64,000 nucleotides of DNA. Source: Parapedobacter defluvii. Its GTDB lineage: Bacteria > Bacteroidota > Bacteroidia > Sphingobacteriales > Sphingobacteriaceae. Location: contig NZ_BMIK01000006.1 of NCBI RefSeq assembly GCF_014642075.1, positions 62,677 to 126,676 on the forward strand. The letters run 5' to 3'. The notes under the pieces were generated by a model. That model saw only the letters and a program-made list of their open reading frames with translations. It did no database searches and had not been told where the DNA came from. Made by a program: the position numbers and the translations under genes. Positions 1-64,000 of the stretch are shown here, in pieces. The number at the start of each line of letters is the position of its first letter. Position 1 is the first letter of the stretch.

Positions 1-1155
1 GATGTATTGACATTCTATTACTTGAACCGTGCGACCAACTACGAAGATTACCGCAAAGCACTGACTTATTTTACCGCACCGGCGCAGAATTTCGTGTTTT
101 CCAGCAACGGAGGTGATATTGCCATTGTATCGAATGGGAAACTTCCGTTGAAGTGGAGGGAACAGGGGAAGTTCCTGCTGGACGGTACCCTGGCTGCACA
201 CGATTGGCAGGGATGGATTCCCCGTGAGCAAAATCCAGGTGTGAAAAATCCGCCACGGGGATTTGTCAGCTCCGCTAACCAGTTTCCGGCAGACACCACG
301 TATCCCTATTACCTGGATTGGCGGTTTGCCCACTCCAGCCGTGCAATACGTATTAACGAGCGGTTGGATGCCATGGTACGTGCTACGGCGGATAGTTTGC
401 GGATGTTGCAAAACGACAATTTCAATGTGGATGCAAGACGTATATTGCCCCGTTTGCTGGTGTCATTGGCCTTGGACGACTCCATCCGGCACTCGGCTGA
501 ATACGATGCGCTGGAGCGATGGAATTACCGGAACGATGCAGATGCCGTGGGAGCTACTATTTTTGAAAGCTGGCTGGGTGATTTGCTGAGGGGGGTATGG
601 GGCGATGAGTTTCCGGCAAGTGAACGCTTGCTATATCCAAGTCTGGATCGCACGTTTGAGCTCATTAATCACGAACCGGGGGCTAAGTGGTTTGACCGCG
701 TAGATACGCCGGATACCGTCGAGAACATAGACGATATTATCTGCAGTAGTTTTAAGACCGCGATGGCCGAATTGCGCGAACGTTTCGGGGAAATATCAGC
801 GCGCAACTGGGCATGGTCTAACGTGAAGCAAACCCGGATCATGCACCTCGTGCCCAATTTTACTTCTTTCGGCCGGACAAATGTGATGAACGGTGGTGGA
901 AGCGGGGTTGTCAACGCCACTTCAGGTAAGCATGGACCTTCCTGGCGCATGGTGGTACAGCTGGATACCGATTGGCCGGTAGCCTATGGTTTGTATCCGG
1001 GCGGACAATCCGGTAATCCGGGGAGTAAATATTATGACAATATGATAGACCGCTGGGCAGCGGGTCAGTTGGATACGTTATTGTTTATGAAACATGCGGA
1101 CGAACAATCGGGGAGACTGTTGCGCCGTATTTTATTGACTCCCAAAGATAGATAA
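1..1155 (+). CDS. Penicillin acylase family protein, C-terminal part (5' end outside window)
   Basis: The frame is open from the first base and ends at a TAA, so only the last 384 or so residues of the beta chain are seen. The family consists of Ntn hydrolases that cleave amide bonds of acylated substrates (penicillins, acyl-homoserine lactones, other N-acyl compounds), normally after export to the periplasm. The FxSSxxGDIAI stretch followed by a G-x-L-P-L-x-W segment, and FVSSANQ with the oxyanion-hole Asn near base 277, are typical of the beta subunit. The N-terminal nucleophile Ser and the signal peptide are outside the window. The substrate cannot be told from sequence. A small membrane-protein gene starts 2 nt after the stop and is probably cotranscribed. 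Confidence 0.88.
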   Translation, partial: DVLTFYYLNRATNYEDYRKALTYFTAPAQNFVFSSNGGDIAIVSNGKLPLKWREQGKFLLDGTLAAHDWQGWIPREQNPGVKNPPRGFVSSANQFPADTTYPYYLDWRFAHSSRAIRINERLDAMVRATADSLRMLQNDNFNVDARRILPRLLVSLALDDSIRHSAEYDALERWNYRNDADAVGATIFESWLGDLLRGVWGDEFPASERLLYPSLDRTFELINHEPGAKWFDRVDTPDTVENIDDIICSSFKTAMAELRERFGEISARNWAWSNVKQTRIMHLVPNFTSFGRTNVMNGGGSGVVNATSGKHGPSWRMVVQLDTDWPVAYGLYPGGQSGNPGSKYYDNMIDRWAAGQLDTLLFMKHADEQSGRLLRRILLTPKDR

Positions 1156-1157
1156 CT

Positions 1158-1526
1158 ATGCTGTATACATTAATACTGTTGCTGGGCGGTGTGTCTTCTT
1201 ATTTCGGACCCTGGTGGACGATTGCTCCGGTGTGTTTTGTTAGTTGTTTCTTCTTACCCCGCAAACCGGTGCCTGCATTCTGGACTTCAGCATTTGCCAG
1301 TGCGACCTTATGGATAGGCTATTCGATCTACTTGCACCTAGGTGCCCAAACGGATCTGACAAGCAGGGTGGCAGGCATTTTCACGGCTGGACTTCCCGCA
1401 TTGGCGGATGTGCCGGCTATCGCCCTAGTATCGATCATTGCTGCATGCGTGGCCGGGCTTATTGGTGGATTCTCTGGGCTTGCAGGTGTAAAAATCAGCC
1501 AACTTACACGCCCGCCTCGCGGATAA
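1158..1526 (+). CDS. Small integral membrane protein, function unknown
   Basis: A 122-residue protein that is almost all hydrophobic, with about four predicted membrane segments (roughly residues 3-20, 22-33, 41-60 and 82-110). It has a short charged loop around RKPV and a basic Arg-rich end. I do not recognise a family. The ATG lies 2 nt after the stop of the acylase gene, so the two are likely translated from one message. The last 23 bp overlap the 3' end of the convergent TIM-barrel gene. It could be a Bacteroidota-specific inner-membrane protein. Coding status is supported by the tight coupling and by a consistent membrane pattern over the whole length. Confidence 0.6.
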   Translation: MLYTLILLLGGVSSYFGPWWTIAPVCFVSCFFLPRKPVPAFWTSAFASATLWIGYSIYLHLGAQTDLTSRVAGIFTAGLPALADVPAIALVSIIAACVAGLIGGFSGLAGVKISQLTRPPRG

Positions 1527-2442
1527 CCGATAGGGTTTTCCGTAAACCGGTTTCTGCTACCTGTTGGAGATCCTGCTTCCAGTATTCCGGATTATATAAT
1601 TCCAACGATACGCATTTATCAAAGCCGATGGCTTTGAGGTCCTGCAGTATCTTGGCCAAAGGTAGGATCCCATCGCCTGGATACACCCGGTGGCTGTCAT
1701 CCAATTGATTGAGGGCAGGTGTTGCTGGGGCATCCGAAAATTGAAAAATGGCGAAACTCTTTCCGCTGACAAGCGGCAAACCGTTAAAGCCACCTTCTGA
1801 AATATACATGTGATACGTGTCGGGAATGACCATTGCCCCCGGATGATCGGCATCCAACGCGATGGCCATGGCCTGGCCAAGTGTTTTCAATGGGAAATAT
1901 TTGACGAATACCAATGCTGCCTCAAGGTTATAATCGTTTTTTGCTATTTCGATGAGGTCACGGTAGCGGGCTGCCACCCATTTGGGATCGTAGGGATCGC
2001 CCACGGTATTGGGAATGGTTTGAATATGCTGTGAACCAATATTGGCGGCCATCCGCATACGCCGGCGTGTGTCTTTCAGCGATTCATCGAATAACTCCTG
2101 TGTGGGAGGAAGCGCGTTCCACAAGCCAATAACACTCGGGACAAAGAGCCCCAGGTCGGCAATTTCTTTGCCCAGATCTTTTAGGTTTCCACCCTCAGCC
2201 TCAAATTGTTCCAATTCGTTGTCCCAGGGTTCGATTGCGTCGTAACCCGCCTTGGCTGCAATCGATACCTTTTCCCGAAGGGAGGAGGCCGTACGGATGG
2301 TCGCCGTATCCAAACAGATTGGCCAGGGACTGGCCCCATTTTGATAACGTTTTTCCGGTTTGGAAACCGTTGCAATTTTGAAGGGGGCTGCTAAAACAGC
2401 ACTGGATGCGGCACTTATTGTAATAAATTTTCTGCGGTCCAT
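1504..2442 (-). CDS. Exported sugar phosphate isomerase/epimerase-like TIM-barrel protein
   Basis: A 312-residue member of the xylose-isomerase-like TIM-barrel superfamily (AP endonuclease 2 / hydroxypyruvate isomerase type). Such proteins isomerise or epimerise sugars with a divalent metal. The start at 2442 is chosen because the protein then begins MDRRKFI followed by a small-residue hydrophobic stretch, a twin-arginine-like export signal common in Bacteroidota members. A longer reading to 2577 adds 45 hydrophobic residues lacking that logic. The segments KAGYDAIEPWDNELE, PDTYHMY and CVSLELYNPEYW fit barrel strands carrying metal-binding Glu, Asp and His residues. The 3' end overlaps the convergent membrane-protein gene by 23 bp. 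The substrate is unknown. Confidence 0.82.
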   Translation of the reverse strand: MDRRKFITISAASSAVLAAPFKIATVSKPEKRYQNGASPWPICLDTATIRTASSLREKVSIAAKAGYDAIEPWDNELEQFEAEGGNLKDLGKEIADLGLFVPSVIGLWNALPPTQELFDESLKDTRRRMRMAANIGSQHIQTIPNTVGDPYDPKWVAARYRDLIEIAKNDYNLEAALVFVKYFPLKTLGQAMAIALDADHPGAMVIPDTYHMYISEGGFNGLPLVSGKSFAIFQFSDAPATPALNQLDDSHRVYPGDGILPLAKILQDLKAIGFDKCVSLELYNPEYWKQDLQQVAETGLRKTLSVIREAGV

Positions 2443-2549
2443 ACTGGAAATTGATTTGATGGAATAAAGATAGAAAAATAAAGATAGGAAATAAAAAGTG
2501 ATGCTAAACATTACCACGGGCCTCTTGTTTAGTAAGAAAAGAATATACC

Positions 2550-2882
2550 ATGAGTACATCCAGATCCATGACCCCACTGTCTGTTGTAATGGAACGCCTC
2601 CGCGAAAAAGGGTACGGCCGGGAACTGATTATTAACAAAGAAGGTGCCTATTTTGAGGGACAGTCGACGATTTACCAACCATCTTCACTAACAATCGTTA
2701 AGGTTTATCGATTTGAAGGCGAGTCTGACCCGGCGGATATGTCGGTGATTTACGCAATCCACGCGGACGATGGCCAGGTTGGTTACTTACTCAATGCCTA
2801 CGGTACTTATTCGGATCGGGATCATCCATTCTATGAGGATTTTATTCGCAATGTCCAAGTAGACGAACAAACAGATTTGTAA
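2550..2882 (+). CDS. Small conserved protein of the type often labelled phosphoribosylpyrophosphate synthetase-like
   Basis: 110 residues with no membrane segment. The central pattern (YRFEGESDPADMSVIYAI, then GxxGYLLNAYGTYSD) resembles a small Bacteroidota family that databases frequently name phosphoribosylpyrophosphate synthetase. At this length it lacks the PRPP-binding loop and both Rossmann halves of a real synthetase, so I do not assign that activity. The start is the first ATG, with another in frame six codons later. It is divergent from the TIM-barrel gene, with 107 bp between the two start codons. Function unknown. Confidence 0.7.
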   Translation: MSTSRSMTPLSVVMERLREKGYGRELIINKEGAYFEGQSTIYQPSSLTIVKVYRFEGESDPADMSVIYAIHADDGQVGYLLNAYGTYSDRDHPFYEDFIRNVQVDEQTDL

Positions 2883-3017
2883 GGGTTATTTGGTTAATGA
2901 TAAAAAAATTTCAAAAAATTTAGGATTTTATTATTAATCTATTAATTTTGTTGTCATTCATGTGTGCAGCCATTTGCGTAGTGCCCTGCGACCCTTGCAG
3001 GGCCGCGCATTTGGTAA

Positions 3018-4289
3018 CTAAACAATTCCCTTCCGATTTGAATCAAACTTGATCATAATGAACAGGAGGATGGTAAAACTCCATAGGGATGATCCACCAT
3101 AACTGATAAAGGGCAGCGGGATACCGATTATCGGCACAATTCCGATGGTCATGCCAATGTTTATGGCAAAGTGGAAAAACAGAATGCAGGCCACTCCATA
3201 GGCATATATGCGTGCAAAAGCGGTACGTTGCCGTTCGGCAATGTTGACAATGCGCAATAGCAGGGTCAGGTAAATGCCGATTACGACCATACATCCCACA
3301 AACCCCCATTCTTCACCAATGGTGCAAAAAATGAAATCGGTACTTTGTTCGGGGACGAAATTATATTTGGTTTGGGTCCCTTGTAGGTACCCTTTGCCCC
3401 AAAACTGCCCGGAGCCAATAGCAATCATCGACTGGTTGAGGTTGTATCCTTCTCCACGGGGATCATCGATCTTTCCCAAGATTACATCAATGCGATTACG
3501 TTGGTGCGACTGGAGCACATTTTCGTACGCAAACTCTACGCTGAAAACGTAGACGGCAGATAGTACAAATAGCACGACAAGATTGATGATGATCTTCGTC
3601 TTCTTTCGGAAGTAATAGATGCCCAATCCGCATATTACTGCTAACGACAGGACTACCATCCACGGATTGAAAGCGAGTGCCAGCACAAAGAGTAAAATGC
3701 AGAGTGCACCAAACAGCATCCATGCTCCCGAAATATAGCCTTCGCGGTAGAAAACGAACACCAGTGCAAAAAATGCCAAAGCAGAACCCGTATCCGGTTG
3801 TAACAATACCAGGATAACCGGAAGCAGAACGATGATTGCCCCTAGCAATAAGCTTTTGAGGTTGGGGCTTTTGGTACTTTGTGCGCTTAGATATCGTGCC
3901 AGCAACAAACACGTAGCCAGCTTGGCAAATTCCGAAGGCTGCAGCCTGAAGCTACCAATCGGTATCCAGGCCTGGTTGCCACCCACATTGCGGCCAATGA
4001 GGAGTACGGCAATCAGCAGTAAAAGCGTAATGGCATATAAGATGGGGGAGATGGAGCTGTAAAATTTCGCATCCACGATGAGAATGGTAACGGCAAGAAC
4101 CATCGCCGAAAAAATGTAGATGGACTGTTTGCCGTAGTTGGTATTCAGGTTGAACAAGCTCGGATACTCCGGATCAAATACCGCCGCATGGATGTTAAAC
4201 CATCCAATAATGCACAATGAAAACCAAAGTAGCACGGTGAACCAGTCGACGTCGCCACCAAAAAATCGATGCCTGGATTGATTACTCAT
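3018..4289 (-). CDS. rodA: Peptidoglycan glycosyltransferase RodA (SEDS family)
   Basis: A 423-residue SEDS protein that polymerises lipid II glycan strands during lateral wall growth together with the class B PBP encoded just upstream. About ten membrane segments are visible. The family signatures are present: GGNQAWIPIGSFRLQPSEFAK, the PDTGSA motif containing the essential Asp, the GEEWGFVG segment, and GIPLPFISYGGSS near the C-terminus. It is the last gene of the mreB-mreC-mreD-mrdA-rodA cluster, and its start codon overlaps the end of mrdA by 8 bp, consistent with coupled translation. Length and domain order are normal for the family. Confidence 0.97.
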   Translation of the reverse strand: MSNQSRHRFFGGDVDWFTVLLWFSLCIIGWFNIHAAVFDPEYPSLFNLNTNYGKQSIYIFSAMVLAVTILIVDAKFYSSISPILYAITLLLLIAVLLIGRNVGGNQAWIPIGSFRLQPSEFAKLATCLLLARYLSAQSTKSPNLKSLLLGAIIVLLPVILVLLQPDTGSALAFFALVFVFYREGYISGAWMLFGALCILLFVLALAFNPWMVVLSLAVICGLGIYYFRKKTKIIINLVVLFVLSAVYVFSVEFAYENVLQSHQRNRIDVILGKIDDPRGEGYNLNQSMIAIGSGQFWGKGYLQGTQTKYNFVPEQSTDFIFCTIGEEWGFVGCMVVIGIYLTLLLRIVNIAERQRTAFARIYAYGVACILFFHFAINIGMTIGIVPIIGIPLPFISYGGSSLWSFTILLFIMIKFDSNRKGIV

Positions 4290-6234
4290 ATCGGTTTAAT
4301 GCAGCAACGCTGTGGTGAATAAATTCAACATGTTCATCGGAAGATCCCGGTTGTGTATGGGCCTCCCGGGGTGCTGTCCGAACCGTTTCCTTCGGTTTTT
4401 CAGTCTTTGGCTTGGGCAACAGGTCCGCATTATAAATGCGATCCTGAATAAACTTCGGAAGTGTGATCGTGTCTTTCAGGTATTGTTCAACCAACATACT
4501 AGCGATAGGACCTGCCCAGGTCCCCCCATATCCGGCATTTTCCACCACCACGGCAATGGCAATTTTGGGATTTTCCCGAGGTGCAAAAGCGAAAAATACG
4601 GCGTGGTCTGCCCCATGGGGATTTTGTGCAGTGCCCGTCTTTCCACACATTTCGATGTCAGCGATTCTGACGGAATATCCCGTACCACCCGGTACATTCA
4701 CCGCCCGGCTCAATCCTTCGATCACAGGCTCATAATATTTCTCATCAACACCTGCAGAAATTTTTTCGGCAAATTCGGGTTTGACAATTTTCTTTTCACC
4801 AATTCCTTTGATGAGATGTGGACGATAATAAAAACCCCGGTTGGCCACGATGGCCATAATATTGGCCATTTGCAACGGAGTTATACCCATTTCGCCCTGC
4901 CCAATAGACAATGAAATGTTATAGCTGGATCCCCATTTTGCGTTGCCATAGCGTTTGGTATAAAAATCCGCAGTAGGGAGGAGGCCACTTTTTTCGCCGG
5001 GCAGGTCAATACCCAAAGGGTGCCCGATGCCAAATTTCATCACCGCGTCACGCCACAACGTATACGCTTCTCCGGTCGGCATGCCACGGTGGTCGATCAT
5101 CCGGGCGTAGGTATAACCGAAATAGGTATTGCACGAACGTTGGATGGCGGTAATCAACGGAATTGGCCCGTCCACGTGCGTACAACGCATAATTGCGCGC
5201 CCGCCACCGTAGCGATATCCACCGGGACAATTGAATATGGTATGCTGGTCGATTAAACCGGCCTGTTGGGCCGTTAGTGCACTGACCACTTTGAACACAG
5301 ATCCGGGTGGATACTGTGCCTGTATGGGGCGTATAAACATCGGTTTATACGGATCGTTCAATAGCTTCATGTAATTGTTTCCCCGTTCGCGGCCCACCAT
5401 CATGTTCGGGTCGTAACTGGGGCTACTTACAAATGTCAATATCTCACCGGTAGCGGGTTCAATAGCCACCACGCTGCCGATTTTATTGCGCATTAACTTC
5501 TCAGCGAGGATCTGCAAATCTTTGTCCAACGACGAAACCAGTCCGTCCCCTGCCACGGCCAATGTGTCGTATTTGCCATCTGCAAAAACACCCTGGGGCC
5601 GGTTAAACGCATCGACCATCACATTTTTCACCCCACGCTGGCCCCTTAGTAATTCTTCGTACGCACTTTCCACACCACTGGCACCAATGTAATCCCCTGG
5701 TCGGTAGAAGCCTTTTGACCGTTCGATATCGCGGTCATTAACTTCCTGTATATAACCTAAAAACTGAGCGGCGATACTATCGGGGTAGCTGCGCACGGTC
5801 CGGTTCTGCACGTAGAATCCCCTGAATTTGTACAAGTGCTCCTGCAATTTGGCATAAGCGGTGGCAGGAATCTGTTTTTCAAACTGAGACGCTTTGTAGG
5901 GGGAATAGCTGCGTGCAGCCGCCATCCTGCGGTTAAAGCCATCCTTATCAATACCGACCAATTCGCATAGTAATGCGGTGTCAATATCTTTCACTTCTCT
6001 TGGGGTTACCAACAGGTCATAAACGGGTTCATTTTGCACAAGTACTTTGCTATTCCGATCAAGAATAACCCCCCGGGCAGGGTAGATGACCATCTTTCTC
6101 AAGACGTTGTTGTTGGCCGAAAGCAGGTATGACTCATCAATCAGCTGCAGGTAAAAAAGCCTCGCGGCAATAATGACCGCTACTGCAATGAAAATACCTT
6201 GAATAATGTACTTACGCTCGAAAAAACTATTCAT
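4282..6234 (-). CDS. mrdA: Penicillin-binding protein 2 (peptidoglycan D,D-transpeptidase)
   Basis: A 650-residue class B PBP that crosslinks peptidoglycan for the elongasome, working with RodA. There is one N-terminal membrane anchor (about residues 10-30), then the PBP dimerisation domain (about 45-215, with RGVILDRN and the RSYP region), then the transpeptidase domain. Catalytic motifs are intact: SVFK at 312-315, SCN at 367-369 and KTG at 532-534. A charged, Pro/Lys-rich tail of about 45 residues follows the catalytic domain and is probably disordered. It overlaps rodA by 8 bp and lies 31 bp after mreD. Confidence 0.97.
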   Translation of the reverse strand: MNSFFERKYIIQGIFIAVAVIIAARLFYLQLIDESYLLSANNNVLRKMVIYPARGVILDRNSKVLVQNEPVYDLLVTPREVKDIDTALLCELVGIDKDGFNRRMAAARSYSPYKASQFEKQIPATAYAKLQEHLYKFRGFYVQNRTVRSYPDSIAAQFLGYIQEVNDRDIERSKGFYRPGDYIGASGVESAYEELLRGQRGVKNVMVDAFNRPQGVFADGKYDTLAVAGDGLVSSLDKDLQILAEKLMRNKIGSVVAIEPATGEILTFVSSPSYDPNMMVGRERGNNYMKLLNDPYKPMFIRPIQAQYPPGSVFKVVSALTAQQAGLIDQHTIFNCPGGYRYGGGRAIMRCTHVDGPIPLITAIQRSCNTYFGYTYARMIDHRGMPTGEAYTLWRDAVMKFGIGHPLGIDLPGEKSGLLPTADFYTKRYGNAKWGSSYNISLSIGQGEMGITPLQMANIMAIVANRGFYYRPHLIKGIGEKKIVKPEFAEKISAGVDEKYYEPVIEGLSRAVNVPGGTGYSVRIADIEMCGKTGTAQNPHGADHAVFFAFAPRENPKIAIAVVVENAGYGGTWAGPIASMLVEQYLKDTITLPKFIQDRIYNADLLPKPKTEKPKETVRTAPREAHTQPGSSDEHVEFIHHSVAALNRYE

Positions 6235-6265
6235 TTACCCCACTCGTAAACTTCATTGGTAGTGT

Positions 6266-6781
6266 TTAACGCTGCTTTTTCCGGTAAAACAGCAAACTGA
6301 ACAACAAAATGATAATGACCGTAAATATACAACTTAATAAGACACGGATAATTGTGTAATGGAATTGATGGAAAGAAAAGGTTTCCATCATGAATAGAAC
6401 AGCATGGTGGAATAATGCGAGTACCGTCACATATAGAAAATACCAACGGAAAGGCACGTTGCCCCACAGCGGGGTCAGGTAACTTTCATATTGGTCGGTT
6501 TGTAATGTAATGCGGATGAATAGAATGCGCGCCCATACCAATGCCACGCAAGCGGCTGCATTGACACCAAGTGTGTCGTAAAATGCGTCTACGGTAATAC
6601 CTGTGAAAAAGGCAATGCAGTACAATAGGAAATTGGGAATTCCGACCGGAAGCAACAGAATAAACAGGATATAAGGAAAAGGGATAGCTAAGTTGTAATA
6701 ACCGATATTCTTGAATAAGAATACCTGTAAAATAACCAAAACAACAAAACGGACTATGTTATTTACAAAAATCTTAGCCAT
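6266..6781 (-). CDS. mreD: Rod shape-determining protein MreD
   Basis: 171 residues with about five hydrophobic membrane segments and a basic C-terminal end (RKKQR). The position, between mreC (8-bp overlap) and mrdA, fits MreD, the poorly conserved inner-membrane component of the elongasome. MreD proteins are recognised largely by topology and context, and both agree here. The start at 6781 gives MAKIFVNNIVRF, leading directly into the first membrane segment. Confidence 0.88.
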   Translation of the reverse strand: MAKIFVNNIVRFVVLVILQVFLFKNIGYYNLAIPFPYILFILLLPVGIPNFLLYCIAFFTGITVDAFYDTLGVNAAACVALVWARILFIRITLQTDQYESYLTPLWGNVPFRWYFLYVTVLALFHHAVLFMMETFSFHQFHYTIIRVLLSCIFTVIIILLFSLLFYRKKQR

Positions 6782-7607
6782 TGTTCTCGTTTTGGGATTC
6801 CAGCTCAGTCCGCTCGGCGGCTAAGATATCGTCAACTACGTAAACATGCTGGAGATTGTGGAATTGGGTACTTAGTTCAATTTTAATATCCAGGAAGCTA
6901 TCGCCACCCGACACACCGGTTTGAATTACCCTGCCAATGGGAATGCCGGGGGGAAAAAGAGAAAATCCGGAGGTAAATACGGCTTCGCCTTTCCTGACTT
7001 TGACGTGGTTTGGAATGTCTTTCAGTGTTCCGACCTGCGCATCATAACTATCTCCCCACGTCAGGGATCCAAAGGCTTTGCTATCTTCCAGGGCTGCGCT
7101 GACACGGGTTTCACTGTGCAGCAACGATTGAACCGTAGAGAAATGATCGGACACGTTGAGTACAATACCCACAATACCGCTTGCAGATATAACACCCATG
7201 CCTTTTTTGATCCCGTGTATACGTCCTTTGTCTAACGTGATGTAATTATTCTTCTGATGGATGCTATTGTTGGTTACCTTGGCAACGATGTAGTGGTATT
7301 GGACCTTTTCTGACGAGTCTACCACCGTACCCTGTTCCAGGCTGTCAGGAGCCATGAGCCGCTGCAATTGTTCCTTAAGCCTGGCATTTTCTTCCGCAAG
7401 CAAAGCATTGTCTTCACTGAGGTGAAGATAGCTTTTCCACCCGTTGATTTTTGCATAGGCAGCACCCACCAGTTCGTTTGACGAATTGACGGCAGACGCC
7501 CGCTGAAACGTGTTATTTTGGACGACCAGGTAATAGGCGAATACGAAGAACACGACAAAGAAAAAAAACGCGTTGTACTTGGTAAGAATTAGCCAAAGGT
7601 TCTTCAT
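6774..7607 (-). CDS. mreC: Rod shape-determining protein MreC
   Basis: 277 residues: a short cytoplasmic N-terminus, one membrane segment (about 10-28), a periplasmic coiled coil (about 60-95, rich in Glu, Leu and Lys) and then the beta-barrel MreC core. The core contains GIKKGMGVISASGIVGIV and the VFTSGFSLFPPGIPIGRV segment diagnostic of the family. MreC links cytoplasmic MreB to the periplasmic synthases. It overlaps mreD by 8 bp. A 79-bp gap separates it from mreB, long enough for an internal regulatory signal, but I see no clear one. Confidence 0.96.
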   Translation of the reverse strand: MKNLWLILTKYNAFFFFVVFFVFAYYLVVQNNTFQRASAVNSSNELVGAAYAKINGWKSYLHLSEDNALLAEENARLKEQLQRLMAPDSLEQGTVVDSSEKVQYHYIVAKVTNNSIHQKNNYITLDKGRIHGIKKGMGVISASGIVGIVLNVSDHFSTVQSLLHSETRVSAALEDSKAFGSLTWGDSYDAQVGTLKDIPNHVKVRKGEAVFTSGFSLFPPGIPIGRVIQTGVSGGDSFLDIKIELSTQFHNLQHVYVVDDILAAERTELESQNENNG

Positions 7608-7686
7608 GCTACGATCTATTTTAAGCCTTGGACAAATCTGTCGGGGCTATTCATTTAGGCCTGCAGCTAACGCTTACGGGCCTGAA

Positions 7687-8709
7687 TTACTGCATCAAAA
7701 ACTTGAACGTACCGATGTTTTTCAATGCAATTCCGGTGCCGCGTACCACAGCACGCAACGGATCTTCTGCAACATGCACAGGCAGTTTGGTTTTGGCTTG
7801 GATCCGCTTATCCAAACCGCGCAGCAAGGCTCCGCCACCCGTTAAGTAAATGCCTGTTTGGTAAATGTCGGCCGAAAGTTCAGGGGGCGTAATTTCCAAC
7901 GCTTTCAGAATCGCTTCTTCTATTTTTGAAATGGATTTATCAAGGCAGTGTGCTATTTCGGTATAGGAAACCGTGATCTGTTTGGGCACGCCCGTCATCA
8001 AATCCCGTCCCTGCACGGCGAAATCAGCAGGAGGATCCTGCAGTTCAGGTAATGCAGAACCGACTTCGATCTTGATTTTCTCTGCCGTACGGTCACCGAT
8101 CATGATGTTGTGTTGCCTGCGGATGTACTGGACGATGTCCGAATCAAAGTTATCCCCGGCTACGCGGATGGACTGATCACATACGATTCCCGACAGAGCG
8201 ATGACGGCAATTTCCGTTGTTCCACCACCGATATCAATCACCATATTGCCCATAGGCTCTTCCACGTCGATACCAATGCCTACTGCTGCAGCCATAGGCT
8301 CATGCACCAGGTATACTTCCTTGGCACCAGCAATCTCTGCCGAGTCACGAACAGCTCGTTTCTCCACTTCCGTAATGCCAGACGGAATGCAGATGACCAT
8401 ACGCAGGGAAGGGAAAAACCAGCCCTTGCCGTTGTTGACCATTTTAATCATACCCCGTATCATATGTTCCGCCGCATTGAAATCGGCGATTACACCGTCT
8501 TTCAATGGTCTTACCGTACGGATATTATCGTGTGTTTTACCCTCCATTTGCATGGCCTGCCGACCGATTGCGATAACCTTATTGGTGGTACGGTCAAACG
8601 CAACAATGGAAGGTTCATCCACTACCACCTTATCATTATGGATAATGAGTGTGTTGGCGGTCCCTAAATCAATTGCAACTTCTTGTGTAAACCAGTTAAA
8701 TAAGCCCAT
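7687..8709 (-). CDS. mreB: Rod shape-determining protein MreB (bacterial actin)
   Basis: 340 residues of the actin/Hsp70 ATPase fold. The phosphate-1 loop is AIDLGTANTLI (about 13-23), the phosphate-2 region is VIDIGGGTTEIAVI, and the adenosine motif GGGALLRGLD lies near residue 290. It polymerises under the membrane and positions wall synthesis. As first gene of the five-gene shape operon it probably carries the main promoter: a TAGGTTTG box on the minus strand lies 34 nt before the ATG. A DUF3857 gene is transcribed divergently. Confidence 0.98.
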   Translation of the reverse strand: MGLFNWFTQEVAIDLGTANTLIIHNDKVVVDEPSIVAFDRTTNKVIAIGRQAMQMEGKTHDNIRTVRPLKDGVIADFNAAEHMIRGMIKMVNNGKGWFFPSLRMVICIPSGITEVEKRAVRDSAEIAGAKEVYLVHEPMAAAVGIGIDVEEPMGNMVIDIGGGTTEIAVIALSGIVCDQSIRVAGDNFDSDIVQYIRRQHNIMIGDRTAEKIKIEVGSALPELQDPPADFAVQGRDLMTGVPKQITVSYTEIAHCLDKSISKIEEAILKALEITPPELSADIYQTGIYLTGGGALLRGLDKRIQAKTKLPVHVAEDPLRAVVRGTGIALKNIGTFKFLMQ

Positions 8710-8743
8710 CCGGCAAAATATGATAAGATTTTTAAATTAGGTG

Positions 8744-8751
8744 CAAACCTA
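8744..8751 (-). promoter_or_regulatory. Candidate -7 box of the mreB operon, inside a small palindrome
   Basis: The minus strand reads TAGGTTTG, a match to the Bacteroidota -7 consensus TAnnTTTG, 34 nt upstream of the mreB ATG. No TTTG element lies at the usual 19-21 nt spacing. The box is half of an inverted repeat TAGGT-4 nt-ACCTA (8738-8751), which could be an operator or chance. Confidence 0.4.
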
Positions 8752-8778
8752 CCAAAAAAACTGATAACTTTAACCACA

Positions 8779-8800
8779 ATATCCGATTTATATCCGATTT
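8779..8800. repeat. Two tandem copies of an 11-bp unit between mreB and the DUF3857 gene
   Basis: ATATCCGATTT occurs twice with no gap in the divergent intergenic region. The 11-bp period is about one helical turn, so two protein copies could bind on the same DNA face. No gene lies here. A regulatory role is inference. Confidence 0.6.
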
Positions 8801-8831
8801 ATGTAAATACCCTAAATTAGTTGATTTGACG

Positions 8832-10820
8832 ATGATCAAGACCTATTTGACCTTTACCTTTATTGTGCTTTTCCACATTTGTCTACCTGCGCAGGATTTC
8901 ACTTTCGGCTCACTTACCCCAGCAGATGTGAAGCTTAAAAGAAACGACTTGGATAGCTTCTCAAATGCCGCGGTATTGAATGAATATGGCAAAGCTTTCA
9001 TGGTATATAATGATACCAAGGGGTACACCGAACTGATCGTGGAATATCATGTGCGCATCAAAATTTTCAATAGGGATGGCTACGGTCGTGCTGACATTGT
9101 CTTGCCAACACATAGAGACGAGAGCGGTGAACGGATGGATGTATTATCGGAAATCAAGGCGATAACCCTTAATATCGTTGACGGAAAGGTGGTTTCACTA
9201 CCTTTGGACAAAAGTCAGCTATTCCGGGAGGAGGTCAGTAAATACCTAACCCATACCAAATTCACCTTTCCGGGGCTGCAGGACGGGAGCATCATCGAAT
9301 ACAGTTACCGGTTGACATCCCCGCATATTTTTAATTTCAGGACGTGGTATCTGCAGGATGACATCCCGAAAGTCAACAGTCTGTTTGAAGCCCTCATCCC
9401 AGGGATGTATAACTACAATGTCGTTCTTCGTGGCCCATTTCCACTGGATATCCAAGATGCCAAATTAAAGCGAGGATGTTTCCGGATTGCCGGCAAGGAT
9501 ATTGACTGCTCACAAATGACTTACGGTATGAAAAATATACCCGCATTTGTAGAAGAAGACTATATGACGGCTTCAAGTAATTTTAAATCAGCTATTTATT
9601 TTGAACTATCTGATATCTATAGACTGAATGGATCCAATATTAAAATCACGAAAGAGTGGCGGGATGTTGACCGTGAATTGGTAACCCATCCCGATTTTGG
9701 CGGGCAGATGAAACGCGACAATGTCTTTAAATCGATTTTGCCGACCATTCTGGCAGGCGCTCCGGATGAGCTGGCTAAAGCGAAGGCCATGTATCGTTAC
9801 ATCCAACAGCATATCAAGTGGAACCGTTACCTCGGAAAATACAGCGAGAATAATATTAAGCAAGCACTCGAACATCGGTCGGGTAATATCGGCGACATCA
9901 ATCTGGCATTGATTGCAGGGTTGCGTGCCGCAGGATTGGACGCGGAAGCTGTTATGTTGTCCACACGGGATAACGGTGTGGTCAATGACCTGCATCCCGT
10001 GCTCAGTGATTTTAACTACGTCGTAGCCAAGGTGAACATCGGAGACGATTACCACCTGTTGGATGCATCCGATCCGTTTTTACCGTTTGGGTTGCTTCCC
10101 CTTCGTTGCATCAATGGCAAGGCCCGTGTCATCAACCTGAAAGAGCCATCTTATTGGATTGAACCGAAGTCGTCTCAAAAGTCGACCATCCTGTATGCGC
10201 TTACGGCTGAATTGCATCCCGATGGAAGCCTGAAAGGGCAATTGACTACCACTAGTAACGGCTATACTGCGCTGAATAAACGGCATGAGCTGGCCAATTA
10301 CAATACCACCGAAGAATATATTGAGCACATAGACGAAACCCATACTGCGTTCGGTATCTCGGGTGGCGAAATCCATGGTATAACCGAGGCGGAAGATCCC
10401 TTGGTAGAGCGCTATGACATTGACATGAAGCTATACGATGGATTGGACGCTCCTGAGATCTTTTTCAATCCATTTTTTATCAATCGCGTCGGCAAAAACC
10501 CATTCAATCTGGATGAGCGAACTTATCCCGTGGATATGGGAACTGCCCGTGAAGAACGTGTTGTAATTACCGTCAAATTGCCGGCAGGCTATACATTGAA
10601 GTCGAAACCGGACGACTATAACCTGGCATTAGAAAACAAAGGCGGCAGGTACCTTACCCAAACGCAGTTGAATGGCGATACGTTCACTTTTTCACAGTTG
10701 CTTGCGTTGAATCAGGCTACCTATGTGCCAGAAAGCTATTTCGCCTTAAAGGAATTTTTCAGTCGGATTATACAGCAGGAAAAAATCGACGTGGTTTTAC
10801 ATAAAGCGGCGGGAGAATGA
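8832..10820 (+). CDS. Exported DUF3857 / transglutaminase-like protein lacking the catalytic Cys
   Basis: 662 residues from the ATG at 8832; a TTG two codons earlier is possible. An N-terminal signal peptide ends near CLPAQ. A DUF3857 beta-sandwich region follows (about 50-230, with the LQDGSIIEYSYRL stretch), then a transglutaminase-core-like region (about 300-420) and a DUF2569/DUF3858-type beta-rich end. In the core the usual Gly-x-Cys-x-Asp is GNIGDIN at 351-357, so the nucleophile position holds Ile353, although His and Asp stations (DLHPV, LLDASD) remain. It is probably a periplasmic binding or scaffold protein, not an enzyme. Its stop overlaps the next gene by 4 nt (ATGA). Confidence 0.85.
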   Translation: MIKTYLTFTFIVLFHICLPAQDFTFGSLTPADVKLKRNDLDSFSNAAVLNEYGKAFMVYNDTKGYTELIVEYHVRIKIFNRDGYGRADIVLPTHRDESGERMDVLSEIKAITLNIVDGKVVSLPLDKSQLFREEVSKYLTHTKFTFPGLQDGSIIEYSYRLTSPHIFNFRTWYLQDDIPKVNSLFEALIPGMYNYNVVLRGPFPLDIQDAKLKRGCFRIAGKDIDCSQMTYGMKNIPAFVEEDYMTASSNFKSAIYFELSDIYRLNGSNIKITKEWRDVDRELVTHPDFGGQMKRDNVFKSILPTILAGAPDELAKAKAMYRYIQQHIKWNRYLGKYSENNIKQALEHRSGNIGDINLALIAGLRAAGLDAEAVMLSTRDNGVVNDLHPVLSDFNYVVAKVNIGDDYHLLDASDPFLPFGLLPLRCINGKARVINLKEPSYWIEPKSSQKSTILYALTAELHPDGSLKGQLTTTSNGYTALNKRHELANYNTTEEYIEHIDETHTAFGISGGEIHGITEAEDPLVERYDIDMKLYDGLDAPEIFFNPFFINRVGKNPFNLDERTYPVDMGTAREERVVITVKLPAGYTLKSKPDDYNLALENKGGRYLTQTQLNGDTFTFSQLLALNQATYVPESYFALKEFFSRIIQQEKIDVVLHKAAGE

Positions 10821-12715
10821 AGATCACCTTGACAGGAATAGCTGTGCTGACCCTGTTGTCGCAGGTAGTTGCGCAATCTGAGTACCCGGTATCGGATATT
10901 CCGGTTGCGTTGAAAAGCCGTGCAGATGCCGTGGTTCGGCAAGAAACCATTGTAGCGGATATGCTGGCGCCGACCAAGGTTCGTTACGAGGTGAAGCAGG
11001 CCATTACCGTATTCAATAAGGAAGGAGAAGATAAGGCAAGGCTGGTTATCTATTACAACAAGCAGACCGTGATTAAACGCATATCGGGGCGGGTATTCGA
11101 TGCCGGTGGATTCCAGATTGGTAAATTTACGCAGCGGGATTTCAAAGACGAGAGTGCGGTAAATAATTTTTCCCTGTATGAAGACACCCGCGTAAAGTAC
11201 TTCCTGCCTGCTGTAACCGCATATCCGTATACCGTGGAGTATGCCTATGAACTGGAACTTAAACAAAATCTGATTATTCCGGCGTGGCGGCCGGACGCTT
11301 ATTGGAATGTTGCTGTGCAGCACAGCGAATATACATTTACATGCGGGGAATCGGATGACATACGGGTCAATGACACCAACTATGCAGGAGAACCTGTACG
11401 GAGCAATGGTGATGGCCGGAAATCCATTACCTGGAATGTCGCCAACCTGCCTGCCCGGAGGTACGAGCCTTACAGTCCGGATCCCGAAACGTACAAAATA
11501 ACGGTTAAAGTTGCCCCTGTCAATTTCAGTTACTACAAGCATGAGGGCCATTATTCCAACTGGGAGGAGCTGGGTAAATGGAGCTACGATGCATTGCTAG
11601 CCGATGGTTTGGAACTTCCCGAAGCGACAACCCAGGTGGTGCGGAAACTGGTAGAGGGGTTGGCATCTGATAAAGAAAAGGCAAAGGTGCTGTACGAATA
11701 CCTCCAACGCAAAACCAGGTATGTCAGCGTGCAAATCGGTATCGGCGGATTCAAGCCCATGGCAGCAAAGGAAGTGGACCGGCTGGGCTATGGCGACTGC
11801 AAGGGGCTGGTCAATTACATGCAGGCATTGCTGAAGGTTGCTGGTATTCCTTCCTATTATTGCATCGTTGAGGCCGGGAGCGCCAAGCGCAATATCCAGT
11901 CCGATTTCGCCAGCATGGAACAAGGCAACCATATTATCCTATGTGTGCCATTGGAAAACGATACCACCTGGTTGGAGTGCACAAGCCAACGCCTCCCTTT
12001 CGGCTATCTGGGGTCTTTTACCGATGACCGCACGGTATGGGCCTGTACACCGACAGGCGGACAGTTGCTGCGGACACCCAACTATCCGGTAGCTGCCAGT
12101 ACACAACACAGACAAGCCGTGCTGGTATTGGCTGAGGACGGAACACTTACCGGAAAGATGGAGACAGCATTCGCTGCGGGGCAATACGAAAATCACCTGG
12201 AGATTGCCGGCAGCAACGGAGCGGAACAGATTAAACTGCTGAAAAAGGCCTACGATGTTGACTACATCGACTTTCGCAACATTGACTATCAGAAGCAATC
12301 CGGCAAAATCCCGATGTTGGTTGAAACATTTGAGGTGACACTGCCAAAATATGCTCCTGAAAATGGGGGGCAGGTATTTCTGACTGCCAATATCGTGAAT
12401 CGGCAACCGAACGTACCTGCCGTCAAAGACCGGAAGCTTCCGGTGTATATTAACAGGGGATACACGGATGAGGACCAAATCACCTATGTGTTGCCCGACG
12501 GACTTAATCTAGTTAGCGGAGGATGGAAGGAGGAAATCGAAAGTCGGTTTGGGAAGTACCAGGCTACCGTAGAACAAATGGGTAACCAACTTCGGTATCA
12601 CCGGAAATTCGTCCTTAACGAAGGCACATTCCCTGCTGAGCAATACACAGAATTCAGTGCCTTCATTAATCGCATCAATATGCTCGATAACCGTAAAGCC
12701 ATATTGGCTAACTGA
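10817..12715 (+). CDS. Exported DUF3857 / transglutaminase-like protein with intact Cys
   Basis: 632 residues, a paralogue of the preceding gene and translationally coupled to it by an ATGA overlap. A signal peptide (about 1-19, ending VVAQ) is followed by the DUF3857 domain (about 45-235) and a transglutaminase-like core. Here GYGDCKG supplies Cys328, and NHIILCV supplies His372; the third position reads WLECTSQ, which is the usual form in this family. Transglutaminase-like folds act as proteases, amidases or crosslinkers; no substrate is known for this family. The gene ends 6 bp from the convergent peptidase gene. Confidence 0.87.
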   Translation: MKITLTGIAVLTLLSQVVAQSEYPVSDIPVALKSRADAVVRQETIVADMLAPTKVRYEVKQAITVFNKEGEDKARLVIYYNKQTVIKRISGRVFDAGGFQIGKFTQRDFKDESAVNNFSLYEDTRVKYFLPAVTAYPYTVEYAYELELKQNLIIPAWRPDAYWNVAVQHSEYTFTCGESDDIRVNDTNYAGEPVRSNGDGRKSITWNVANLPARRYEPYSPDPETYKITVKVAPVNFSYYKHEGHYSNWEELGKWSYDALLADGLELPEATTQVVRKLVEGLASDKEKAKVLYEYLQRKTRYVSVQIGIGGFKPMAAKEVDRLGYGDCKGLVNYMQALLKVAGIPSYYCIVEAGSAKRNIQSDFASMEQGNHIILCVPLENDTTWLECTSQRLPFGYLGSFTDDRTVWACTPTGGQLLRTPNYPVAASTQHRQAVLVLAEDGTLTGKMETAFAAGQYENHLEIAGSNGAEQIKLLKKAYDVDYIDFRNIDYQKQSGKIPMLVETFEVTLPKYAPENGGQVFLTANIVNRQPNVPAVKDRKLPVYINRGYTDEDQITYVLPDGLNLVSGGWKEEIESRFGKYQATVEQMGNQLRYHRKFVLNEGTFPAEQYTEFSAFINRINMLDNRKAILAN

Positions 12716-12721
12716 TGCATT

Positions 12722-14380
12722 TTACTCATTTACCAGTACTCCGATGTAGAAGTTAAAGGTGTCTACCTCCAGGTTGTCACGTGTCAGTCCCGGGAGGTCT
12801 ATGGGCGTGAGCCTTCGTGTGGGCTGAATAAACCGGTATTGGCCGCCTTTGATACGGATACGCACCGGCATGTCGAAATCGGGTTCGTCGGCAATCCACC
12901 GGCAGGTTGCTTTGTTGTCTTTCGTAAAATAGAATTCAAGTGTCGGAATGTTCGGATGGCGTACATATTGGGCAAACATCGGAGCGAAGTTTCTTCCCGA
13001 TTGGTTACTGATGTAATCCACTATGTCTTGATAATCAACTGTTTTGTGATAAAACTGTTTGTTCAGTCCCCGCAAAATCTGCCGCCATTTTTCGTCATCG
13101 TCTAGGATCGTACGCACCATGTTATGCAGTACCCCTCCTTTGTTATACATGTCGCCCGAGCCTTCGTGATTTACGCCATAACTACCGGCGAGCGGAGTAA
13201 GGTTTTGGATGCCGTTCCGATTGCCGTGTATGTATTCCTGGCCGGCTTGTTTGCCATAATGATAGTCAATGTAAAGCGCTTCGGAATAGTTGGTAAAACT
13301 TTCATGGATCCACATGTCCGCAAGGTCTGCGGCAGTCATGTTATTTCCGAACCATTCGTGTCCCGATTCGTGGATGATGATAAAATCCCATTTATTGCCC
13401 CAGCCGGTACCGGAGCCATCCCTGCCAAGGTAACCGTTTTGGTATTTGTTGCCGTAAGCAATGGCACTTTGGTGTTCCATACCGAGGTGGGCGGTCTCCA
13501 CCAGTTTATAGCCGTCCGCATAAAAGGGATAGGGGCCGAACCAATGTTCGAATGCACGTAACATCGGTTTGACATTGGCGTCGAAGTGGGCTTTGGCTTT
13601 GCTCCTGTTTTCGCGGAGTACCCAATAGTCGAGGTCAAGTACACCGTTCTCACCGTGAAAGGTATCCGCGAAATGGACATAATCACCGATGTTGGCGGCT
13701 ACGTTGTAATTGTTGATGGGATTGCCAACAAACCAATTAAAACGCGTATAACCGTCTCCCAGATCTTCACTGCCCCTGAACCGTCCGTTGGACACATTGG
13801 TAAGTCCCGTGGGGACACTGATGCTGATCAGCATGCTGTCCACTTCATCCGATAGGTGATCCTTATTTGGCCACCAGACACTTGCTCCCAAGCCTTGGCA
13901 GGCAGTGGCGATCCAATGCTTACCCTGGCTGTCTTTCCTGAAATCGAATCCTCCATCCCAGGGTGCCCGCTTTGCCTGAACCGGGTGGCCCGAGTAATAG
14001 ACGGTAAAGGAATCCCGCTCACCCTTGCGCAAGGTATGCGGAAAATCAATAAATACGGCGTTGTATTCGCGTCTGAACGGTAATTCCTGATCGCGATAGA
14101 CAACTTTTTCGATAGCAAGGTTATCAAACAGATCAAATTGCAGCCGTGAGAAATCTTCGGTGGCCGTGAATTGAAACAGGTTGGAACCGCTGATATAGCG
14201 CTCGTCCGGATCCACCCGCACATCCAGGTGATAGTAGTTGATGTCGTAGCAGGTACGTAACGGAGTCAACTGACCCCGCAGGGAATCGGCCCGGCTGAAA
14301 ATTTCACGGGCTTTTAGTAATTGGCCCTGGGCATCGATGGCGGCGAATACAAAGCAGTATAGAAAAAGCAATCGTCTCAT
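12722..14380 (-). CDS. M1 family zinc metallopeptidase, exported
   Basis: 552 residues. A signal peptide (about 1-19) is followed by the M1 N-terminal beta-saddle (about 40-240) and a thermolysin-like catalytic domain. The zinc site is HESGH at 337-341 with Glu360 in WIHESFTNYSE. The substrate-recognition loop, usually GxMEN, reads GMEHQ at 300-304, a variant seen in Bacteroidota M1 enzymes. The long C-terminal helical domain of aminopeptidase N is absent, so this is a short-form peptidase. It overlaps the upstream polX-like gene by 4 nt and is probably cotranscribed with it. Confidence 0.92.
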   Translation of the reverse strand: MRRLLFLYCFVFAAIDAQGQLLKAREIFSRADSLRGQLTPLRTCYDINYYHLDVRVDPDERYISGSNLFQFTATEDFSRLQFDLFDNLAIEKVVYRDQELPFRREYNAVFIDFPHTLRKGERDSFTVYYSGHPVQAKRAPWDGGFDFRKDSQGKHWIATACQGLGASVWWPNKDHLSDEVDSMLISISVPTGLTNVSNGRFRGSEDLGDGYTRFNWFVGNPINNYNVAANIGDYVHFADTFHGENGVLDLDYWVLRENRSKAKAHFDANVKPMLRAFEHWFGPYPFYADGYKLVETAHLGMEHQSAIAYGNKYQNGYLGRDGSGTGWGNKWDFIIIHESGHEWFGNNMTAADLADMWIHESFTNYSEALYIDYHYGKQAGQEYIHGNRNGIQNLTPLAGSYGVNHEGSGDMYNKGGVLHNMVRTILDDDEKWRQILRGLNKQFYHKTVDYQDIVDYISNQSGRNFAPMFAQYVRHPNIPTLEFYFTKDNKATCRWIADEPDFDMPVRIRIKGGQYRFIQPTRRLTPIDLPGLTRDNLEVDTFNFYIGVLVNE

Positions 14381-16065
14381 CTTGTCTGTTGACGTTTACG
14401 GTTGAAATACTCCTTTATTCGTTCCAATGTGAATGTATTGAGGCAATTTTCGGCAGTCAGGCCGCCTTTGCGGGCTACCTGAATTCCATACTGCATATCC
14501 TGAAATCCGCTGTTTCGATGCGCATCGGGATTGATGGAAAGTAGCACACCTTTTTCGACGGCATACCGGTGCCATCGCCAGTCTAAGTCGAGGCGCAGGG
14601 GATTTGCGTTGATCTCAATGACAACGCCATGGGCCGCACAGGCATCTATGACACGTGCATAGTCGATTGGATATCCCGATCTACTAAGCAGTAGGCGTCC
14701 TGTGGGATGGCCTAAGATTGTGGTGTATGGGTTTTCGATGGCACGGAGCAATCGAGCGGTTGCTTTCTCCATATCCATCTTCAGGTTGGCATGGATCGAG
14801 GCTACGACAAAGTCAAATCCAGTGAGGATTTCATCGGGATAGTCCAATGAACCGTCATTCAAAATGTCCGATTCGATGCCTTTGAAAATGTGGAAGGGGG
14901 CCAGGCGGGCGTTGAGTGCATCAATTTCCGCCCACTGTTCCTGTACACGTTCTACGGTTAACCCTTTGGCATAAACGGCTGTTTTTGAGTGATCACTTAT
15001 GCCCAGGTATTCGAGGCGCAGTTCATCGCGGCAGTACAGTGCCATCTCTTCCAGTGTATTGACACCGTCACTATATGTGCTGTGGTTATGCAGGGTGCCC
15101 CGGAGATCAGCGTAGCCAATCAGGGTAGGGAGGGTGTCTGCCGCCGCCAGTGTCAGCTCGTTGGTTCCCTCGCGCAATTCGGGTTCAACGTAAGCCAATC
15201 CCAGCGATCGGTAAATGGCCTCTTCGGAATCAAATTCGGGTAACTGGGATTCAATCAATTGCTCGTCCAGTTGACGTAGGTGCGCGTCGGAGCCGGTAGA
15301 AATGATCAATTGCCGGAAAAACGATGCGGGGTCGGTAGGAATGAACCGGAAAGGCACGCCTGTATCCGTCAAGGCTTCCAAAGGCTGAGAACCGGCGGCC
15401 GACTGAATGGACAATCCATCTATGTTTGCCACGGCAGTAGTGAGCTCGCTGGAAGATGCTTCCACCAATATATCCACCGACTGAAGGACTTCACATTTCC
15501 GACGGAAATCACCTGTATAAGAGAGCTTCCTGTCTTCGGGCAATAGCTCCTGCAACGAAAACACCACATCGTCGGCGAGCTTTTGGACATTGGCGTACAG
15601 AAACCAGCCCTGATTTGCGATAGAGAACTCAATAGCACGTTTGATTTCTTCCTGGGTTTTCAGTCCGAATCCTTTGGCTTCGATCAGGCGGTTTTCATTA
15701 CAGGCATAGAATAATTCCCCAATGGTCTCGATTCCTAAGTCACGCCATATTATCTGTATTTTCTTCGGTCCTAATCCCTTAAGGGTTAGCATTTCAAGTA
15801 TTCCTTCGGGAGTAGCGCTCAACAGTTGGTCCAACTCAGGAAACGAGCCTGTTGAGACTAATGACGCGACCTTATCGGCGGTACTTTTTCCGATGCCGGG
15901 TACTTCACCGAGCTTTTCCAGTGATTGTGATGTAATCAGAAAAGGCAGTTTGTCCAATTTAAAAGCGGCGGCGGCAATGGCCTTTGTCCGGAATGCGTTC
16001 TCGCCATGCAACTCCATCAACTGGGCATACAGCCTGATGGTTTTTGCGATCTTCTTGTTATCCAT
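14377..16065 (-). CDS. PolX-like protein: helix-hairpin-helix, decayed polymerase palm, intact PHP domain
   Basis: 562 residues with the domain order of bacterial PolX. Two HhH motifs (about 53-66 and 95-107) precede a thumb/palm region (about 155-270) and a PHP phosphoesterase (about 320-555). PHP metal ligands are all visible: H326, H328, D333, H359, E398, H425, H453, D514 and H516. The nucleotidyltransferase centre is not intact. The segment equivalent to GSxRRGxExxGDxD reads GDFRRKCEVLQSVD (185-198), so one metal-binding Asp is Ser, and the third carboxylate region (about 236-243) lacks Asp. It is likely a 3'-5' exonuclease or phosphoesterase in base-excision repair that no longer polymerises. 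It overlaps the M1 gene by 4 nt. Confidence 0.88.
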   Translation of the reverse strand: MDNKKIAKTIRLYAQLMELHGENAFRTKAIAAAAFKLDKLPFLITSQSLEKLGEVPGIGKSTADKVASLVSTGSFPELDQLLSATPEGILEMLTLKGLGPKKIQIIWRDLGIETIGELFYACNENRLIEAKGFGLKTQEEIKRAIEFSIANQGWFLYANVQKLADDVVFSLQELLPEDRKLSYTGDFRRKCEVLQSVDILVEASSSELTTAVANIDGLSIQSAAGSQPLEALTDTGVPFRFIPTDPASFFRQLIISTGSDAHLRQLDEQLIESQLPEFDSEEAIYRSLGLAYVEPELREGTNELTLAAADTLPTLIGYADLRGTLHNHSTYSDGVNTLEEMALYCRDELRLEYLGISDHSKTAVYAKGLTVERVQEQWAEIDALNARLAPFHIFKGIESDILNDGSLDYPDEILTGFDFVVASIHANLKMDMEKATARLLRAIENPYTTILGHPTGRLLLSRSGYPIDYARVIDACAAHGVVIEINANPLRLDLDWRWHRYAVEKGVLLSINPDAHRNSGFQDMQYGIQVARKGGLTAENCLNTFTLERIKEYFNRKRQQTR

Positions 16066-16129
16066 TGCTGCAAATTAAACGTTTCCGGTAAAGATCGCAA
16101 AGTTTTTAAGCACACGGAAATACCGTGTC

Positions 16130-17431
16130 CTATTCTGCGTGTTCACTGACCCGTTCCGGTCGCCGGTATTTATGGATAATCAATCGTATTCCCGCATTAA
16201 AGGTCAGGTAATTAATCGCCCAGTTAATAAACGTAACCACCCGGTTCCGGAATCCTACCAGCGACATCAGGTGGACAAACATCCATACCCACCAGGCAAA
16301 AAAGCCCTGGAAGCGGATTTTGCCGATATCAACAACTGCCTTGTTGCGGCCTATCGTTGCCATGGAACCCTTGTCAAAATACTTGAATTTTTCAGTGGGT
16401 TGCCCATTTAGCATCCGGACAATATTTTTTGCCAGAAACCGCCCTTGCTGTTGGGCAACGGGGGCTACACCGGGATGCCCGCGAGGCAATTCATCGGTAA
16501 TCATGGCCGCAACATCGCCGATGGCAAAAATGTCTTTCATCCCGATCACGCGGCATTCTTCGTCGATACGTATGCGATTGCCACGTATAACAATATCGGG
16601 GCTGATACCGTCTGGAAACTGCCCCATTACACCTGCCGACCAGAGGACGGTCTTGGTCTTGATGCGGCTACCGTCGGCAAAGGTGATAATGTCCCCGTCG
16701 TAACCGGTTACCTGTACGTTCAACAACACTTTTACACCTAATTCCTTTAGGTATAGTTCCGCTTTTTCGGATGCCTGTGGGGATAAGTTGGCCAGTATCT
16801 TCGGAAGTCCTTCCACCAGGTACACATTCATGTCTTCCTTTTTCAGCTCCGGATAATCCTTTGCGAGAATGTGGTTGCGAATCTCCGCAATGGAGCCAGA
16901 CAGTTCCACACCGGTAGGGCCTCCGCCTACGACCACGAAATTGAGGTAAGCGGCGCGCTCCTCTAAATCTGTCTTTAAAAGCGACTCTTCAATATTTTGC
17001 AGGAGGAAGCTACGGATATTAACCGCTTCCTTTACGCTTTTCATGGGCATGGCATAATAGGCGATGTCGCTATTGCCAAAGAAATTGGTGGTTGCCCCGG
17101 TGGCAACAATCAGGTAGTCGTATGAAATAGACCCGATGTCTGTGTCAAGTGTTTTGTTTAGTGCATCGATACCCCGTACGTCCGCAATTCGGAACGTGAA
17201 GTTTTCCTGCTTCCGGAACATCTTGCGGAGGGGAAAAGCAATGGAAGGTGCATCTAAGGTGCCGGTTGCAACCTGATACAGCAGGGGTTGAAAGGTATGG
17301 TGATTATTTCTGTCTAACAGCATAACTTCAACTTCCTTGTTTTTAAGTGCTTTGGCCACTTCGATGCCACCGAAACCGCCGCCGATGATAACCACCCGTG
17401 GAAATTTAGGATTGGAATATTTTGTATTCAT
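16130..17431 (-). CDS. ndh: Type II NADH:quinone oxidoreductase (NDH-2 family)
   Basis: A 433-residue, two-dinucleotide-fold flavoprotein that passes electrons from NADH to quinone without proton pumping. FAD binding: VVIIGGGFGGIEVAK near residues 13-27. NADH binding: VVVGGGPTGVELSG around 165-178. FAIGDVAAM is the second FAD motif. The C-terminal 60 residues contain hydrophobic stretches (WWVWMFVHLMSLVGF) for membrane association, as in the NDH-2 group. Gaps of 49 bp to the ferredoxin gene and 64 bp to the polX-like gene are compatible with one transcript. Placement below ferredoxin and its reductase suggests a shared redox function. Confidence 0.93.
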   Translation of the reverse strand: MNTKYSNPKFPRVVIIGGGFGGIEVAKALKNKEVEVMLLDRNNHHTFQPLLYQVATGTLDAPSIAFPLRKMFRKQENFTFRIADVRGIDALNKTLDTDIGSISYDYLIVATGATTNFFGNSDIAYYAMPMKSVKEAVNIRSFLLQNIEESLLKTDLEERAAYLNFVVVGGGPTGVELSGSIAEIRNHILAKDYPELKKEDMNVYLVEGLPKILANLSPQASEKAELYLKELGVKVLLNVQVTGYDGDIITFADGSRIKTKTVLWSAGVMGQFPDGISPDIVIRGNRIRIDEECRVIGMKDIFAIGDVAAMITDELPRGHPGVAPVAQQQGRFLAKNIVRMLNGQPTEKFKYFDKGSMATIGRNKAVVDIGKIRFQGFFAWWVWMFVHLMSLVGFRNRVVTFINWAINYLTFNAGIRLIIHKYRRPERVSEHAE

Positions 17432-17480
17432 CGTTTCAAATAATTAAAAGCCCTATTAGTAATACGAACGGTTGATGCTG

Positions 17481-17807
17481 TCAATTGTTTCCAAACACCC
17501 TGATTTTTAATCCGTCAAGTGCCGGATTCAGCCGTATCTGGCAGGCCAGCCGACTCACGTCGCTTGCATCGGGCAAGGTGTCCAGCATATCCAGCTCTGC
17601 ATCATTGAGTGGATCGAGCTTTTCACCACCTTCCAGCACTTCGATGTGGCAGGTGGCACATAATGCCATGCCACCGCAGGTAGCCAGTATGTCGTATTCG
17701 GAAGCTTTTAAAACTTCCATCAAACTGAGGTTAATCCCCTCGGGAATCTCAAGCTGGCGGATGCCGCCGTGTTGGTCCTCTACCGTGATATGGATGGTTT
17801 CTTCCAT
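17481..17807 (-). CDS. 2Fe-2S ferredoxin, adrenodoxin type
   Basis: 108 residues with the vertebrate/bacterial Adx pattern of cluster ligands: Cys44, Cys50, Cys53 and Cys89 (C-x5-C-x2-C ... LACQI). It is a soluble one-electron carrier. The reductase gene immediately upstream (10-bp gap) is the obvious electron donor. Targets such as Fe-S assembly or a P450 cannot be inferred from this window. Length is normal and the start is the first ATG after a short gap. Confidence 0.94.
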   Translation of the reverse strand: MEETIHITVEDQHGGIRQLEIPEGINLSLMEVLKASEYDILATCGGMALCATCHIEVLEGGEKLDPLNDAELDMLDTLPDASDVSRLACQIRLNPALDGLKIRVFGNN

Positions 17808-17817
17808 TTTTTTTGCT

Positions 17818-18822
17818 TTAAAAAGTATGTATACCGTTAACTGTAGTGTATTTGAAACTCAATTTCTCTGCGGGGTGAACGTACTTAAAGGCACTTTGTG
17901 CCATTAAAGCCGCTTCATGGAAACCACAAAGAATAAGTTTCAGCTTGCCCGGATACGTATTGATGTCACCAATGGCATAGATGCGCTCCACACCGGTGGA
18001 ATAGTCGGTTGTATCCACTGCGATAGCGGATTTATCAATGTTCAACCCCCACTGGGCGATGGGTCCTAACTTCGGACTTAGCCCAAATAAAGGAATGAGA
18101 GCATCGGTTTCAATACGTTGTTCCTGTTTGTGTTTATCGGTTACACCTACCTGTTTCAACGTGCCATTGCCATGTACACTGGTGAGATTGCTCTGTAACA
18201 GCAAGTGAATCTTTCCGCTTTCCGCTAAGGCAAAGACTTTTTCAGCGGAATCGGGAGCCCCCCGGAAACTGTCGCTTCGGTGAATCAGCGTTACCTCACG
18301 GGCAATATCACTCAGGAATACCGTCCAATCCAGCGCCGAATCACCACCGCCGGCAATGACGATACGCTTGTCCCGGTAAAGCTCGGGGTTCTTTACCATA
18401 TAACTCACTCCCCGGCCTTCGAAATCAGCCAACCCCGGTATTTCGGGTTTCCGCGGTTCAAAAGAACCCAGTCCGCCGGCAATGACGACCACCTGGGCAT
18501 GGATAACGGTTTTCTCGCTACCGATCACATCATATGAACCGTCGGCCCGTCGTTCGAGAGCTTCCACCCGTTCGCCGAGTGTAAAAGAGGGGTGGAACGG
18601 TTTGATTTGCTCCATGAGGTTGTCTACCAGTTCCTGTGCATTGATAGACGGGTAACCCGGAATGTCATAAATGGGTTTGTGCGGATAGATTTCCGATAGT
18701 TGCCCGCCCACTTGCGGCAACGCATCAATTAGGTGGCACCGCATTTTGAGCAGTCCGGCCTCAAATACGGCGAATAGACCTACAGGACCTGCTCCAATGA
18801 TGCATATATCTGTTGTTATCAT
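17818..18822 (-). CDS. Ferredoxin--NADP+ reductase, thioredoxin-reductase-like type
   Basis: 334 residues from an ATG at 18822 that gives MITTDICIIGAGPVGLF, placing the FAD motif GAGPVG at 10-15 as expected; an upstream ATG at 18864 would add 14 non-conserved residues. The NADPH motif IVIAGGGDSALDW is mid-protein and the second FAD motif is IYAIGDI. There is no CxxC disulfide, which separates it from thioredoxin reductase and matches the TrxR-like FNR group. It is coupled to the 2Fe-2S ferredoxin gene 10 bp downstream. The C-terminus has the SAFKYVHP aromatic tail typical of the group. Confidence 0.94.
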   Translation of the reverse strand: MITTDICIIGAGPVGLFAVFEAGLLKMRCHLIDALPQVGGQLSEIYPHKPIYDIPGYPSINAQELVDNLMEQIKPFHPSFTLGERVEALERRADGSYDVIGSEKTVIHAQVVVIAGGLGSFEPRKPEIPGLADFEGRGVSYMVKNPELYRDKRIVIAGGGDSALDWTVFLSDIAREVTLIHRSDSFRGAPDSAEKVFALAESGKIHLLLQSNLTSVHGNGTLKQVGVTDKHKQEQRIETDALIPLFGLSPKLGPIAQWGLNIDKSAIAVDTTDYSTGVERIYAIGDINTYPGKLKLILCGFHEAALMAQSAFKYVHPAEKLSFKYTTVNGIHTF

Positions 18823-18909
18823 ATTTTTAATTTTTTGAATGCAGATGACGCGGTTAAGGCGCATTTTGCGCAGATTTTCAGCGATCAGCGCCCATCCGTT
18901 GAATCTGTA

Positions 18910-19353
18910 TTATCCGTGTTCCATTTCCAAATTATCGTATATTGTATTCAGTATTCGCTTCAGGTGCCCAAAGTCTTTCTCATTGAGATTTTTCCATGCC
19001 TGCATACGGATTTTGCTGATTTCACCGGAAAGGGTTTCTACTTTCTGTTTCCCGGCCGCAGTAAGATGAACTACAAAACTGCGCCGGTCGGTGGGATTTG
19101 CCCGACGCTCCACCAACTTCTTATTTACCAGTAGGTCCACAATACGGGTGAGTGTGGGTTGGTCCTTTCCACAGTATTCAGCTAATTCCTTTTGAGAAAG
19201 ATCCGTATATTGATTGAGGTTTTTCAAAATGGCCCATTGATCTACTGTGATACCGAATTGCTGGCAATTGAACTGGTATTGCGCATACTGTTTTACGCGG
19301 CGCGCCGTGCGGTCCAATAAGAAAGAATATGCATTGTATTGTTTCATTAGCAT
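18910..19353 (-). CDS. MarR family transcriptional regulator
   Basis: 147 residues with a winged helix-turn-helix. SQKELAEYCGKDQPTLTRIVDLLVNKKLVERR is the helix-turn-helix and DRRSFVVHLT the wing with the family's DxR motif. The termini are helical for dimerisation. It heads the FNR-ferredoxin-NDH-2 group (87-bp gap to the FNR gene). A 19-bp palindrome covers its own start codon just below a good -7 box, suggesting autorepression. No redox-sensing Cys pair is evident: the visible cysteines are in NCQQFG and EYCGKD, so single-Cys sensing is only a possibility. The last few codons lie in a degenerate ACACGGAT-type intergenic repeat. Confidence 0.9.
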   Translation of the reverse strand: MLMKQYNAYSFLLDRTARRVKQYAQYQFNCQQFGITVDQWAILKNLNQYTDLSQKELAEYCGKDQPTLTRIVDLLVNKKLVERRANPTDRRSFVVHLTAAGKQKVETLSGEISKIRMQAWKNLNEKDFGHLKRILNTIYDNLEMEHG

Positions 19354-19369
19354 ATTAATAATTAGTATG
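19351..19369. promoter_or_regulatory. Candidate MarR operator over the marR start codon
   Basis: A 19-bp inverted repeat, CATATTAATAATTAGTATG, in which eight of nine base pairs match around a central A. It includes the ATG and sits directly downstream of the -7 box, around the predicted transcription start. Size and A/T-rich TAAT-ATTA core are typical of MarR-family operators. Confidence 0.55.
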
Positions 19370-19370
19370 A

Positions 19371-19401
19371 CAAATATATGAAGTAATTAAGATAAAAGCA
19401 A
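19371..19401 (-). promoter_or_regulatory. Promoter of the marR-FNR-ferredoxin group
   Basis: On the minus strand TTG (19401-19399), a 20-nt spacer, then TATATTTG (19378-19371) matches the Bacteroidota sigma consensus. The predicted start is near 19364, about ten bases before the ATG and inside the palindrome. Confidence 0.65.
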
Positions 19402-19415
19402 GGTATCTGTCTGTA

Positions 19416-20720
19416 TTATTCGTGGTAAACTCGGCCCGCTTTTTCTTCTACATGCTGGATATATGCAGCTGCGGTAATGTCGCCATTGACATTCAGCGTG
19501 GTGCGTGACATGTCCAAGATGCGGTCTACACCATAAATCAAAGCGATCGCTTCCCCTGGTACACCAATGGAGACTAATATCGTTACGATGACCGGGAGGG
19601 ACCCTCCGGGTACGCCGGCAGTGCCGACTCCGGCCAATATGCAGAGCAGTACCACGGTAATCTGTGATCCCAACGACAGGTCTACGTTAAATACCTGTGC
19701 TAAAAAAAGCACCGTTATCCCTTCAAACAAGGCGGTACCATTTTGATTGCCCGTACTGCCGATTGTCAGTACAAAATGAGCAATGGGCTTCGGAATTCTG
19801 AGCTTTTCTATACTCACCCGGATGGCAGTGGGAAGGGTGGCGTTACTCGAACTGGTTGAAAAGGCAGTTAGGGTTACTTCTCCCATGTCTTTCATGAACT
19901 GGATCGGATTCCGGTTGGCGAAATATTTCAAAATAATGGAATATACCACAAATTGGTGGATGGCCAAAGCTCCGAGTACAATGAGTACATACCAAAGCAA
20001 CGAAATCAGGAAATCAGCACCTACGTTGAGTACCATGTTAAACAACAATGCAGCCACCCCATAGGGAGCCAATGCCATTGCGTAGCCAATGACCTTAATC
20101 ACCACTTCGTAGAGCCCTTCCAGGAAGCTCTTCAGTGTTGCGGTCTTTTCTTCCCCAACAGCAGCCATCGCTACCCCAAAAATCAACGCAAAAAACATGA
20201 CCGACAGCAAACCACCCCCGGTATGGTTTGCATTGAATGCATTGACCATCTCTTCGAACGGATTACGCGGAATGATTTGTGCCAGGATATCGCCAACGGT
20301 CCGCTCATCTGCTTCAATAGCCTTCGCCTGTTCCGCTGCGGTTGCAGCTTCAGTGCCGAACTGTTTGATGAGATATTCTCGCGTTTCGGTGGAGACAGTT
20401 TTTCCAGGATTGAAGATATTTACCATTGTGACACCGATAAGAACAGCGATAAAGCTCACAACAATCGTGTACAGCAGAAGTTTGATGCCCATTTGGCCTA
20501 GCTTTTTTACGTCCCCGATTTCGGCAATGCCCAAAATTAAGGCAGATAGAATTAAGGGAATGACCATCATGAAGATCAGATTCATGAAGATTTTTCCGAT
20601 TGGTTCAACCCATTTTACGATGGTGGTTAAGGTTTCTGTTGAAAGTCCGAGGTTTTTTACAACTAATCCGGCTACAATGCCGAAAATCATGCCGATAAAA
20701 ATCTTTGTGTGTAACTTCAT
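19416..20720 (-). CDS. Dicarboxylate/amino-acid:cation symporter (DAACS family)
   Basis: 434 residues with the GltPh-like fold of two reentrant loops. The HP1 serine-rich tip is TSSSNATLP (289-297), and TM7 carries NQNGTA at 325-330, where the commonest form is NMDGT. HP2 is represented by AGVGTAGVPGG. It imports glutamate, aspartate or C4-dicarboxylates with Na+ or H+; the Asn in place of Asp in TM7 makes substrate and ion choice uncertain. It is followed 62 bp later by marR on the same strand. A perfect palindrome lies about 100 bp upstream of its start. Confidence 0.93.
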   Translation of the reverse strand: MKLHTKIFIGMIFGIVAGLVVKNLGLSTETLTTIVKWVEPIGKIFMNLIFMMVIPLILSALILGIAEIGDVKKLGQMGIKLLLYTIVVSFIAVLIGVTMVNIFNPGKTVSTETREYLIKQFGTEAATAAEQAKAIEADERTVGDILAQIIPRNPFEEMVNAFNANHTGGGLLSVMFFALIFGVAMAAVGEEKTATLKSFLEGLYEVVIKVIGYAMALAPYGVAALLFNMVLNVGADFLISLLWYVLIVLGALAIHQFVVYSIILKYFANRNPIQFMKDMGEVTLTAFSTSSSNATLPTAIRVSIEKLRIPKPIAHFVLTIGSTGNQNGTALFEGITVLFLAQVFNVDLSLGSQITVVLLCILAGVGTAGVPGGSLPVIVTILVSIGVPGEAIALIYGVDRILDMSRTTLNVNGDITAAAYIQHVEEKAGRVYHE

Positions 20721-20817
20721 CCGGATTAAAATATGCTTTTTAGGTAATGCTGCGCAATTATAGTATGCTTGTGAACAGCAACGGGAACAAAAATACTATT
20801 ATAATCGAGAATGCTGC

Positions 20818-20843
20818 TTTTTGTATTTAATTAAATACAAAAA
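20818..20843. promoter_or_regulatory. Perfect 26-bp palindrome upstream of the symporter gene
   Basis: The sequence is TTTTTGTATTTAA followed by its exact reverse complement, with the centre between 20830 and 20831. It lies in the 256-bp gap between the symporter start (20720) and the secDF terminator. Thirteen matching pairs with no loop suggests an operator for a dimeric regulator more than an RNA hairpin. The regulator is unknown. Confidence 0.6.
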
Positions 20844-20912
20844 CATTGTGTTTTGTTGGAAATTGGTCGTAAAGTTTGAGATTATTTCTTTGTGATTCAC
20901 TATGTTTTTTTT

Positions 20913-20948
20913 AAAAAAAATGAGGTTGCTGGAAACAGCAACCTCATT
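20913..20948 (-). terminator. Rho-independent terminator of secDF
   Basis: On the minus strand a 12-13 bp perfect stem (AATGAGGTTGCTG with its complement) closed by a four-base loop is followed immediately by eight T residues (20920-20913). It lies about 30 bp after the secDF stop codon. This is a textbook intrinsic terminator. Confidence 0.93.
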
Positions 20949-20976
20949 ATATTTTAAGTGACGTACTATCTCGGCA

Positions 20977-23900
20977 TTAAGCTTTTGCAGGCTTCAATGC
21001 AGCTTTATTTTTGGTGTCAGCAACCGATGGCTCTTCTGATTTCTGCTTTCCCTGCAAGTCCACAATCAAGGGGGCTGCAAGGCAGATTGACGAATAGGTA
21101 GCAACAATAATACCTACCAATATTGCGAATGAGAAACCACGGATCACTTCACCACCGAAGATAAACAGAATAGCCATTACAAAAATCACAGTCAACGAAG
21201 TAACAATGGTACGGCTTAACGTCCGGTTGATTGCTAAGTTAACAGTTTCACCAATGTCTTCTTGCTTACGTCTTGACATACCAAGGTATTCACGTAGCCG
21301 GTCAAATACGACCACGGTATCATTTACCGAATATGCAATGACCGTCAGTATCGCCGCAACAAAGTGTTGGTCGATGTCCAAAGAAAAAGGAACAATCCCG
21401 TCCAGCATCGAAAACAAAATTAGGATCACCAACGCATCGTGTATGGTCGGAATGGCTGCCGCCAAGCTGTATTGCCATTTGTGAAACCGGATCAGTATAT
21501 ATACCGCAATAACGATGACAGAGAAAATACCTGCATATACTGCTCTGGATTTAATGTCATTGGCAATTGTCGGACCTACTTTTTGAGAGCTTAGGATCTC
21601 GTACTGATTGCCAGCTATTTTTGATAATCCTTCATTCAGCTTGGCCAACACTTCTTTATCTGCTTCATCACTGGTTTCATCGATCTGATACGTAGTGGTT
21701 ACACGTACTTGATTATCTGCGCCATAAATCTTAACTTCGGTGGTCAAGCCGAAAGTCTCGTCGAGATTGCTGCGCACTTCTTCCAGATCGATCGCTTTTT
21801 CATAGCGTACCGTATATGTTCTTCCTCCTTGGAAGTCTACCCCTAAACTAAACCCTTTCGTGAATATGAAGATAAAACCGATGACAATAAACAGCGCCGA
21901 AGCAAGGTAAATTTTCTTCCGGTTCTGAACGAAACCAAAATTGGCATTTTTCAGTGTATTTGCACTCCAGGGATAAGATACTTTGATTTCCCATCCTTTG
22001 GCCAACATCCATTCAAAGATGATCCGCGTGATGAATATAGCAGTGAACAACGATGTGATGATACCAATCATCAAGGTGGTCGCAAATCCGAGTATGGGAC
22101 CACTACCGAAGAAGAAGAGAATTACCCCAACGAGGAATGTAGTAATTTGTGAGTCCAAAATGGACGGCATCGCATGCTTATAGCCATCGGCAATGGCTTG
22201 TCTGATTGATTTTCCCAAGCCTAATTCTTCCCGGATCCGCTCGTAAATCAATACGTTGGCATCCACAGCGGTTCCAAGTGTCAGTACGATACCTGCAATA
22301 CCCGGAAGGGTCAGGACCGCATTGAGTGATGCCATGATACCCATTAAAAAGAATACGTTGAATACCACTGCAATATTCGCAACCCATCCGCCGCGGTTAT
22401 AGTAAAGAATCATGAAGATCAATACAATCAGTAGCCCGATGATGGCAGAGTTAATGCCGGCATCAATCGCTGCCTGACCTAACGTAGGTCCCACAACGGC
22501 TTCTTCTACGATTTTGGCGGTTGTAGGCAGACGCCCCGCTTTTAATACGTTGGCAAGGTCCTTCGTATCTTCGATCGTAAAGTTACCTGTAATTTGGGAA
22601 ACACCGTTCGGGATTTCACCCTGTACAGTGGGGGCGGAGTACACCACGCCATCAAGTACAATGGCGATGGCCTGTTTATTATTGGGGTCAGCGGAAGCTG
22701 TGGCCGTAATCCTTCTCCATTCCCGGGCACCTTCGCTGTTCATGTACATGGTCACCATTGGGCTATTGGATTGCGGATCAAAATCATCTTTTGCATCCGT
22801 GATTACATTACCACCCAAAATCGGACCCGCGTCTACACCGCTCGGTTTCACCGCATAAAGTTCCAATTGTTCCGGAGTTTTCGGGTTGGGTTTTACTCCC
22901 CACAGCAGCTTAACATTTGCTGGGATAATCTGTTTGACAACCGGGTTTTCCAGGTAGCGGTTCACTTTGGCCGTGTCCCGAAGCTGAGCATATCCAACAA
23001 TCGGACCGGGGGCTAACATCGGCTGGTTGTTCGGTCCCAGCGCTGTTGCCGGGCGCAGGATGTTAAACAGGGGATTTTGGAGTGCCAGTTGGTTGGCTGA
23101 GGAATCCGAAACATCCAATGAATCCTGGTTGGCACCCAATGTTGCCAAAAGGCCTGCATCGGTACTGTCTGTTTTTGCCGTATCAGCGGTAGTCTGGGTT
23201 GTTTTTTCAGTTTCTTTCAGTGTGGCTGCCAACGCGCTGTTGACATTTTCCAGCATCGGATAAATCTCCACGTTGTGATACGTTTCCCAAAACTCCAGCC
23301 TTGCGGAACCCTGTAGGAGTTTCCGCACCCGATCTTCGTCCGTTACGCCGGGCAATTCAATGAGTATCCGGTTGGTTCCCTGCTGTAATTGAATGTTGGG
23401 TGAAGTCACGCCAAACTTATCGATACGCGTGCGTAACACTTTGAAAGAATTGTCAATAGCGTTACCTGCCTCCCGTTGGAGAAAGCTCTCTACCTGCGCA
23501 TCCGTGCTGTTGGGTTTTACGTAGGCACTGTTATCTTTCGTAGCGAAGAAACTGGCTAATCCGGTATTCGGGCTGAGCTTTTTGAATTCTTCAACAAACA
23601 GGCTTACGTATCCGCTTTGGCTATTTTTACTCCGGATATTGGCATTTTCCAATGCTTTATTGAAGTTTTCATCTTTCGGATTGTTAGCCAGGTTGCGTAC
23701 CAATTCCTGCAACGACACTTCCATCGTCACGTTCATGCCACCCTTCAAATCCAAGCCCAAAGCGATTTCATTTCCCTTAGCTTCACGGTAGGTGTATTTG
23801 GCAATGCCTAAATTGTACACCACTTCCCCGGCCATGGAATCCAAATATGCCTTCTCTTTCGCAAAATCTCCTTTGGCATATGCCGCAGCATCCCGTTCCA

Positions 23901-23991
23901 CCTTGCGGGTAACGAATGTGAATGATAGGGAATAGAGGCACGCGATTGTGACCACTACCACCAAAAATTTAATCAGCCCTTTACCTTGCAT
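20977..23991 (-). CDS. secDF: Protein translocase subunit SecDF (fused SecD-SecF)
   Basis: A 1004-residue fusion of SecD and SecF, the RND-like proton-driven subunit that pulls preproteins through SecYEG. Twelve membrane segments are expected. The SecD half has one N-terminal segment, a large periplasmic domain with GLDLKGGMNVTMEV and VTDEDRVRKLLQGSARLEFWE, and then five segments including LGTAVDANVLIYERIREE. The SecF half begins near residue 650 with its periplasmic loop (FSLGVDFQGGRTYTV) and ends with YSVNDTVVVFDRLRE. The periplasmic region carries a long Thr/Ser/Asp-rich insert (about 260-320). Fusion is usual in Bacteroidota. A TACCTTTG box lies at 24059-24052. Confidence 0.97.
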   Translation of the reverse strand: MQGKGLIKFLVVVVTIACLYSLSFTFVTRKVERDAAAYAKGDFAKEKAYLDSMAGEVVYNLGIAKYTYREAKGNEIALGLDLKGGMNVTMEVSLQELVRNLANNPKDENFNKALENANIRSKNSQSGYVSLFVEEFKKLSPNTGLASFFATKDNSAYVKPNSTDAQVESFLQREAGNAIDNSFKVLRTRIDKFGVTSPNIQLQQGTNRILIELPGVTDEDRVRKLLQGSARLEFWETYHNVEIYPMLENVNSALAATLKETEKTTQTTADTAKTDSTDAGLLATLGANQDSLDVSDSSANQLALQNPLFNILRPATALGPNNQPMLAPGPIVGYAQLRDTAKVNRYLENPVVKQIIPANVKLLWGVKPNPKTPEQLELYAVKPSGVDAGPILGGNVITDAKDDFDPQSNSPMVTMYMNSEGAREWRRITATASADPNNKQAIAIVLDGVVYSAPTVQGEIPNGVSQITGNFTIEDTKDLANVLKAGRLPTTAKIVEEAVVGPTLGQAAIDAGINSAIIGLLIVLIFMILYYNRGGWVANIAVVFNVFFLMGIMASLNAVLTLPGIAGIVLTLGTAVDANVLIYERIREELGLGKSIRQAIADGYKHAMPSILDSQITTFLVGVILFFFGSGPILGFATTLMIGIITSLFTAIFITRIIFEWMLAKGWEIKVSYPWSANTLKNANFGFVQNRKKIYLASALFIVIGFIFIFTKGFSLGVDFQGGRTYTVRYEKAIDLEEVRSNLDETFGLTTEVKIYGADNQVRVTTTYQIDETSDEADKEVLAKLNEGLSKIAGNQYEILSSQKVGPTIANDIKSRAVYAGIFSVIVIAVYILIRFHKWQYSLAAAIPTIHDALVILILFSMLDGIVPFSLDIDQHFVAAILTVIAYSVNDTVVVFDRLREYLGMSRRKQEDIGETVNLAINRTLSRTIVTSLTVIFVMAILFIFGGEVIRGFSFAILVGIIVATYSSICLAAPLIVDLQGKQKSEEPSVADTKNKAALKPAKA

Positions 23992-24399
23992 GTTCTTACC
24001 TTAGCTTAGTATTAATTCTATCTATTTCCTTACAAAATTTAGTTAAGACGGCAAAGGTATAAAATTTTTGTATAAAGAAAGGTCTATTTTCTAGTTTATT
24101 CACAGGGGTATTTTGCAGTCTGAATAGCGGATAGTTATTACCATGCCGGCTGTAACAGGTGTCAGTTTGGCAAACTATTTGCTTATCCATCAGCGGTAGT
24201 TTCTGGTTCGTAGATGAAGATGTCTAAAAACGAGAAAAATAGAACGCTGATGACGCAGATAAAAAGGATTCTCGCTGATTTAAGTTCATTACCATTAAAA
24301 AACAATTTATTCAAATGAAACCTGCATGAATTGCCATTCAAACAAAAGTGAAAAATAATTCATGCAAGCTTCATTACCATTAAAAAACAATTTATTCAA
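23992..24399. other. 408-bp intergenic region: secDF promoter side, degenerate repeat and a duplicated leader
   Basis: No convincing gene is present. From left to right it holds the secDF upstream region with a minus-strand TACCTTTG box (24059-24052), about 170 bp with no recognisable signal, a degenerate GCTGATGACGCAGAT-type repeat (about 24246-24260), and a 36-bp direct repeat whose second copy contains the start codon of the next gene. A 9-bp inverted repeat (GCATGAATT, 24324-24332, with AATTCATGC, 24357-24365) lies between the two copies. Confidence 0.6.
24285..24320 (+). repeat. Upstream copy of a 36-bp direct repeat (includes a decoy ATG)
   Basis: Identical over 36 bp to 24370-24405. 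The copy includes an ATG at 24315 that opens a four-codon frame (Met-Lys-Pro-Ala-stop). The copies are 85 bp apart, so the leader of the downstream gene appears to have been duplicated once. Confidence 0.85.
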
Positions 24400-24405
24400 A
24401 TGAAA
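24370..24405 (+). repeat. Downstream copy of the 36-bp direct repeat, containing the real start codon
   Basis: Identical to 24285-24320. It contains the ATG at 24400 and the first bases of the next coding sequence, so duplication included the translation start. Confidence 0.85.
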
Positions 24406-24906
24406 AACGTATTTTTATTCTTTTTGGTTACTTCATTACTGGCATTGGGTGTACAGGATGCCGATGCACAAAGCCGTTACCGTACTGCTTTAGGTTTGGG
24501 GATTGATTTGGGAGACGGCCCGACGTTGGTAGGGCCACAGATTAAGCATTTTTTTGATCCTGCCAATGCAGGTAATGCACAGGTACTGTTTGGCGACGAT
24601 GTTACCGTGCTGGGTGTGGACTACTCGTACAACCAGCCCATCCGCGGAGCAAATGGCTTGAGTTGGTATGTGGGCGTTGGCCCGCAACTGGCCTTTATAG
24701 ATAATGGCCGTTGGTGGTATGGCGACGACGATTGGGATGGCAACGAGACCTTTTTTGCACTCCGCCCGGCAGTAGGGTTGGAATTCAAGATCCCATCCGC
24801 ACCGCTGGCTTTCCATTTTGATTGGAAGCCCTGGTGGAACCTGTCTAATAACAGCCATTTTGAACCGGCCCGTTTCACATTAGGATTTAAGTTTACGTTC
24901 AAATAA
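24400..24906 (+). CDS. Exported small beta-barrel-like protein, unknown function
   Basis: 168 residues. A signal peptide of about 23 residues ends VQDADAQ. The remainder alternates polar and aromatic residues with several Trp-rich strands (GLSWYVGVGPQLAF, FHFDWKPWWNL) and ends in FTLGFKFTFK, a terminal Phe/Lys strand typical of outer-membrane barrels. An acidic stretch WWYGDDDWDGNE could be an external loop. I recognise no specific family beyond outer-membrane-like hypothetical proteins of Bacteroidota. A second barrel gene follows 21 bp later. The start codon lies in a 36-bp duplicated segment. Confidence 0.72.
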   Translation: MKNVFLFFLVTSLLALGVQDADAQSRYRTALGLGIDLGDGPTLVGPQIKHFFDPANAGNAQVLFGDDVTVLGVDYSYNQPIRGANGLSWYVGVGPQLAFIDNGRWWYGDDDWDGNETFFALRPAVGLEFKIPSAPLAFHFDWKPWWNLSNNSHFEPARFTLGFKFTFK

Positions 24907-24927
24907 TAACCCACTGATACGCCTCTC

Positions 24928-25542
24928 ATGAAAAGGAATGCATTTCTATTGATTGCGGTCGCTATATGTGCGACCGCACACGCATTATACGCACAAAAAA
25001 GGGTTTCACCCGGTATCCGGGCGGGAGTCAATGTGGCGACCTTAAGCAACATAAATGCCGATTTTAAGACAGATTTTTATGCCGGAGGCATTCTTAGCCT
25101 TAATCTCGGTCAACGATACACCCTGCAACCGGAGCTAATTTATACACGGCAAGGGGCCAATCATGTGGTTTTTGTGGATGAGGAGGAGACGGGCCAACCC
25201 AGCAGAGAGGAAAATGTGACGATTCAATATCTTTCGCTTGGCGTGATCAACAAGTTTTATTTTGTCGAAGGGTTTCATGGATTGGTGGGGCCGTCGCTCG
25301 ATATGAAGATCGGGAAGAATTTTCCCCGTATTGATTTTGATGACGACGATTATGGTGGTGTTGACCTGGGAATTGCGCTCGGCCTTGGCTATACGTTGCC
25401 ATTCGGGTTGACGGTTGAGGGGCGTTTCAAGACCGGTTTACTGGATGCGTTCAACAACGACTATTTCCTGGGTATATTTGATGATCCGGATAAAGTCTCG
25501 CTCAACCGGGTATTCCAGATCGGTGTGAGCTATTCCTTTTAA
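24928..25542 (+). CDS. Outer-membrane beta-barrel protein, PorT/porin-like family
   Basis: 204 residues with a signal peptide (about 1-22, ending LYAQ). A small barrel of about eight strands follows, with the family hallmarks GIRAGVNVATLS at the start, LQPELIYTRQGA, YLSLGVINKFYF and a final strand FQIGVSYSF ending in Phe, the usual signal for outer-membrane assembly. The two acidic loops (DEEETGQPSREEN, DFDDDDYGGVD) are probably external. Ligand unknown. It is close to the preceding barrel gene and probably cotranscribed; guaB beyond it has its own promoter. Confidence 0.85.
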   Translation: MKRNAFLLIAVAICATAHALYAQKRVSPGIRAGVNVATLSNINADFKTDFYAGGILSLNLGQRYTLQPELIYTRQGANHVVFVDEEETGQPSREENVTIQYLSLGVINKFYFVEGFHGLVGPSLDMKIGKNFPRIDFDDDDYGGVDLGIALGLGYTLPFGLTVEGRFKTGLLDAFNNDYFLGIFDDPDKVSLNRVFQIGVSYSF

Positions 25543-25585
25543 CGTGTCATCCGTGTTCCATCCATACGTCCAAAAACTTTTTTAC

Positions 25586-25616
25586 TTGTAGAAGACATAA
25601 AAATTCAGTAATTTTG
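25586..25616 (+). promoter_or_regulatory. guaB promoter
   Basis: TTG (25586-25588), a 20-nt spacer and TAATTTTG (25609-25616) give a full Bacteroidota-type promoter. Predicted transcription start is near 25622, leaving a leader of about 28 nt before the ATG. Confidence 0.72.
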
Positions 25617-25631
25617 CCCGGCAAATAGTAA

Positions 25632-27125
<1,494 letters not shown>

Positions 27126-27192
27126 ACGAATCCCACAGATAGCGGATCACAAAACAGAACCCTCTTTTTTGCCGAATGATTGTGGCATTTTG

Positions 27193-27768
27193 CTATCCGA
27201 TACGCAATCCCAGCAATTGATAGAACTCCTTCAGAATGGCTGGGTGTCCGGGCCAGGCGGGGGAGGTGACCAGATTGCCGTCCACGATGGCCTCAGTTGC
27301 AGGGATGTTTTTCCACGTACCTCCGGCCAGTTCGATATCCGGCCCCACAGCCACGTATGCCGTGAGCGTACGTCCGGAAAGCACCTTTGCAGCGGTCAAT
27401 ACCTGGATACCGTGACAGATAGCCGCAACGGGTTTGTTTTCATCGAAGAAATGGCGTGTAATTTCGAGAACCCGCTTATTGAGGCGTATGTATTCGGGTG
27501 CACGCCCTCCGGCGATATAAAGACCATCATACGTTGCCGGATCCACCGCTTCGAAGTCGGCCGTGATGGCAAAATTATGGCCCTGGGTTTCCCGGTAGGT
27601 TTGGTCGCCCACAAAATCGTGTACTGCCGTCGGAACGGTATCACCTTTTTTCCTGTCCGGTGCGATGGTATCCACCGACAGGCCGACAGATAGCATGGCT
27701 TGGTATGGAACCATCGCTTCGTAATCTTCCACGTAGTCGCCTACTACTAATAAAATGCGTTTTGCCAT
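27193..27768 (-). CDS. DJ-1/PfpI family protein
   Basis: 191 residues of the class I glutamine-amidotransferase-like fold. The nucleophile elbow is [10 protein letters not shown] with Cys118 and His119, and Glu14 near the N-terminus (DYVEDYEA) matches the acidic partner of DJ-1 proteins. Relatives act as glyoxalase/deglycase-type stress enzymes or intracellular peptidases; the exact activity is not decided by sequence. It is convergent with guaB and 122 bp downstream of the PLP deaminase gene on the same strand. Confidence 0.88.
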
Positions 27769-27890
27769 AATCGTAGTTTTTGTTGAATCCTCTTTTTCGT
27801 AGGGATGAAGTTACTAAATGCCAGCTAAAATTCCGTCAATAATTGCCATTCCTTTGTCAATATCCAGCTGTCCATACCGGGAGGCAGCAA

Positions 27891-28790
27891 TCAGCCCTGC
27901 GCTAGCCGTTCATGCATGCCCAAAATGCCGGTAAGTCCCCCCGTGTGGAGGGCGAGGATGGTTTCGCCCCGACGGAAATGGCCACGGGACGCCAAATCAA
28001 AAATACCGTAGAGCAATTTACCGGTGTACACCGGCTCAATAAGGATTCCCGTATTTGCGCAGAACCGACGGATGAAGGCATCCAATTCCGGTGTAGTCCT
28101 GGCATAGCCACCAAAATGGTAATCGGTGTGCAATACTAGGTCATCTGCTCCGCCGTCAGCGCATAGTTCGGCTACAGCAGCTTTGATAAAACCGCTGCCG
28201 GCCAGCACAGGAATCCCGTGAATTGTGGTATCCAACCCGTTTCGTATTTTTCCCATGCATAATCCCGCCAGTGTAGTACCTGTGCCGCAGGCACAGAAAA
28301 TATGGTCGTAAATCTGGCCCAATTCATCAATTATCTCTGCGCATCCTTTGGCACCTGCCGCCCCGTATCCACCTTCGTCAACAAAATAGGCAGTTTGGTC
28401 TTCCGCAAAATACCGTTGGAACAGCGCCGGTTTGTCTCGGTACGCGGTACGGTCTACAAAGCGCAGTTCCATGCCGAAGATTCGGCATAAGGATAAATTG
28501 GCGTTCGATACCTGCTCTCCGCGCACGAAAGCAGTGGTTTTGAACCCGAACCTGGCACCTGCACACGCAATGGCCAGCAAATGGTTTGACCAGACACCGC
28601 CAAACGTGACGAGCTGTGTTTTCCGTTGATCAGAAGCATCTTGTAGTATATATTTCAGTTTCCGCCATTTATTGCCTGATATAAAGGGATGTATAAGATC
28701 ATCCCGCTTGATATGAAGGGTAAGCCCGCTCTCCCGGAATTGCGGAAAATCAAGCGGGTTAACAGGGCTGTGGACGTCGAGCTGAAGCAT
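27891..28790 (-). CDS. PLP-dependent 1-aminocyclopropane-1-carboxylate deaminase / D-cysteine desulfhydrase family
   Basis: 299 residues of fold type II PLP enzymes. SGNKWRKLKY supplies the Schiff-base Lys41. VTFGGVWSNHLLAIA is the substrate carboxylate loop, and CGTGTTLAGLCMG is the phosphate-binding glycine-rich segment. Family members deaminate ACC or desulfhydrate D-cysteine; many Bacteroidota copies are of the desulfhydrase type, but this is not settled here. A minus-strand TATTTTTG box lies at 28809-28802, 11 nt before the ATG. The frame downstream of the stop contains a coding-like remnant of about 30 codons. Confidence 0.9.
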   Translation of the reverse strand: MLQLDVHSPVNPLDFPQFRESGLTLHIKRDDLIHPFISGNKWRKLKYILQDASDQRKTQLVTFGGVWSNHLLAIACAGARFGFKTTAFVRGEQVSNANLSLCRIFGMELRFVDRTAYRDKPALFQRYFAEDQTAYFVDEGGYGAAGAKGCAEIIDELGQIYDHIFCACGTGTTLAGLCMGKIRNGLDTTIHGIPVLAGSGFIKAAVAELCADGGADDLVLHTDYHFGGYARTTPELDAFIRRFCANTGILIEPVYTGKLLYGIFDLASRGHFRRGETILALHTGGLTGILGMHERLAQG

Positions 28791-28833
28791 GCTGTTTTTT
28801 GCAAAAATACTGAATTTTGGTTCGCTTTTTGTC

Positions 28834-28841
28834 TAAGTTTG
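28834..28841 (+). promoter_or_regulatory. -7 box of rluD, 4 nt before the start codon
   Basis: TAAGTTTG matches TAnnTTTG and ends 4 nt before the rluD ATG, so the transcript would start at or within a few bases of the start codon. No convincing -33 element was found. Confidence 0.5.
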
Positions 28842-28845
28842 CGCC

Positions 28846-29880
28846 ATGGTTGACGACTTGGAACTGCAGGAATCCGACGAACAAGATTTATTTGAGCATC
28901 TGCGGATTGTCGTGGATAAGGGACAAACGTTGCTGCGTATTGATAAATTCCTGATAAACAGGGTTGAAAATGCGTCACGCAATCGCATCCAAAATGCGAT
29001 CGCTGCCGGAACCGTGCTCGTCAACGGGCAACAGGTGAAAGCCAGCTACAAAGTGAAACCGCAAGATGTCATTTCAGTGGTCCTGCCGCATCCGCCGCGG
29101 GACACCGAAATTTATCCCGAAAACATACCGTTGGATATTTACTACGAGGACGACGATTTGCTGATTGTGAATAAACCTGCAGGCATGGTGGTTCATCCGG
29201 GTTACAATAACTATTCGGGCACGTTAGTCAATGCATTGGTCTACCATTTTTCGAAATTTCCTCAATTGCCCGGTAACGACGGTCGCCCAGGGCTGGTACA
29301 TCGCATCGACAAAGATACCAGCGGCCTGTTGGTTATCGGCAAGAACGAATGGGCACTGACTTACCTGGCGAAACAGTTCTTTGATCACAGCATAACCCGC
29401 AAGTACATCGCGTTGGTTTGGGGAGATCTTTCGGAAGATGGAACCGTAAGCGGGTATATCGGCAGAAGTATGAAAGACCGGAAAGTAATGGCGGTGTACG
29501 ACATACCTGATAAAGGAAAGTGGTCTGTGACCCACTACAGGGTACTGGAACGGCTCAATTATGTGACGCTGATCGAATGCCAACTGGAGACGGGACGGAC
29601 CCATCAGATTCGTGCTCATTTGCAGTCCATCGGCCATCCCTTGTTTAATGATGCGGTGTACGGCGGCGATCGTATTCTGAAAGGAACGGTATTCAGTAAA
29701 TATAAGCAATTTGTAGAAAACTGTTTTACCTTACTGCCCCGTCAGGCTCTGCATGCGCAAAGTCTCGGATTTCAGCATCCAACCTCCAAAAAGCAACTAG
29801 AATTTACTTCGCCCTTGCCCATAGATTTCAGTTCGTGTTTGGAAAAGTGGCGGGGATACGCGATGAATAATGAATATTGA
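28846..29880 (+). CDS. rluD: Ribosomal large subunit pseudouridine synthase, RluD type
   Basis: 344 residues: an S4 RNA-binding domain (about 30-80, RIDKFLINRVENASRNRIQNAI) followed by the RluA/RluD catalytic domain. The catalytic Asp is D155 in HRIDKDTSG. LETGRTHQIRAHLQSIGHPL is the second conserved block. It isomerises uridines in 23S rRNA helix 69, by family analogy. The final five residues (MNNEY) and the stop are encoded inside a tract of 7-bp tandem repeats, so the C-terminus has been reshaped by the repeat. Confidence 0.93.
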   Translation: MVDDLELQESDEQDLFEHLRIVVDKGQTLLRIDKFLINRVENASRNRIQNAIAAGTVLVNGQQVKASYKVKPQDVISVVLPHPPRDTEIYPENIPLDIYYEDDDLLIVNKPAGMVVHPGYNNYSGTLVNALVYHFSKFPQLPGNDGRPGLVHRIDKDTSGLLVIGKNEWALTYLAKQFFDHSITRKYIALVWGDLSEDGTVSGYIGRSMKDRKVMAVYDIPDKGKWSVTHYRVLERLNYVTLIECQLETGRTHQIRAHLQSIGHPLFNDAVYGGDRILKGTVFSKYKQFVENCFTLLPRQALHAQSLGFQHPTSKKQLEFTSPLPIDFSSCLEKWRGYAMNNEY

Positions 29881-29983
29881 ATAATGAAAAGTGGAGAGTG
29901 GAGAGTGGATAATGACTGCCGTGACGGTTATGACTATCAATTATCAATTATCAATTGTCAATTATCAATTATCAATTATAAAA
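29865..29983. repeat. Heptanucleotide tandem-repeat tract after rluD
   Basis: About 17 consecutive 7-bp units in one register. First come GAATAAT/GAATATT variants, then GGAGAGT twice and GGATAAT, a diverged middle, then TATCAAT units (five exact, one with a single change). It starts within the last codons of rluD and ends just before the aminotransferase ATG. No gene lies in it. Confidence 0.88.
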
Positions 29984-29989
29984 ACATAA

Positions 29990-30832
29990 ATGCCGGTACA
30001 TTATATCGATTTTAATAAGCAGTTAATACCCGAAAAAGAGGCAATTATTACAGCCGACAACCGTGCGTTCCGTTACGGCGACGGAATTTTTGAAACCATG
30101 CGGTGGATGGATGGGGATATCCGGTTTCTGTCTCATCATGTATCAAGGCTCCAGGGTAGCATGCGCATGTTGCAATTGGAACATCCTGCTACTTTCGATG
30201 CATATTTCATCCGTTCGCGTGCCGCCGAACTCATTAAGCGGAATGGATTGGAGGGGCAGCATGTGCGCGTCCGTCTTCAGGTATACCGGGATGGGGGAGG
30301 ACTGTATAGTCCGCAGCAAAATCAAGCCGCTTACGTGATGAGTGTTGCCAAGCTGGATCCGGACGAGGTAAAACACCGTAAGATCGGATTGATCGTGGAT
30401 GTTTATTCCGAATTCAGGAAACCTTACAGTGAACTTTCCAAATTAAAATCAGGCAACTCACTGGTTTATGTGATGGCGGGATTGTACCGTAAAAAGAACG
30501 GTTTGGATGATGTGCTGATTCTCAATCAGGAAGGTTTTCTGTGTGAGTCCATCAGTTCCAATATTTTTATTTGGTACGGCAAAAAACTCTATACACCGGC
30601 TATCAGTGAGGGCTGTATTGACGGTGTTATGCGTAAAGTAGTCATTGAAATGGCGTTGGAAAATGGTCTGGAAGTCATCGAGGCTCAAATCAGTCCTGCT
30701 ATCATGAGTCAGGCTGATGAAATATTTCACACCAACGCCATATATGGCGTGCAATGGGTAATGGGATACAAACAAAAGCGTTATTTCAATCGCATTTCCC
30801 GAATGCTACAGGAAAAGCTAACGCACCGTTGA
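29990..30832 (+). CDS. Class IV aminotransferase / 4-amino-4-deoxychorismate lyase-like
   Basis: 280 residues of fold type IV PLP enzymes (branched-chain aminotransferase, D-amino-acid aminotransferase, ADC lyase). DNRAFRYGDGIFETMR is the signature N-terminal block. The Lys in SKLKSGNSLVYVMA is the likely Schiff base. LNQEGFLCESISSNIF and the EGCIDGVMRK segment complete the active site. Which of the three activities it has is not clear; the short length and the YGDGIFET form favour ADC lyase (folate) or a D-amino-acid enzyme. It overlaps the convergent Plug gene by 15 bp, and a heptad repeat tract occupies its upstream region. Confidence 0.85.
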   Translation: MPVHYIDFNKQLIPEKEAIITADNRAFRYGDGIFETMRWMDGDIRFLSHHVSRLQGSMRMLQLEHPATFDAYFIRSRAAELIKRNGLEGQHVRVRLQVYRDGGGLYSPQQNQAAYVMSVAKLDPDEVKHRKIGLIVDVYSEFRKPYSELSKLKSGNSLVYVMAGLYRKKNGLDDVLILNQEGFLCESISSNIFIWYGKKLYTPAISEGCIDGVMRKVVIEMALENGLEVIEAQISPAIMSQADEIFHTNAIYGVQWVMGYKQKRYFNRISRMLQEKLTHR

Positions 30833-32107
30833 AAATCCTACCAATTCATCCCAGGTTGTGCCCTGGCGACGGTTGTAAACCAGGATCTGATACGTGTTGT
30901 TGGTCTCGAAATGATCACCGCTGGAGAAAGTAGGGTTTACTTCTCCTGTTGGACTTACATATACATATTCATAATCATACAATCCCTGCTTAAGCAGGAG
31001 CGTACCCCGCCACGTTTTTTGGCTGGCGTCATACGTCAATTTATTGGCTTCGTTACGTTGGTAGCTGTTAAAGCCACCTACGATGTAAATCGCACCCGCT
31101 GTCACTGCATCATCTGCCAGGGTAAATGTAACCCATATATAATCTGATTCAGTATCGGCATTGTCTTTATCCTGGTTACGGATAAAAAACTGTCCGTTCT
31201 CATCGAAAACAGATGCGTAGGAAGCTGTGCGATAGTTTTCATCGGGGAGGAGATCGACCCGGACGGTACTGTCAACCTGGATAGTAGCCATCCGTTCGGA
31301 TGCCAGTCGCAGGCTGCGCAGGTCAACAAACCTGAATTCATTGCTTCCGCCGAAATCCAATGTGCGGTTGTCGTGGTATCTCAATTCGCCGTTGTTTACA
31401 AATTGAGGAGTGGTCAGCCATTGTTGGATGTCTGGCCGTTGATTCTGCAGCACCAAAATTTTGATGTCCTGATAAGGGTTGTTTACTGTCAGGCCACCGG
31501 TATGTACCGTAACATTCAGCTTCTGGTTTTTACTCCGTTTCGCAACATCCACGGAAGGAACCAACTCGGGTGAAACGGACATCAATGGTGCCAACACGTA
31601 GAAACGGCGACTGATAATTAGTCGGCTTTTGTCGGCGTCTTCATAGACCTTCAGGAGATAGTTGCCCGCCAATTTGGGTTTTACGTTGTTCGTGGGAAAA
31701 TCGACACGGTAATGCGTGTATGACTGAAGTGTGTTGACTGAGTTACTGTAATTGATAATGCGGTCTTCGTTGTATCCATCAGCGTATTCCAACGGCGAGA
31801 GCCTGCTGGGGTTCCAGTTGGCATCACAGTGTTCGATGCTGAAATAATAGTTACGTACATCACCCCGCAGATCGTCAAAAGCAAGCATCAGCTGGTTTTC
31901 ACTGAACAATTCGATAACGGGAAAAGCATTTTCCTGATCCGCAGGATAAAACTGAACCGATTTGATGGAAGGTAAATAATCGATGTTGTCGTATACCAAC
32001 TCCTGTTGTGGGCTGCGTTCACGTGATACCCGCTTCTTTTTCTGTTTTTGGGCAGTCAATCCCAAACAGATATGCAGCAGAACGAATATTACTATTAGCT
32101 TCCTCAA
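30818..32107 (-). CDS. Type IX secretion system Plug-like protein (DUF5103)
   Basis: 429 residues, exported (signal peptide about 1-19). The domain layout fits DUF5103 proteins: VYDNIDYLPSIKSVQFYPAD near the start, SIEHCDANWNPSRLSPLEYADGY in the first beta domain, and a C-terminal Ig-like region with a carbohydrate-binding-module-like GGFNSY stretch. In Flavobacterium johnsoniae the family member is the Plug that closes the unoccupied SprA translocon. Assignment rests on family memory, not on an alignment. It follows the ABC-F gene by 11 bp and is probably cotranscribed with it. Confidence 0.8.
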   Translation of the reverse strand: MRKLIVIFVLLHICLGLTAQKQKKKRVSRERSPQQELVYDNIDYLPSIKSVQFYPADQENAFPVIELFSENQLMLAFDDLRGDVRNYYFSIEHCDANWNPSRLSPLEYADGYNEDRIINYSNSVNTLQSYTHYRVDFPTNNVKPKLAGNYLLKVYEDADKSRLIISRRFYVLAPLMSVSPELVPSVDVAKRSKNQKLNVTVHTGGLTVNNPYQDIKILVLQNQRPDIQQWLTTPQFVNNGELRYHDNRTLDFGGSNEFRFVDLRSLRLASERMATIQVDSTVRVDLLPDENYRTASYASVFDENGQFFIRNQDKDNADTESDYIWVTFTLADDAVTAGAIYIVGGFNSYQRNEANKLTYDASQKTWRGTLLLKQGLYDYEYVYVSPTGEVNPTFSSGDHFETNNTYQILVYNRRQGTTWDELVGFSTVR

Positions 32108-32118
32108 ACTAGTAAAAT

Positions 32119-34032
32119 TTAGCCGTTAACAATGATTTCTTCCGCCAGCTTCTCCCACCGTTGCTGAAGCTCCTGAAGTTCACTTTTTAGGTCTTCGTAA
32201 CGTTGGGAAACCTCCGTTAACTTTTTTGGGTCTGCGTAGGTGGCTTCTTCTGCCATGAGTGCTTCGGTTTCCTTGATGGTCCGTTCGATATCGGCGATGC
32301 GCTGTTCGACGCTCTCCAGCTCTTTGTTCAACTTCCTGCTTTGCCGGTCGCGATCTTCATCCTTAGGCGACTCTATTTTTTTGGGCAGAGTTTTAACGGG
32401 CTTGGCATCCGCTTTTTCCGGTGTGGTATTTGGCATTCGCTTGGATTGCCATTCTTCAAATTCTTGGTATGTACCGGGATATTCCTTTATTTTCCGGTCT
32501 TCAATGTACCAGATTTTGTTCGCTACGTTGTCCAGTAGGTAACGGTCGTGAGACACCACGATGAAAGTACCCTCAAATTGTCTGAGGGCCTGTATCAGGA
32601 TATTTACCGATTGAATATCCAAGTGGTTAGTGGGTTCGTCCAGTACAAGGAAATTCGCATCCGCCGTAAGCGCCTTCGCCAATGCCACCCTTGATTTTTC
32701 ACCGCCGGATAATACCCGGATTTTCTTGAAAGCATCGTCACCCGTAAACAGAAAGCAACCCAGGATGGAGCGGAGTTCTGTTTCGGTATGTTTCGGTGCA
32801 AACGCCTGAAGCTCCTGCAGAATTTCATGATCCAAATGGAGTGCTTCAAGCTGATGCTGGGCGAAGAAGGTCTGTGTTACATTATGCCCGGTTTCGCTTT
32901 TTCCCGTGAATTCCTTATCCGCGTTGGCGACAATGCGCAGCAGGGTAGATTTTCCTTTTCCGTTAGCGCCAATCAACGCAATTTTATCTCCTTTTTCAAT
33001 GATGGCATCTGTATGCTCCAGGATGGGGATGCCGGGATACGATTTGCTGATGTTCTCCAGCCTGACCACGTGCCGGCCGGATTGTTTGCTAAACTTGAAA
33101 CGGAAGTTGACTGTGGGGTTGTAATCATCCACATCTTCCACGCGTTCCATGCGTTCGAGGGCCTTGATGCGCGACTGCACCATTTTGGCTTTGCTGGCCT
33201 TTGCGCGGAACCGTTCAATTAAACGTTCTTCCTGTTTGATTTTGGCTTGCTGGTTTTTGTATTGATTGCTTTGGATTTCTTCGCGTAAGGCTTTTTCTTC
33301 CAGATAGAAACTGTAATTTCCCGCGTACTGAATGAGTTTCCCACGCTTGGATTCCACAATCGTATTAACTACGCGGTCCAGGAAATAACGGTCGTGCGAT
33401 ACGATCACAATGGCTCCGTCAAACGCCTGAAGGTAACCTTCCAACCATTTGATGGAAGGCAGGTCGAGGTGGTTCGTAGGTTCATCAAGCAGCAAGATAT
33501 CGGGAGCCTGGAGCAATATTCTCGCAAGCATCACCCGCATACGCCATCCTCCGGAAAACTCAGACAGCTGCCGTTGCTGATCTTCATCGCTGAAGCCCAG
33601 CCCCGCGAGTATCTCATGGGCCCGGTATTCGATGTTGTAACCATCCAACGCTTCAAACTCCGATTGCTTATCACTGAGCTTTTGGATAATATCGTCGGAA
33701 TAATCGGTTTCAAGCTTTTTAAGCAGTCGCTCTATTTCCGTATGCAACTGATTCTGACGCTCAAAGGCCTCCATGGCGACATGAAGAATACTCTTATTGG
33801 ATTCGTACGACAATAAGTCTTGGTTAAGATACCCGATTTTAATATCCTTGGCCATCGAAATGGTACCCGACGTAGGGGCATAATCACCTACGATCAGCTT
33901 CAGTAAGGTCGTCTTACCGGTACCATTGGCACCGATCAATCCGGTTTTGTCGCCAGGCTTAATGTGCCAATTGGCTTCGTCATACAGTGCACGGGCACCA
34001 ATTTCAAATGTGAGGTTATTTATAGCAATCAT
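32119..34032 (-). CDS. ABC-F family ATPase
   Basis: 637 residues with two ABC domains and no membrane segments. The first Walker A is GANGTGKT (34-41), with signature SEFSGGW and Walker B DILLLDEPTNHL. An 80-residue helical linker (about 235-310, rich in Glu, Arg and Lys) is the P-site tRNA interaction motif region. The second Walker A is GANGKGKS and the second signature is LSGGEKSR. A charged coiled coil ends the protein (about 560-630). ABC-F proteins act on ribosomes as translation factors or resistance proteins; the long C-terminal coiled coil resembles Uup/YheS types. A TACTTTTG box ends 8 nt before the ATG. Confidence 0.94.
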   Translation of the reverse strand: MIAINNLTFEIGARALYDEANWHIKPGDKTGLIGANGTGKTTLLKLIVGDYAPTSGTISMAKDIKIGYLNQDLLSYESNKSILHVAMEAFERQNQLHTEIERLLKKLETDYSDDIIQKLSDKQSEFEALDGYNIEYRAHEILAGLGFSDEDQQRQLSEFSGGWRMRVMLARILLQAPDILLLDEPTNHLDLPSIKWLEGYLQAFDGAIVIVSHDRYFLDRVVNTIVESKRGKLIQYAGNYSFYLEEKALREEIQSNQYKNQQAKIKQEERLIERFRAKASKAKMVQSRIKALERMERVEDVDDYNPTVNFRFKFSKQSGRHVVRLENISKSYPGIPILEHTDAIIEKGDKIALIGANGKGKSTLLRIVANADKEFTGKSETGHNVTQTFFAQHQLEALHLDHEILQELQAFAPKHTETELRSILGCFLFTGDDAFKKIRVLSGGEKSRVALAKALTADANFLVLDEPTNHLDIQSVNILIQALRQFEGTFIVVSHDRYLLDNVANKIWYIEDRKIKEYPGTYQEFEEWQSKRMPNTTPEKADAKPVKTLPKKIESPKDEDRDRQSRKLNKELESVEQRIADIERTIKETEALMAEEATYADPKKLTEVSQRYEDLKSELQELQQRWEKLAEEIIVNG

Positions 34033-34040
34033 TACGGGTG

Positions 34041-34048
34041 CAAAAGTA
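34041..34048 (-). promoter_or_regulatory. -7 box of the ABC-F gene, 8 nt before the start codon
   Basis: The minus strand reads TACTTTTG, matching TAnnTTTG, and ends 8 nt before the ATG. The implied leader is only a few nucleotides. Confidence 0.45.
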
Positions 34049-34055
34049 CGAAATT

Positions 34056-34104
34056 AAGTACGAGGTACGAAGTTAGAAGTACGAAGTTGGAAGTTGGAAG
34101 TTGT
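34056..34104. repeat. Heptanucleotide tandem repeat upstream of pyrD
   Basis: Seven consecutive 7-bp units of the form AAGTWSG (AAGTACG, AGGTACG, AAGTTAG, AAGTACG, AAGTTGG twice, AAGTTGT). Further 7-bp periodicity, CTAAAAT/CTGAAAT/CTAAAAC, recurs at about 34133-34153. It fills the divergent gap between the ABC-F gene and pyrD. Confidence 0.85.
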
Positions 34105-34154
34105 ACCTCGTATCTTGTATTTCGTCTCGTTTCTAAAATCTGAAATCTAAAACT

Positions 34155-34162
34155 TACCTTTG
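34155..34162 (+). promoter_or_regulatory. -7 box of pyrD, 5 nt before the start codon
   Basis: TACCTTTG matches TAnnTTTG and ends 5 nt before the pyrD ATG (34168). Transcription would begin about at the start codon. The -33 region has only a weak match. Confidence 0.5.
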
Positions 34163-34167
34163 TGGCC

Positions 34168-35196
34168 ATGTATAAACTGGTAAAACCCATCCTGTTTTCC
34201 CTCGATCCGGAAGAGGCGCATCACCTGGTTTCAGGTGGCTTGAAATCTTTTTGCAGGCTGTGGGGAGGGAAACGTCTGTTGAGTTCTGCCTATGCGTATG
34301 AACATCCGAAGCTTGAACGGAATATATTTGGATTGAAATTTAAAAACCCAGTCGGATTGGCGGCAGGATTTGACAAGAATGCGGCGTTTGTTGAAGAAAT
34401 GGATACGTTGGGCTTCGGGTTTATTGAAGTGGGAACCGTAACGCCGAGACCACAGCCCGGAAATGAACGGCCGCGGCTGTTCCGGCTGGTAGAAGACAAG
34501 GCACTGATCAACCGGATGGGATTTAATAACCAGGGAGTGGATGTGGCTGCAGCCCGATTGAGGCAGTTAAAAAAAGAACACCCCATAATTGTCGGAGGTA
34601 ACATTGGCAAAAATAAGACAACCGCAAACGAAGACGCTGTAAAAGATTATATCATTTGTTTCGATACGCTTTTTGATGTGGTGGATTATTTTGTCGTAAA
34701 CGTGAGCTCACCCAACACGCCGGGATTGAGAGCACTTCAGGACAAAGAACCTTTGATGCATATCCTCGAAACGTTGCAGCAGCGGAATCAAAAAGAAGGA
34801 ATTTCACGCCCCATATTGCTGAAAATTGCTCCAGACCTTACAGATGATCAGTTGGATGATATTATTGAAATCGTTCGTGAAACCGGTATTGCCGGCGTCG
34901 TTGCCACCAACACCACCATCAGTCGCGAAGGATTGAAACATACGCGGTGGGCATCGGAATTGGGCGGACTAAGTGGTGCTCCATTGACAACGCGTTCAAC
35001 GGAGGTAATCCGTTATCTCTCGACCCGGTCTAACCCTGCCATTCCCATTATTGGAGTCGGCGGGATACATACGCCGGAGGATGCGTTGGAGAAACTAGAT
35101 GCAGGAGCGGCGTTGATACAATTATATACCGGATTTATTTATGAAGGTCCGGGATTGATTAAACGCATTTGTAAAAAAATAGCCCACAGGCAATGA
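34168..35196 (+). CDS. pyrD: Dihydroorotate dehydrogenase (quinone), class 2
   Basis: 342 residues. It oxidises dihydroorotate to orotate with FMN and passes electrons to quinone, the fourth step of pyrimidine synthesis. The N-terminal helical part ([20 protein letters not shown]) is the membrane/quinone domain of class 2 enzymes. [13 protein letters not shown] binds [16 protein letters not shown] carries the catalytic Ser near residue 180, which is Cys in class 1. The ATG at 34168 is preferred to a GTG two codons earlier because it gives the usual N-terminus and the correct distance from the -7 box. The last codons form one arm of a terminator for the opposite strand. Confidence 0.96.
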
Positions 35197-35208
35197 AGTC
35201 TGTGGGCT
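35173..35208 (-). terminator. Rho-independent terminator for the gyrA-TPR operon, embedded in the end of pyrD
   Basis: On the minus strand AGCCCACAG, a 10-nt loop and CTGTGGGCT form a perfect 9-bp stem followed by A and seven T residues (35179-35173). It lies 26 bp past the stop of the last TPR gene. The 35181-35189 arm is also pyrD coding sequence just before its stop. On the plus strand no T tract follows, so termination is probably one-directional. Confidence 0.88.
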
Positions 35209-35233
35209 CTCTACTAAGTTTTAAGCCAATAGC

Positions 35234-36406
35234 CTACTGCAACGCATCCAAGCGCGCCTGTAATTCGTCTATCTTTGCTTGATCTTCTTTAATTTCATAG
35301 TACCTTTTCAGGTTGGTGAGAGCTACCTGAGATTTTCCATCGATCTCTACTGCTTTTTCCAGATAGGGTAGGGCCGTATCGAAGATGTCATACGCTTTTT
35401 TGATTTCCGCATCGTATTCAGCTTGCTGAAGATTAGCGTTGTTCGTTTTGTTGAAATGGTCGATCCCCTTGTTCAAAATCAGTCCGCCCAAGTTGATGTT
35501 CGCATCAAGGTAATTCGGGTCAATCTCCAGGGCTTTTTTGTAGGATGCCTCAGCTTTTTCAGTATCTCCGGTTTCGCTATATGCGATTCCCAGGTAATAA
35601 TGCAGGTTTTTGTTATCGGGATCTTTCGCTACCTGATCGTTGATGGCATTAATTGTTTTTTCGTCATTGCCTGCCATCAGGTTAAGTTCGATGTGCTGTG
35701 TGGCTAGTTCGCCATCTTCCGGATATTTTTGGGTACCTATTTCAGCATATTTAATAGCATTTGTAGTATCGCCCTTCATAAGGTATAGACGGGAAACGTC
35801 CAATATAATCTGCCGATTGTTGGAAAAACTATCGATAGGTACCAATTCGACGTATTTAGCCAGCGCTTTATCGTAATCCTGGGCGTTTACGGCTGCCATA
35901 CCTGAATAATACAATAAGGTAGTATCACCGGGAAGATAGGTCAATCCTTTGTCAAAGGCATTGTATGCACCCAGGAAATCCTGGCTATCCCATAGTTTAG
36001 CACCTTTATTCAATTCGTACTGAGCGAGAATCGACCCAAGGATATTGAGGTTCTGCTCATTTTCCTTTTCGGTATCAAGGCTGATAGCTTTTTCGCGGGC
36101 CTCAACGGCTTTCTGAACATATTGTTCGGAGGTTTCCGTAGAGTCTAATAAAGCCAAATCGGCATTTACCAATGCATAATACGTCCAGGTCTCTGCCAAA
36201 TTCATGGTTTTTTCATGTTCTATGGCTTTTTCCAACGCTTCTTTGGCCGTGTTCAAATCACTTACGCCAAGTGTTGCGTTACCGACGGACTTTACTTCAT
36301 TGAACTTATCGTAGCTTGCTTTTGCTTTTCTTAGGTTGCTGGTTTGTGCAAATGCTACCGAAGAAGCTAAAAACAGCGTACCTAATAAAATGGATTTCAC
36401 TTTCAT
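35234..36406 (-). CDS. Exported tetratricopeptide-repeat protein
   Basis: 390 residues with a signal peptide (about 1-20, ending VAFAQ). It is then almost entirely helical, with recognisable TPR units such as NLHYYLGIAYSETGDTEKAEASYKKALEIDP and the following NYLDANINLGGLILNKG. The C-terminus (KIDELQARLDALQ) is a short coiled-coil-like helix. TPR proteins provide binding surfaces in periplasmic or outer-membrane complexes; no partner can be named. It follows a second TPR gene by 9 bp and ends the gyrA-TPR-TPR transcript at a strong terminator. Confidence 0.88.
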   Translation of the reverse strand: MKVKSILLGTLFLASSVAFAQTSNLRKAKASYDKFNEVKSVGNATLGVSDLNTAKEALEKAIEHEKTMNLAETWTYYALVNADLALLDSTETSEQYVQKAVEAREKAISLDTEKENEQNLNILGSILAQYELNKGAKLWDSQDFLGAYNAFDKGLTYLPGDTTLLYYSGMAAVNAQDYDKALAKYVELVPIDSFSNNRQIILDVSRLYLMKGDTTNAIKYAEIGTQKYPEDGELATQHIELNLMAGNDEKTINAINDQVAKDPDNKNLHYYLGIAYSETGDTEKAEASYKKALEIDPNYLDANINLGGLILNKGIDHFNKTNNANLQQAEYDAEIKKAYDIFDTALPYLEKAVEIDGKSQVALTNLKRYYEIKEDQAKIDELQARLDALQ

Positions 36407-36415
36407 GATCGTAAT

Positions 36416-37567
36416 CTATTGTGTGAGTTGATTTAAAATGCTATTTACCCGTTCTTTTTGAATAATATCCCCAGCTTGATCATATAATACGGCTAAGGAT
36501 TTCAGTGCTCTTACTTCCGATGGTTGTATTTGGTTTGCTCTTAACAAATAATCTTGTGCTTTGTTTTGTTTCTCTTCATCTTGGGGATTAGCGATGTACT
36601 CTTTTAAGTACATCAATCCCAATTCCAGGTTGCCTTCAAAGTTATTTGCATCGAGGTTAATCACCTTCTCATAAAATGATTTCGCTACCTCATTGTTACC
36701 TTCCATCTCGTTAGCATAACCTGCGATGTAATTCAGGTTTACATTTTCGGGTTCATGGGCAATCGCTTCGTCCACCAGCGGTACAATCGCCGAATATGCT
36801 TCGTTGGCGAGGTATGTATTGATCAATGTAAACAAAATCTCCTTGTCTTCCGGAAATTGCTCCCTACCGGCTAATAACGTGTTGAGCATCGACCGGGTAT
36901 CACCCTGTTGGCGATATAATTTGGCTAACTCCAGAATATAGACCGGTGAGGAAGTTTCCTTTTGAGCAGTAAAAGCTTGATAACGTTTAATCGCGTCTTC
37001 ATTTCCGCCTATTTTAGTGCTCAATACTGCAAGATTATGTTTTACATCAATGGCAGAGCGGCTGATGGAATCCACTTTTCGGTATTGATGGTAAGCTTCT
37101 TCATAGTTTGCGCTGACTACCGCGCGGTTTGCTTTGATCAGGTACGCGTTGGCCAATGAGCGCTTGATGTAATTAATTTCAGCCTCGTGTTCAGTACTTA
37201 CGGGCTTATTGGTTAATCTTCTCAATGTTGACAAGCCAATGTCTGCCGGATCGGCGGTATAAGGTTGCGCACGGTTTGAATCGACCACGGCCAATGTGCT
37301 GTATACCAATCCGCGTAGTAGGATATTACGAAAGCTGACCGAATCCCGCTTGGTCTGATAAGCCGCATCCGACAATTTCCGCGCTGCATCCAAGTATTTA
37401 AAATCCTTGGTCTTCGTGTAAAGCGCGAAATTATTATTACCTTCTTTCAGATTTGATTGGGCGGTCGCAGGCAATACACCTGTGGCCAGCAGCAACACGA
37501 TCGCTGCTGCTTTTCCCAGATTATTCCTCCGGCTGAGCCGATTCGTCGGTATTCCCCTTGTTGTCAT
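36416..37567 (-). CDS. Exported tetratricopeptide-repeat protein (start uncertain, overlaps gyrA)
   Basis: About 383 residues if started at the ATG at 37567. A hydrophobic segment [19 protein letters not shown] is a clear signal peptide, followed by TPR-like helices ([32 protein letters not shown]). All available ATG starts (37615, 37567) lie inside gyrA in another frame; 37567 gives a 47-bp overlap and a basic n-region. Another reading is a CTG start at about 37519: GGAGG, contributed by the gyrA Glu codons, lies 6 nt upstream and the protein would begin directly at the signal peptide. It is clearly coupled to gyrA translation. Confidence 0.82.
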
Positions 37568-40082
37568 CGGTGTTATTGATGTTCTCCTGGTTTTCGTCGT
37601 TTTCTTCATCTTCATGTTCCACTTTGGTTACAGACGCAATTTCATCGTCGCCCTTCAGGCTGATGAGCCGAACACCCTGTGTGGCTCTGCCCATGACACG
37701 CAGTTCGCTGACTGCAATCCGGATCACGATGCCGGACTTGTTGATAATCATCAGATCGTCGTTGTCCGTCACATCCTTGATTGCCACCAATTTACCTGTT
37801 TTTTCAGTTACATTGATGGTCTTTACGCCCTTACCTCCGCGGTTGGTTACCCGGTAGTCTTCAATATCGGTACGTTTTCCATACCCTTTTTCGGAGACTA
37901 CGAGTACCGTCGTTTCAGAATTATTAACACTAATCATGCCAACTACCTCATCATCGGGCCCTGCCAGTGTCACGCCCCGCACACCGGTGGCGGTCCGTCC
38001 CATCGGGCGCACGGTTGATTCATTGAAACGGATGGCCCTTCCGGAGCGGAGTGCCATTACGATTTCGCTGTTGCCGTCTGTCAGGCAGGCTTCGAGAAGT
38101 TGGTCACCCTCATTGATGTTGATTGCATTGATGCCGTTGGCCCGCGGCCGTGAATAGGCTTCCAGCGAAGTTTTCTTGATGGTGCCGCGTTTCGTACACA
38201 TGATGATGAAATTGTTCTCCAGGTATTCGGTATCCTTGAGGTTTTTCACCTTGATGTACGCCTTGATTTTCTCCTCTTTAGGAATGTTGATGATGTTCTG
38301 TATGGCCCGCCCACGGGAAGTCCGCGTGCCTTCCGGAATTTCGAAGGCCCGTAGCCAGAAACAACGGCCAGCTTCCGTGAAAAAGAGCATGTAGTTATGG
38401 GCAGAAGCAATAATAATGTGTTCGGTAAAATCTTCCTCGCGCGTATTGCTGCCCAGCGAACCCTTGCCTCCACGTCCCTGTCTGCGGTATTCTGTTAAGG
38501 GAGTGCGCTTCACATAGCTTTCATGCGAGATGGTGATGACAATCTCTTCGTCTTCAATGAAATCTTCCATGCGCATGTCTTCTGCAGAATGCACAATGGT
38601 TGAACGACGTTCATCACCATATTTTTCCTTCACCTCGCGCAGCTCATCCTTAATAATGCTCATCCGAAGGTTTTCATCTTCCAATATCGACTTCAAGTAG
38701 TCGATGGTTTTCATCAGTTCAGCATATTCTTCCTTGATCTTGTCGCGTTCCAGTCCGGTGAGCCTGCGCAATGTCATATCAAGGATGGCTCGGGCCTGGA
38801 TATCGCTTAAGCCGAATTTTTCCATCAATCCCACCCGTGCATCGTCGGGAGTTTCGGACGAACGGATCAATTGGATAACCTCATCAAGATGATCCAATGC
38901 GATCAATAACCCTTCGAGAATGTGTGCCCTCTTTTCGGCCTCAGCCAATTCAAACTTGGTACGGCGGACAACCACTTCATGGCGATGCTCAACAAAGTGG
39001 TAAATCATGTCCTTAAGGTTGAGCATCATCGGACGCCCATGTACCAAAGCGATGTTATTTACGCTGAATGAGGTCTGTAAGGCCGTGTGTTTGTATAGGT
39101 TATTCAGTACGATCGATGCGTTTGCATCCCGCTTAACGTCGTATACAATACGCATCCCATGCCTGTCGGACTCGTCGCGTATTTCGGATATACCTTCTAT
39201 TTTTTTATCGTTTACCAGGTCGGCGGTACGTTTAATCATTTCCGATTTATTCACCTGGTAGGGGATTTCGGTTACGATGATCTGCTCACGCCCTGTTTTT
39301 GTGGTTTCTATTTCAGCTTTTGCCCGCATGACGATACGGCCACGTCCAGTTTGGAACGCATCCTGCACACCCGCATACCCGTAGATAATTGCACCTGTGG
39401 GAAAATCCGGACCTTTGATGTGTTGCATCAACTCGGCGATTTCAATGTCACGGTTGTCGATGTAAGCGATAATCCCGTCCACCACTTCTGAAAGATTATG
39501 GGGGGCCATATTCGTTGCCATACCCACCGCAATCCCTGATGACCCGTTAACCAGCAGGTTTGGAATACGGGTAGGGAGCACCGTCGGTTCTTCGATCGAA
39601 TCATCGAAATTAAGTTGGTAATCGATCGTGTCCTTATTAATATCAGAAAGCAGCTCTTCGGCTATCTTTTTCAGCCGGGCTTCTGTATAACGCATGGCCG
39701 CAGGGGGGTCGCCGTCTACCGAACCGTAGTTTCCCTGACCGTCTACCAACGGATACCGCAGGCTCCAATCCTGTGCCATTCGCACCATGGTATCGTATAC
39801 AGAGGAATCGCCATGGGGGTGATATTTACCAAGTACATCGCCAACGATACGGGCTGACTTTTTGTAGGGCTTACCACTGGTTACACCCAGATCAAGCATG
39901 CCATACAATACACGACGGTGTACGGGCTTCAACCCATCACGTACGTCGGGAAGCGCACGCGAAACAATGACAGACATTGAGTAATCAATGTATGCCGATT
40001 TCATTTGGTCTTCGATATTGATGGGGATGATCCGGTCGTTCGCCGGAACGAGGTTGTTTTCGTTTTCTGTTTCTTCAGCCAT
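37521..40082 (-). CDS. gyrA: DNA gyrase subunit A
   Basis: 853 residues. The type IIA breakage-reunion domain has catalytic Tyr132 in AAMRYTE and the quinolone-region sequence GDSSVYD (91-97), where Ser93 and Asp97 correspond to E. coli Ser83 and Asp87. That is the unmutated form at both positions. The C-terminal beta-pinwheel contains the GyrA box in the form QGRGGKGS (near residue 525), which separates gyrase from topoisomerase IV. The last 35 residues are an acidic, Asn/Asp/Glu-rich tail. A TPR gene begins inside or directly at its 3' end. Confidence 0.97.
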
Positions 40083-40162
40083 TATACGTTTTCAGTTCTC
40101 TTAACTCACTGTGCGCAAACAGATATAAGCAGGTCCGCTTATTGCGCATGCGAAAATAAGAA

Positions 40163-40198
40163 TTTTTTGGGTGAAAGCATAATCTTTTTTGGGTGAAA
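40163..40198. repeat. Two copies of a 14-bp direct repeat upstream of gyrA
   Basis: TTTTTTGGGTGAAA occurs at 40163-40176 and again at 40185-40198, 22 bp apart, i.e. about two helical turns. They lie 80-116 bp upstream of the gyrA start in the 285-bp divergent gap before the channel gene. No gene is apparent in this gap. Confidence 0.7.
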
Positions 40199-40291
40199 AG
40201 GCCTGTACGATGGTGGTTATGTGTCGGCGCTTTGGGGTGAACCGATCGGCCCACAGGCTGTGATATTACATCGCCTTCGAGGGAGATTGAT

Positions 40292-40322
40292 TTTGAGAAT
40301 CGGTGCATAATTCTTACCTTTG
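40292..40322 (+). promoter_or_regulatory. Promoter of the mechanosensitive channel gene
   Basis: TTTG (40292-40295), a 19-nt spacer and TACCTTTG (40315-40322) match the Bacteroidota consensus. The leader to the ATG would be about 40 nt. Confidence 0.68.
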
Positions 40323-40367
40323 TGTGCTAAATCTTTCTTACAATCCACTCATCTAGTAACACAGCTT

Positions 40368-41699
40368 ATGGAAATTCAGGGAGAAATAGTAAATTATTCG
40401 ACATTTGTGTACCATTGGACTTATGATAAACTCATCAGCTGGGGTGTCCCTGTAGAACAGGCGAACTGGGTTAATCTATTCGTACTGCTGGGGCTGATGT
40501 TGATCGTTTTGGGATTGATTGATTTTATAGTCAGGAAGGTGTTGGTAAGTGTACTGACAAGTGCAGCTAAGCGTTCCTCAACCAAATTCGACGACTACCT
40601 GGTGAGCAACCGTGCACTGGTCCATTTTGCACGGCTAATACCGCTGGTTATCTCCATTCAGTTTATTCCTGTCGTATTCTCGGGTTTCCCGGGGTGGATA
40701 GGGCCGTTACGCAAACTTGTAGACATCCTGCTGGTGTTGGGATGGGTGATGCTGTTCCGCGCGCTTTTCCGGTCAGTCCGAGACCACCTGCGCACAAAGA
40801 AAGGGTTTCAGGACAAGCCGCTGGACAGTTACCTGCAGGTCGTCAATATTTTTATGTTTTTCATTGCCGGCATCATCATCTTTACGATGGTGACGGGCAA
40901 ATCACCGTGGGCATTTCTAGGGGCGTTGGGTGCCGCATCTGCGATTCTTATGTTGGTGTTCAAAGATACAATATTAGGCTTCGTTGCGAGTATACAGGTA
41001 TCTACGAATGATATGGTACGTGTAGGTGACTGGATCGAAATGCCCAAATACGGAGCAGACGGAGATGTCATTGAAATCAACCTGAATACCGTAAAAGTTC
41101 AAAATTGGGATAAAACAATTACCACCATTCCTACTTATTATCTCATTACCGACTCATTCAAAAACTGGCGCGGCATGCAGGACGCAGGTGGCCGGCGGAT
41201 CAAGCGGGCCATTAACATCAAGATTTCGTCGATTCGCTACTTAAGTAGGGAGGAAATCGAGCGTTTGTCGAAGATCCAGTTGTTAGCATCGTATATTATG
41301 GAACGACAAGCGGAAATCGATCGGTACAACGCGGAAACCAAAGCCGACCGGTCTATGCCTGTTAACGGCCGCAACATGACCAATGTGGGACTGTTCCGGC
41401 AATACATCAATCGCTACGTACAGAATCACCCGCAGATCCGTAAGGATATGACAATGTTGGTGCGGCAGTTGCAACCCACGGAACATGGCCTTCCCATTGA
41501 AGTATACATATTCACGTCGGATATCCGCTGGGCAATTTATGAAGACATCATGTCCGATATATTCGACCACCTGCTTTCGGCCATCAAATATTTTGAACTG
41601 GAAGTATTCGAGGCGCCTGCATCCGATGATATCCGCAACCTCCGTTTGCCGATGGCCGGCGGCGGCAAAGGAGGGGCTGCTTTTCAGCTTACGGAATGA
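40368..41699 (+). CDS. Mechanosensitive ion channel, YbdG/MscM-like
   Basis: 443 residues from the ATG at 40368. About five membrane segments are followed by the MscS core: the pore helix region AFLGALGAASAILMLVFKDTILGFVASIQ, then the beta domain VGDWIEMPKYGADGDVIEINLNTVKVQNWDKT. An insertion after the beta domain (FKNWRGMQDAGGRRIKRAINIKISSIRYLS) and a long cytoplasmic end are typical of YbdG-type miniconductance channels. It releases osmolytes on hypo-osmotic shock. The gene has its own promoter and is convergent with the following anchored protein (14 bp apart). Confidence 0.92.
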   Translation: MEIQGEIVNYSTFVYHWTYDKLISWGVPVEQANWVNLFVLLGLMLIVLGLIDFIVRKVLVSVLTSAAKRSSTKFDDYLVSNRALVHFARLIPLVISIQFIPVVFSGFPGWIGPLRKLVDILLVLGWVMLFRALFRSVRDHLRTKKGFQDKPLDSYLQVVNIFMFFIAGIIIFTMVTGKSPWAFLGALGAASAILMLVFKDTILGFVASIQVSTNDMVRVGDWIEMPKYGADGDVIEINLNTVKVQNWDKTITTIPTYYLITDSFKNWRGMQDAGGRRIKRAINIKISSIRYLSREEIERLSKIQLLASYIMERQAEIDRYNAETKADRSMPVNGRNMTNVGLFRQYINRYVQNHPQIRKDMTMLVRQLQPTEHGLPIEVYIFTSDIRWAIYEDIMSDIFDHLLSAIKYFELEVFEAPASDDIRNLRLPMAGGGKGGAAFQLTE

Positions 41700-41713
41700 A
41701 CCACTTGGCGTGC

Positions 41714-42208
41714 TCAGCGATCGCGCGCATCGTTGATGACACGCATTACTTCGTCCACGATTGATTTCGCTACATCGCGCATTTTCGGATTACCGTCAAA
41801 GTCCGCATCGAGCGTGATTTCCTTACTTTTTTCCTTGTAGTTGTATTGCAGGTAGAAGCGCGGTACGGGCTGCCCGCCCCTTGCGTCTCCACTCGTCATG
41901 TCGTCGGGAAGGTTCCAGAAACCCAATTGGGTGGCTTTGCCATGCAGGTATTGGAAGTCGTCCTTCCGCAATCGGACAGTATCGATGACCAAAGAATCGC
42001 GGACATTGAGGTATTGGTAGCGTCCGGTTGACGAATCAAACTGATTAACCAGGTCATCCCCCGTTCCATATTTCAGGACGATCGATTCGAAATCTGAAAA
42101 CCGGAACGGTGCATTCTTAAACATCTGGCTATAGTAGTAAAAACAGTATAGTAAGAAAGGAACAACAATACAAACGGCAAGGAAAATTTTCTTGGTACGA
42201 TCACTCAT
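41714..42208 (-). CDS. Membrane-anchored hypothetical protein
   Basis: 164 residues: a short basic N-terminus, one membrane segment (about 9-26, with a Tyr-rich end) and a soluble domain of mixed alpha/beta character. I do not recognise a family. The TAATTTTG box on the minus strand at 42241-42234 lies 25 nt before the ATG, so the gene may have its own promoter inside the end of the M3 peptidase gene, although the two are only 49 bp apart and could be cotranscribed. It looks like a periplasm-facing anchored protein. Confidence 0.7.
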   Translation of the reverse strand: MSDRTKKIFLAVCIVVPFLLYCFYYYSQMFKNAPFRFSDFESIVLKYGTGDDLVNQFDSSTGRYQYLNVRDSLVIDTVRLRKDDFQYLHGKATQLGFWNLPDDMTSGDARGGQPVPRFYLQYNYKEKSKEITLDADFDGNPKMRDVAKSIVDEVMRVINDARDR

Positions 42209-42257
42209 TGGTACATATCTTTTTTGATGGTCGCAAAATTAGTTATTTTAGGGTACT

Positions 42258-44282
42258 TTAGCGTACCAATCCTGCCCTTTTGAGTAACGCCTCAGGTTCG
42301 GGCTTACGCCCCCTGAACCGGATGTAAAGTTCCATCGGATCTATTGTGCCGCCACTGCTCAGCAAATGCTTGAATTTGGTCGCAGTTTGGGGATGGAAAA
42401 TCCCGGTTTCTTTGAAATACGAGAACGCGTCGGCATCCAACACTTCGGCCCATTTATAGGAATAATACCCAGCGGAATACCCGCCGGCAAAAATGTGGGA
42501 AAAGGAGGGGCTCTGTGCTGTTCCCGGCACATCGGGATAAAGCTGTGTGTCACGCATTGTGTCTTTTTCAAAACGCTCGATGGATAGGTCGTTGTTCAGT
42601 TTGCCGGTATGGTAGGCCATATCCAATAATCCAAAACCCAGTTGGCGTAGCGTCTGATAACCTTCCATGAAATTGGCGGCGGCTATAATTTTATCAATTT
42701 CTGCTTCCGGCAGTGGTTCGCCGGTTTGATGGTGCTTGGCAAAAGAACGCAGGAACTCCTTCTCGTAGCAGTAGTTTTCCATAAACTGCGAGGGCAGCTC
42801 CACAAAATCCCAATACACGTTGGTGCCAGACAAGCTTTCGAAAGTCGTGTCGGCCAATATGCCGTGCAGGGCATGTCCAAATTCGTGAAATAGTGTGGTT
42901 ACCTCGTTGAATGTAAGCAGGGAAGGAATCTCGCCCGCCGGCCGTGCAAAATTGCATACGATGGAAATATGCGGACGTACCTGTTTGTTGTCTTCTTTCC
43001 ACTGACCGCGGTAGGCCGTCATCCATGCACCGGCACGTTTGCCTTCACGCGGATGCCAGTCGGTATACAGCAAGGCTTTGTGTGCCCCATTTTCAGAAAC
43101 CTCATATACCGTCACCTCTTCGTGATATTTCGGGATGTCGTTGCGCACACTGAATGTGAGTCCATATAACCGATTTGCAGCCTCAAATGCCCCTTCCAAT
43201 ACACGCTGTAAGGGAAAATAAGGTTTCAAGGTTTCGTCAGATAGGTTGAATTTGGCTTTCCTCAATTTTTCCGCATAATATGCATGGTCGTAAGGCATCA
43301 TTTCATCGATTCCATCTTCCCGGGCCAATGCCTTTAGCTGGTCGATCTCCTGTTGTGCATGGGGTTTGGCCTTTTCCAGCAGGTTGTTCAGAAAATCCAG
43401 TACAATGGCAGGGGAGGAAGCCATACGTTCCTGCAATACGAAGTCGGCATGCGTGCCAAAACCCAATAATTTGGCACGTTCGTCGCGCAAGACGACGATA
43501 TTACGTACGATGCCTTCGTTGTTATATTCATTGGGTTTCAGTGCGCGGGTAGATGAAGCGCGGTATAGTTCCCTGCGCAGGTCCCGGTTGACCGCATATT
43601 TCATGAACGGTACAAAGCTCGGGAAATGAAGGGTAAACACCCATCCGTCTAGCTGACGTTTTTCGGCTTCGGCCTTGGCGGCGGCCAGGATAGATTCCGG
43701 CAAACCCGTCAATTGCTCCCTGTCCTGTATATGCAAGTGATATGCGTTGGTTTCCTGGAGTACGTTCTGCGAGAATTTCATGGTCAGCGTAGCCAGCTGC
43801 TTATCGATCTCGCGCAGTTTTTCTTTGTTTTCCGTCGATAGCAATGCGCCGTTGCGAACGAATCCTTTGTAGGTTTTATCCAGCAGGCGGCTTTCTTCGC
43901 TGTTCAGCGATTGTTCATCCACTGTATCGTGCACCTGTTTCACCCGTTGGAACAGCCCTTTGTTCAGCATGATATCGTTGCTATATGCCGCTAGTATCGG
44001 CGATAATTCTTGGGCAAGTTGCTGGATTTCGTCATTCGTTTCGGCCGAGTCTAGGTTGAAGAACGTAGCAGAAACGATGTTGAGCCGTTTACCCACCTGT
44101 TCCAGAGCCACAAGGGTGTTGTCAAAATCCGGTGCAGCTGGATTGTCCACGATCGCATCGATTTCCTGTTTGGCGTCTTCAATCAATTGAAGAATAGCCG
44201 ATTTGAAATGTTCCGGTTTCAGGGATTCAAAAGGTATCGAATCGAACGGCGTGCCGAAAGGCTGTAATAAAGGATTGTTCAT
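42258..44282 (-). CDS. M3 family oligopeptidase (Dcp / oligopeptidase A type)
   Basis: 674 residues, normal for the family, with no signal peptide, so probably cytoplasmic. The zinc site is HEFGH at 466-470 in the TTLFHEFGHALHGIL context, with the third ligand Glu in the LPSQFMENY segment. It cleaves short peptides. The N-terminal 100 residues match the Dcp/OpdA type: NPLLQPFGTPFDSIPFESL, then the repeated DNTLVALEQ pattern. A TAATTTTG box ends 4 nt before the ATG. Confidence 0.94.
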   Translation of the reverse strand: MNNPLLQPFGTPFDSIPFESLKPEHFKSAILQLIEDAKQEIDAIVDNPAAPDFDNTLVALEQVGKRLNIVSATFFNLDSAETNDEIQQLAQELSPILAAYSNDIMLNKGLFQRVKQVHDTVDEQSLNSEESRLLDKTYKGFVRNGALLSTENKEKLREIDKQLATLTMKFSQNVLQETNAYHLHIQDREQLTGLPESILAAAKAEAEKRQLDGWVFTLHFPSFVPFMKYAVNRDLRRELYRASSTRALKPNEYNNEGIVRNIVVLRDERAKLLGFGTHADFVLQERMASSPAIVLDFLNNLLEKAKPHAQQEIDQLKALAREDGIDEMMPYDHAYYAEKLRKAKFNLSDETLKPYFPLQRVLEGAFEAANRLYGLTFSVRNDIPKYHEEVTVYEVSENGAHKALLYTDWHPREGKRAGAWMTAYRGQWKEDNKQVRPHISIVCNFARPAGEIPSLLTFNEVTTLFHEFGHALHGILADTTFESLSGTNVYWDFVELPSQFMENYCYEKEFLRSFAKHHQTGEPLPEAEIDKIIAAANFMEGYQTLRQLGFGLLDMAYHTGKLNNDLSIERFEKDTMRDTQLYPDVPGTAQSPSFSHIFAGGYSAGYYSYKWAEVLDADAFSYFKETGIFHPQTATKFKHLLSSGGTIDPMELYIRFRGRKPEPEALLKRAGLVR

Positions 44283-44286
44283 GGCC

Positions 44287-44294
44287 CAAAATTA
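44287..44294 (-). promoter_or_regulatory. -7 box of the M3 peptidase gene, 4 nt before the start codon
   Basis: The minus strand reads TAATTTTG, matching TAnnTTTG, then GGCC and the ATG. A leaderless or near-leaderless mRNA is predicted. No clear -33 element was seen. Confidence 0.48.
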
Positions 44295-44351
44295 ATAAAT
44301 TCCGGTGGCTTTTATTTTTCCGAACTTTCAGGTTACGGCTGCGAAGATTCC

Positions 44352-46865
44352 CTAACGCGTTGTATCTTTGGAAACCGGTGGTCTTTTTGGGGCACCCCGC
44401 ACGGCCTGTGCCTGAAGGGGATTTTCGGGCCAGGCATGTTTAGGATACCGCCTTTTTAATTCCTTGCGTATCTCGAAATAAGTCGTTTGCCAAAAGCTGC
44501 GGAGATCAGCCGTTACCTGTACCGGTTTGAATCCCGGCGACAGGAGGTGCAGTATTACGGAGGTTTGGTTATCATTGATCCGGGGGGTATCCAGCAGCCC
44601 GAATACTTCCTGTAGCCGCACGGCTAATACAGGTGGTTCACCGGTGGAAGAATAACGTAGTTTAATCGCTGAGCCACTGGGTACAATAAGGTTGGTAGGT
44701 GCCAAATGATCCATCGCCTGTTGCTGTTGGTAGTCGAGACTATGGTGTAAGATATCGCATAGGTCCAGTTTTTTCAGTTCCTCGGCTTTGCGGATTCCTC
44801 CCAGATAGGGGGTAAGCCATTGCTCCGGATGGCGGAGCAAGGTGGCCGTGGATACGTCGTGCCAACTGTCTTCCGGCCGCCAATGGCGGAGGCTAAGCAC
44901 GCGGTTTTGCCATTGCTCCACGGCTTCGGTGAAAGGAAGCAGCTGCATTCCTTCACTGCGGATGGTTTCACAGAGCACATCGATGATGGCCGTCTCATCG
45001 GGTTTTGGCAAAGGTAAAGATTCCAGTGTGATGCTGCCGATACGGCGGTCGTGAGAAGCAACCACGCATCCTTTTTGGGTATCCCACGCGATACGTTGTG
45101 ACGTTTGGACAAACGGCAATAGGTCAGCCGGATTAACCGTAGCAGCGAGAAAGATCTTGCCCAGTCCGTCGCGGGCGTCCAAGAGGGCAATCGCCAGCCA
45201 GGGTTCGTGGGCGAGGTCATCGCCCGGTGGTACAACCGCCCTTTTGCCATTGGCCAATTGATAGGTTCCTTTGCCATCATTCCGGGCTTTGGCGATCCGC
45301 TCCGGATAGGCATGTGCGAGAAGGAGGCCGGCAACGTAAGGGGCTGTTACTTCATTGTCTTCCTTGGCGTCAAGCAGTTTTCGGTAAGAATGGGCGATCT
45401 TTTCGATATTTCCCAGGCGCTTACTCTGTTCATTTCCCGTCCGGTACCTGTGTAATGCTTCGATGCGGGAGGTGATATCCGTTCCTGCTTCTCGGCCAAG
45501 CGGATTGCGCTCCTCTAGAAGAGCAGCGATATCGGTTGCGAGACCGGCCCTTCCCAAGCGCTGGCCTTCCAATAGCATGTGGGCGATACGGGGGTGACAA
45601 GGCAGGGCATGAATGGCTTTTCCGTGCCGGGTGATTTTTCCATCGTCAAGTGCGCCAAGTTTGGTCAATAGATCTTGGGCCAGCATTACGGTAGTGGGGG
45701 GCGGCGGTGTGAGCCAATCCAGCTGTTTGAGGTCCTGTACACCCCACTGGGCCGTATCGAGCAGAAGGGAGGTCAGATCGGCTTCCAGAATTTCCGGTGT
45801 CCGGTAGGCAGCCATGCGCTGTTCGGTGGCTGCGGTCCATAGTCGGTAGCAGGTTCCCGGTCCGAGTCTGCCGGCACGTCCGGCGCGCTGGTTGGCCGCA
45901 TCCTGCGAGATACGGATGGTTTTCAGGCGCGACAAGCCCGACGGTGGGTCGAACACCAGGGTGCGCGTATAACCGCAATCTATTACAACGGTGATTCCTT
46001 CAATGGTAAGGCTGGTTTCCGCAATAGACGTGGCCAGCACGATTTTTCGTTGGTCCCGGCGATTAGGTTGGATGGCGGCATGCTGTTCAGCCAACGACAG
46101 TTGCCCGTAGAGTGGATGGACGGCTGCCCCCATTGAGTTGGCAAGGAGCAGCTGTTCACAGGCACGGATTTCCGCTTCGCCCGGCAAGAAGACGAGTATA
46201 TCCCCCTGTTTTTCCCGGATAGCACGGATGACAGTACGAGCACATTCCCGCGGTAACTCCCGCAGATCAGGTTCTTCTGTGTGGACGATATCGACTGGAT
46301 ACATGCGTCCGTCGCTTTCCACAACCGGCGCCTGCAGTAAAGTGGCAAGCTGATCGGTATCCAATGTGGCCGACATGATTAGCAGTCGCAGGTCAGGCCG
46401 TAATATGGCTTGACTTTCCCGGCACAGTACCATGGATAGGTCCGTGTGCAGGCGCCGTTCATGAAACTCATCGAAGATGACAATGCCCACGTTTTCCAGT
46501 GCATTGTCATGATGAAGCATGCGGGTGAGGATGCCTTCCGTGACTACCTCGATACGCGTACGGGAGGACGTCTGGTTTTCAAAGCGGACACGGTAGCCCA
46601 CCGTCCCGCCCGCTTTTTCGCCTAAGAGGGATGCCATGCGATGGGCAATACTGCTCGCAGCCAGGCGGCGCGGTTCTAGCATGATGATTTTCCTGCCCTG
46701 CAACCACGGCTCATCCAGCAGTGCCAGCGGTACGATGGTACTTTTGCCCGCCCCGGGTGGTGTGCTCAGAATAAGGGTGTTGTGCGCCGCAAGAATCTGC
46801 CTGACCTGTGGAATGGATTCGGCGATCGGCAGATCGGTGGTGAATGGATGAAAGCGCGCTGTCAT
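44352..46865 (-). CDS. hrpB: ATP-dependent RNA helicase HrpB
   Basis: 837 residues from the ATG at 46865; a TTG three codons earlier is less likely. DEAH-box helicase: Walker A PPGAGKST near residue 35, motif II FDEFHER, motif III SATLD, and QRAGRAGRLGPG as motif VI. The C-terminal HrpB-specific domain is present (EDSWHDVSTATLLRHPEQWLTPYL and the LKLRYSS-like end). Its cellular role is poorly defined in most bacteria. It is divergent from the SNF2 gene with only 27 bp between start codons and a TAAATTTG box 6 nt before its ATG. Confidence 0.93.
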   Translation of the reverse strand: MTARFHPFTTDLPIAESIPQVRQILAAHNTLILSTPPGAGKSTIVPLALLDEPWLQGRKIIMLEPRRLAASSIAHRMASLLGEKAGGTVGYRVRFENQTSSRTRIEVVTEGILTRMLHHDNALENVGIVIFDEFHERRLHTDLSMVLCRESQAILRPDLRLLIMSATLDTDQLATLLQAPVVESDGRMYPVDIVHTEEPDLRELPRECARTVIRAIREKQGDILVFLPGEAEIRACEQLLLANSMGAAVHPLYGQLSLAEQHAAIQPNRRDQRKIVLATSIAETSLTIEGITVVIDCGYTRTLVFDPPSGLSRLKTIRISQDAANQRAGRAGRLGPGTCYRLWTAATEQRMAAYRTPEILEADLTSLLLDTAQWGVQDLKQLDWLTPPPPTTVMLAQDLLTKLGALDDGKITRHGKAIHALPCHPRIAHMLLEGQRLGRAGLATDIAALLEERNPLGREAGTDITSRIEALHRYRTGNEQSKRLGNIEKIAHSYRKLLDAKEDNEVTAPYVAGLLLAHAYPERIAKARNDGKGTYQLANGKRAVVPPGDDLAHEPWLAIALLDARDGLGKIFLAATVNPADLLPFVQTSQRIAWDTQKGCVVASHDRRIGSITLESLPLPKPDETAIIDVLCETIRSEGMQLLPFTEAVEQWQNRVLSLRHWRPEDSWHDVSTATLLRHPEQWLTPYLGGIRKAEELKKLDLCDILHHSLDYQQQQAMDHLAPTNLIVPSGSAIKLRYSSTGEPPVLAVRLQEVFGLLDTPRINDNQTSVILHLLSPGFKPVQVTADLRSFWQTTYFEIRKELKRRYPKHAWPENPLQAQAVRGAPKRPPVSKDTTR

Positions 46866-46871
46866 TGTGGG

Positions 46872-46889
46872 CAAATTTACCTAAGTTTG
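46872..46889. promoter_or_regulatory. Back-to-back -7 boxes of hrpB and the SNF2 helicase gene
   Basis: CAAATTTA (46872-46879; TAAATTTG on the minus strand, for hrpB) and TAAGTTTG (46882-46889, plus strand) are separated by 2 bp. They end 6 nt and 3 nt before the respective start codons. Polymerases at the two promoters would overlap each other and each other's coding starts. Confidence 0.55.
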
Positions 46890-46892
46890 CGG

Positions 46893-49800
46893 ATGCTGGA
46901 AACTCAGGGAACCCATATTTTTATTTTTCGGGATACAGCCGTGGAGCAGCTTTCTGAGCCGATGATTGTGTCGGTCTCTGAACGTGGTTTTTGGGCGGAT
47001 TCCCAGGCCATCGCTTTGGTACAGCCTAGGGAGTTGGCGGTGGATGCGGGGACATTTACCTGCCGTCTTTCGGACGGGGGGGAGGCAACGGTCGGTGTAA
47101 TTCAGGAAGACGGTCAGGTAACCGTATCCAGCGATCTGGCCGGTCCGGACGAAGTCCTTACAGCACTAGAAGCCACGGTATTGATTGCGCTCGTTCGAAG
47201 GGAAGAACTAGGTGTTTTTTTTGTGTCTTCGCTCCGCCACCGCAGGTTGCGACAGGCGGCTGTCGCCTACGGACTGGAACATGAGCCCGATCTAGACCGT
47301 TACCTGGCTCCCGTGCTTACTGGTGGACGATTAACCATCCAACCCCGTTTGGCGGGGTTGCTGCCACTTACGTCGCCCAAGTTCCGCGAACTGGAGGAAC
47401 AGGCGGAGCGCAGGCATCCACAGCCGCCGGATGAGACATCCACAGAACGGACTATTTTGGTTGTCAGCCGCCATAAATATTACCGGAATCCGGTAGTAGA
47501 ACTTATAGACGCAGGGCGCACCCGTTCCGGAAGTTTAAAACCACCTTTTAATCGTGTTGAGCCACTTCAGCGGCTTACCATGGCCGTAGGAGTTGAGGAG
47601 GCCAAGTTCTATGCTGCAATTGCCCGGCTCCAGCAGGTAGAAAACGGGGACCGTATGGCTTCGGATTTGCTAGCGCTGCGTACCGTGATCAGAAACGGAG
47701 CAGACTATCCCCTGTACTACCACGATGAACAACTGGGTGAAAATTTTTCGTCTAAATCGCTTGTTCCGGTAAAGGCGGTGGCAATGCTTGGCACGGTTAG
47801 CCTTTCCGTGCGGGCAGCGGGTGCTTTTTATGCGATTACCGGTAACGTTGGACTGGACGGAAAATCTTATGCATTGCATGAACTACCGCTTAAGCTAGGA
47901 TGTTTTTTCCTACTGAAAGACACGTTGTATCTTGCAGACAGTACGCTGCTGCTATCCTTGGTAGCCCTGCTGCGCGAACAAGGGGGGAAATTGCTTATTC
48001 ATGCCAGCAAATACCGTGACTTCCAGCGGCAATTGCTCGACAAACTGTCGGAAAGCATCCGCGTGGAATACCCCGATGTCAAACCTGGCACGCCGGCGCA
48101 ACTGGCCGAGACAGGCTTCGCTGCATTGCCCGAGCGGTTAATTTACCTATCGGATTTCGGTCCGCATGTCATGCTTATCCCCGTTGTCCGTTATGGTGAG
48201 GCAGAGGTAGCAATCCGGACAGAAAAGCAATTGAAGGCAGTGGATGGAAAGGGGAATGAATTCAGGGTTGCACGGAATGCGGATTTCGAACAGGCATTTA
48301 TTGAAGGGCTTATTAAGCAGCATCCCTACTTTCCGGAACAGCTGGATAACCAACTCTACTATTTCTACCTTCATAAACGGTATTTTCTAGATGAAGCGTG
48401 GTTTTTGCCGGTGTTTGATACCTGGCGTGAAGCAGGCATCGAAGTATACGGGTTCAATGAGCTCAGTGGCAATAAATTGAATCCAAACAAAGTAACGGTT
48501 GATATCAAAGTCATCAGCGGATTAAATTGGTTCAACGCCACGCACGAGGTACGTTTTGGAAGGAAAAAAGCATCGTTGAAAAAAATTCAGGCAGCGCTGC
48601 GCAATAAGAGCAGGTATGTGGCGCTGGACGACGGAACAGTCGGTATTCTGCCCCAAGAATGGCTGGAAAAGTTTGCACAGTATTTCCGTGCAGGCGAAGT
48701 GGTGGACGATGTGACCATCCGTTTTGCGAAAGCCAATTTTGAAACGGTAGGGGTCCTCTATGACGCGGCGATGTTGGACGAAACGGCTGCCACTGAAATC
48801 CGGGAATTCCGTGAGCGGCTGGCCAATTTCGAGTCTATCCCCGACGTGGATGCACCCCGCGGCCTCCGGGTTAAGCTTCGTCGCTATCAGCAGGAAGGAT
48901 TGAACTGGCTATGCTTCCTGGATGAATTCAAGTTCGGCGGGATACTGGCGGATGAAATGGGCTTGGGAAAAACGGTGCAGGTCATCGCCTTTATGCTGTC
49001 GCAACGGGAGGCTGGCCGGAAAGGCACAGACCTCGTGGTGGTGCCCGCCACGCTGATCTTTAATTGGCAACGGGAGTTGGCTGCATTGGCTCCGTCGTTG
49101 ACGGTATTAACGTTGTATGGTTCCAGTCGTGCCAAATCACTTGAAACCGTCGGACAATACGATGTGGTACTGACTTCCTACACCACCTTGTTGGCTGATA
49201 TCCGCTTTCTGAAGGGGATTGTTTTCAACTACATATACCTCGATGAATCCCAGTACATTAAAAATCCCGATTCACAGCGGTATAAGGCAGTTCGACTTCT
49301 GCAGTCCGGCAATCGGATTGCCATCAGCGGTACGCCCTTTGAAAACAGTTCATTCGACCTGTATGGGCAGTTATCATTTGCCTGTCCCGGTTTGCTGGGC
49401 GACAAGCGGTATTTCAGGGATGTGTATGGAAGACCCATTGATCTGTTCAAAAATAAAAAACGCCGGATGGAACTGCAACGTAAAATCCGGCCCTTTATCC
49501 TGCGGCGTACCAAGCAGGAGGTTGCGACGGACCTGCCCGAAAAGGTTGCTACCGTACTGTACAGTGAAATGGGAGTGGAACAGCGAAAGATATACGATGC
49601 CTATGAAAAGGAATTCCGTGATTTCCTTTCAGCCCTGTCCGGTGAGGACGTGGATAACAGTCCGATGCACGTGCTCCGCGGATTGACTCGGCTGCGACAG
49701 CTCTGCAATTCACCTGCATTGTTGCCCGATGGGATGCTGAATACTGCCGTATCGGCTAAAATTGAATTGCTCAAAGAGCAGATTCAGGATAAAGCCCCTT

Positions 49801-50252
49801 ATCATAAAATCGTAGTTTTCTCACAGTTTGTGTCGATGCTTCACCTCATCGCAGACATGTTGGATGATATTGGCATCCGATACGTCAGCCTTACGGGCGG
49901 TACGCGTAATCGCGAACAGGTTGTCAACGCATTTCAAGAAGACCCTGCCATCCGGATTTTCCTGATCAGCCTGAAAGCAGGTGGCACCGGCTTAAACCTG
50001 ACGGCTGCGGAAGTGGTATATTTAGTAGATCCTTGGTGGAATCCTGCGGTGGAAAACCAGGCGATTGACCGTGTACACCGCATCGGCCAGGAAAAGAAAG
50101 TAGTGGCTTACCGGTTAGTGACCCCGGGTACTGTGGAAGAGAAAGTGTTGCAACTACAGGCCACCAAGCTTGCATTGGCAGATGGATTGGTGGACAGCGA
50201 TAGCTCATTTTTCCGGACATTGGACAAGGAAAAGTTGTTGGGGTTGTTGTAG
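46893..50252 (+). CDS. SNF2-family DEAD/DEAH helicase-like ATPase
   Basis: 1119 residues from the ATG at 46893, chosen because a -7 box ends 3 nt before it and a longer reading would run into hrpB. The C-terminal 450 residues are a Swi2/Snf2 motor: Walker A in DEMGLGKT (687-694), motif II DESQ (784-787), motif III SGTPFENS, and LVDPWWNPAVENQAIDRVHRIGQ as motifs V-VI. The roughly 680 residues before the motor contain no domain I recognise, though they are of the type seen in bacterial RapA-like or SWIM-less SNF2 proteins. They probably bind nucleic acid or RNA polymerase. The motor translocates on double-stranded DNA by family analogy. Confidence 0.9.
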   Translation: MLETQGTHIFIFRDTAVEQLSEPMIVSVSERGFWADSQAIALVQPRELAVDAGTFTCRLSDGGEATVGVIQEDGQVTVSSDLAGPDEVLTALEATVLIALVRREELGVFFVSSLRHRRLRQAAVAYGLEHEPDLDRYLAPVLTGGRLTIQPRLAGLLPLTSPKFRELEEQAERRHPQPPDETSTERTILVVSRHKYYRNPVVELIDAGRTRSGSLKPPFNRVEPLQRLTMAVGVEEAKFYAAIARLQQVENGDRMASDLLALRTVIRNGADYPLYYHDEQLGENFSSKSLVPVKAVAMLGTVSLSVRAAGAFYAITGNVGLDGKSYALHELPLKLGCFFLLKDTLYLADSTLLLSLVALLREQGGKLLIHASKYRDFQRQLLDKLSESIRVEYPDVKPGTPAQLAETGFAALPERLIYLSDFGPHVMLIPVVRYGEAEVAIRTEKQLKAVDGKGNEFRVARNADFEQAFIEGLIKQHPYFPEQLDNQLYYFYLHKRYFLDEAWFLPVFDTWREAGIEVYGFNELSGNKLNPNKVTVDIKVISGLNWFNATHEVRFGRKKASLKKIQAALRNKSRYVALDDGTVGILPQEWLEKFAQYFRAGEVVDDVTIRFAKANFETVGVLYDAAMLDETAATEIREFRERLANFESIPDVDAPRGLRVKLRRYQQEGLNWLCFLDEFKFGGILADEMGLGKTVQVIAFMLSQREAGRKGTDLVVVPATLIFNWQRELAALAPSLTVLTLYGSSRAKSLETVGQYDVVLTSYTTLLADIRFLKGIVFNYIYLDESQYIKNPDSQRYKAVRLLQSGNRIAISGTPFENSSFDLYGQLSFACPGLLGDKRYFRDVYGRPIDLFKNKKRRMELQRKIRPFILRRTKQEVATDLPEKVATVLYSEMGVEQRKIYDAYEKEFRDFLSALSGEDVDNSPMHVLRGLTRLRQLCNSPALLPDGMLNTAVSAKIELLKEQIQDKAPYHKIVVFSQFVSMLHLIADMLDDIGIRYVSLTGGTRNREQVVNAFQEDPAIRIFLISLKAGGTGLNLTAAEVVYLVDPWWNPAVENQAIDRVHRIGQEKKVVAYRLVTPGTVEEKVLQLQATKLALADGLVDSDSSFFRTLDKEKLLGLL

Positions 50253-50288
50253 TTTACCCCGTAACGGATGGGGACCATTTGTGGGTAT

Positions 50289-50322
50289 GTTTTTGAAAAA
50301 CGACAAATTATCCTTATCTTTG
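50289..50322 (+). promoter_or_regulatory. Promoter and palindrome of the toxin-antitoxin pair
   Basis: TTTTG (50291-50295), a 19-nt spacer and TATCTTTG (50315-50322) form a full Bacteroidota-type promoter ending 6 nt before the antitoxin ATG. A perfect 13-bp palindrome GTTTTTGAAAAAC (50289-50301) overlaps the -33 element and could be the autoregulatory operator. Confidence 0.65.
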
Positions 50323-50328
50323 GAAAAA

Positions 50329-50796
50329 ATGTCGCATATGGCTGCAAGTAAGAAAGAGACGAAGGTTTATTGGGATGTGGTATCGCTCTTGGGAGGAAAA
50401 GAAGTGCTCGGCATGGGTGTCAAAACAGAGTTTGATTTGATTACCCTAAGTAATGAGGGATTGAAACGAGCATCGCTCGACGCGCTGATTTCCTTTTTGG
50501 GAATGCCCAAGAAACAGTTTGTAGAAAGCATCCTTGATATGTCGGTGAAAACCATCGAACGCAAGCGTAGCGAAGACCGCTTGGATCGCCATACCTCCTC
50601 GCATATCATCGAGATTGCCAAAGTGGTTGAACATGCCGTGATGGTTTTTGAGGATGAAGATAAGGTGCGCGATTGGCTGGCTACGCCCAATCGGTCAATG
50701 AACGGGATGCGTCCGCTAGCGCTTTTTCACATGCCCACGGGGCTGGCCTTGGTCAATACCGTATTGGGACGCATTGAAGAGGGGGTGTATTCCTGA
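50329..50796 (+). CDS. Xre/MbcA/ParS-type antitoxin (DUF2384)
   Basis: 155 residues from the ATG at 50329, which lies 6 nt after the -7 box; a second ATG three codons later is possible. An N-terminal Xre-like helical DNA-binding region (about 30-80, SLDALISFLGMPKKQFVESILDMSVKTIERKR) is followed by the DUF2384 toxin-binding domain with KVVEHAVMVFEDEDKVRDWLATPN and the C-terminal PLALFHMPTGLALVNTVLGRIEEGVYS. The antitoxin normally blocks the RES active-site cleft and represses its own promoter. Stop and toxin start share one base (TGATG). Confidence 0.93.
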   Translation: MSHMAASKKETKVYWDVVSLLGGKEVLGMGVKTEFDLITLSNEGLKRASLDALISFLGMPKKQFVESILDMSVKTIERKRSEDRLDRHTSSHIIEIAKVVEHAVMVFEDEDKVRDWLATPNRSMNGMRPLALFHMPTGLALVNTVLGRIEEGVYS

Positions 50797-51272
50797 TGCT
50801 GCTCTACCGGATCGCTAAATCGAGGCAGCGAACCACTGATCTTTCAGGCATGGGTGCATATACATTTGGGGGGCGCTGGAATAATCCGGGCACCTATATG
50901 CTTTATACCAGCGAGAACAGCTCGTTGGCTTACCTGGAAAACCTCGTGCATTTCGACCCGGACATCATTCCACCCAAGCTGTTTATCATAAGCATTGAGG
51001 TGGGGGGCAAGCCCGAGTTAATCCATACACTGCCCGATTCTGCGTATCCGAAACAATGGACAAAGCTGGGCCACCTGGAAAACAAACGGATGGGCGACCG
51101 GTGGATGCGGGAAGCCAATTACTTGGGTGTCCGGGTGCGGTCGGCAGTCAATCCTAAAGAATACAATTGTTTATTGAATCCGTTATTCCCAGGCTATCAC
51201 GATTTGATCACCGTAGCATCCGTGGAACAGCTGCCCGTTGATAGCCGACTTATCCGCATTAAGATGGGGTAG
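50796..51272 (+). CDS. RES-domain toxin (NAD+ phosphorylase/hydrolase family)
   Basis: 158 residues, the whole protein being a RES domain. Named catalytic residues are visible: Arg27 in GGRWN, Tyr37, Glu48 in AYLENLVH, Ser116 in VRSAVNP, and Asn128. RES toxins deplete NAD+ by phosphorolysis or hydrolysis, halting growth. The gene is translationally coupled to the DUF2384 antitoxin upstream, which is the standard gene order, and its 3' end overlaps the convergent MFS gene by 14 bp. All active-site positions look intact, so the pair is probably functional. Confidence 0.93.
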   Translation: MLLYRIAKSRQRTTDLSGMGAYTFGGRWNNPGTYMLYTSENSSLAYLENLVHFDPDIIPPKLFIISIEVGGKPELIHTLPDSAYPKQWTKLGHLENKRMGDRWMREANYLGVRVRSAVNPKEYNCLLNPLFPGYHDLITVASVEQLPVDSRLIRIKMG

Positions 51273-52506
51273 AAGCCTGGTTGGTTTCGATCCGTTTGTT
51301 CCGGAATATCAGGAGGAAAAGCAGGGCTAGTGCCAACGCATAACCAGCGAATGTAAACCAGATATTGGGCCAATCCCGAACACCGCCGGAGCTTGTAAAG
51401 TGGTCGACCACCCACCCGCTACCGTAGCCGCCGATAATGGCTCCGAAGCCATTGGTCATAATCATGAAGAGCCCCTGTGCACTGGAGCGAATTTTCGGCG
51501 CCGCAACTTTTTCGACATACAGTGAGCCGGAAATGTTGAAGAAATCGAAAGCCATGCCGTAAATGATCATGGATAAGACCAACAGGTACAGCCGGTTATC
51601 GGGGTTTCCCAAACCGAACAGGCCAAAGCGGAATACCCAGGCAAAGATGCTAAACAGAATCACGTTGCGGATGCCGAAGCGTGTAAGGAAAAACGGAATC
51701 AGCAAAATAAAAAAGGTTTCGGAAATCTGGGAAATGGAGAGCAGTAGGTTGGGGTGCTGCACACCGAATGAATCCGGATAGGTAGATTTAAAATCGTCCA
51801 GAAACGGGCCACCGAAAGCGTTGGTAATCTGCAACGCGGCTCCCAACAACAACGAAAAGACAAAAAACAACGCCGTGTTTTTCTTCCTAAACAGGATAAA
51901 GGCATCCAATCCGAGTGACGAAGCGAGCTTTTTTTTTCGGGTTTCATCCAGAAACGGAGGGGAGGGAGGTACAGTAAATGCATAGCAACCCAGAAATAAC
52001 CCTGCGCCGGCGGCGAGGTAAAGTTGATTCGTACTCTTTGTCCACCCCAACAGATCGACGGCCCACATGGCCACGATAAAGCCTACCGTGCCCCACACCC
52101 GGATGGGCGGGAAAGACCGGATCACGTCAAATTCTCTTCTCGTCAATACATTGTAACATACCGAATTGGAAAGTGCCAGGGTGGGCATGTAAAACAGTGA
52201 ATTGATAAGCATCAAGCTGTAAAACGTCTGGAAGTCAGTAACGCGCGTTGCCGCAATCAATGCGCCCGCTGCAATAAAATGCGCAACGGCAAATACACGT
52301 TCTGCATTGATCCAGCGGTCGGCCACAATACCGAGCAACCCGGGCATAAACACCGCTGCAATGCCCATGGTTGAATAGACAGAGCCGATCTGCAGACCGG
52401 AAAAACCGAGTTGACTCCCCATATAACCACCAAGAGAAATCAACCACGAACCCCAGACGAAAAACTGAAAGAAGTTCATCACCGTGAGTCGGGTTCGGAT
52501 CGACAT
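51259..52506 (-). CDS. MFS permease, nucleoside:H+ symporter (NupG-like) family
   Basis: 415 residues with twelve predicted membrane segments. MNFFQFFVWGSWLISLGGYM at the start and the SFPPIRVWGTVGFIVAMWAVD segment resemble the NupG/XapB nucleoside-proton symporters. Bacteroidota have many copies of this group used for sugar or nucleoside uptake; the substrate is not decided. It lies 15 bp after the DUF151 gene on the same strand, so the two may be cotranscribed. The central loop (DETRKKKLASSLGLDAFIL) is cytoplasmic. Confidence 0.88.
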   Translation of the reverse strand: MSIRTRLTVMNFFQFFVWGSWLISLGGYMGSQLGFSGLQIGSVYSTMGIAAVFMPGLLGIVADRWINAERVFAVAHFIAAGALIAATRVTDFQTFYSLMLINSLFYMPTLALSNSVCYNVLTRREFDVIRSFPPIRVWGTVGFIVAMWAVDLLGWTKSTNQLYLAAGAGLFLGCYAFTVPPSPPFLDETRKKKLASSLGLDAFILFRKKNTALFFVFSLLLGAALQITNAFGGPFLDDFKSTYPDSFGVQHPNLLLSISQISETFFILLIPFFLTRFGIRNVILFSIFAWVFRFGLFGLGNPDNRLYLLVLSMIIYGMAFDFFNISGSLYVEKVAAPKIRSSAQGLFMIMTNGFGAIIGGYGSGWVVDHFTSSGGVRDWPNIWFTFAGYALALALLFLLIFRNKRIETNQASTPS

Positions 52507-52521
52507 AGTTACCGATTTTAG

Positions 52522-53130
52522 TTACGACGATTTTCTTCGTGTGATTTCATCCCGTATTCGGGCAGCTTTTTCATACTGCTCATCCGCCAGTGCCTTGGAG
52601 AGGGTTTCCTGCAACTGGTCGTCGGTCATCGATGCAAATGAAGAAGCATCTTTGGAAGTCATCGCTTCCGGGTCGCCGGCTCCTGACGATTCAATGTTCT
52701 CAAGAAACACGAAATCATTCCCTTCGATGACGATACCGGCAGAAGCCAAAATGAATTCATAGGTATACACCGGTGCCTTAAACCGTACGGCTAGTGCAAT
52801 GGCATCCGATGTCCGGGCATCGATTTCGGTTTGCTTGTGCCCGTCGTTAAAGATGATCTTTGCGTAGAAGATACCATCGACAAGGTTGTAAATGATTACT
52901 TCATCGATTCGTATGTGGTAGGTTTCTGCAAAGGTTTTGAACAGATCGTGGGTTAAGGGCCTGCTTGGGGTCATCTTCTCAATTTCGATGGCGATAGCCT
53001 GTGCTTCGAAACCGCCGATAATGATGGGTAAGCGCCGGCGGCCCGACACTTCGCCCAACACCAATGCATAAGCGCCGGACTGGGTCTGGCTATAGGACAA
53101 ACCGACAATATCTAACTTAATCTTCTTCAT
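52522..53130 (-). CDS. Bifunctional nuclease family protein (DUF151) with UVR motif
   Basis: 202 residues. The DUF151 domain (about 1-135) shows RRRLPIIIGGFEAQAIAIE and DARTSDAIALAVRFKAPVY, the two most conserved blocks. A UVR (UvrB/UvrC) helical motif ends the protein (about 167-200, EQYEKAARIRDEI). Family members are described as having DNase and RNase activity and occur across bacteria and plants. The role here is unknown. It is followed 15 bp later by the MFS permease. Confidence 0.9.
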   Translation of the reverse strand: MKKIKLDIVGLSYSQTQSGAYALVLGEVSGRRRLPIIIGGFEAQAIAIEIEKMTPSRPLTHDLFKTFAETYHIRIDEVIIYNLVDGIFYAKIIFNDGHKQTEIDARTSDAIALAVRFKAPVYTYEFILASAGIVIEGNDFVFLENIESSGAGDPEAMTSKDASSFASMTDDQLQETLSKALADEQYEKAARIRDEITRRKSS

Positions 53131-53211
53131 ACATCATTCCCCTACGGGACACACAAAGATGCGAATAGTTATTGAAAATACCGTTACCTTACCTGTTTTT
53201 ATCGTATAAAG

Positions 53212-54183
53212 TTAGCCTTTGTAAGCCTTAATGGCTGCCGTAAGTTTGGGTACCACCTCAAAGGCATCGCCAACAATCCCATAATCAGCTACTTTAAAAA
53301 AGGGAGCCTCGGGATCTTTGTTAATGACCACAATGGTTTTTGAAGCGCTGACGCCGGCCAGGTGCTGAATAGCTCCCGAGATTCCGATTGCGATATATAG
53401 ATTCGGGCTTACGGTGATTCCCGTTTGGCCCACGTGTTCGGAATGTGGCCGCCATCCAGCGTCCGATACCGGTTTAGAACAAGCGGTAGCTGCACCCAGC
53501 GCATCTGCCAATTCTTCGATCATTCCCCAGTTTTCCGGTCCTTTGAGCCCACGTCCGGCGGAGACCACGATTTCAGCGTCCGGCAGCGTTACTTTGTCCG
53601 TGGTGCGGACAATGTCCTGAATAGCGGTTGCAAAATCGTTGTTTGGTATCGTTGGATGGAACGGTTCGATCTCTGCATTGCCCCCGGTTTCCCGTAGTTC
53701 AAAAGCGTTCGGGTTCAATGCAATTACCTTCTTCGCGGAGGTAAGTTCAGTAAGGGCAAATGCTTTACCGGAAAATGCGGTTTTCTTCACGGTGATTTTG
53801 TCGCCATCAATTTGCGGCAACTCAACGGCCCCGTCAGCCAATCCGGCTTGCAGCTTGGCTGCCACGCGTGGTGCCAGTCCTTTCCCGCTGAAGGAGTTGG
53901 AAATAACGATGAGATCTGCCCCTACGTAGTTGGCGGCCTCGGCAATCACCGATGCGTATGCCTGGTTGATGAATTGTTTTAATTGGTCATTGGACACATC
54001 CAGCACCCGGGAGGCACCGTAATTTCCCAATGAAGCCAATGCCGGCTGATCAACGTTACCGATGGATATAGCGGTAAGAGAGGTATTCAGGCTGTCTGCT
54101 AGGGCTTTTGCATAGGAAACCACTTCGTATACGGATTTCTTAAACGAGCCGTTGTTATTTTCGGTATATACTAAAACTGACAT
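53212..54183 (-). CDS. etfA: Electron transfer flavoprotein subunit alpha
   Basis: 323 residues. An N-terminal nucleotide-like domain is followed by the C-terminal FAD domain with VSAGRG (207-212), HVGQTG (250-255) and GISGAIQH (267-274), the FAD-contact motifs. It pairs with the beta subunit encoded 45 bp upstream to carry electrons from acyl-CoA and related dehydrogenases to the quinone pool. No bifurcating-type insertion is evident, so it is probably the housekeeping form. Confidence 0.96.
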   Translation of the reverse strand: MSVLVYTENNNGSFKKSVYEVVSYAKALADSLNTSLTAISIGNVDQPALASLGNYGASRVLDVSNDQLKQFINQAYASVIAEAANYVGADLIVISNSFSGKGLAPRVAAKLQAGLADGAVELPQIDGDKITVKKTAFSGKAFALTELTSAKKVIALNPNAFELRETGGNAEIEPFHPTIPNNDFATAIQDIVRTTDKVTLPDAEIVVSAGRGLKGPENWGMIEELADALGAATACSKPVSDAGWRPHSEHVGQTGITVSPNLYIAIGISGAIQHLAGVSASKTIVVINKDPEAPFFKVADYGIVGDAFEVVPKLTAAIKAYKG

Positions 54184-54228
54184 ATTCGGGGATAAGTAAA
54201 AAGTAAAAAAATAAAAATACTGGAGAAC

Positions 54229-54966
54229 CTAAATCACCTTTGCTTTGTTGTGCAACAGGTCTACTAATTTTTCTACTTCGCCAGCGTCCACCCATGTAAC
54301 GGCGCCCCGGGGTTCGGGAGTTTCATAGCGCACCACTTTGGACAACACAGGCACTTCAACCGGTTCGATGACATCGAGTGGTTTCGTACGTGCGCTCATA
54401 ATTCCCCGCATATTGGGAATACGGGGTTCGGCGACGCCCTCCGCCGTGCCCGCAACCAAGGGCAGTGGGACGGAAAGCACTTCCTTGCCACCTTCGATTT
54501 CACGTTCCACCGTAGCGGCATTGCCATCGATGTCAATTTTCTTGGCAGTGGATATGGAAGGAATACCCAGCAGTTCGCCCACAAAAGCCGCTACCTGGGC
54601 ACCGTTGTAATCAATGGATTCTCTTCCGGTAAGAATCAGATCGAATCCCTTGTCTTTTGCATAGTTTGCAATCTGATGGGCTACAAACCACGCATCACGC
54701 GGCACGGCATTTACACGCACAGCCTGATCGGCCCCCGTGGCTAGGGCTTTGCGGATCGTTGCTTCGGTACCGGTTTCTCCAATATTGATCACGGTGACCG
54801 TTCCATTGCCCCCTTCGGCCAGGCCAATGGCTTTTGACAAAGCTATTTCGTCATAGGGATTTACAATGAACTGGATTCCGGAAGTATTCAATGACGTGTG
54901 GTCGCTCGTGAACGTTATTTTGGAAGTCGTGTCGGGCACGTTGCTGATACAAACTAATATGTTCAT
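54229..54966 (-). CDS. etfB: Electron transfer flavoprotein subunit beta
   Basis: 245 residues, AMP-binding half of ETF. Recognisable blocks: CISNVPDTTSKI, NPYDEIALSKAIGL, LILTGRESIDYNGAQV and the subunit-contact region LPLVAGTAEGVAEPRIPNMRGIMSARTKPL, which includes the family signature around residues 165-195. It is the first gene of the etfBA pair. Upstream is a short gap with a divergent small TPR gene. Confidence 0.96.
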   Translation of the reverse strand: MNILVCISNVPDTTSKITFTSDHTSLNTSGIQFIVNPYDEIALSKAIGLAEGGNGTVTVINIGETGTEATIRKALATGADQAVRVNAVPRDAWFVAHQIANYAKDKGFDLILTGRESIDYNGAQVAAFVGELLGIPSISTAKKIDIDGNAATVEREIEGGKEVLSVPLPLVAGTAEGVAEPRIPNMRGIMSARTKPLDVIEPVEVPVLSKVVRYETPEPRGAVTWVDAGEVEKLVDLLHNKAKVI

Positions 54967-55086
54967 AAAAAATTGGTTTTATACAAACATCGGCAAACTT
55001 CTGTGGATATGCAAACCAAAAGGGGATTGTGTAGTTGCTTATTTAATGATAGATTTGCTTCTTATACGATAGTTTGACCGTTTGTT

Positions 55087-55419
55087 ATGACCGACCGTTT
55101 ACAGCAACTGACTGATTTTTTAGCTGAGAATCCGAATGACCCGTTTCTTACCTACGCACTTGCTACGGAACACCTCAAACTGGGGCATACCGAAGAGGCG
55201 TTGCGATACTATGAAGAATTAGTTGTTAAACATCCTGCATACGTGGGCACATATTATCACCTCGGTAAATTATACGAGGCGCTGAATAGGAGGGAAGATG
55301 CGATTGCCGTTTACGAAAAAGGCATGCATAGTGCGCGAACCAAACGCGATATGCATGCGTTATCCGAATTGCAGGCCGCTTACCGTACGGCTACCGGAAT
55401 GGATGATGAAGATGAATAA
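55087..55419 (+). CDS. Small tetratricopeptide-repeat protein
   Basis: 110 residues with about three TPR-like helical pairs (DPFLTYALATEHLKLGHTEEALRYYEELVVKHP, then TYYHLGKLYEALNRREDAIAVYEKG) and an acidic end. No signal peptide, so cytoplasmic. Probably a protein-interaction adaptor; the partner is unknown. It stands alone, divergent from etfB and directly abutting the stop codon of the convergent small gene. Confidence 0.85.
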   Translation: MTDRLQQLTDFLAENPNDPFLTYALATEHLKLGHTEEALRYYEELVVKHPAYVGTYYHLGKLYEALNRREDAIAVYEKGMHSARTKRDMHALSELQAAYRTATGMDDEDE

Positions 55420-55620
55420 TTAAACGGTGCCGGGATTGCTGACATCAGCAGGGGAATCATGTCTTCTTTTATACTTCCTGTCGGAGAAACTTTCCTTATC
55501 AATATCTGTTACTTCTTCAGCCTCTGCTATTATGTCATTTTCGTCCTTTCCCTTTTTTGGGATTGGTTTACGATACCGATCCTCTTTTAAAGGGCTCGTT
55601 GATTGATTTTTCCGTTCCAT
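55420..55620 (-). CDS. Small charged hypothetical protein
   Basis: 66 residues from the ATG at 55620. This start is preferred over an in-frame ATG 16 codons upstream because AAGGAG sits 7 nt before it, one of the few Shine-Dalgarno-like sequences in the window. The protein is very rich in Lys, Asp, Glu and Arg, with no hydrophobic core, and looks disordered. Its stop codon is adjacent to the stop of the convergent TPR gene. Function unknown; coding status is moderately supported. Confidence 0.5.
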   Translation of the reverse strand: MERKNQSTSPLKEDRYRKPIPKKGKDENDIIAEAEEVTDIDKESFSDRKYKRRHDSPADVSNPGTV

Positions 55621-55694
55621 CACTGTTCTCCTTTCTACTATTAGTAATTTCGCTGTAGAAGATAACAACCAACCTTTTTTATTGTTTGCCTATA

Positions 55695-56831
55695 TTATGC
55701 TTTTTCCAGACACAGTTCCTTTAATTTACTAACCACGAAATCAATTTCTTCACGAGTGTTGTTTTTGCAGAAGGAGAAGCGTACACTCGGTCGGCCGGAA
55801 TTTACACCGATTGCTCGCAATACATGAGAGCCGATGTCAGACCCCGAACTGCAGGCACTTCCGCCTGAGGCGGATATACCCGCTATATCCAGGCTGAAGA
55901 GCATCATATCCGCGATATCGGTACAGGGAAATGATACATTCAACACCGTATACAAGCTGTTTTCCGGTGTGATATCGCCATTGAACTGAACGTCATGGAT
56001 GTTTTCCCTCAGTTGGGCTATCATATAGTCTTTCAAACCCTGTATATGCTGCCGGTGCTCCGCCATTTCAGCATAGCAGATTTCAAGCGCCTTTGCCAGG
56101 CCCACGATGCCGTACACGTTTTCGGTGCCCCCCCGCATGTTGCGCTCCTGGGCACCCCCATAAATAAAGGGGTTTATCTTGGTGTTATGGTTCACATATA
56201 GAAACCCAACTCCCTTGGGACCATGGAATTTATGAGCAGCACCTGTTATGAAATCGATTTGCAACTTGGTCAAATCGTGCTTGTAATGCCCCATGGTCTG
56301 CACCGTATCCGAATGGAAAATGGCTTGGTATTGCTTACACAAGGCTGATATGTATTCAATATCTGTAAGCGTGCCGATTTCATTATTGGCATGCATCAGC
56401 GAAACGAATGAACGGGGGTTATCTTTCAGTAATTGTTCCAATTGTTGCAAATCTACTTGGCCTTTCCCGTCTACATTAAGTAGGGTCAACTTAACCGTAC
56501 CGTTTTTTTCAAGTGCTTCCAATGTATGCAGTACGGCATGGTGTTCTAGAGGCGAAGTGATGGCGTGTTTAATGCCGTTGTCTACAATGCCCCTAACGAT
56601 CGCAGTATTGTCGGCCTCGGTTCCGCCCGATGTAAAAAAAATTTCCGACGGTGAAGTGTTCAACAATCCAGCTACCGTTTTGCGCGCTCGTTCCACGATC
56701 GTTTTTACCTGTCGCCCATGTGCATGAATCGATGAAGGATTTCCATAGCTAAGCTCCATGGTTTCGACCATGGCCTTGATAACCTGAGGGTCAAGAGCCG
56801 TCGTGGCGGCGTTGTCAAAATACACTTGCAT
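55695..56831 (-). CDS. Cysteine desulfurase (NifS/IscS-like)
   Basis: 378 residues from the ATG at 56831; a much longer open reading upstream lacks homology and crosses the sigma-factor start. It is a fold type I PLP enzyme. MQVYFDNAATT is the standard N-terminus, Lys201 in GAAHKFHGPKG forms the Schiff base, and Cys327 in SGGSACSSGS is the persulfide-carrying residue on the mobile loop. It provides sulfur for Fe-S clusters and thiolated cofactors. The short SACSSG loop is of the IscS/NifS type rather than SufS. No isc or suf scaffold gene is adjacent. A TACCTTTG box ends 4 nt before the ATG. Confidence 0.93.
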   Translation of the reverse strand: MQVYFDNAATTALDPQVIKAMVETMELSYGNPSSIHAHGRQVKTIVERARKTVAGLLNTSPSEIFFTSGGTEADNTAIVRGIVDNGIKHAITSPLEHHAVLHTLEALEKNGTVKLTLLNVDGKGQVDLQQLEQLLKDNPRSFVSLMHANNEIGTLTDIEYISALCKQYQAIFHSDTVQTMGHYKHDLTKLQIDFITGAAHKFHGPKGVGFLYVNHNTKINPFIYGGAQERNMRGGTENVYGIVGLAKALEICYAEMAEHRQHIQGLKDYMIAQLRENIHDVQFNGDITPENSLYTVLNVSFPCTDIADMMLFSLDIAGISASGGSACSSGSDIGSHVLRAIGVNSGRPSVRFSFCKNNTREEIDFVVSKLKELCLEKA

Positions 56832-56835
56832 GGTG

Positions 56836-56843
56836 CAAAGGTA
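56836..56843 (-). promoter_or_regulatory. -7 box of the cysteine desulfurase gene, 4 nt before the start codon
   Basis: The minus strand reads TACCTTTG, then CACC and the ATG. It matches TAnnTTTG, and the expected transcription start coincides with the start codon. No -33 element was found. Confidence 0.5.
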
Positions 56844-56958
56844 CGAAGATTCGCATTTAGAATGCGCTCGATAAAAAGTGAAATTTTTTTGAAATGTTTT
56901 AAGGGTTCGTTCGTCTATAGATACAAAGGATTGGAAAATCGTCTCACATACGTGGAAA

Positions 56959-57507
56959 ATGACTAATGAAAAGCAAGGAAAAATAACGGCAACCGTCGCC
57001 TCACACAAGAAGGGGTTGCTCGGCTTCATTAGGAAACATGTAAGCAACGATGCCGACGCGGAAGATATTCTGCAGGATGTATGGTACCAACTGAGTGCAG
57101 TGATCAATACGCGGCCGGTGGAGCAATTGGGAGCTTGGTTGTACCGCGTTGCAAAAAACCGGATCATTGACAAGAGGCGTAAGAAGTCCGAATCTACCTG
57201 GAACCACCTGGCAGATGAGGACAGTGAGGAACAGCAATTCGGCAAATTCACGCCGGTGGCCGACGACAATCCGGAGACTGCTTTTCAGGAACGCATGGCT
57301 TGGCAGCAGTTATGGCGGGCGTTGGAAGAGCTTCCGCCTGCGCAAAAGAATGTATTTATCTGGCACGAGTTAGAACACCTGTCTTTCGCAGAGATCGCTG
57401 AAGTTACCGGTGAGCCAGTGGGTAAACTCATTTCCCGAAAGCATTATGCGGTATTGCACCTGAGGAAACGGCTGAAAATCTTTTATGATGAATTAATGGT
57501 AAAATAA
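56959..57507 (+). CDS. ECF-type RNA polymerase sigma factor
   Basis: 182 residues of the sigma-70 ECF class: region 2 includes DAEDILQDVWYQL (33-45) and GAWLYRVAKNRIIDKRRK (58-75), and region 4 is about 120-172 with LPPAQKNVFIWHELEHLSFAEIAEVTG. No regions 1.1 or 3. The recognition helix (VGKLISRKHYAVLHL) has an unusual composition. Two small genes follow at once, the second overlapping the first, and neither resembles a known anti-sigma factor. The target promoter is unknown; CGTCTATA at 56912-56919 hints at autoregulation. Confidence 0.9.
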   Translation: MTNEKQGKITATVASHKKGLLGFIRKHVSNDADAEDILQDVWYQLSAVINTRPVEQLGAWLYRVAKNRIIDKRRKKSESTWNHLADEDSEEQQFGKFTPVADDNPETAFQERMAWQQLWRALEELPPAQKNVFIWHELEHLSFAEIAEVTGEPVGKLISRKHYAVLHLRKRLKIFYDELMVK

Positions 57508-57530
57508 CGAGTAAGTTAACAAAGAAAAAC

Positions 57531-57944
57531 ATGAAAAAATTATTTAGAAGTAGAATACGGTTTATTTTTATTCCCATTCTAGCCATTGGCTTCCTCTTTT
57601 TGGTAAGCTTTGCGGTGATGCATCTTTGGAATTACACATTACCGGCGCTGTTTGGGGTTAAGGCCATCAACCTGTGGCAGTCGATGGCCTTATTCTTCCT
57701 CTGTAAGTTGCTGTTCGGCTTCGGGGGCGGAGGTCCGAGGCGTGGCGGTCCGCAATGGAGCAAAAGGGCCATGCGCAGGAAATTTGCCCAAATGGACGTA
57801 GCGGACAAAGCGCGGTTCAACGCCTACATGCAGCGGGATTGGTGCCGGTGGGAGTCTTGGGGAGAACCGGTTAACACAGGTGCAGATCCAAATCGTAACG
57901 ACGGAGACCAACACCAACATGAAGAGAAAGGACACAGGCAATGA
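57531..57944 (+). CDS. Two-TM membrane protein in an ECF sigma operon
   Basis: 137 residues: a basic N-terminus, two membrane segments (about 10-32 and 44-62), a glycine-rich hinge (GFGGGGPRRGGPQ) and a basic cytoplasmic or periplasmic tail with a helical patch (SKRAMRRKFAQMDVADKARFNAYMQRDW). It ends with a His/Asp/Gln-rich stretch. Similar small proteins with two TM segments, a Gly-rich hinge and an Arg-rich helical tail are often next to ECF sigma genes in Bacteroidota, from memory. It starts 23 nt after the sigma stop and overlaps the next gene by 4 nt. An anti-sigma role is possible but unproven. Confidence 0.78.
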   Translation: MKKLFRSRIRFIFIPILAIGFLFLVSFAVMHLWNYTLPALFGVKAINLWQSMALFFLCKLLFGFGGGGPRRGGPQWSKRAMRRKFAQMDVADKARFNAYMQRDWCRWESWGEPVNTGADPNRNDGDQHQHEEKGHRQ

Positions 57945-58165
57945 CAGATATCTTCATTTACAAAACCAATGTAAGCACGCCGGTGCACGTCAGGCAAGTC
58001 GAGCTACTTTTTGAACGTATGGTGTCGATCAAGCATTGGACGTTTGACTTGGAAGACTGCGATAAGATTCTACGGATAGAGGCCATTGGCCTCCAACCGG
58101 AAACAGTGGCACTTCTATTGGAAGAGGCAGGGATTTTCTGCGAACCACTGGAATACGAGCTATAG
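57941..58165 (+). CDS. HMA-like small protein without the metal-binding Cys pair
   Basis: 74 residues with a ferredoxin-like beta-alpha-beta-beta-alpha-beta pattern resembling heavy-metal-associated domains (FIYKTNVSTPVHVRQVELLFERM, then KHWTFDLEDCDKILRIEAIG, ending GIFCEPL). The MxCxxC metal site of HMA proteins is absent: the first loop reads TNVSTPVHV. The remaining two Cys are in other positions. It is coupled by an ATGA overlap to the two-TM gene. Possibly an interaction domain instead of a copper chaperone. Confidence 0.72.
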   Translation: MTDIFIYKTNVSTPVHVRQVELLFERMVSIKHWTFDLEDCDKILRIEAIGLQPETVALLLEEAGIFCEPLEYEL

Positions 58166-58193
58166 AAAAGTTTCGGTTAGGTATCCCATTGTA

Positions 58194-58224
58194 TTGCATA
58201 TAAAAGTAACTTTAGCTAAGTTTG
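58194..58224 (+). promoter_or_regulatory. Promoter of the serine hydrolase gene
   Basis: TTG (58194-58196), a 20-nt spacer and TAAGTTTG (58217-58224) match the Bacteroidota consensus. The ATG at 58248 is 23 nt downstream of the box. Confidence 0.68.
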
Positions 58225-58247
58225 ATCCGCTAATGTATTCCTAACTT

Positions 58248-59540
58248 ATGCAGATGAAATCCTTTTTGACCTTTCTGCTTGTCACATCGGCATTGATGCT
58301 TGGTGCGCAGACTCCTTCAATCCAAAAATCCGCACCGCTTACGGAAGCAAATCCCACCCGTGTAGGCGTCTCTCCAAATCGATTAAATCGGATAGACGAA
58401 ATGTTGCAGCAGGCCGTGTCCGGCGGGCAGATTCCGGGTGTCGTTGCATTGATTGCGCGGAAAGGCAAAATAGTATATTACAAAGCTTTCGGTACGGCGG
58501 ATGCTAACACCGGCCGGCCACAGAAAAGAGACGATATTTTCCGGATTGCATCCCAGACAAAAGCGATAACGGCAACGGCAGTCATGATGCTCTGGGAAGA
58601 AGGGAAATTCCAGTTAGACGACCCCGTCTCTAAATACATTCCGGAATTCAAAAACCCACAGGTGTTGCAGTCCTTCCACTATGCAGATACGAGTTACACG
58701 ACCCGCCCTGCTAGCAGGGAAATTACCATCAGGCATCTGCTTACCCATACATCAGGGCTTGGATATGGCGTCATTGATGGCGATGAACGGATGAAAATGA
58801 TCTATGAAAAAGCAGGGACAACCGATCTGTTCAGTACCAGTGATGTGTCCATTGGCAGCGTGGTGAAAAAGCTGGCTAAATTGCCGCTTCACCACGATCC
58901 GGGCGAAAAATTCACCTACAGCATGGGACAAGATGTGCTGGGATACTTTGTTGAAGTAATTTCAGGTCTTCCCTTTGACCGTTTTCTGCGGGAACGTTTA
59001 TTTGATCCGTTGGGAATGGACGATACCTGGTTTTACCTGCCCGATGAAAAGGCGAACCGCCTAGTGGCCATTCAGCATAAAAAAGAAGATAAATGGGCAA
59101 ACTATCCGCACACATTTTACGATCCTGATTACCCCATTACGGGTGCACGTAAATTCTTTTCCGGCGGGGGTGGTCTTTCCAGCACAGCGAAAGATTACGC
59201 GACATTTCTGCAGATGTATCTCAATGGCGGTGAACTCAATGGCGTGAGAATCCTTAGCCGGACAACGATCGCCAGCCTGATGGCCAATCAGGTCGGCGAG
59301 TTGATGGGTACTGATCAATACTATGGGCTGGCATTTGGTGTGCTGACCGGCCAAGGGGCGATGAAAGGCGGACAAGGAAGCGAAGGGACATTTACCTGGG
59401 GCGGATATTTTAATACCCAATATTTTGCCGACCCCAAAGAGCAAACCATCGGCATCCTGATGAAGCAGACGCAGGGCCCGGTAGACGACCAAACCGCCTG
59501 GAAGTTCAGGCAACTTATCGTAACGGCCATCGATGATTGA
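58248..59540 (+). CDS. Exported serine hydrolase, beta-lactamase class C / esterase family
   Basis: 430 residues with a signal peptide (about 1-20, ending MLGAQ). SQTK at 102-105 supplies the nucleophile Ser and general-base Lys. The second motif is YSM (224-226), where class C enzymes have YSN. The LLTHTSGLGYG segment is diagnostic of the family. Many Bacteroidota copies are esterases, transesterases or D,D-peptidases rather than true beta-lactamases, and the YSM variant argues against a dedicated beta-lactamase. A second ATG two codons later is equally possible as start. Confidence 0.9.
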   Translation: MQMKSFLTFLLVTSALMLGAQTPSIQKSAPLTEANPTRVGVSPNRLNRIDEMLQQAVSGGQIPGVVALIARKGKIVYYKAFGTADANTGRPQKRDDIFRIASQTKAITATAVMMLWEEGKFQLDDPVSKYIPEFKNPQVLQSFHYADTSYTTRPASREITIRHLLTHTSGLGYGVIDGDERMKMIYEKAGTTDLFSTSDVSIGSVVKKLAKLPLHHDPGEKFTYSMGQDVLGYFVEVISGLPFDRFLRERLFDPLGMDDTWFYLPDEKANRLVAIQHKKEDKWANYPHTFYDPDYPITGARKFFSGGGGLSSTAKDYATFLQMYLNGGELNGVRILSRTTIASLMANQVGELMGTDQYYGLAFGVLTGQGAMKGGQGSEGTFTWGGYFNTQYFADPKEQTIGILMKQTQGPVDDQTAWKFRQLIVTAIDD

Positions 59541-59566
59541 TGGATAAGAAATATTGCTTACCTTTG
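59537..59566 (+). promoter_or_regulatory. Promoter of the small membrane protein and exonuclease genes
   Basis: TTG (59537-59539), which lies at the end of the serine hydrolase coding sequence, a 19-nt spacer and TACCTTTG (59559-59566). The ATG at 59574 is 7 nt after the box, so the leader is at most a few bases. Confidence 0.62.
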
Positions 59567-59573
59567 CCAGACA

Positions 59574-59705
59574 ATGGAAAGCCAACAACCGGAAAAAGAA
59601 GAATATACCTTCTGGACAAGGTATAAGCGTTTTGCTGGAAATGAAATACTGCTTTATGTGATTATGGCAATTGGTATTCTATTGGGGATTGTAGTATTTA
59701 GTTAA
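59574..59705 (+). CDS. 43-residue single-pass membrane protein
   Basis: A short frame from ATG to TAA: a charged N-terminal half (ESQQPEKEEYTFWTRYKRF) followed by one membrane segment (about residues 25-42, LLYVIMAIGILLGIVVF). Its own promoter box lies 7 nt upstream and the exonuclease gene begins 8 bp after the stop, so transcription and translation context both favour a real gene. I do not recognise the family. The segment after GN could span the inner membrane with the charged half in the cytoplasm. Confidence 0.6.
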   Translation: MESQQPEKEEYTFWTRYKRFAGNEILLYVIMAIGILLGIVVFS

Positions 59706-59713
59706 CAGAAAAC

Positions 59714-60712
59714 ATGAACCTCAAATTGAAACGCCCGTTGGCTTTTTTTGATCTGGAGACAACCGGCGTGAATATCTCTGCAGACCGGATCGTTGAAATT
59801 TCTATCCTGAAGATTTCTCCGGAAGGTGAGGAAGCCGTCAGAACCCTGAAAATCAATCCTGAAATTCCCATTCCATTGGAGTCATCGATGTTCCACGGGA
59901 TTTACGACGACGACATCAAAGAGGCACCTACCTTCAAAGCCGTTGCCAATGAATTGGCTTCCTTCATCGGGGATGCGGATTTAGCAGGTTATAATTCAAA
60001 TAAGTTCGATATCCCGATGCTGATGGAGGAATTTATCCGAGCAGGTGTAGATTTTTCGCTGGATGGCCGCCATTTTGTCGATGTACAGAATATTTTCCAT
60101 CAGATGGAACAACGCACGCTGAAAGCTGCCTACCGTTTTTATTGCGAGAAAGATCTCGATAATGCTCATAGTGCGGAGCATGACGTCCGGGCAACCTATG
60201 AAGTGTTGAAATCTCAACTGGACCGCTATGAAAATATGGAATGGGAGGATAAGTTGGGCAACAAATGTGTTCCGGTTATCAATGACGTTGAGGCGCTGCA
60301 CCAGTTCACCAACCTGAGTCGCCCGGTAGACTTTGCCGGAAGAATGGTATTCAATGAACAGGGGGAAGAAATATTTAACTTCGGAAAGCATAAAGGGCGC
60401 GCAGTTGAAGAGGTATTTACGATCGAGCCCAGCTATTATTCGTGGATGATGCAGGGTGACTTTCCTTTATACACGAAAAAGTGCCTTGATAAAGTATGGC
60501 AGCGGTTCCGTTCCAAACAGAAAGAACAGCGGCAGACCCAAAAAGAGCCTTCTGTCCGTGATACGCCTCCCACAGCCTCCTCACATCCAAACAGAGAAAG
60601 GCGGCCCGATAAAGATAAACATCACCACCATCCGCAATCCCGTACAAAACAAAAACCCGGCCCCATAACGGATGATATGCTGAAAAATCTACAGGCTAAG
60701 TTTGGGAAATGA
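59714..60712 (+). CDS. 3'-5' exonuclease, DEDDh type (DnaQ-like), with charged C-terminal tail
   Basis: 332 residues. The exonuclease domain (about 8-170) has all five acidic/His positions: Asp13 and Glu15 in FFDLETTG, Asp99 in NKFDIPML, then His152 and Asp157 in HSAEHD. A small domain with FNFGKHKGR (about 225-270, DUF3820-like) follows, then a Lys/Arg/His/Pro-rich tail likely to be disordered. It may act in DNA repair or RNA processing, but it is not fused to a polymerase or a GIY-YIG nuclease. It is cotranscribed with the 43-residue membrane protein. Confidence 0.88.
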   Translation: MNLKLKRPLAFFDLETTGVNISADRIVEISILKISPEGEEAVRTLKINPEIPIPLESSMFHGIYDDDIKEAPTFKAVANELASFIGDADLAGYNSNKFDIPMLMEEFIRAGVDFSLDGRHFVDVQNIFHQMEQRTLKAAYRFYCEKDLDNAHSAEHDVRATYEVLKSQLDRYENMEWEDKLGNKCVPVINDVEALHQFTNLSRPVDFAGRMVFNEQGEEIFNFGKHKGRAVEEVFTIEPSYYSWMMQGDFPLYTKKCLDKVWQRFRSKQKEQRQTQKEPSVRDTPPTASSHPNRERRPDKDKHHHHPQSRTKQKPGPITDDMLKNLQAKFGK

Positions 60713-60722
60713 CAGCAGGATG

Positions 60723-60753
60723 TTGAAAGGATTCCGTGAATCCGCTATCTTTG
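60723..60753 (+). promoter_or_regulatory. trxB promoter with a palindrome in its spacer
   Basis: TTG (60723-60725), a 20-nt spacer and TATCTTTG (60746-60753) match the consensus. The spacer contains a perfect inverted repeat GGATTC-CGT-GAATCC (60729-60743), well placed for a repressor. Confidence 0.65.
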
Positions 60754-60768
60754 TGCTTTTAATTTTTA

Positions 60769-60789
60769 GCTATCGGCTATCGGCTATTA
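60769..60789. repeat. Short heptanucleotide tandem repeat upstream of trxB
   Basis: Three 7-bp units (GCTATCG, GCTATCG, GCTATTA) between the promoter and the trxB start codon, within the predicted 5' leader. Confidence 0.75.
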
Positions 60790-60808
60790 GTTTTTGACTT
60801 TTCATACC

Positions 60809-61762
60809 ATGCCACAAGAAAACGAACATGTAAAATGCCTAATCATCGGCTCAGGTCCCGCAGGTTATACCGCCGCTATCTATGCGGCACGTGCTGATTT
60901 GAAACCGGTATTGTATACCGGCATTGTGCCCGGCGGTCAATTGACACAGACCACAGAAGTAGAGAATTTTCCAGGCTATCCAGACGGTGTACAGGGACCG
61001 CAAATGATGGAAGATTTCAGGAAGCAGGCAGAACGTTTCGGTACCGATATACGCTTCGGTTACGTTACATCGGTCAATTTTTCGGAAGATGTACATAAGG
61101 TTGTGATAGATGGCGAACACGCCATTACAGCGGATACCGTGATTATTGCTACGGGTGCCACCGCTAAATGGTTGGGTCTGGAAAGCGAGCAAAAGTATAA
61201 CGGCTTCGGTGTTTCGGCTTGCGCGGTGTGCGATGGTTTCTTTTTCAGAGGACAGGATGTAGCGATTGTAGGGGCTGGCGACACCGCCGCTGAAGAGGCC
61301 ACGTATCTTGCCAAACTTGCCAATAAGGTACACATGCTGGTGCGCCGGGATGAATTCCGGGCATCAAAAGCTATGCAACACCGTGTATTGAATACTCCCA
61401 ATATCGAGATCCATTACAATACCGAAACTAAGGAGATTGTAGGCGATGGGCAAAATCTGACCGGGGTTTTAATATATAACAACCAAACACTTGCCGAAAG
61501 GGTACTGCCGGTTACCGGTTTTTTTGTTGCCATCGGACATAAACCCAACACCGAGTTGTTTCAGGGGATATTGGATATGGATATCAATGGATATTTGATA
61601 ACCCAGCCGGATAGCACACGCACCAACATTGAAGGCGTGTTTGCCTGCGGCGATGTACAGGATCACATATACAGGCAAGCCGTAACGGCTGCGGGAACGG
61701 GTTGCATGGCCGCTTTGGAAGCGGAGCGCTACCTTGCTGCGAAGGAGTATTCAATGATGTAA
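60809..61762 (+). CDS. trxB: Thioredoxin-disulfide reductase
   Basis: 317 residues from the ATG at 60809. FAD motif GSGPAG near 14-19, redox disulfide Cys138-Ala-Val-Cys141 in ACAVCDG, NADPH motif VGAGDTAAEEATYL and second FAD motif GVFACGDV. The enzyme passes NADPH electrons to thioredoxin. Length is normal. Its own promoter lies 55 nt upstream and the gene is convergent with the rhodanese pair. Confidence 0.97.
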   Translation: MPQENEHVKCLIIGSGPAGYTAAIYAARADLKPVLYTGIVPGGQLTQTTEVENFPGYPDGVQGPQMMEDFRKQAERFGTDIRFGYVTSVNFSEDVHKVVIDGEHAITADTVIIATGATAKWLGLESEQKYNGFGVSACAVCDGFFFRGQDVAIVGAGDTAAEEATYLAKLANKVHMLVRRDEFRASKAMQHRVLNTPNIEIHYNTETKEIVGDGQNLTGVLIYNNQTLAERVLPVTGFFVAIGHKPNTELFQGILDMDINGYLITQPDSTRTNIEGVFACGDVQDHIYRQAVTAAGTGCMAALEAERYLAAKEYSMM

Positions 61763-61773
61763 TTTCGGGTGTC

Positions 61774-62271
61774 TTAGTAGACCGGTGAGCCCCTTTCAAG
61801 CCATCGCGACCAATTTTCATCATACACGTGGATCTCGGTCGTTTGTATATCGTGGTTGTTGTATACCGGGTTCCCCTGATTGACCCATTCGTAAATGCCT
61901 CCAAGTAGCAGATATACATGCCGGTAACCCGCTTTTTGAAGCTTCTCACCAATGCGTTCACTTCGGTTGCCAACAGCGCAGTACACCACAAGCGTATCAT
62001 TCTTCGGAATGTCATACACATCACGCATGTCAAACCAAATGTAGCCGACATGACGTGTATGCCGGATGTGACTTACCTCGAACTCGTTGTCCTCTCGCGT
62101 ATCCAGTAAGGTAACACCCTGCTTCATCATCGTTTTTAGGCCATTAACCGTCACCGTAGGCACACTGTGGCGGTATACACTGTTAAGCCGGTCGGCAAAT
62201 TCCGGATTCAGGATCGAATCCTGCTGTATATTTCCCCAAATCAGGTGGGCTAGCGCAACTAATTTCCACAT
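61774..62271 (-). CDS. Rhodanese-domain protein, probably exported or membrane-tethered
   Basis: 165 residues. The N-terminus is weakly hydrophobic (WKLVALAHLIWG), so export is uncertain. A single rhodanese domain has active Cys98 in VVYCAVGNRS, preceded by LLDTREDNEFEVSHI. Rhodaneses transfer sulfane sulfur to thiols or cyanide. The final 30 residues (EIHVYDENWSRWLERGSPVY) are an unusual extension. It follows the metallo-beta-lactamase/rhodanese gene with a one-base TGATG overlap, so both belong to one sulfur-handling operon. Confidence 0.88.
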   Translation of the reverse strand: MWKLVALAHLIWGNIQQDSILNPEFADRLNSVYRHSVPTVTVNGLKTMMKQGVTLLDTREDNEFEVSHIRHTRHVGYIWFDMRDVYDIPKNDTLVVYCAVGNRSERIGEKLQKAGYRHVYLLLGGIYEWVNQGNPVYNNHDIQTTEIHVYDENWSRWLERGSPVY

Positions 62272-63611
62272 CAGTTTGCTCGTTCCAGATCCAAAATGTT
62301 CGTACCGATATCTTGTACGGCGATATCGGGCAATGCAGCGGCCAGGATGCTAGAACCAATGGCTGACCGGTAACCTCCTGCGCAGTGCACGGCAATCGGC
62401 TTATCTGTAGGAATTTCGTGTATACGCTCGCGTAATTCGGGCAGAGGGATTCGGATGGCCTGTTGGAAGATTGGGTTTGAATCGGATTCTTGACGATTCC
62501 GGATATCCACAATCGTATATTCTCCCGGATGGTCTGAAAAATGTTTAAGATCAAACGGAATGGATTGTAAGGAGCCACCAGTGGTAATTAGTGTTGCCTC
62601 TATCAGGCGTTCATAGCCGATCTTAGCAGCCTTTTCAAGTAATTTTCCCAGCTCATCTGCGCTGTCAGCCAATAAATAGAACCGTTCATCCGGATTAATG
62701 ACAGAACCCAGCCAGGTTTCGAATCGCAAACCGTCCGGTATATTGAATGACCCGGGGAAGTGCCCTGAGCGGAATTGCTCGACCGGACGGCCATCCACGA
62801 CAATTGCGTGAGGTTCCATCTCTTGGGGGCCGGTAAGTGCGGGAATCGCCTCAATGCCCGCTAAGAAAGAACCCGCTCCCTGTTTATTCAGCATCACATC
62901 GTAGGCAAAATAGTTAGGTACGAAAGGCTGTTGGTCCAGTATCAGGTTAAGGAAGGCTTCTTCACTCATGGGCTGTAGGGCATAATTTTCGCGGATTTCC
63001 CTGCCAATTGTACTGTGCAGGTCGTTACCGATATTTTTTCCGCACAGCGAACCCGGCCCATGGGTGGGATAGACCAAAACGTCGTGTGGAAGCTTCATCA
63101 ATTTGGTGCGTGTGGTGTGGTACAGCTGTTTGGCCAAAGCTCTGGCTTCGGCGCGAATATTCCCTACATTCTCCCGTAAGTCCGGTCGTCCCACGTCTCC
63201 TACAAATAGTGTATCGCCGGTGAATACTGCGTGGGGCCGTCCGGCTTCATCCAATAGCAGAATGCTGATGCTATCGGGAGAATGACCTGGAGTATGGATG
63301 GCCTGCAGCTGCACATTGCCCAATGGAATGCGGTCATTCTCGTCAAACGGTATATGTGGATATTCAGCGCCAACCAAGCCACTGATGTAAATCGGGGCCT
63401 CGTTCATTTCGTACAGCTCGACATGTGAACTGACAAAATCTGCATGCGGGTGTGTTTCAATGATAGCCGATATGCGTGCGTGTTGGCTTGCCGCAAAATC
63501 AAGGTACGGTTTGGGGTTCCGCCCCGGGTCTATCAGCGCTAGTTGGCCTCCACTGATGATGGCATAGGAAGCATGCGCCAGTCCTTTATCGTAAAATTGG
63601 TGTATATTCAT
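62271..63611 (-). CDS. Metallo-beta-lactamase fold protein with two rhodanese domains (persulfide dioxygenase-like)
   Basis: 446 residues: MBL domain (about 1-240) and two rhodanese-like domains (about 255-345 and 360-445). Metal-site residues are H54, H56 and D58 in THPHADFVSSH, H110 in TPGHS and D133 in TGDTLF; the position after D58, usually His, is Phe59, as in persulfide-dioxygenase-like relatives. The first rhodanese has no active Cys (LLADSADE), the second has Cys410 in VHCAGGYRS. It probably oxidises or transfers glutathione- or low-molecular-weight persulfide sulfur. Coupled to the rhodanese gene downstream. Confidence 0.9.
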   Translation of the reverse strand: MNIHQFYDKGLAHASYAIISGGQLALIDPGRNPKPYLDFAASQHARISAIIETHPHADFVSSHVELYEMNEAPIYISGLVGAEYPHIPFDENDRIPLGNVQLQAIHTPGHSPDSISILLLDEAGRPHAVFTGDTLFVGDVGRPDLRENVGNIRAEARALAKQLYHTTRTKLMKLPHDVLVYPTHGPGSLCGKNIGNDLHSTIGREIRENYALQPMSEEAFLNLILDQQPFVPNYFAYDVMLNKQGAGSFLAGIEAIPALTGPQEMEPHAIVVDGRPVEQFRSGHFPGSFNIPDGLRFETWLGSVINPDERFYLLADSADELGKLLEKAAKIGYERLIEATLITTGGSLQSIPFDLKHFSDHPGEYTIVDIRNRQESDSNPIFQQAIRIPLPELRERIHEIPTDKPIAVHCAGGYRSAIGSSILAAALPDIAVQDIGTNILDLERAN

Positions 63612-63631
63612 CTATGTGGGCGTTTAGGAAA

Positions 63632-63639
63632 CAAAGATA
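63632..63639 (-). promoter_or_regulatory. Candidate -7 box of the MBL-rhodanese operon
   Basis: The minus strand reads TATCTTTG, matching TAnnTTTG, 20 nt before the ATG at 63611. No -33 match lies at the expected spacing. Confidence 0.45.
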
Positions 63640-63680
63640 GGTAAAATGTTTTTTGGGAATTTAATTTGTAATTTGGCCGC

Positions 63681-64000
63681 ATGAGGTGGAACCGCAAATA
63701 CCTACTATTTTTACCGGGTATCCTGGTAGCGACAGGTGCATGGGCACAAGAAAATATGCTCTTCGGATATGGGCAGCCGAAAGGTAGGATTACTTCCACG
63801 GAAATTAATGAGGCATCGGGATTGATAGGTTCAGCGGAGAATGCCGGCTTTTTTTGGACACACAATGACAGCGGCGACGCGGCACGAATATTTCTAATTG
63901 ATGATTCTGCGCGGCTCCGGGCAACTTATTACCTGCAGGGAATCGTTGCCCGCGATTGGGAAGACATTGCGATGGTGAAACGCTCGGAGCGAAATTACCT
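63681..64000 (+). CDS. Exported protein of unknown function, 5' part (continues beyond window)
   Basis: The first 106 residues of a longer protein. A signal peptide (about 1-22, ending GAWAQ) is followed by EINEASGLIGSAENAGFFWTHNDSGDAARIF and later GIVARDWEDIAMV. The EASGL ... WTHNDSG ... DWEDIA combination recurs in secreted Bacteroidota proteins, often predicted as beta-propellers. No catalytic function is known to me for this group. The divergent gap to the MBL-rhodanese gene is 69 bp. Confidence 0.75.
   Translation, partial: MRWNRKYLLFLPGILVATGAWAQENMLFGYGQPKGRITSTEINEASGLIGSAENAGFFWTHNDSGDAARIFLIDDSARLRATYYLQGIVARDWEDIAMVKRSERNY

Follow-up and report, generated by a model that had tools for sequence, protein, structure and literature searches.

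A predicted membrane-hairpin protein as the probable anti-sigma factor of one clade of ECF sigma factors in Bacteroidota and Pseudomonadota

CnrY of Cupriavidus metallidurans is a class II anti-sigma factor: its anti-sigma stretch is N-terminal, it has one transmembrane (TM) segment and its partner is the periplasmic sensor CnrX. In Bacteroidota, the Dma anti-sigma factors carry their anti-sigma domain at the N-terminus, followed by a single TM helix, a long disordered tether and a beta-barrel, as described in PMC13088901. PMC7406223 presents a short cytosolic two-helix stretch of CnrY as contacting both sigma4 and sigma2 of the ECF sigma factor CnrH, attributes to known anti-sigma factors a dual interface covering sigma2 and sigma4, and reports a class I neighbour beside only 6% of Bacteroidetes ECF sigma factors. 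The rarity of class I neighbours raises the question of how most Bacteroidota ECF sigma factors are controlled, and the protein family described below is a concrete candidate for the holder of such a sigma factor.

The window analysed here is a stretch of 64,000 nucleotides from Parapedobacter defluvii (contig NZ_BMIK01000006.1). Three of its genes follow one another on the + strand: an ECF sigma factor gene of 182 aa (56959..57507), a gene for a 137-aa protein with two TM segments, here called the two-TM protein and probably a membrane-anchored anti-sigma factor (57531..57944), and a gene for a 74-aa HMA-like protein without CxxC (57941..58165). A first-pass annotation made from the letters of the window had described this trio, and the open reading frames confirm its coordinates and shared strand, the 23-nt gap between the sigma and two-TM genes and the 4-nt overlap between the two-TM and HMA-like genes. 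The sigma factor, identified from its reading frame, its domain matches and its clade, matches Pfam Sigma70_r2 (PF04542, 4.6e-12) and Sigma70_r4_2 (PF08281, 5.1e-11), and exceeds the cut-off of the NCBIfam model TIGR02937 (2.1e-23). It has sigma2 and sigma4, lacks sigma3 and measures about 180 aa, as expected of an ECF sigma factor. The association of the three genes goes beyond chance, since the two-TM gene with an adjoining HMA-like gene is present in seven of the nine genomes of the window's genus and the two-TM gene is missing from the other two (G002 and G008).

In one of these two genomes, G002, the whole unit looks to have been lost. At the corresponding place (L203:1500-1901) the trio is gone and an intact-looking sigma promoter element is left as a scar; within about 200 nt of it come a small TM ORF and then an exonuclease-type gene, the order found 3' of the trio in L002 and L003. 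In the window, the trio is separated from the exonuclease-type gene by a gene that by eye resembles a serine hydrolase or beta-lactamase (58248-59540), and a motif search of positions 58000-60000 gave no match to the short TM ORF found at that place in L002 and L003.

The two-TM gene was found by profile search in 73 of 296 Bacteroidia genomes and in 62 of 392 genomes of the phylum, the latter count including one weak false match (L446 in G621). A tblastn search with the two-TM protein of the window reached relatives on Pantoea plasmids, and a search with the Pantoea protein reached others on plasmids of Pseudomonas, Caballeronia, Burkholderia and Paraburkholderia. Once identical sequences were discarded, 229 distinct proteins were left. 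A sigma gene adjoins the two-TM gene on the same strand in 226 of them, lying upstream in 220 cases (sigma ORF ending within about 400 nt of the two-TM gene) and downstream in six; as for the remaining three, L019 and L282 are cut by contig ends and L446 is the weak false match. The HMA-like gene lies within 700 nt downstream of the two-TM gene in 109 of the 229. When neighbours were clustered over 80 named loci, the sigma and two-TM genes were the only same-strand families present in at least half of them; this clustering used stretches of at least 100 codons, in which the HMA-like gene could not show up.

Gene order is not uniform. It is reversed on the Pantoea plasmids, where the two-TM gene stands ahead of the sigma gene, while in the three Burkholderiaceae plasmid loci that were read the sigma gene comes first, with a ferredoxin-type gene after the pair in two of them (L225, L226). 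A plasmid of Pseudomonas silvicola (L224) carries a degenerate pair whose promoter motif is still recognisable (matrix score 19.9). For a tree, 52 of the 226 linked sigma factors were set against 29 further ECF sigma factors from the window genome, which has 77 region-4 matches, 30 of them fetched. All the sampled sigma factors linked to a two-TM gene fall on one side of a branch with an SH-aLRT of 98 and form one clade relative to the others; the Pantoea sigma factor groups with three Bacteroidota loci of like gene order, and those of Burkholderiaceae nest among Bacteroidota. The ECF sigma factor and the two-TM protein are the core of the trio, and the pair occurs in two phyla, Bacteroidota and Pseudomonadota, being carried in the latter by Pantoea and by Burkholderiaceae plasmids.

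The two-TM protein has no Pfam match at E<=1 and no NCBIfam match. The first-pass annotation had noted that the locus encodes no classic anti-sigma factor; in agreement with this, a class I anti-sigma domain was not among the Pfam matches (E<=1) of the 16 members examined, namely the two-TM protein and 15 relatives, and no solved structure matched the family with an E below 0.4. A CnrX-like reading of the tail was considered and set aside, Metal_resist matches being present in 5 of the 16 members with a best E of only 0.069.

By eye and from the model, TM helix 1 spans approximately residues 11-32 (57561..57626, + strand) and is followed by W33-N34, and TM helix 2 spans approximately residues 47-63 (57669..57719, + strand), with conserved Q50 and K59. 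A predicted cytoplasmic tail, residues 66-110 (57726..57860, + strand), contains a basic Gly-rich hinge, two predicted helices and C105; the hinge, which reads GFGGGGPRRGG, and the basic tail are both present, as had been annotated. Charge and conservation figures cover the 190 of 225 two-TM proteins that could be parsed. A linker of some 17 residues, including W33-N34 (about 100%) and Q50 (91%), connects the TM helices, position 59 is K or R in 95% and a tail cysteine occurs in about 91%, all these values being weighted. The mean number of K and R residues is 4.1 in the 12 or so N-terminal residues, 0.24 between the helices and 6.9 in the first 30 residues of the tail. This concentration of positive charge at the N-terminus and in the tail, with hardly any between the helices, suggests that both ends are cytoplasmic and that the protein has almost no periplasmic part. 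An AlphaFold model of low confidence (pLDDT 66.5, pTM 0.32) contains helices only, with tail helices at residues 75-86 and 90-104.

A mean-field coupling analysis was applied to 225 pairs of sigma factor and two-TM protein, equivalent to 149 effective pairs at 80% identity, with L224 excluded. Thirteen of the 20 strongest inter-protein couplings fall in the tail, against 4 to 11 in 14 permutations. For the tail, the mean of its 20 strongest couplings to the sigma factor is 1.037, and none of 24 permutations made within tighter clusters goes above 0.925, whereas the coupling strength for the rest of the two-TM protein, 0.955, was attained by 2 of 24 within-cluster permutations. A narrower definition of the tail left 12 pairs among the top 20, a count matched by 2 of 24 permutations, and the single best coupling, 1.35, was exceeded in 2 of 14. 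With domain borders taken from the Pfam matches, the top-20 tail couplings mostly pair with residues of sigma2 or sigma4. It is the cytoplasmic tail, and not the membrane part, whose coevolution with the sigma factor exceeds that of permuted pairings, which also disrupt some shared ancestry.

Because its linkage to the sigma factor is constant and the coevolution is confined to the tail, the two-TM protein is most likely a membrane-anchored anti-sigma factor that lies outside Pfam. The same two lines of evidence, constant linkage in two phyla and a coevolution signal only in the tail, make probable the first-pass proposal that this tail could hold the sigma factor. Conversely, the two-TM protein could be a membrane-tethered activator or a co-regulated passenger while the sigma factor is controlled at transcription, as its lack of a known anti-sigma domain would allow and as PMC8999054 assumes for certain ECF groups in which no anti-sigma factor is recognised. 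We regard this as improbable: the two-TM gene was never found apart from a sigma gene, contig ends excepted, the coevolution signal is concentrated in its cytoplasmic tail, and a positively autoregulated operon would presumably need a brake.

An ECF-type promoter element of the operon, TTTGAAATGTTTT-N10-TCGTCTA, is located 41 nt ahead of the sigma start codon (56888..56917, + strand). The best candidate of this type has an identical spacing upstream of 99 sigma genes out of 109 in a non-redundant set. In its exact form, the core GAAATGTT-N13-CGTCTA has one copy in the window genome; each of the seven trio-bearing genomes of the genus has it once, upstream of the trio, and it occurs once in G002, where it is the scar mentioned above. 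A weight matrix was made from sigma upstream regions only, and among 1.39 million shuffled positions one exceeds a score of 16 and three exceed 14. The sigma gene is a candidate for autoregulation through this conserved promoter-like element; against this, a similar promoter might be read by a different ECF sigma factor encoded in the genome. In Parapedobacter, a search allowing at most one mismatch returned 21 sites against 25 for a backward control; there is no enrichment, and no further target of a wider regulon in this genus can be claimed.

The third protein of the trio has no Pfam match at E<=1, and NCBIfam gives only an unrelated match (E 0.077). Its AlphaFold model is a beta-alpha-beta-beta-alpha-beta fold (pLDDT 90.8, pTM 0.79), which Foldseek matches to HMA domains of copper chaperones and ATPases with a probability of 1.00 and a best E of 1.2e-3, none of the matches having an E at or below 1e-3. 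The model aligns to the HMA domains of CCS and ATP7B with Z up to 11.0 over 68-71 residues, and the MxCxxC loop of those domains is replaced by KTNVSTP, CxxC being absent; an HMA-type fold without MxCxxC is what the first-pass annotation had recognised. None of 75 trio members matches the HMA family PF00403 at E<=1. Profile comparison links the HMA-like family to four CxxC proteins (hhalign probability 98.4). Three of the four match PF00403, one only at the cut-off, and these three adjoin P-type-ATPase-like ORFs (by eye). The HMA-like protein is probably descended from copper-chaperone-type domains and, in the model, keeps their ferredoxin-like HMA fold.

The metal site of this domain had been called lost in the first pass. 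That is correct for CxxC and goes too far for the protein as a whole, in which two candidate ligands remain: C67, at the start of beta4 (codon 58139..58141, + strand), in 86 of 88 trio members, and C40, within DCD in the beta2-beta3 loop (codon 58058..58060, + strand), in 84 of 88. T9, C40, D41, R45 and C67 are invariant in an alignment of 75 HMA-like members (A4), and T9, D36, D39, D41, R45, G64 and C67 in a chosen, further-reaching set of 18 HMA-like proteins. By the geometry of ferredoxin-like folds, C40 with its aspartates and C67 would lie at the metal-binding end of an HMA domain, and the metal site may have moved rather than vanished. Some relatives have S, A, V, I, R or E in place of C40, and the two cysteines are not strictly retained or lost jointly. 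The idea of C40 and C67 as a fixed disulfide or metal pair is weakened, as a few distant members among the 88 lose one or both and several of the g13 proteins discussed below have DSD or DAD instead of DCD.

Genus g13, which belongs to the same family as the window's genus, separates the HMA-like gene from the pair. The gene is missing from most sigma operons of this genus, and 9 of the 12 g13 genomes with a two-TM gene have an unlinked HMA-like gene preceded by the promoter element, situated 25-57 nt ahead of the coding region with matrix scores of 25-33. In G370 the HMA-like gene is beside the two-TM gene, i.e. in the operon, and in G362 and G366, which possess the two-TM gene (the contig of G366 being truncated), no HMA-like gene with the element was found. 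In g13 genomes without a two-TM gene, 0 of 36 HMA-like or HMA copies reach a score of 14; these copies come from eight genomes, a ninth such genome having no copy, and their top score, 12.3, belongs to a site overlapping the start (L463). Two further g13 genomes, G192 and G327, have element scores of 31.9 and 25.3. Outside this genus, weaker sites (14.9 and 10.7) lie 23-25 nt upstream in two genomes from a different family, and the element is missing from the HMA-like paralogues examined in the majority of the other pair-bearing families. The scan covered one or two matches per genome, then the remaining g13 matches and 13 further matches from genomes of the class. A raw pattern search in g13 found 37 sites against 50 in the backward control. 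Since raw sites are not enriched, the g13 case rests on placement, on matrix score and on the split by presence of the pair; being built on matrix score and pair presence, the association is independent of raw site counts.

Because the HMA-like gene is unlinked in g13 yet keeps a sigma-type promoter, it would be a product of the regulon, and the HMA-like protein looks like an output of the sigma factor and not its partner. An HMA domain without its metal motif would in this case be tied by promoter to one sigma factor, in and outside the operon. The first-pass proposal that a former metal-binding domain had become a partner domain in sigma control runs against both the linkage in only 109 of 229 loci and the unlinked, promoter-bearing genes of g13; on the same evidence an obligatory partnership with the sigma factor was rejected as the main reading. 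This proposal, or a feedback version of it, in which the HMA-like protein belongs to the control circuit and modulates release by binding either the sigma factor or the tail of the two-TM protein, appears unlikely. It would account for the frequent neighbourhood with the pair, for the conserved surface that the fold has at its metal end and for the sigma-type promoter kept even by unlinked genes, as expected of a feedback regulator, but the pair persists without an adjoining HMA-like gene in the remaining loci, and 29 of 60 class genomes picked for a two-TM gene without an operon HMA-like gene have no HMA-like match at E<=0.001. Furthermore, in other lineages the slot is filled by unrelated genes encoding Hsp20, small membrane proteins or ferredoxin.

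Candidate outputs other than the HMA-like gene were encountered in several lineages. In genus g14, 54 sites were found against 17 in the control, and 23 of 26 genomes have sites, many of them at the sigma gene; 30 of the 54 sites were fetched as loci. Some of these precede an apparent ABC exporter (L229, L249), an apparent metallophosphoesterase-type membrane protein (L251, L256) or an apparent ribose-5-phosphate isomerase (L254, L257), all named by eye. Another operon, encoding small membrane proteins, likewise has the element upstream and continues in several cases with Hsp20, whose identity is confirmed by Pfam (2.2e-17, 1.4e-14). In a second operon with the sigma motif in g13 genomes (L456:3604-5017, L262, L265, L270), the motif is followed by two small proteins, one with one TM segment and one His/Cys-rich, then by a protein of 126-130 aa and, where the stretch reaches that far, by a His-rich Hsp20. 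Within the fetched stretches, an Hsp20 gene lies downstream of 13 of 226 pairs and never alongside a linked HMA-like gene. Second copies of the pair in g14 (L099, L450 and L451, in G021, G332 and G350) and the only copy of G351 (L449) are followed by Hsp20, and in L449 and L451 a sigma motif stands immediately 5' of the Hsp20 gene.

The element is found as well ahead of the ferredoxin-first operon of L105 and ahead of the two-TM genes of L110, L427 and Pantoea. Ferredoxin-type genes of the 4Fe-4S kind adjoin the pair in L105 and L110, from one Bacteroidota family, and on the Burkholderiaceae plasmids L225 and L226, that of L225 being assigned by Pfam. In the fetched stretches, matrix sites scoring above 15.5 also occur before ORFs whose link to the system is unclear or absent, for example in L086, L094, L133, L219 and L236.

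The operon is, in our opinion, probably a self-activating ECF sigma/anti-sigma switch that includes a single output gene of its own. In the resting state, the two-TM protein would form a hairpin in the inner membrane with its N- and C-terminus in the cytoplasm, and its two-helix tail would clamp the sigma factor across sigma2 and sigma4. Since the protein has almost no periplasmic part to feel a signal, sensing would take place within the membrane or in the cytoplasmic tail, which usually carries a cysteine, and the tail would loosen; membrane stress, the signal suggested in the first-pass annotation, is a candidate. The freed sigma factor would then transcribe its own operon from TTTRAAATGTTTT-N10-TCGTCT-type promoters, giving rise to more sigma factor, to more two-TM protein, which would later end the response, and to the HMA-like protein; it would drive this effector wherever the gene sits. 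The conserved end of the effector, with C67, usually C40 and three aspartates, may bind metal, a thiol or a partner protein.

A refinement of this switch would make it respond to metal or thiol stress. It is possible, if somewhat doubtful, that the tail cysteine senses a soft metal or oxidants and that the HMA-like, ferredoxin and Cys/His-rich products deal with that metal or oxidant. In favour are the wide occurrence of the tail cysteine among the parsed proteins and the recurrence, among neighbours or outputs, of HMA-descended proteins, 4Fe-4S ferredoxins, His-rich Hsp20 and Cys/His-rich small proteins. On the other hand, one Pantoea member lacks the tail cysteine, C40 is replaced in several g13 outputs, and the exporter, metallophosphoesterase-type and isomerase ORFs behind the g14 sites, as named by eye, are not metal genes.

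With or without this refinement, the two-TM family most likely works like an ECF/anti-sigma system. Its partner is constant, the promoter element is conserved and the predicted regulon is small, all of which could be tested in culturable soil bacteria. No paper on the sigma/two-TM pair was found in the open-access literature, and the sigma group may be listed in the ECF reclassification (Casas-Pastor 2021). A broader proposal, which we put forward tentatively as a real possibility, is that two-TM proteins constitute a further structural class of anti-sigma factor, spread over Bacteroidota and Pseudomonadota: a hairpin without a periplasmic sensor, reading the state of the membrane or of the cytoplasmic thiols, would be fitted with a C-terminal two-helix clamp and would drive a swappable output slot, occupied in this lineage by an HMA protein remodelled to carry a new cysteine site.

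How this system resembles and departs from those already described can be stated feature by feature. The HMA-like protein shares its predicted fold with HMA metallochaperones and ATPase domains (PF00403; CCS domain 1, ATP7B) and has profile kinship to CxxC proteins; unlike PF00403 domains, it is devoid of CxxC and has C67, usually C40, and D36, D39, D41 and R45. As with the class I anti-sigma factors RseA, RsiW and ChrR, the gene of the putative inhibitor adjoins the sigma gene and a dual interface is predicted, but the two-TM protein and its 15 relatives show no class I domain in Pfam. Like Dma1/Dma2-Das of Bacteroides thetaiotaomicron, the system would comprise Bacteroidota anti-sigma factors adjoining ECF sigma genes; unlike Dma, the two-TM protein has 137 aa, two TM segments and, in its low-confidence model, helices only, with neither tether nor beta-barrel. 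By the features tested, the two-TM family is neither a class I nor a Dma anti-sigma factor. A class II affinity with CnrH-CnrY is possible, in view of the two tail helices of the low-confidence model and of the couplings to both sigma2 and sigma4. The family is set apart from CnrY by description, its stretch being C-terminal and placed behind a two-helix membrane hairpin.
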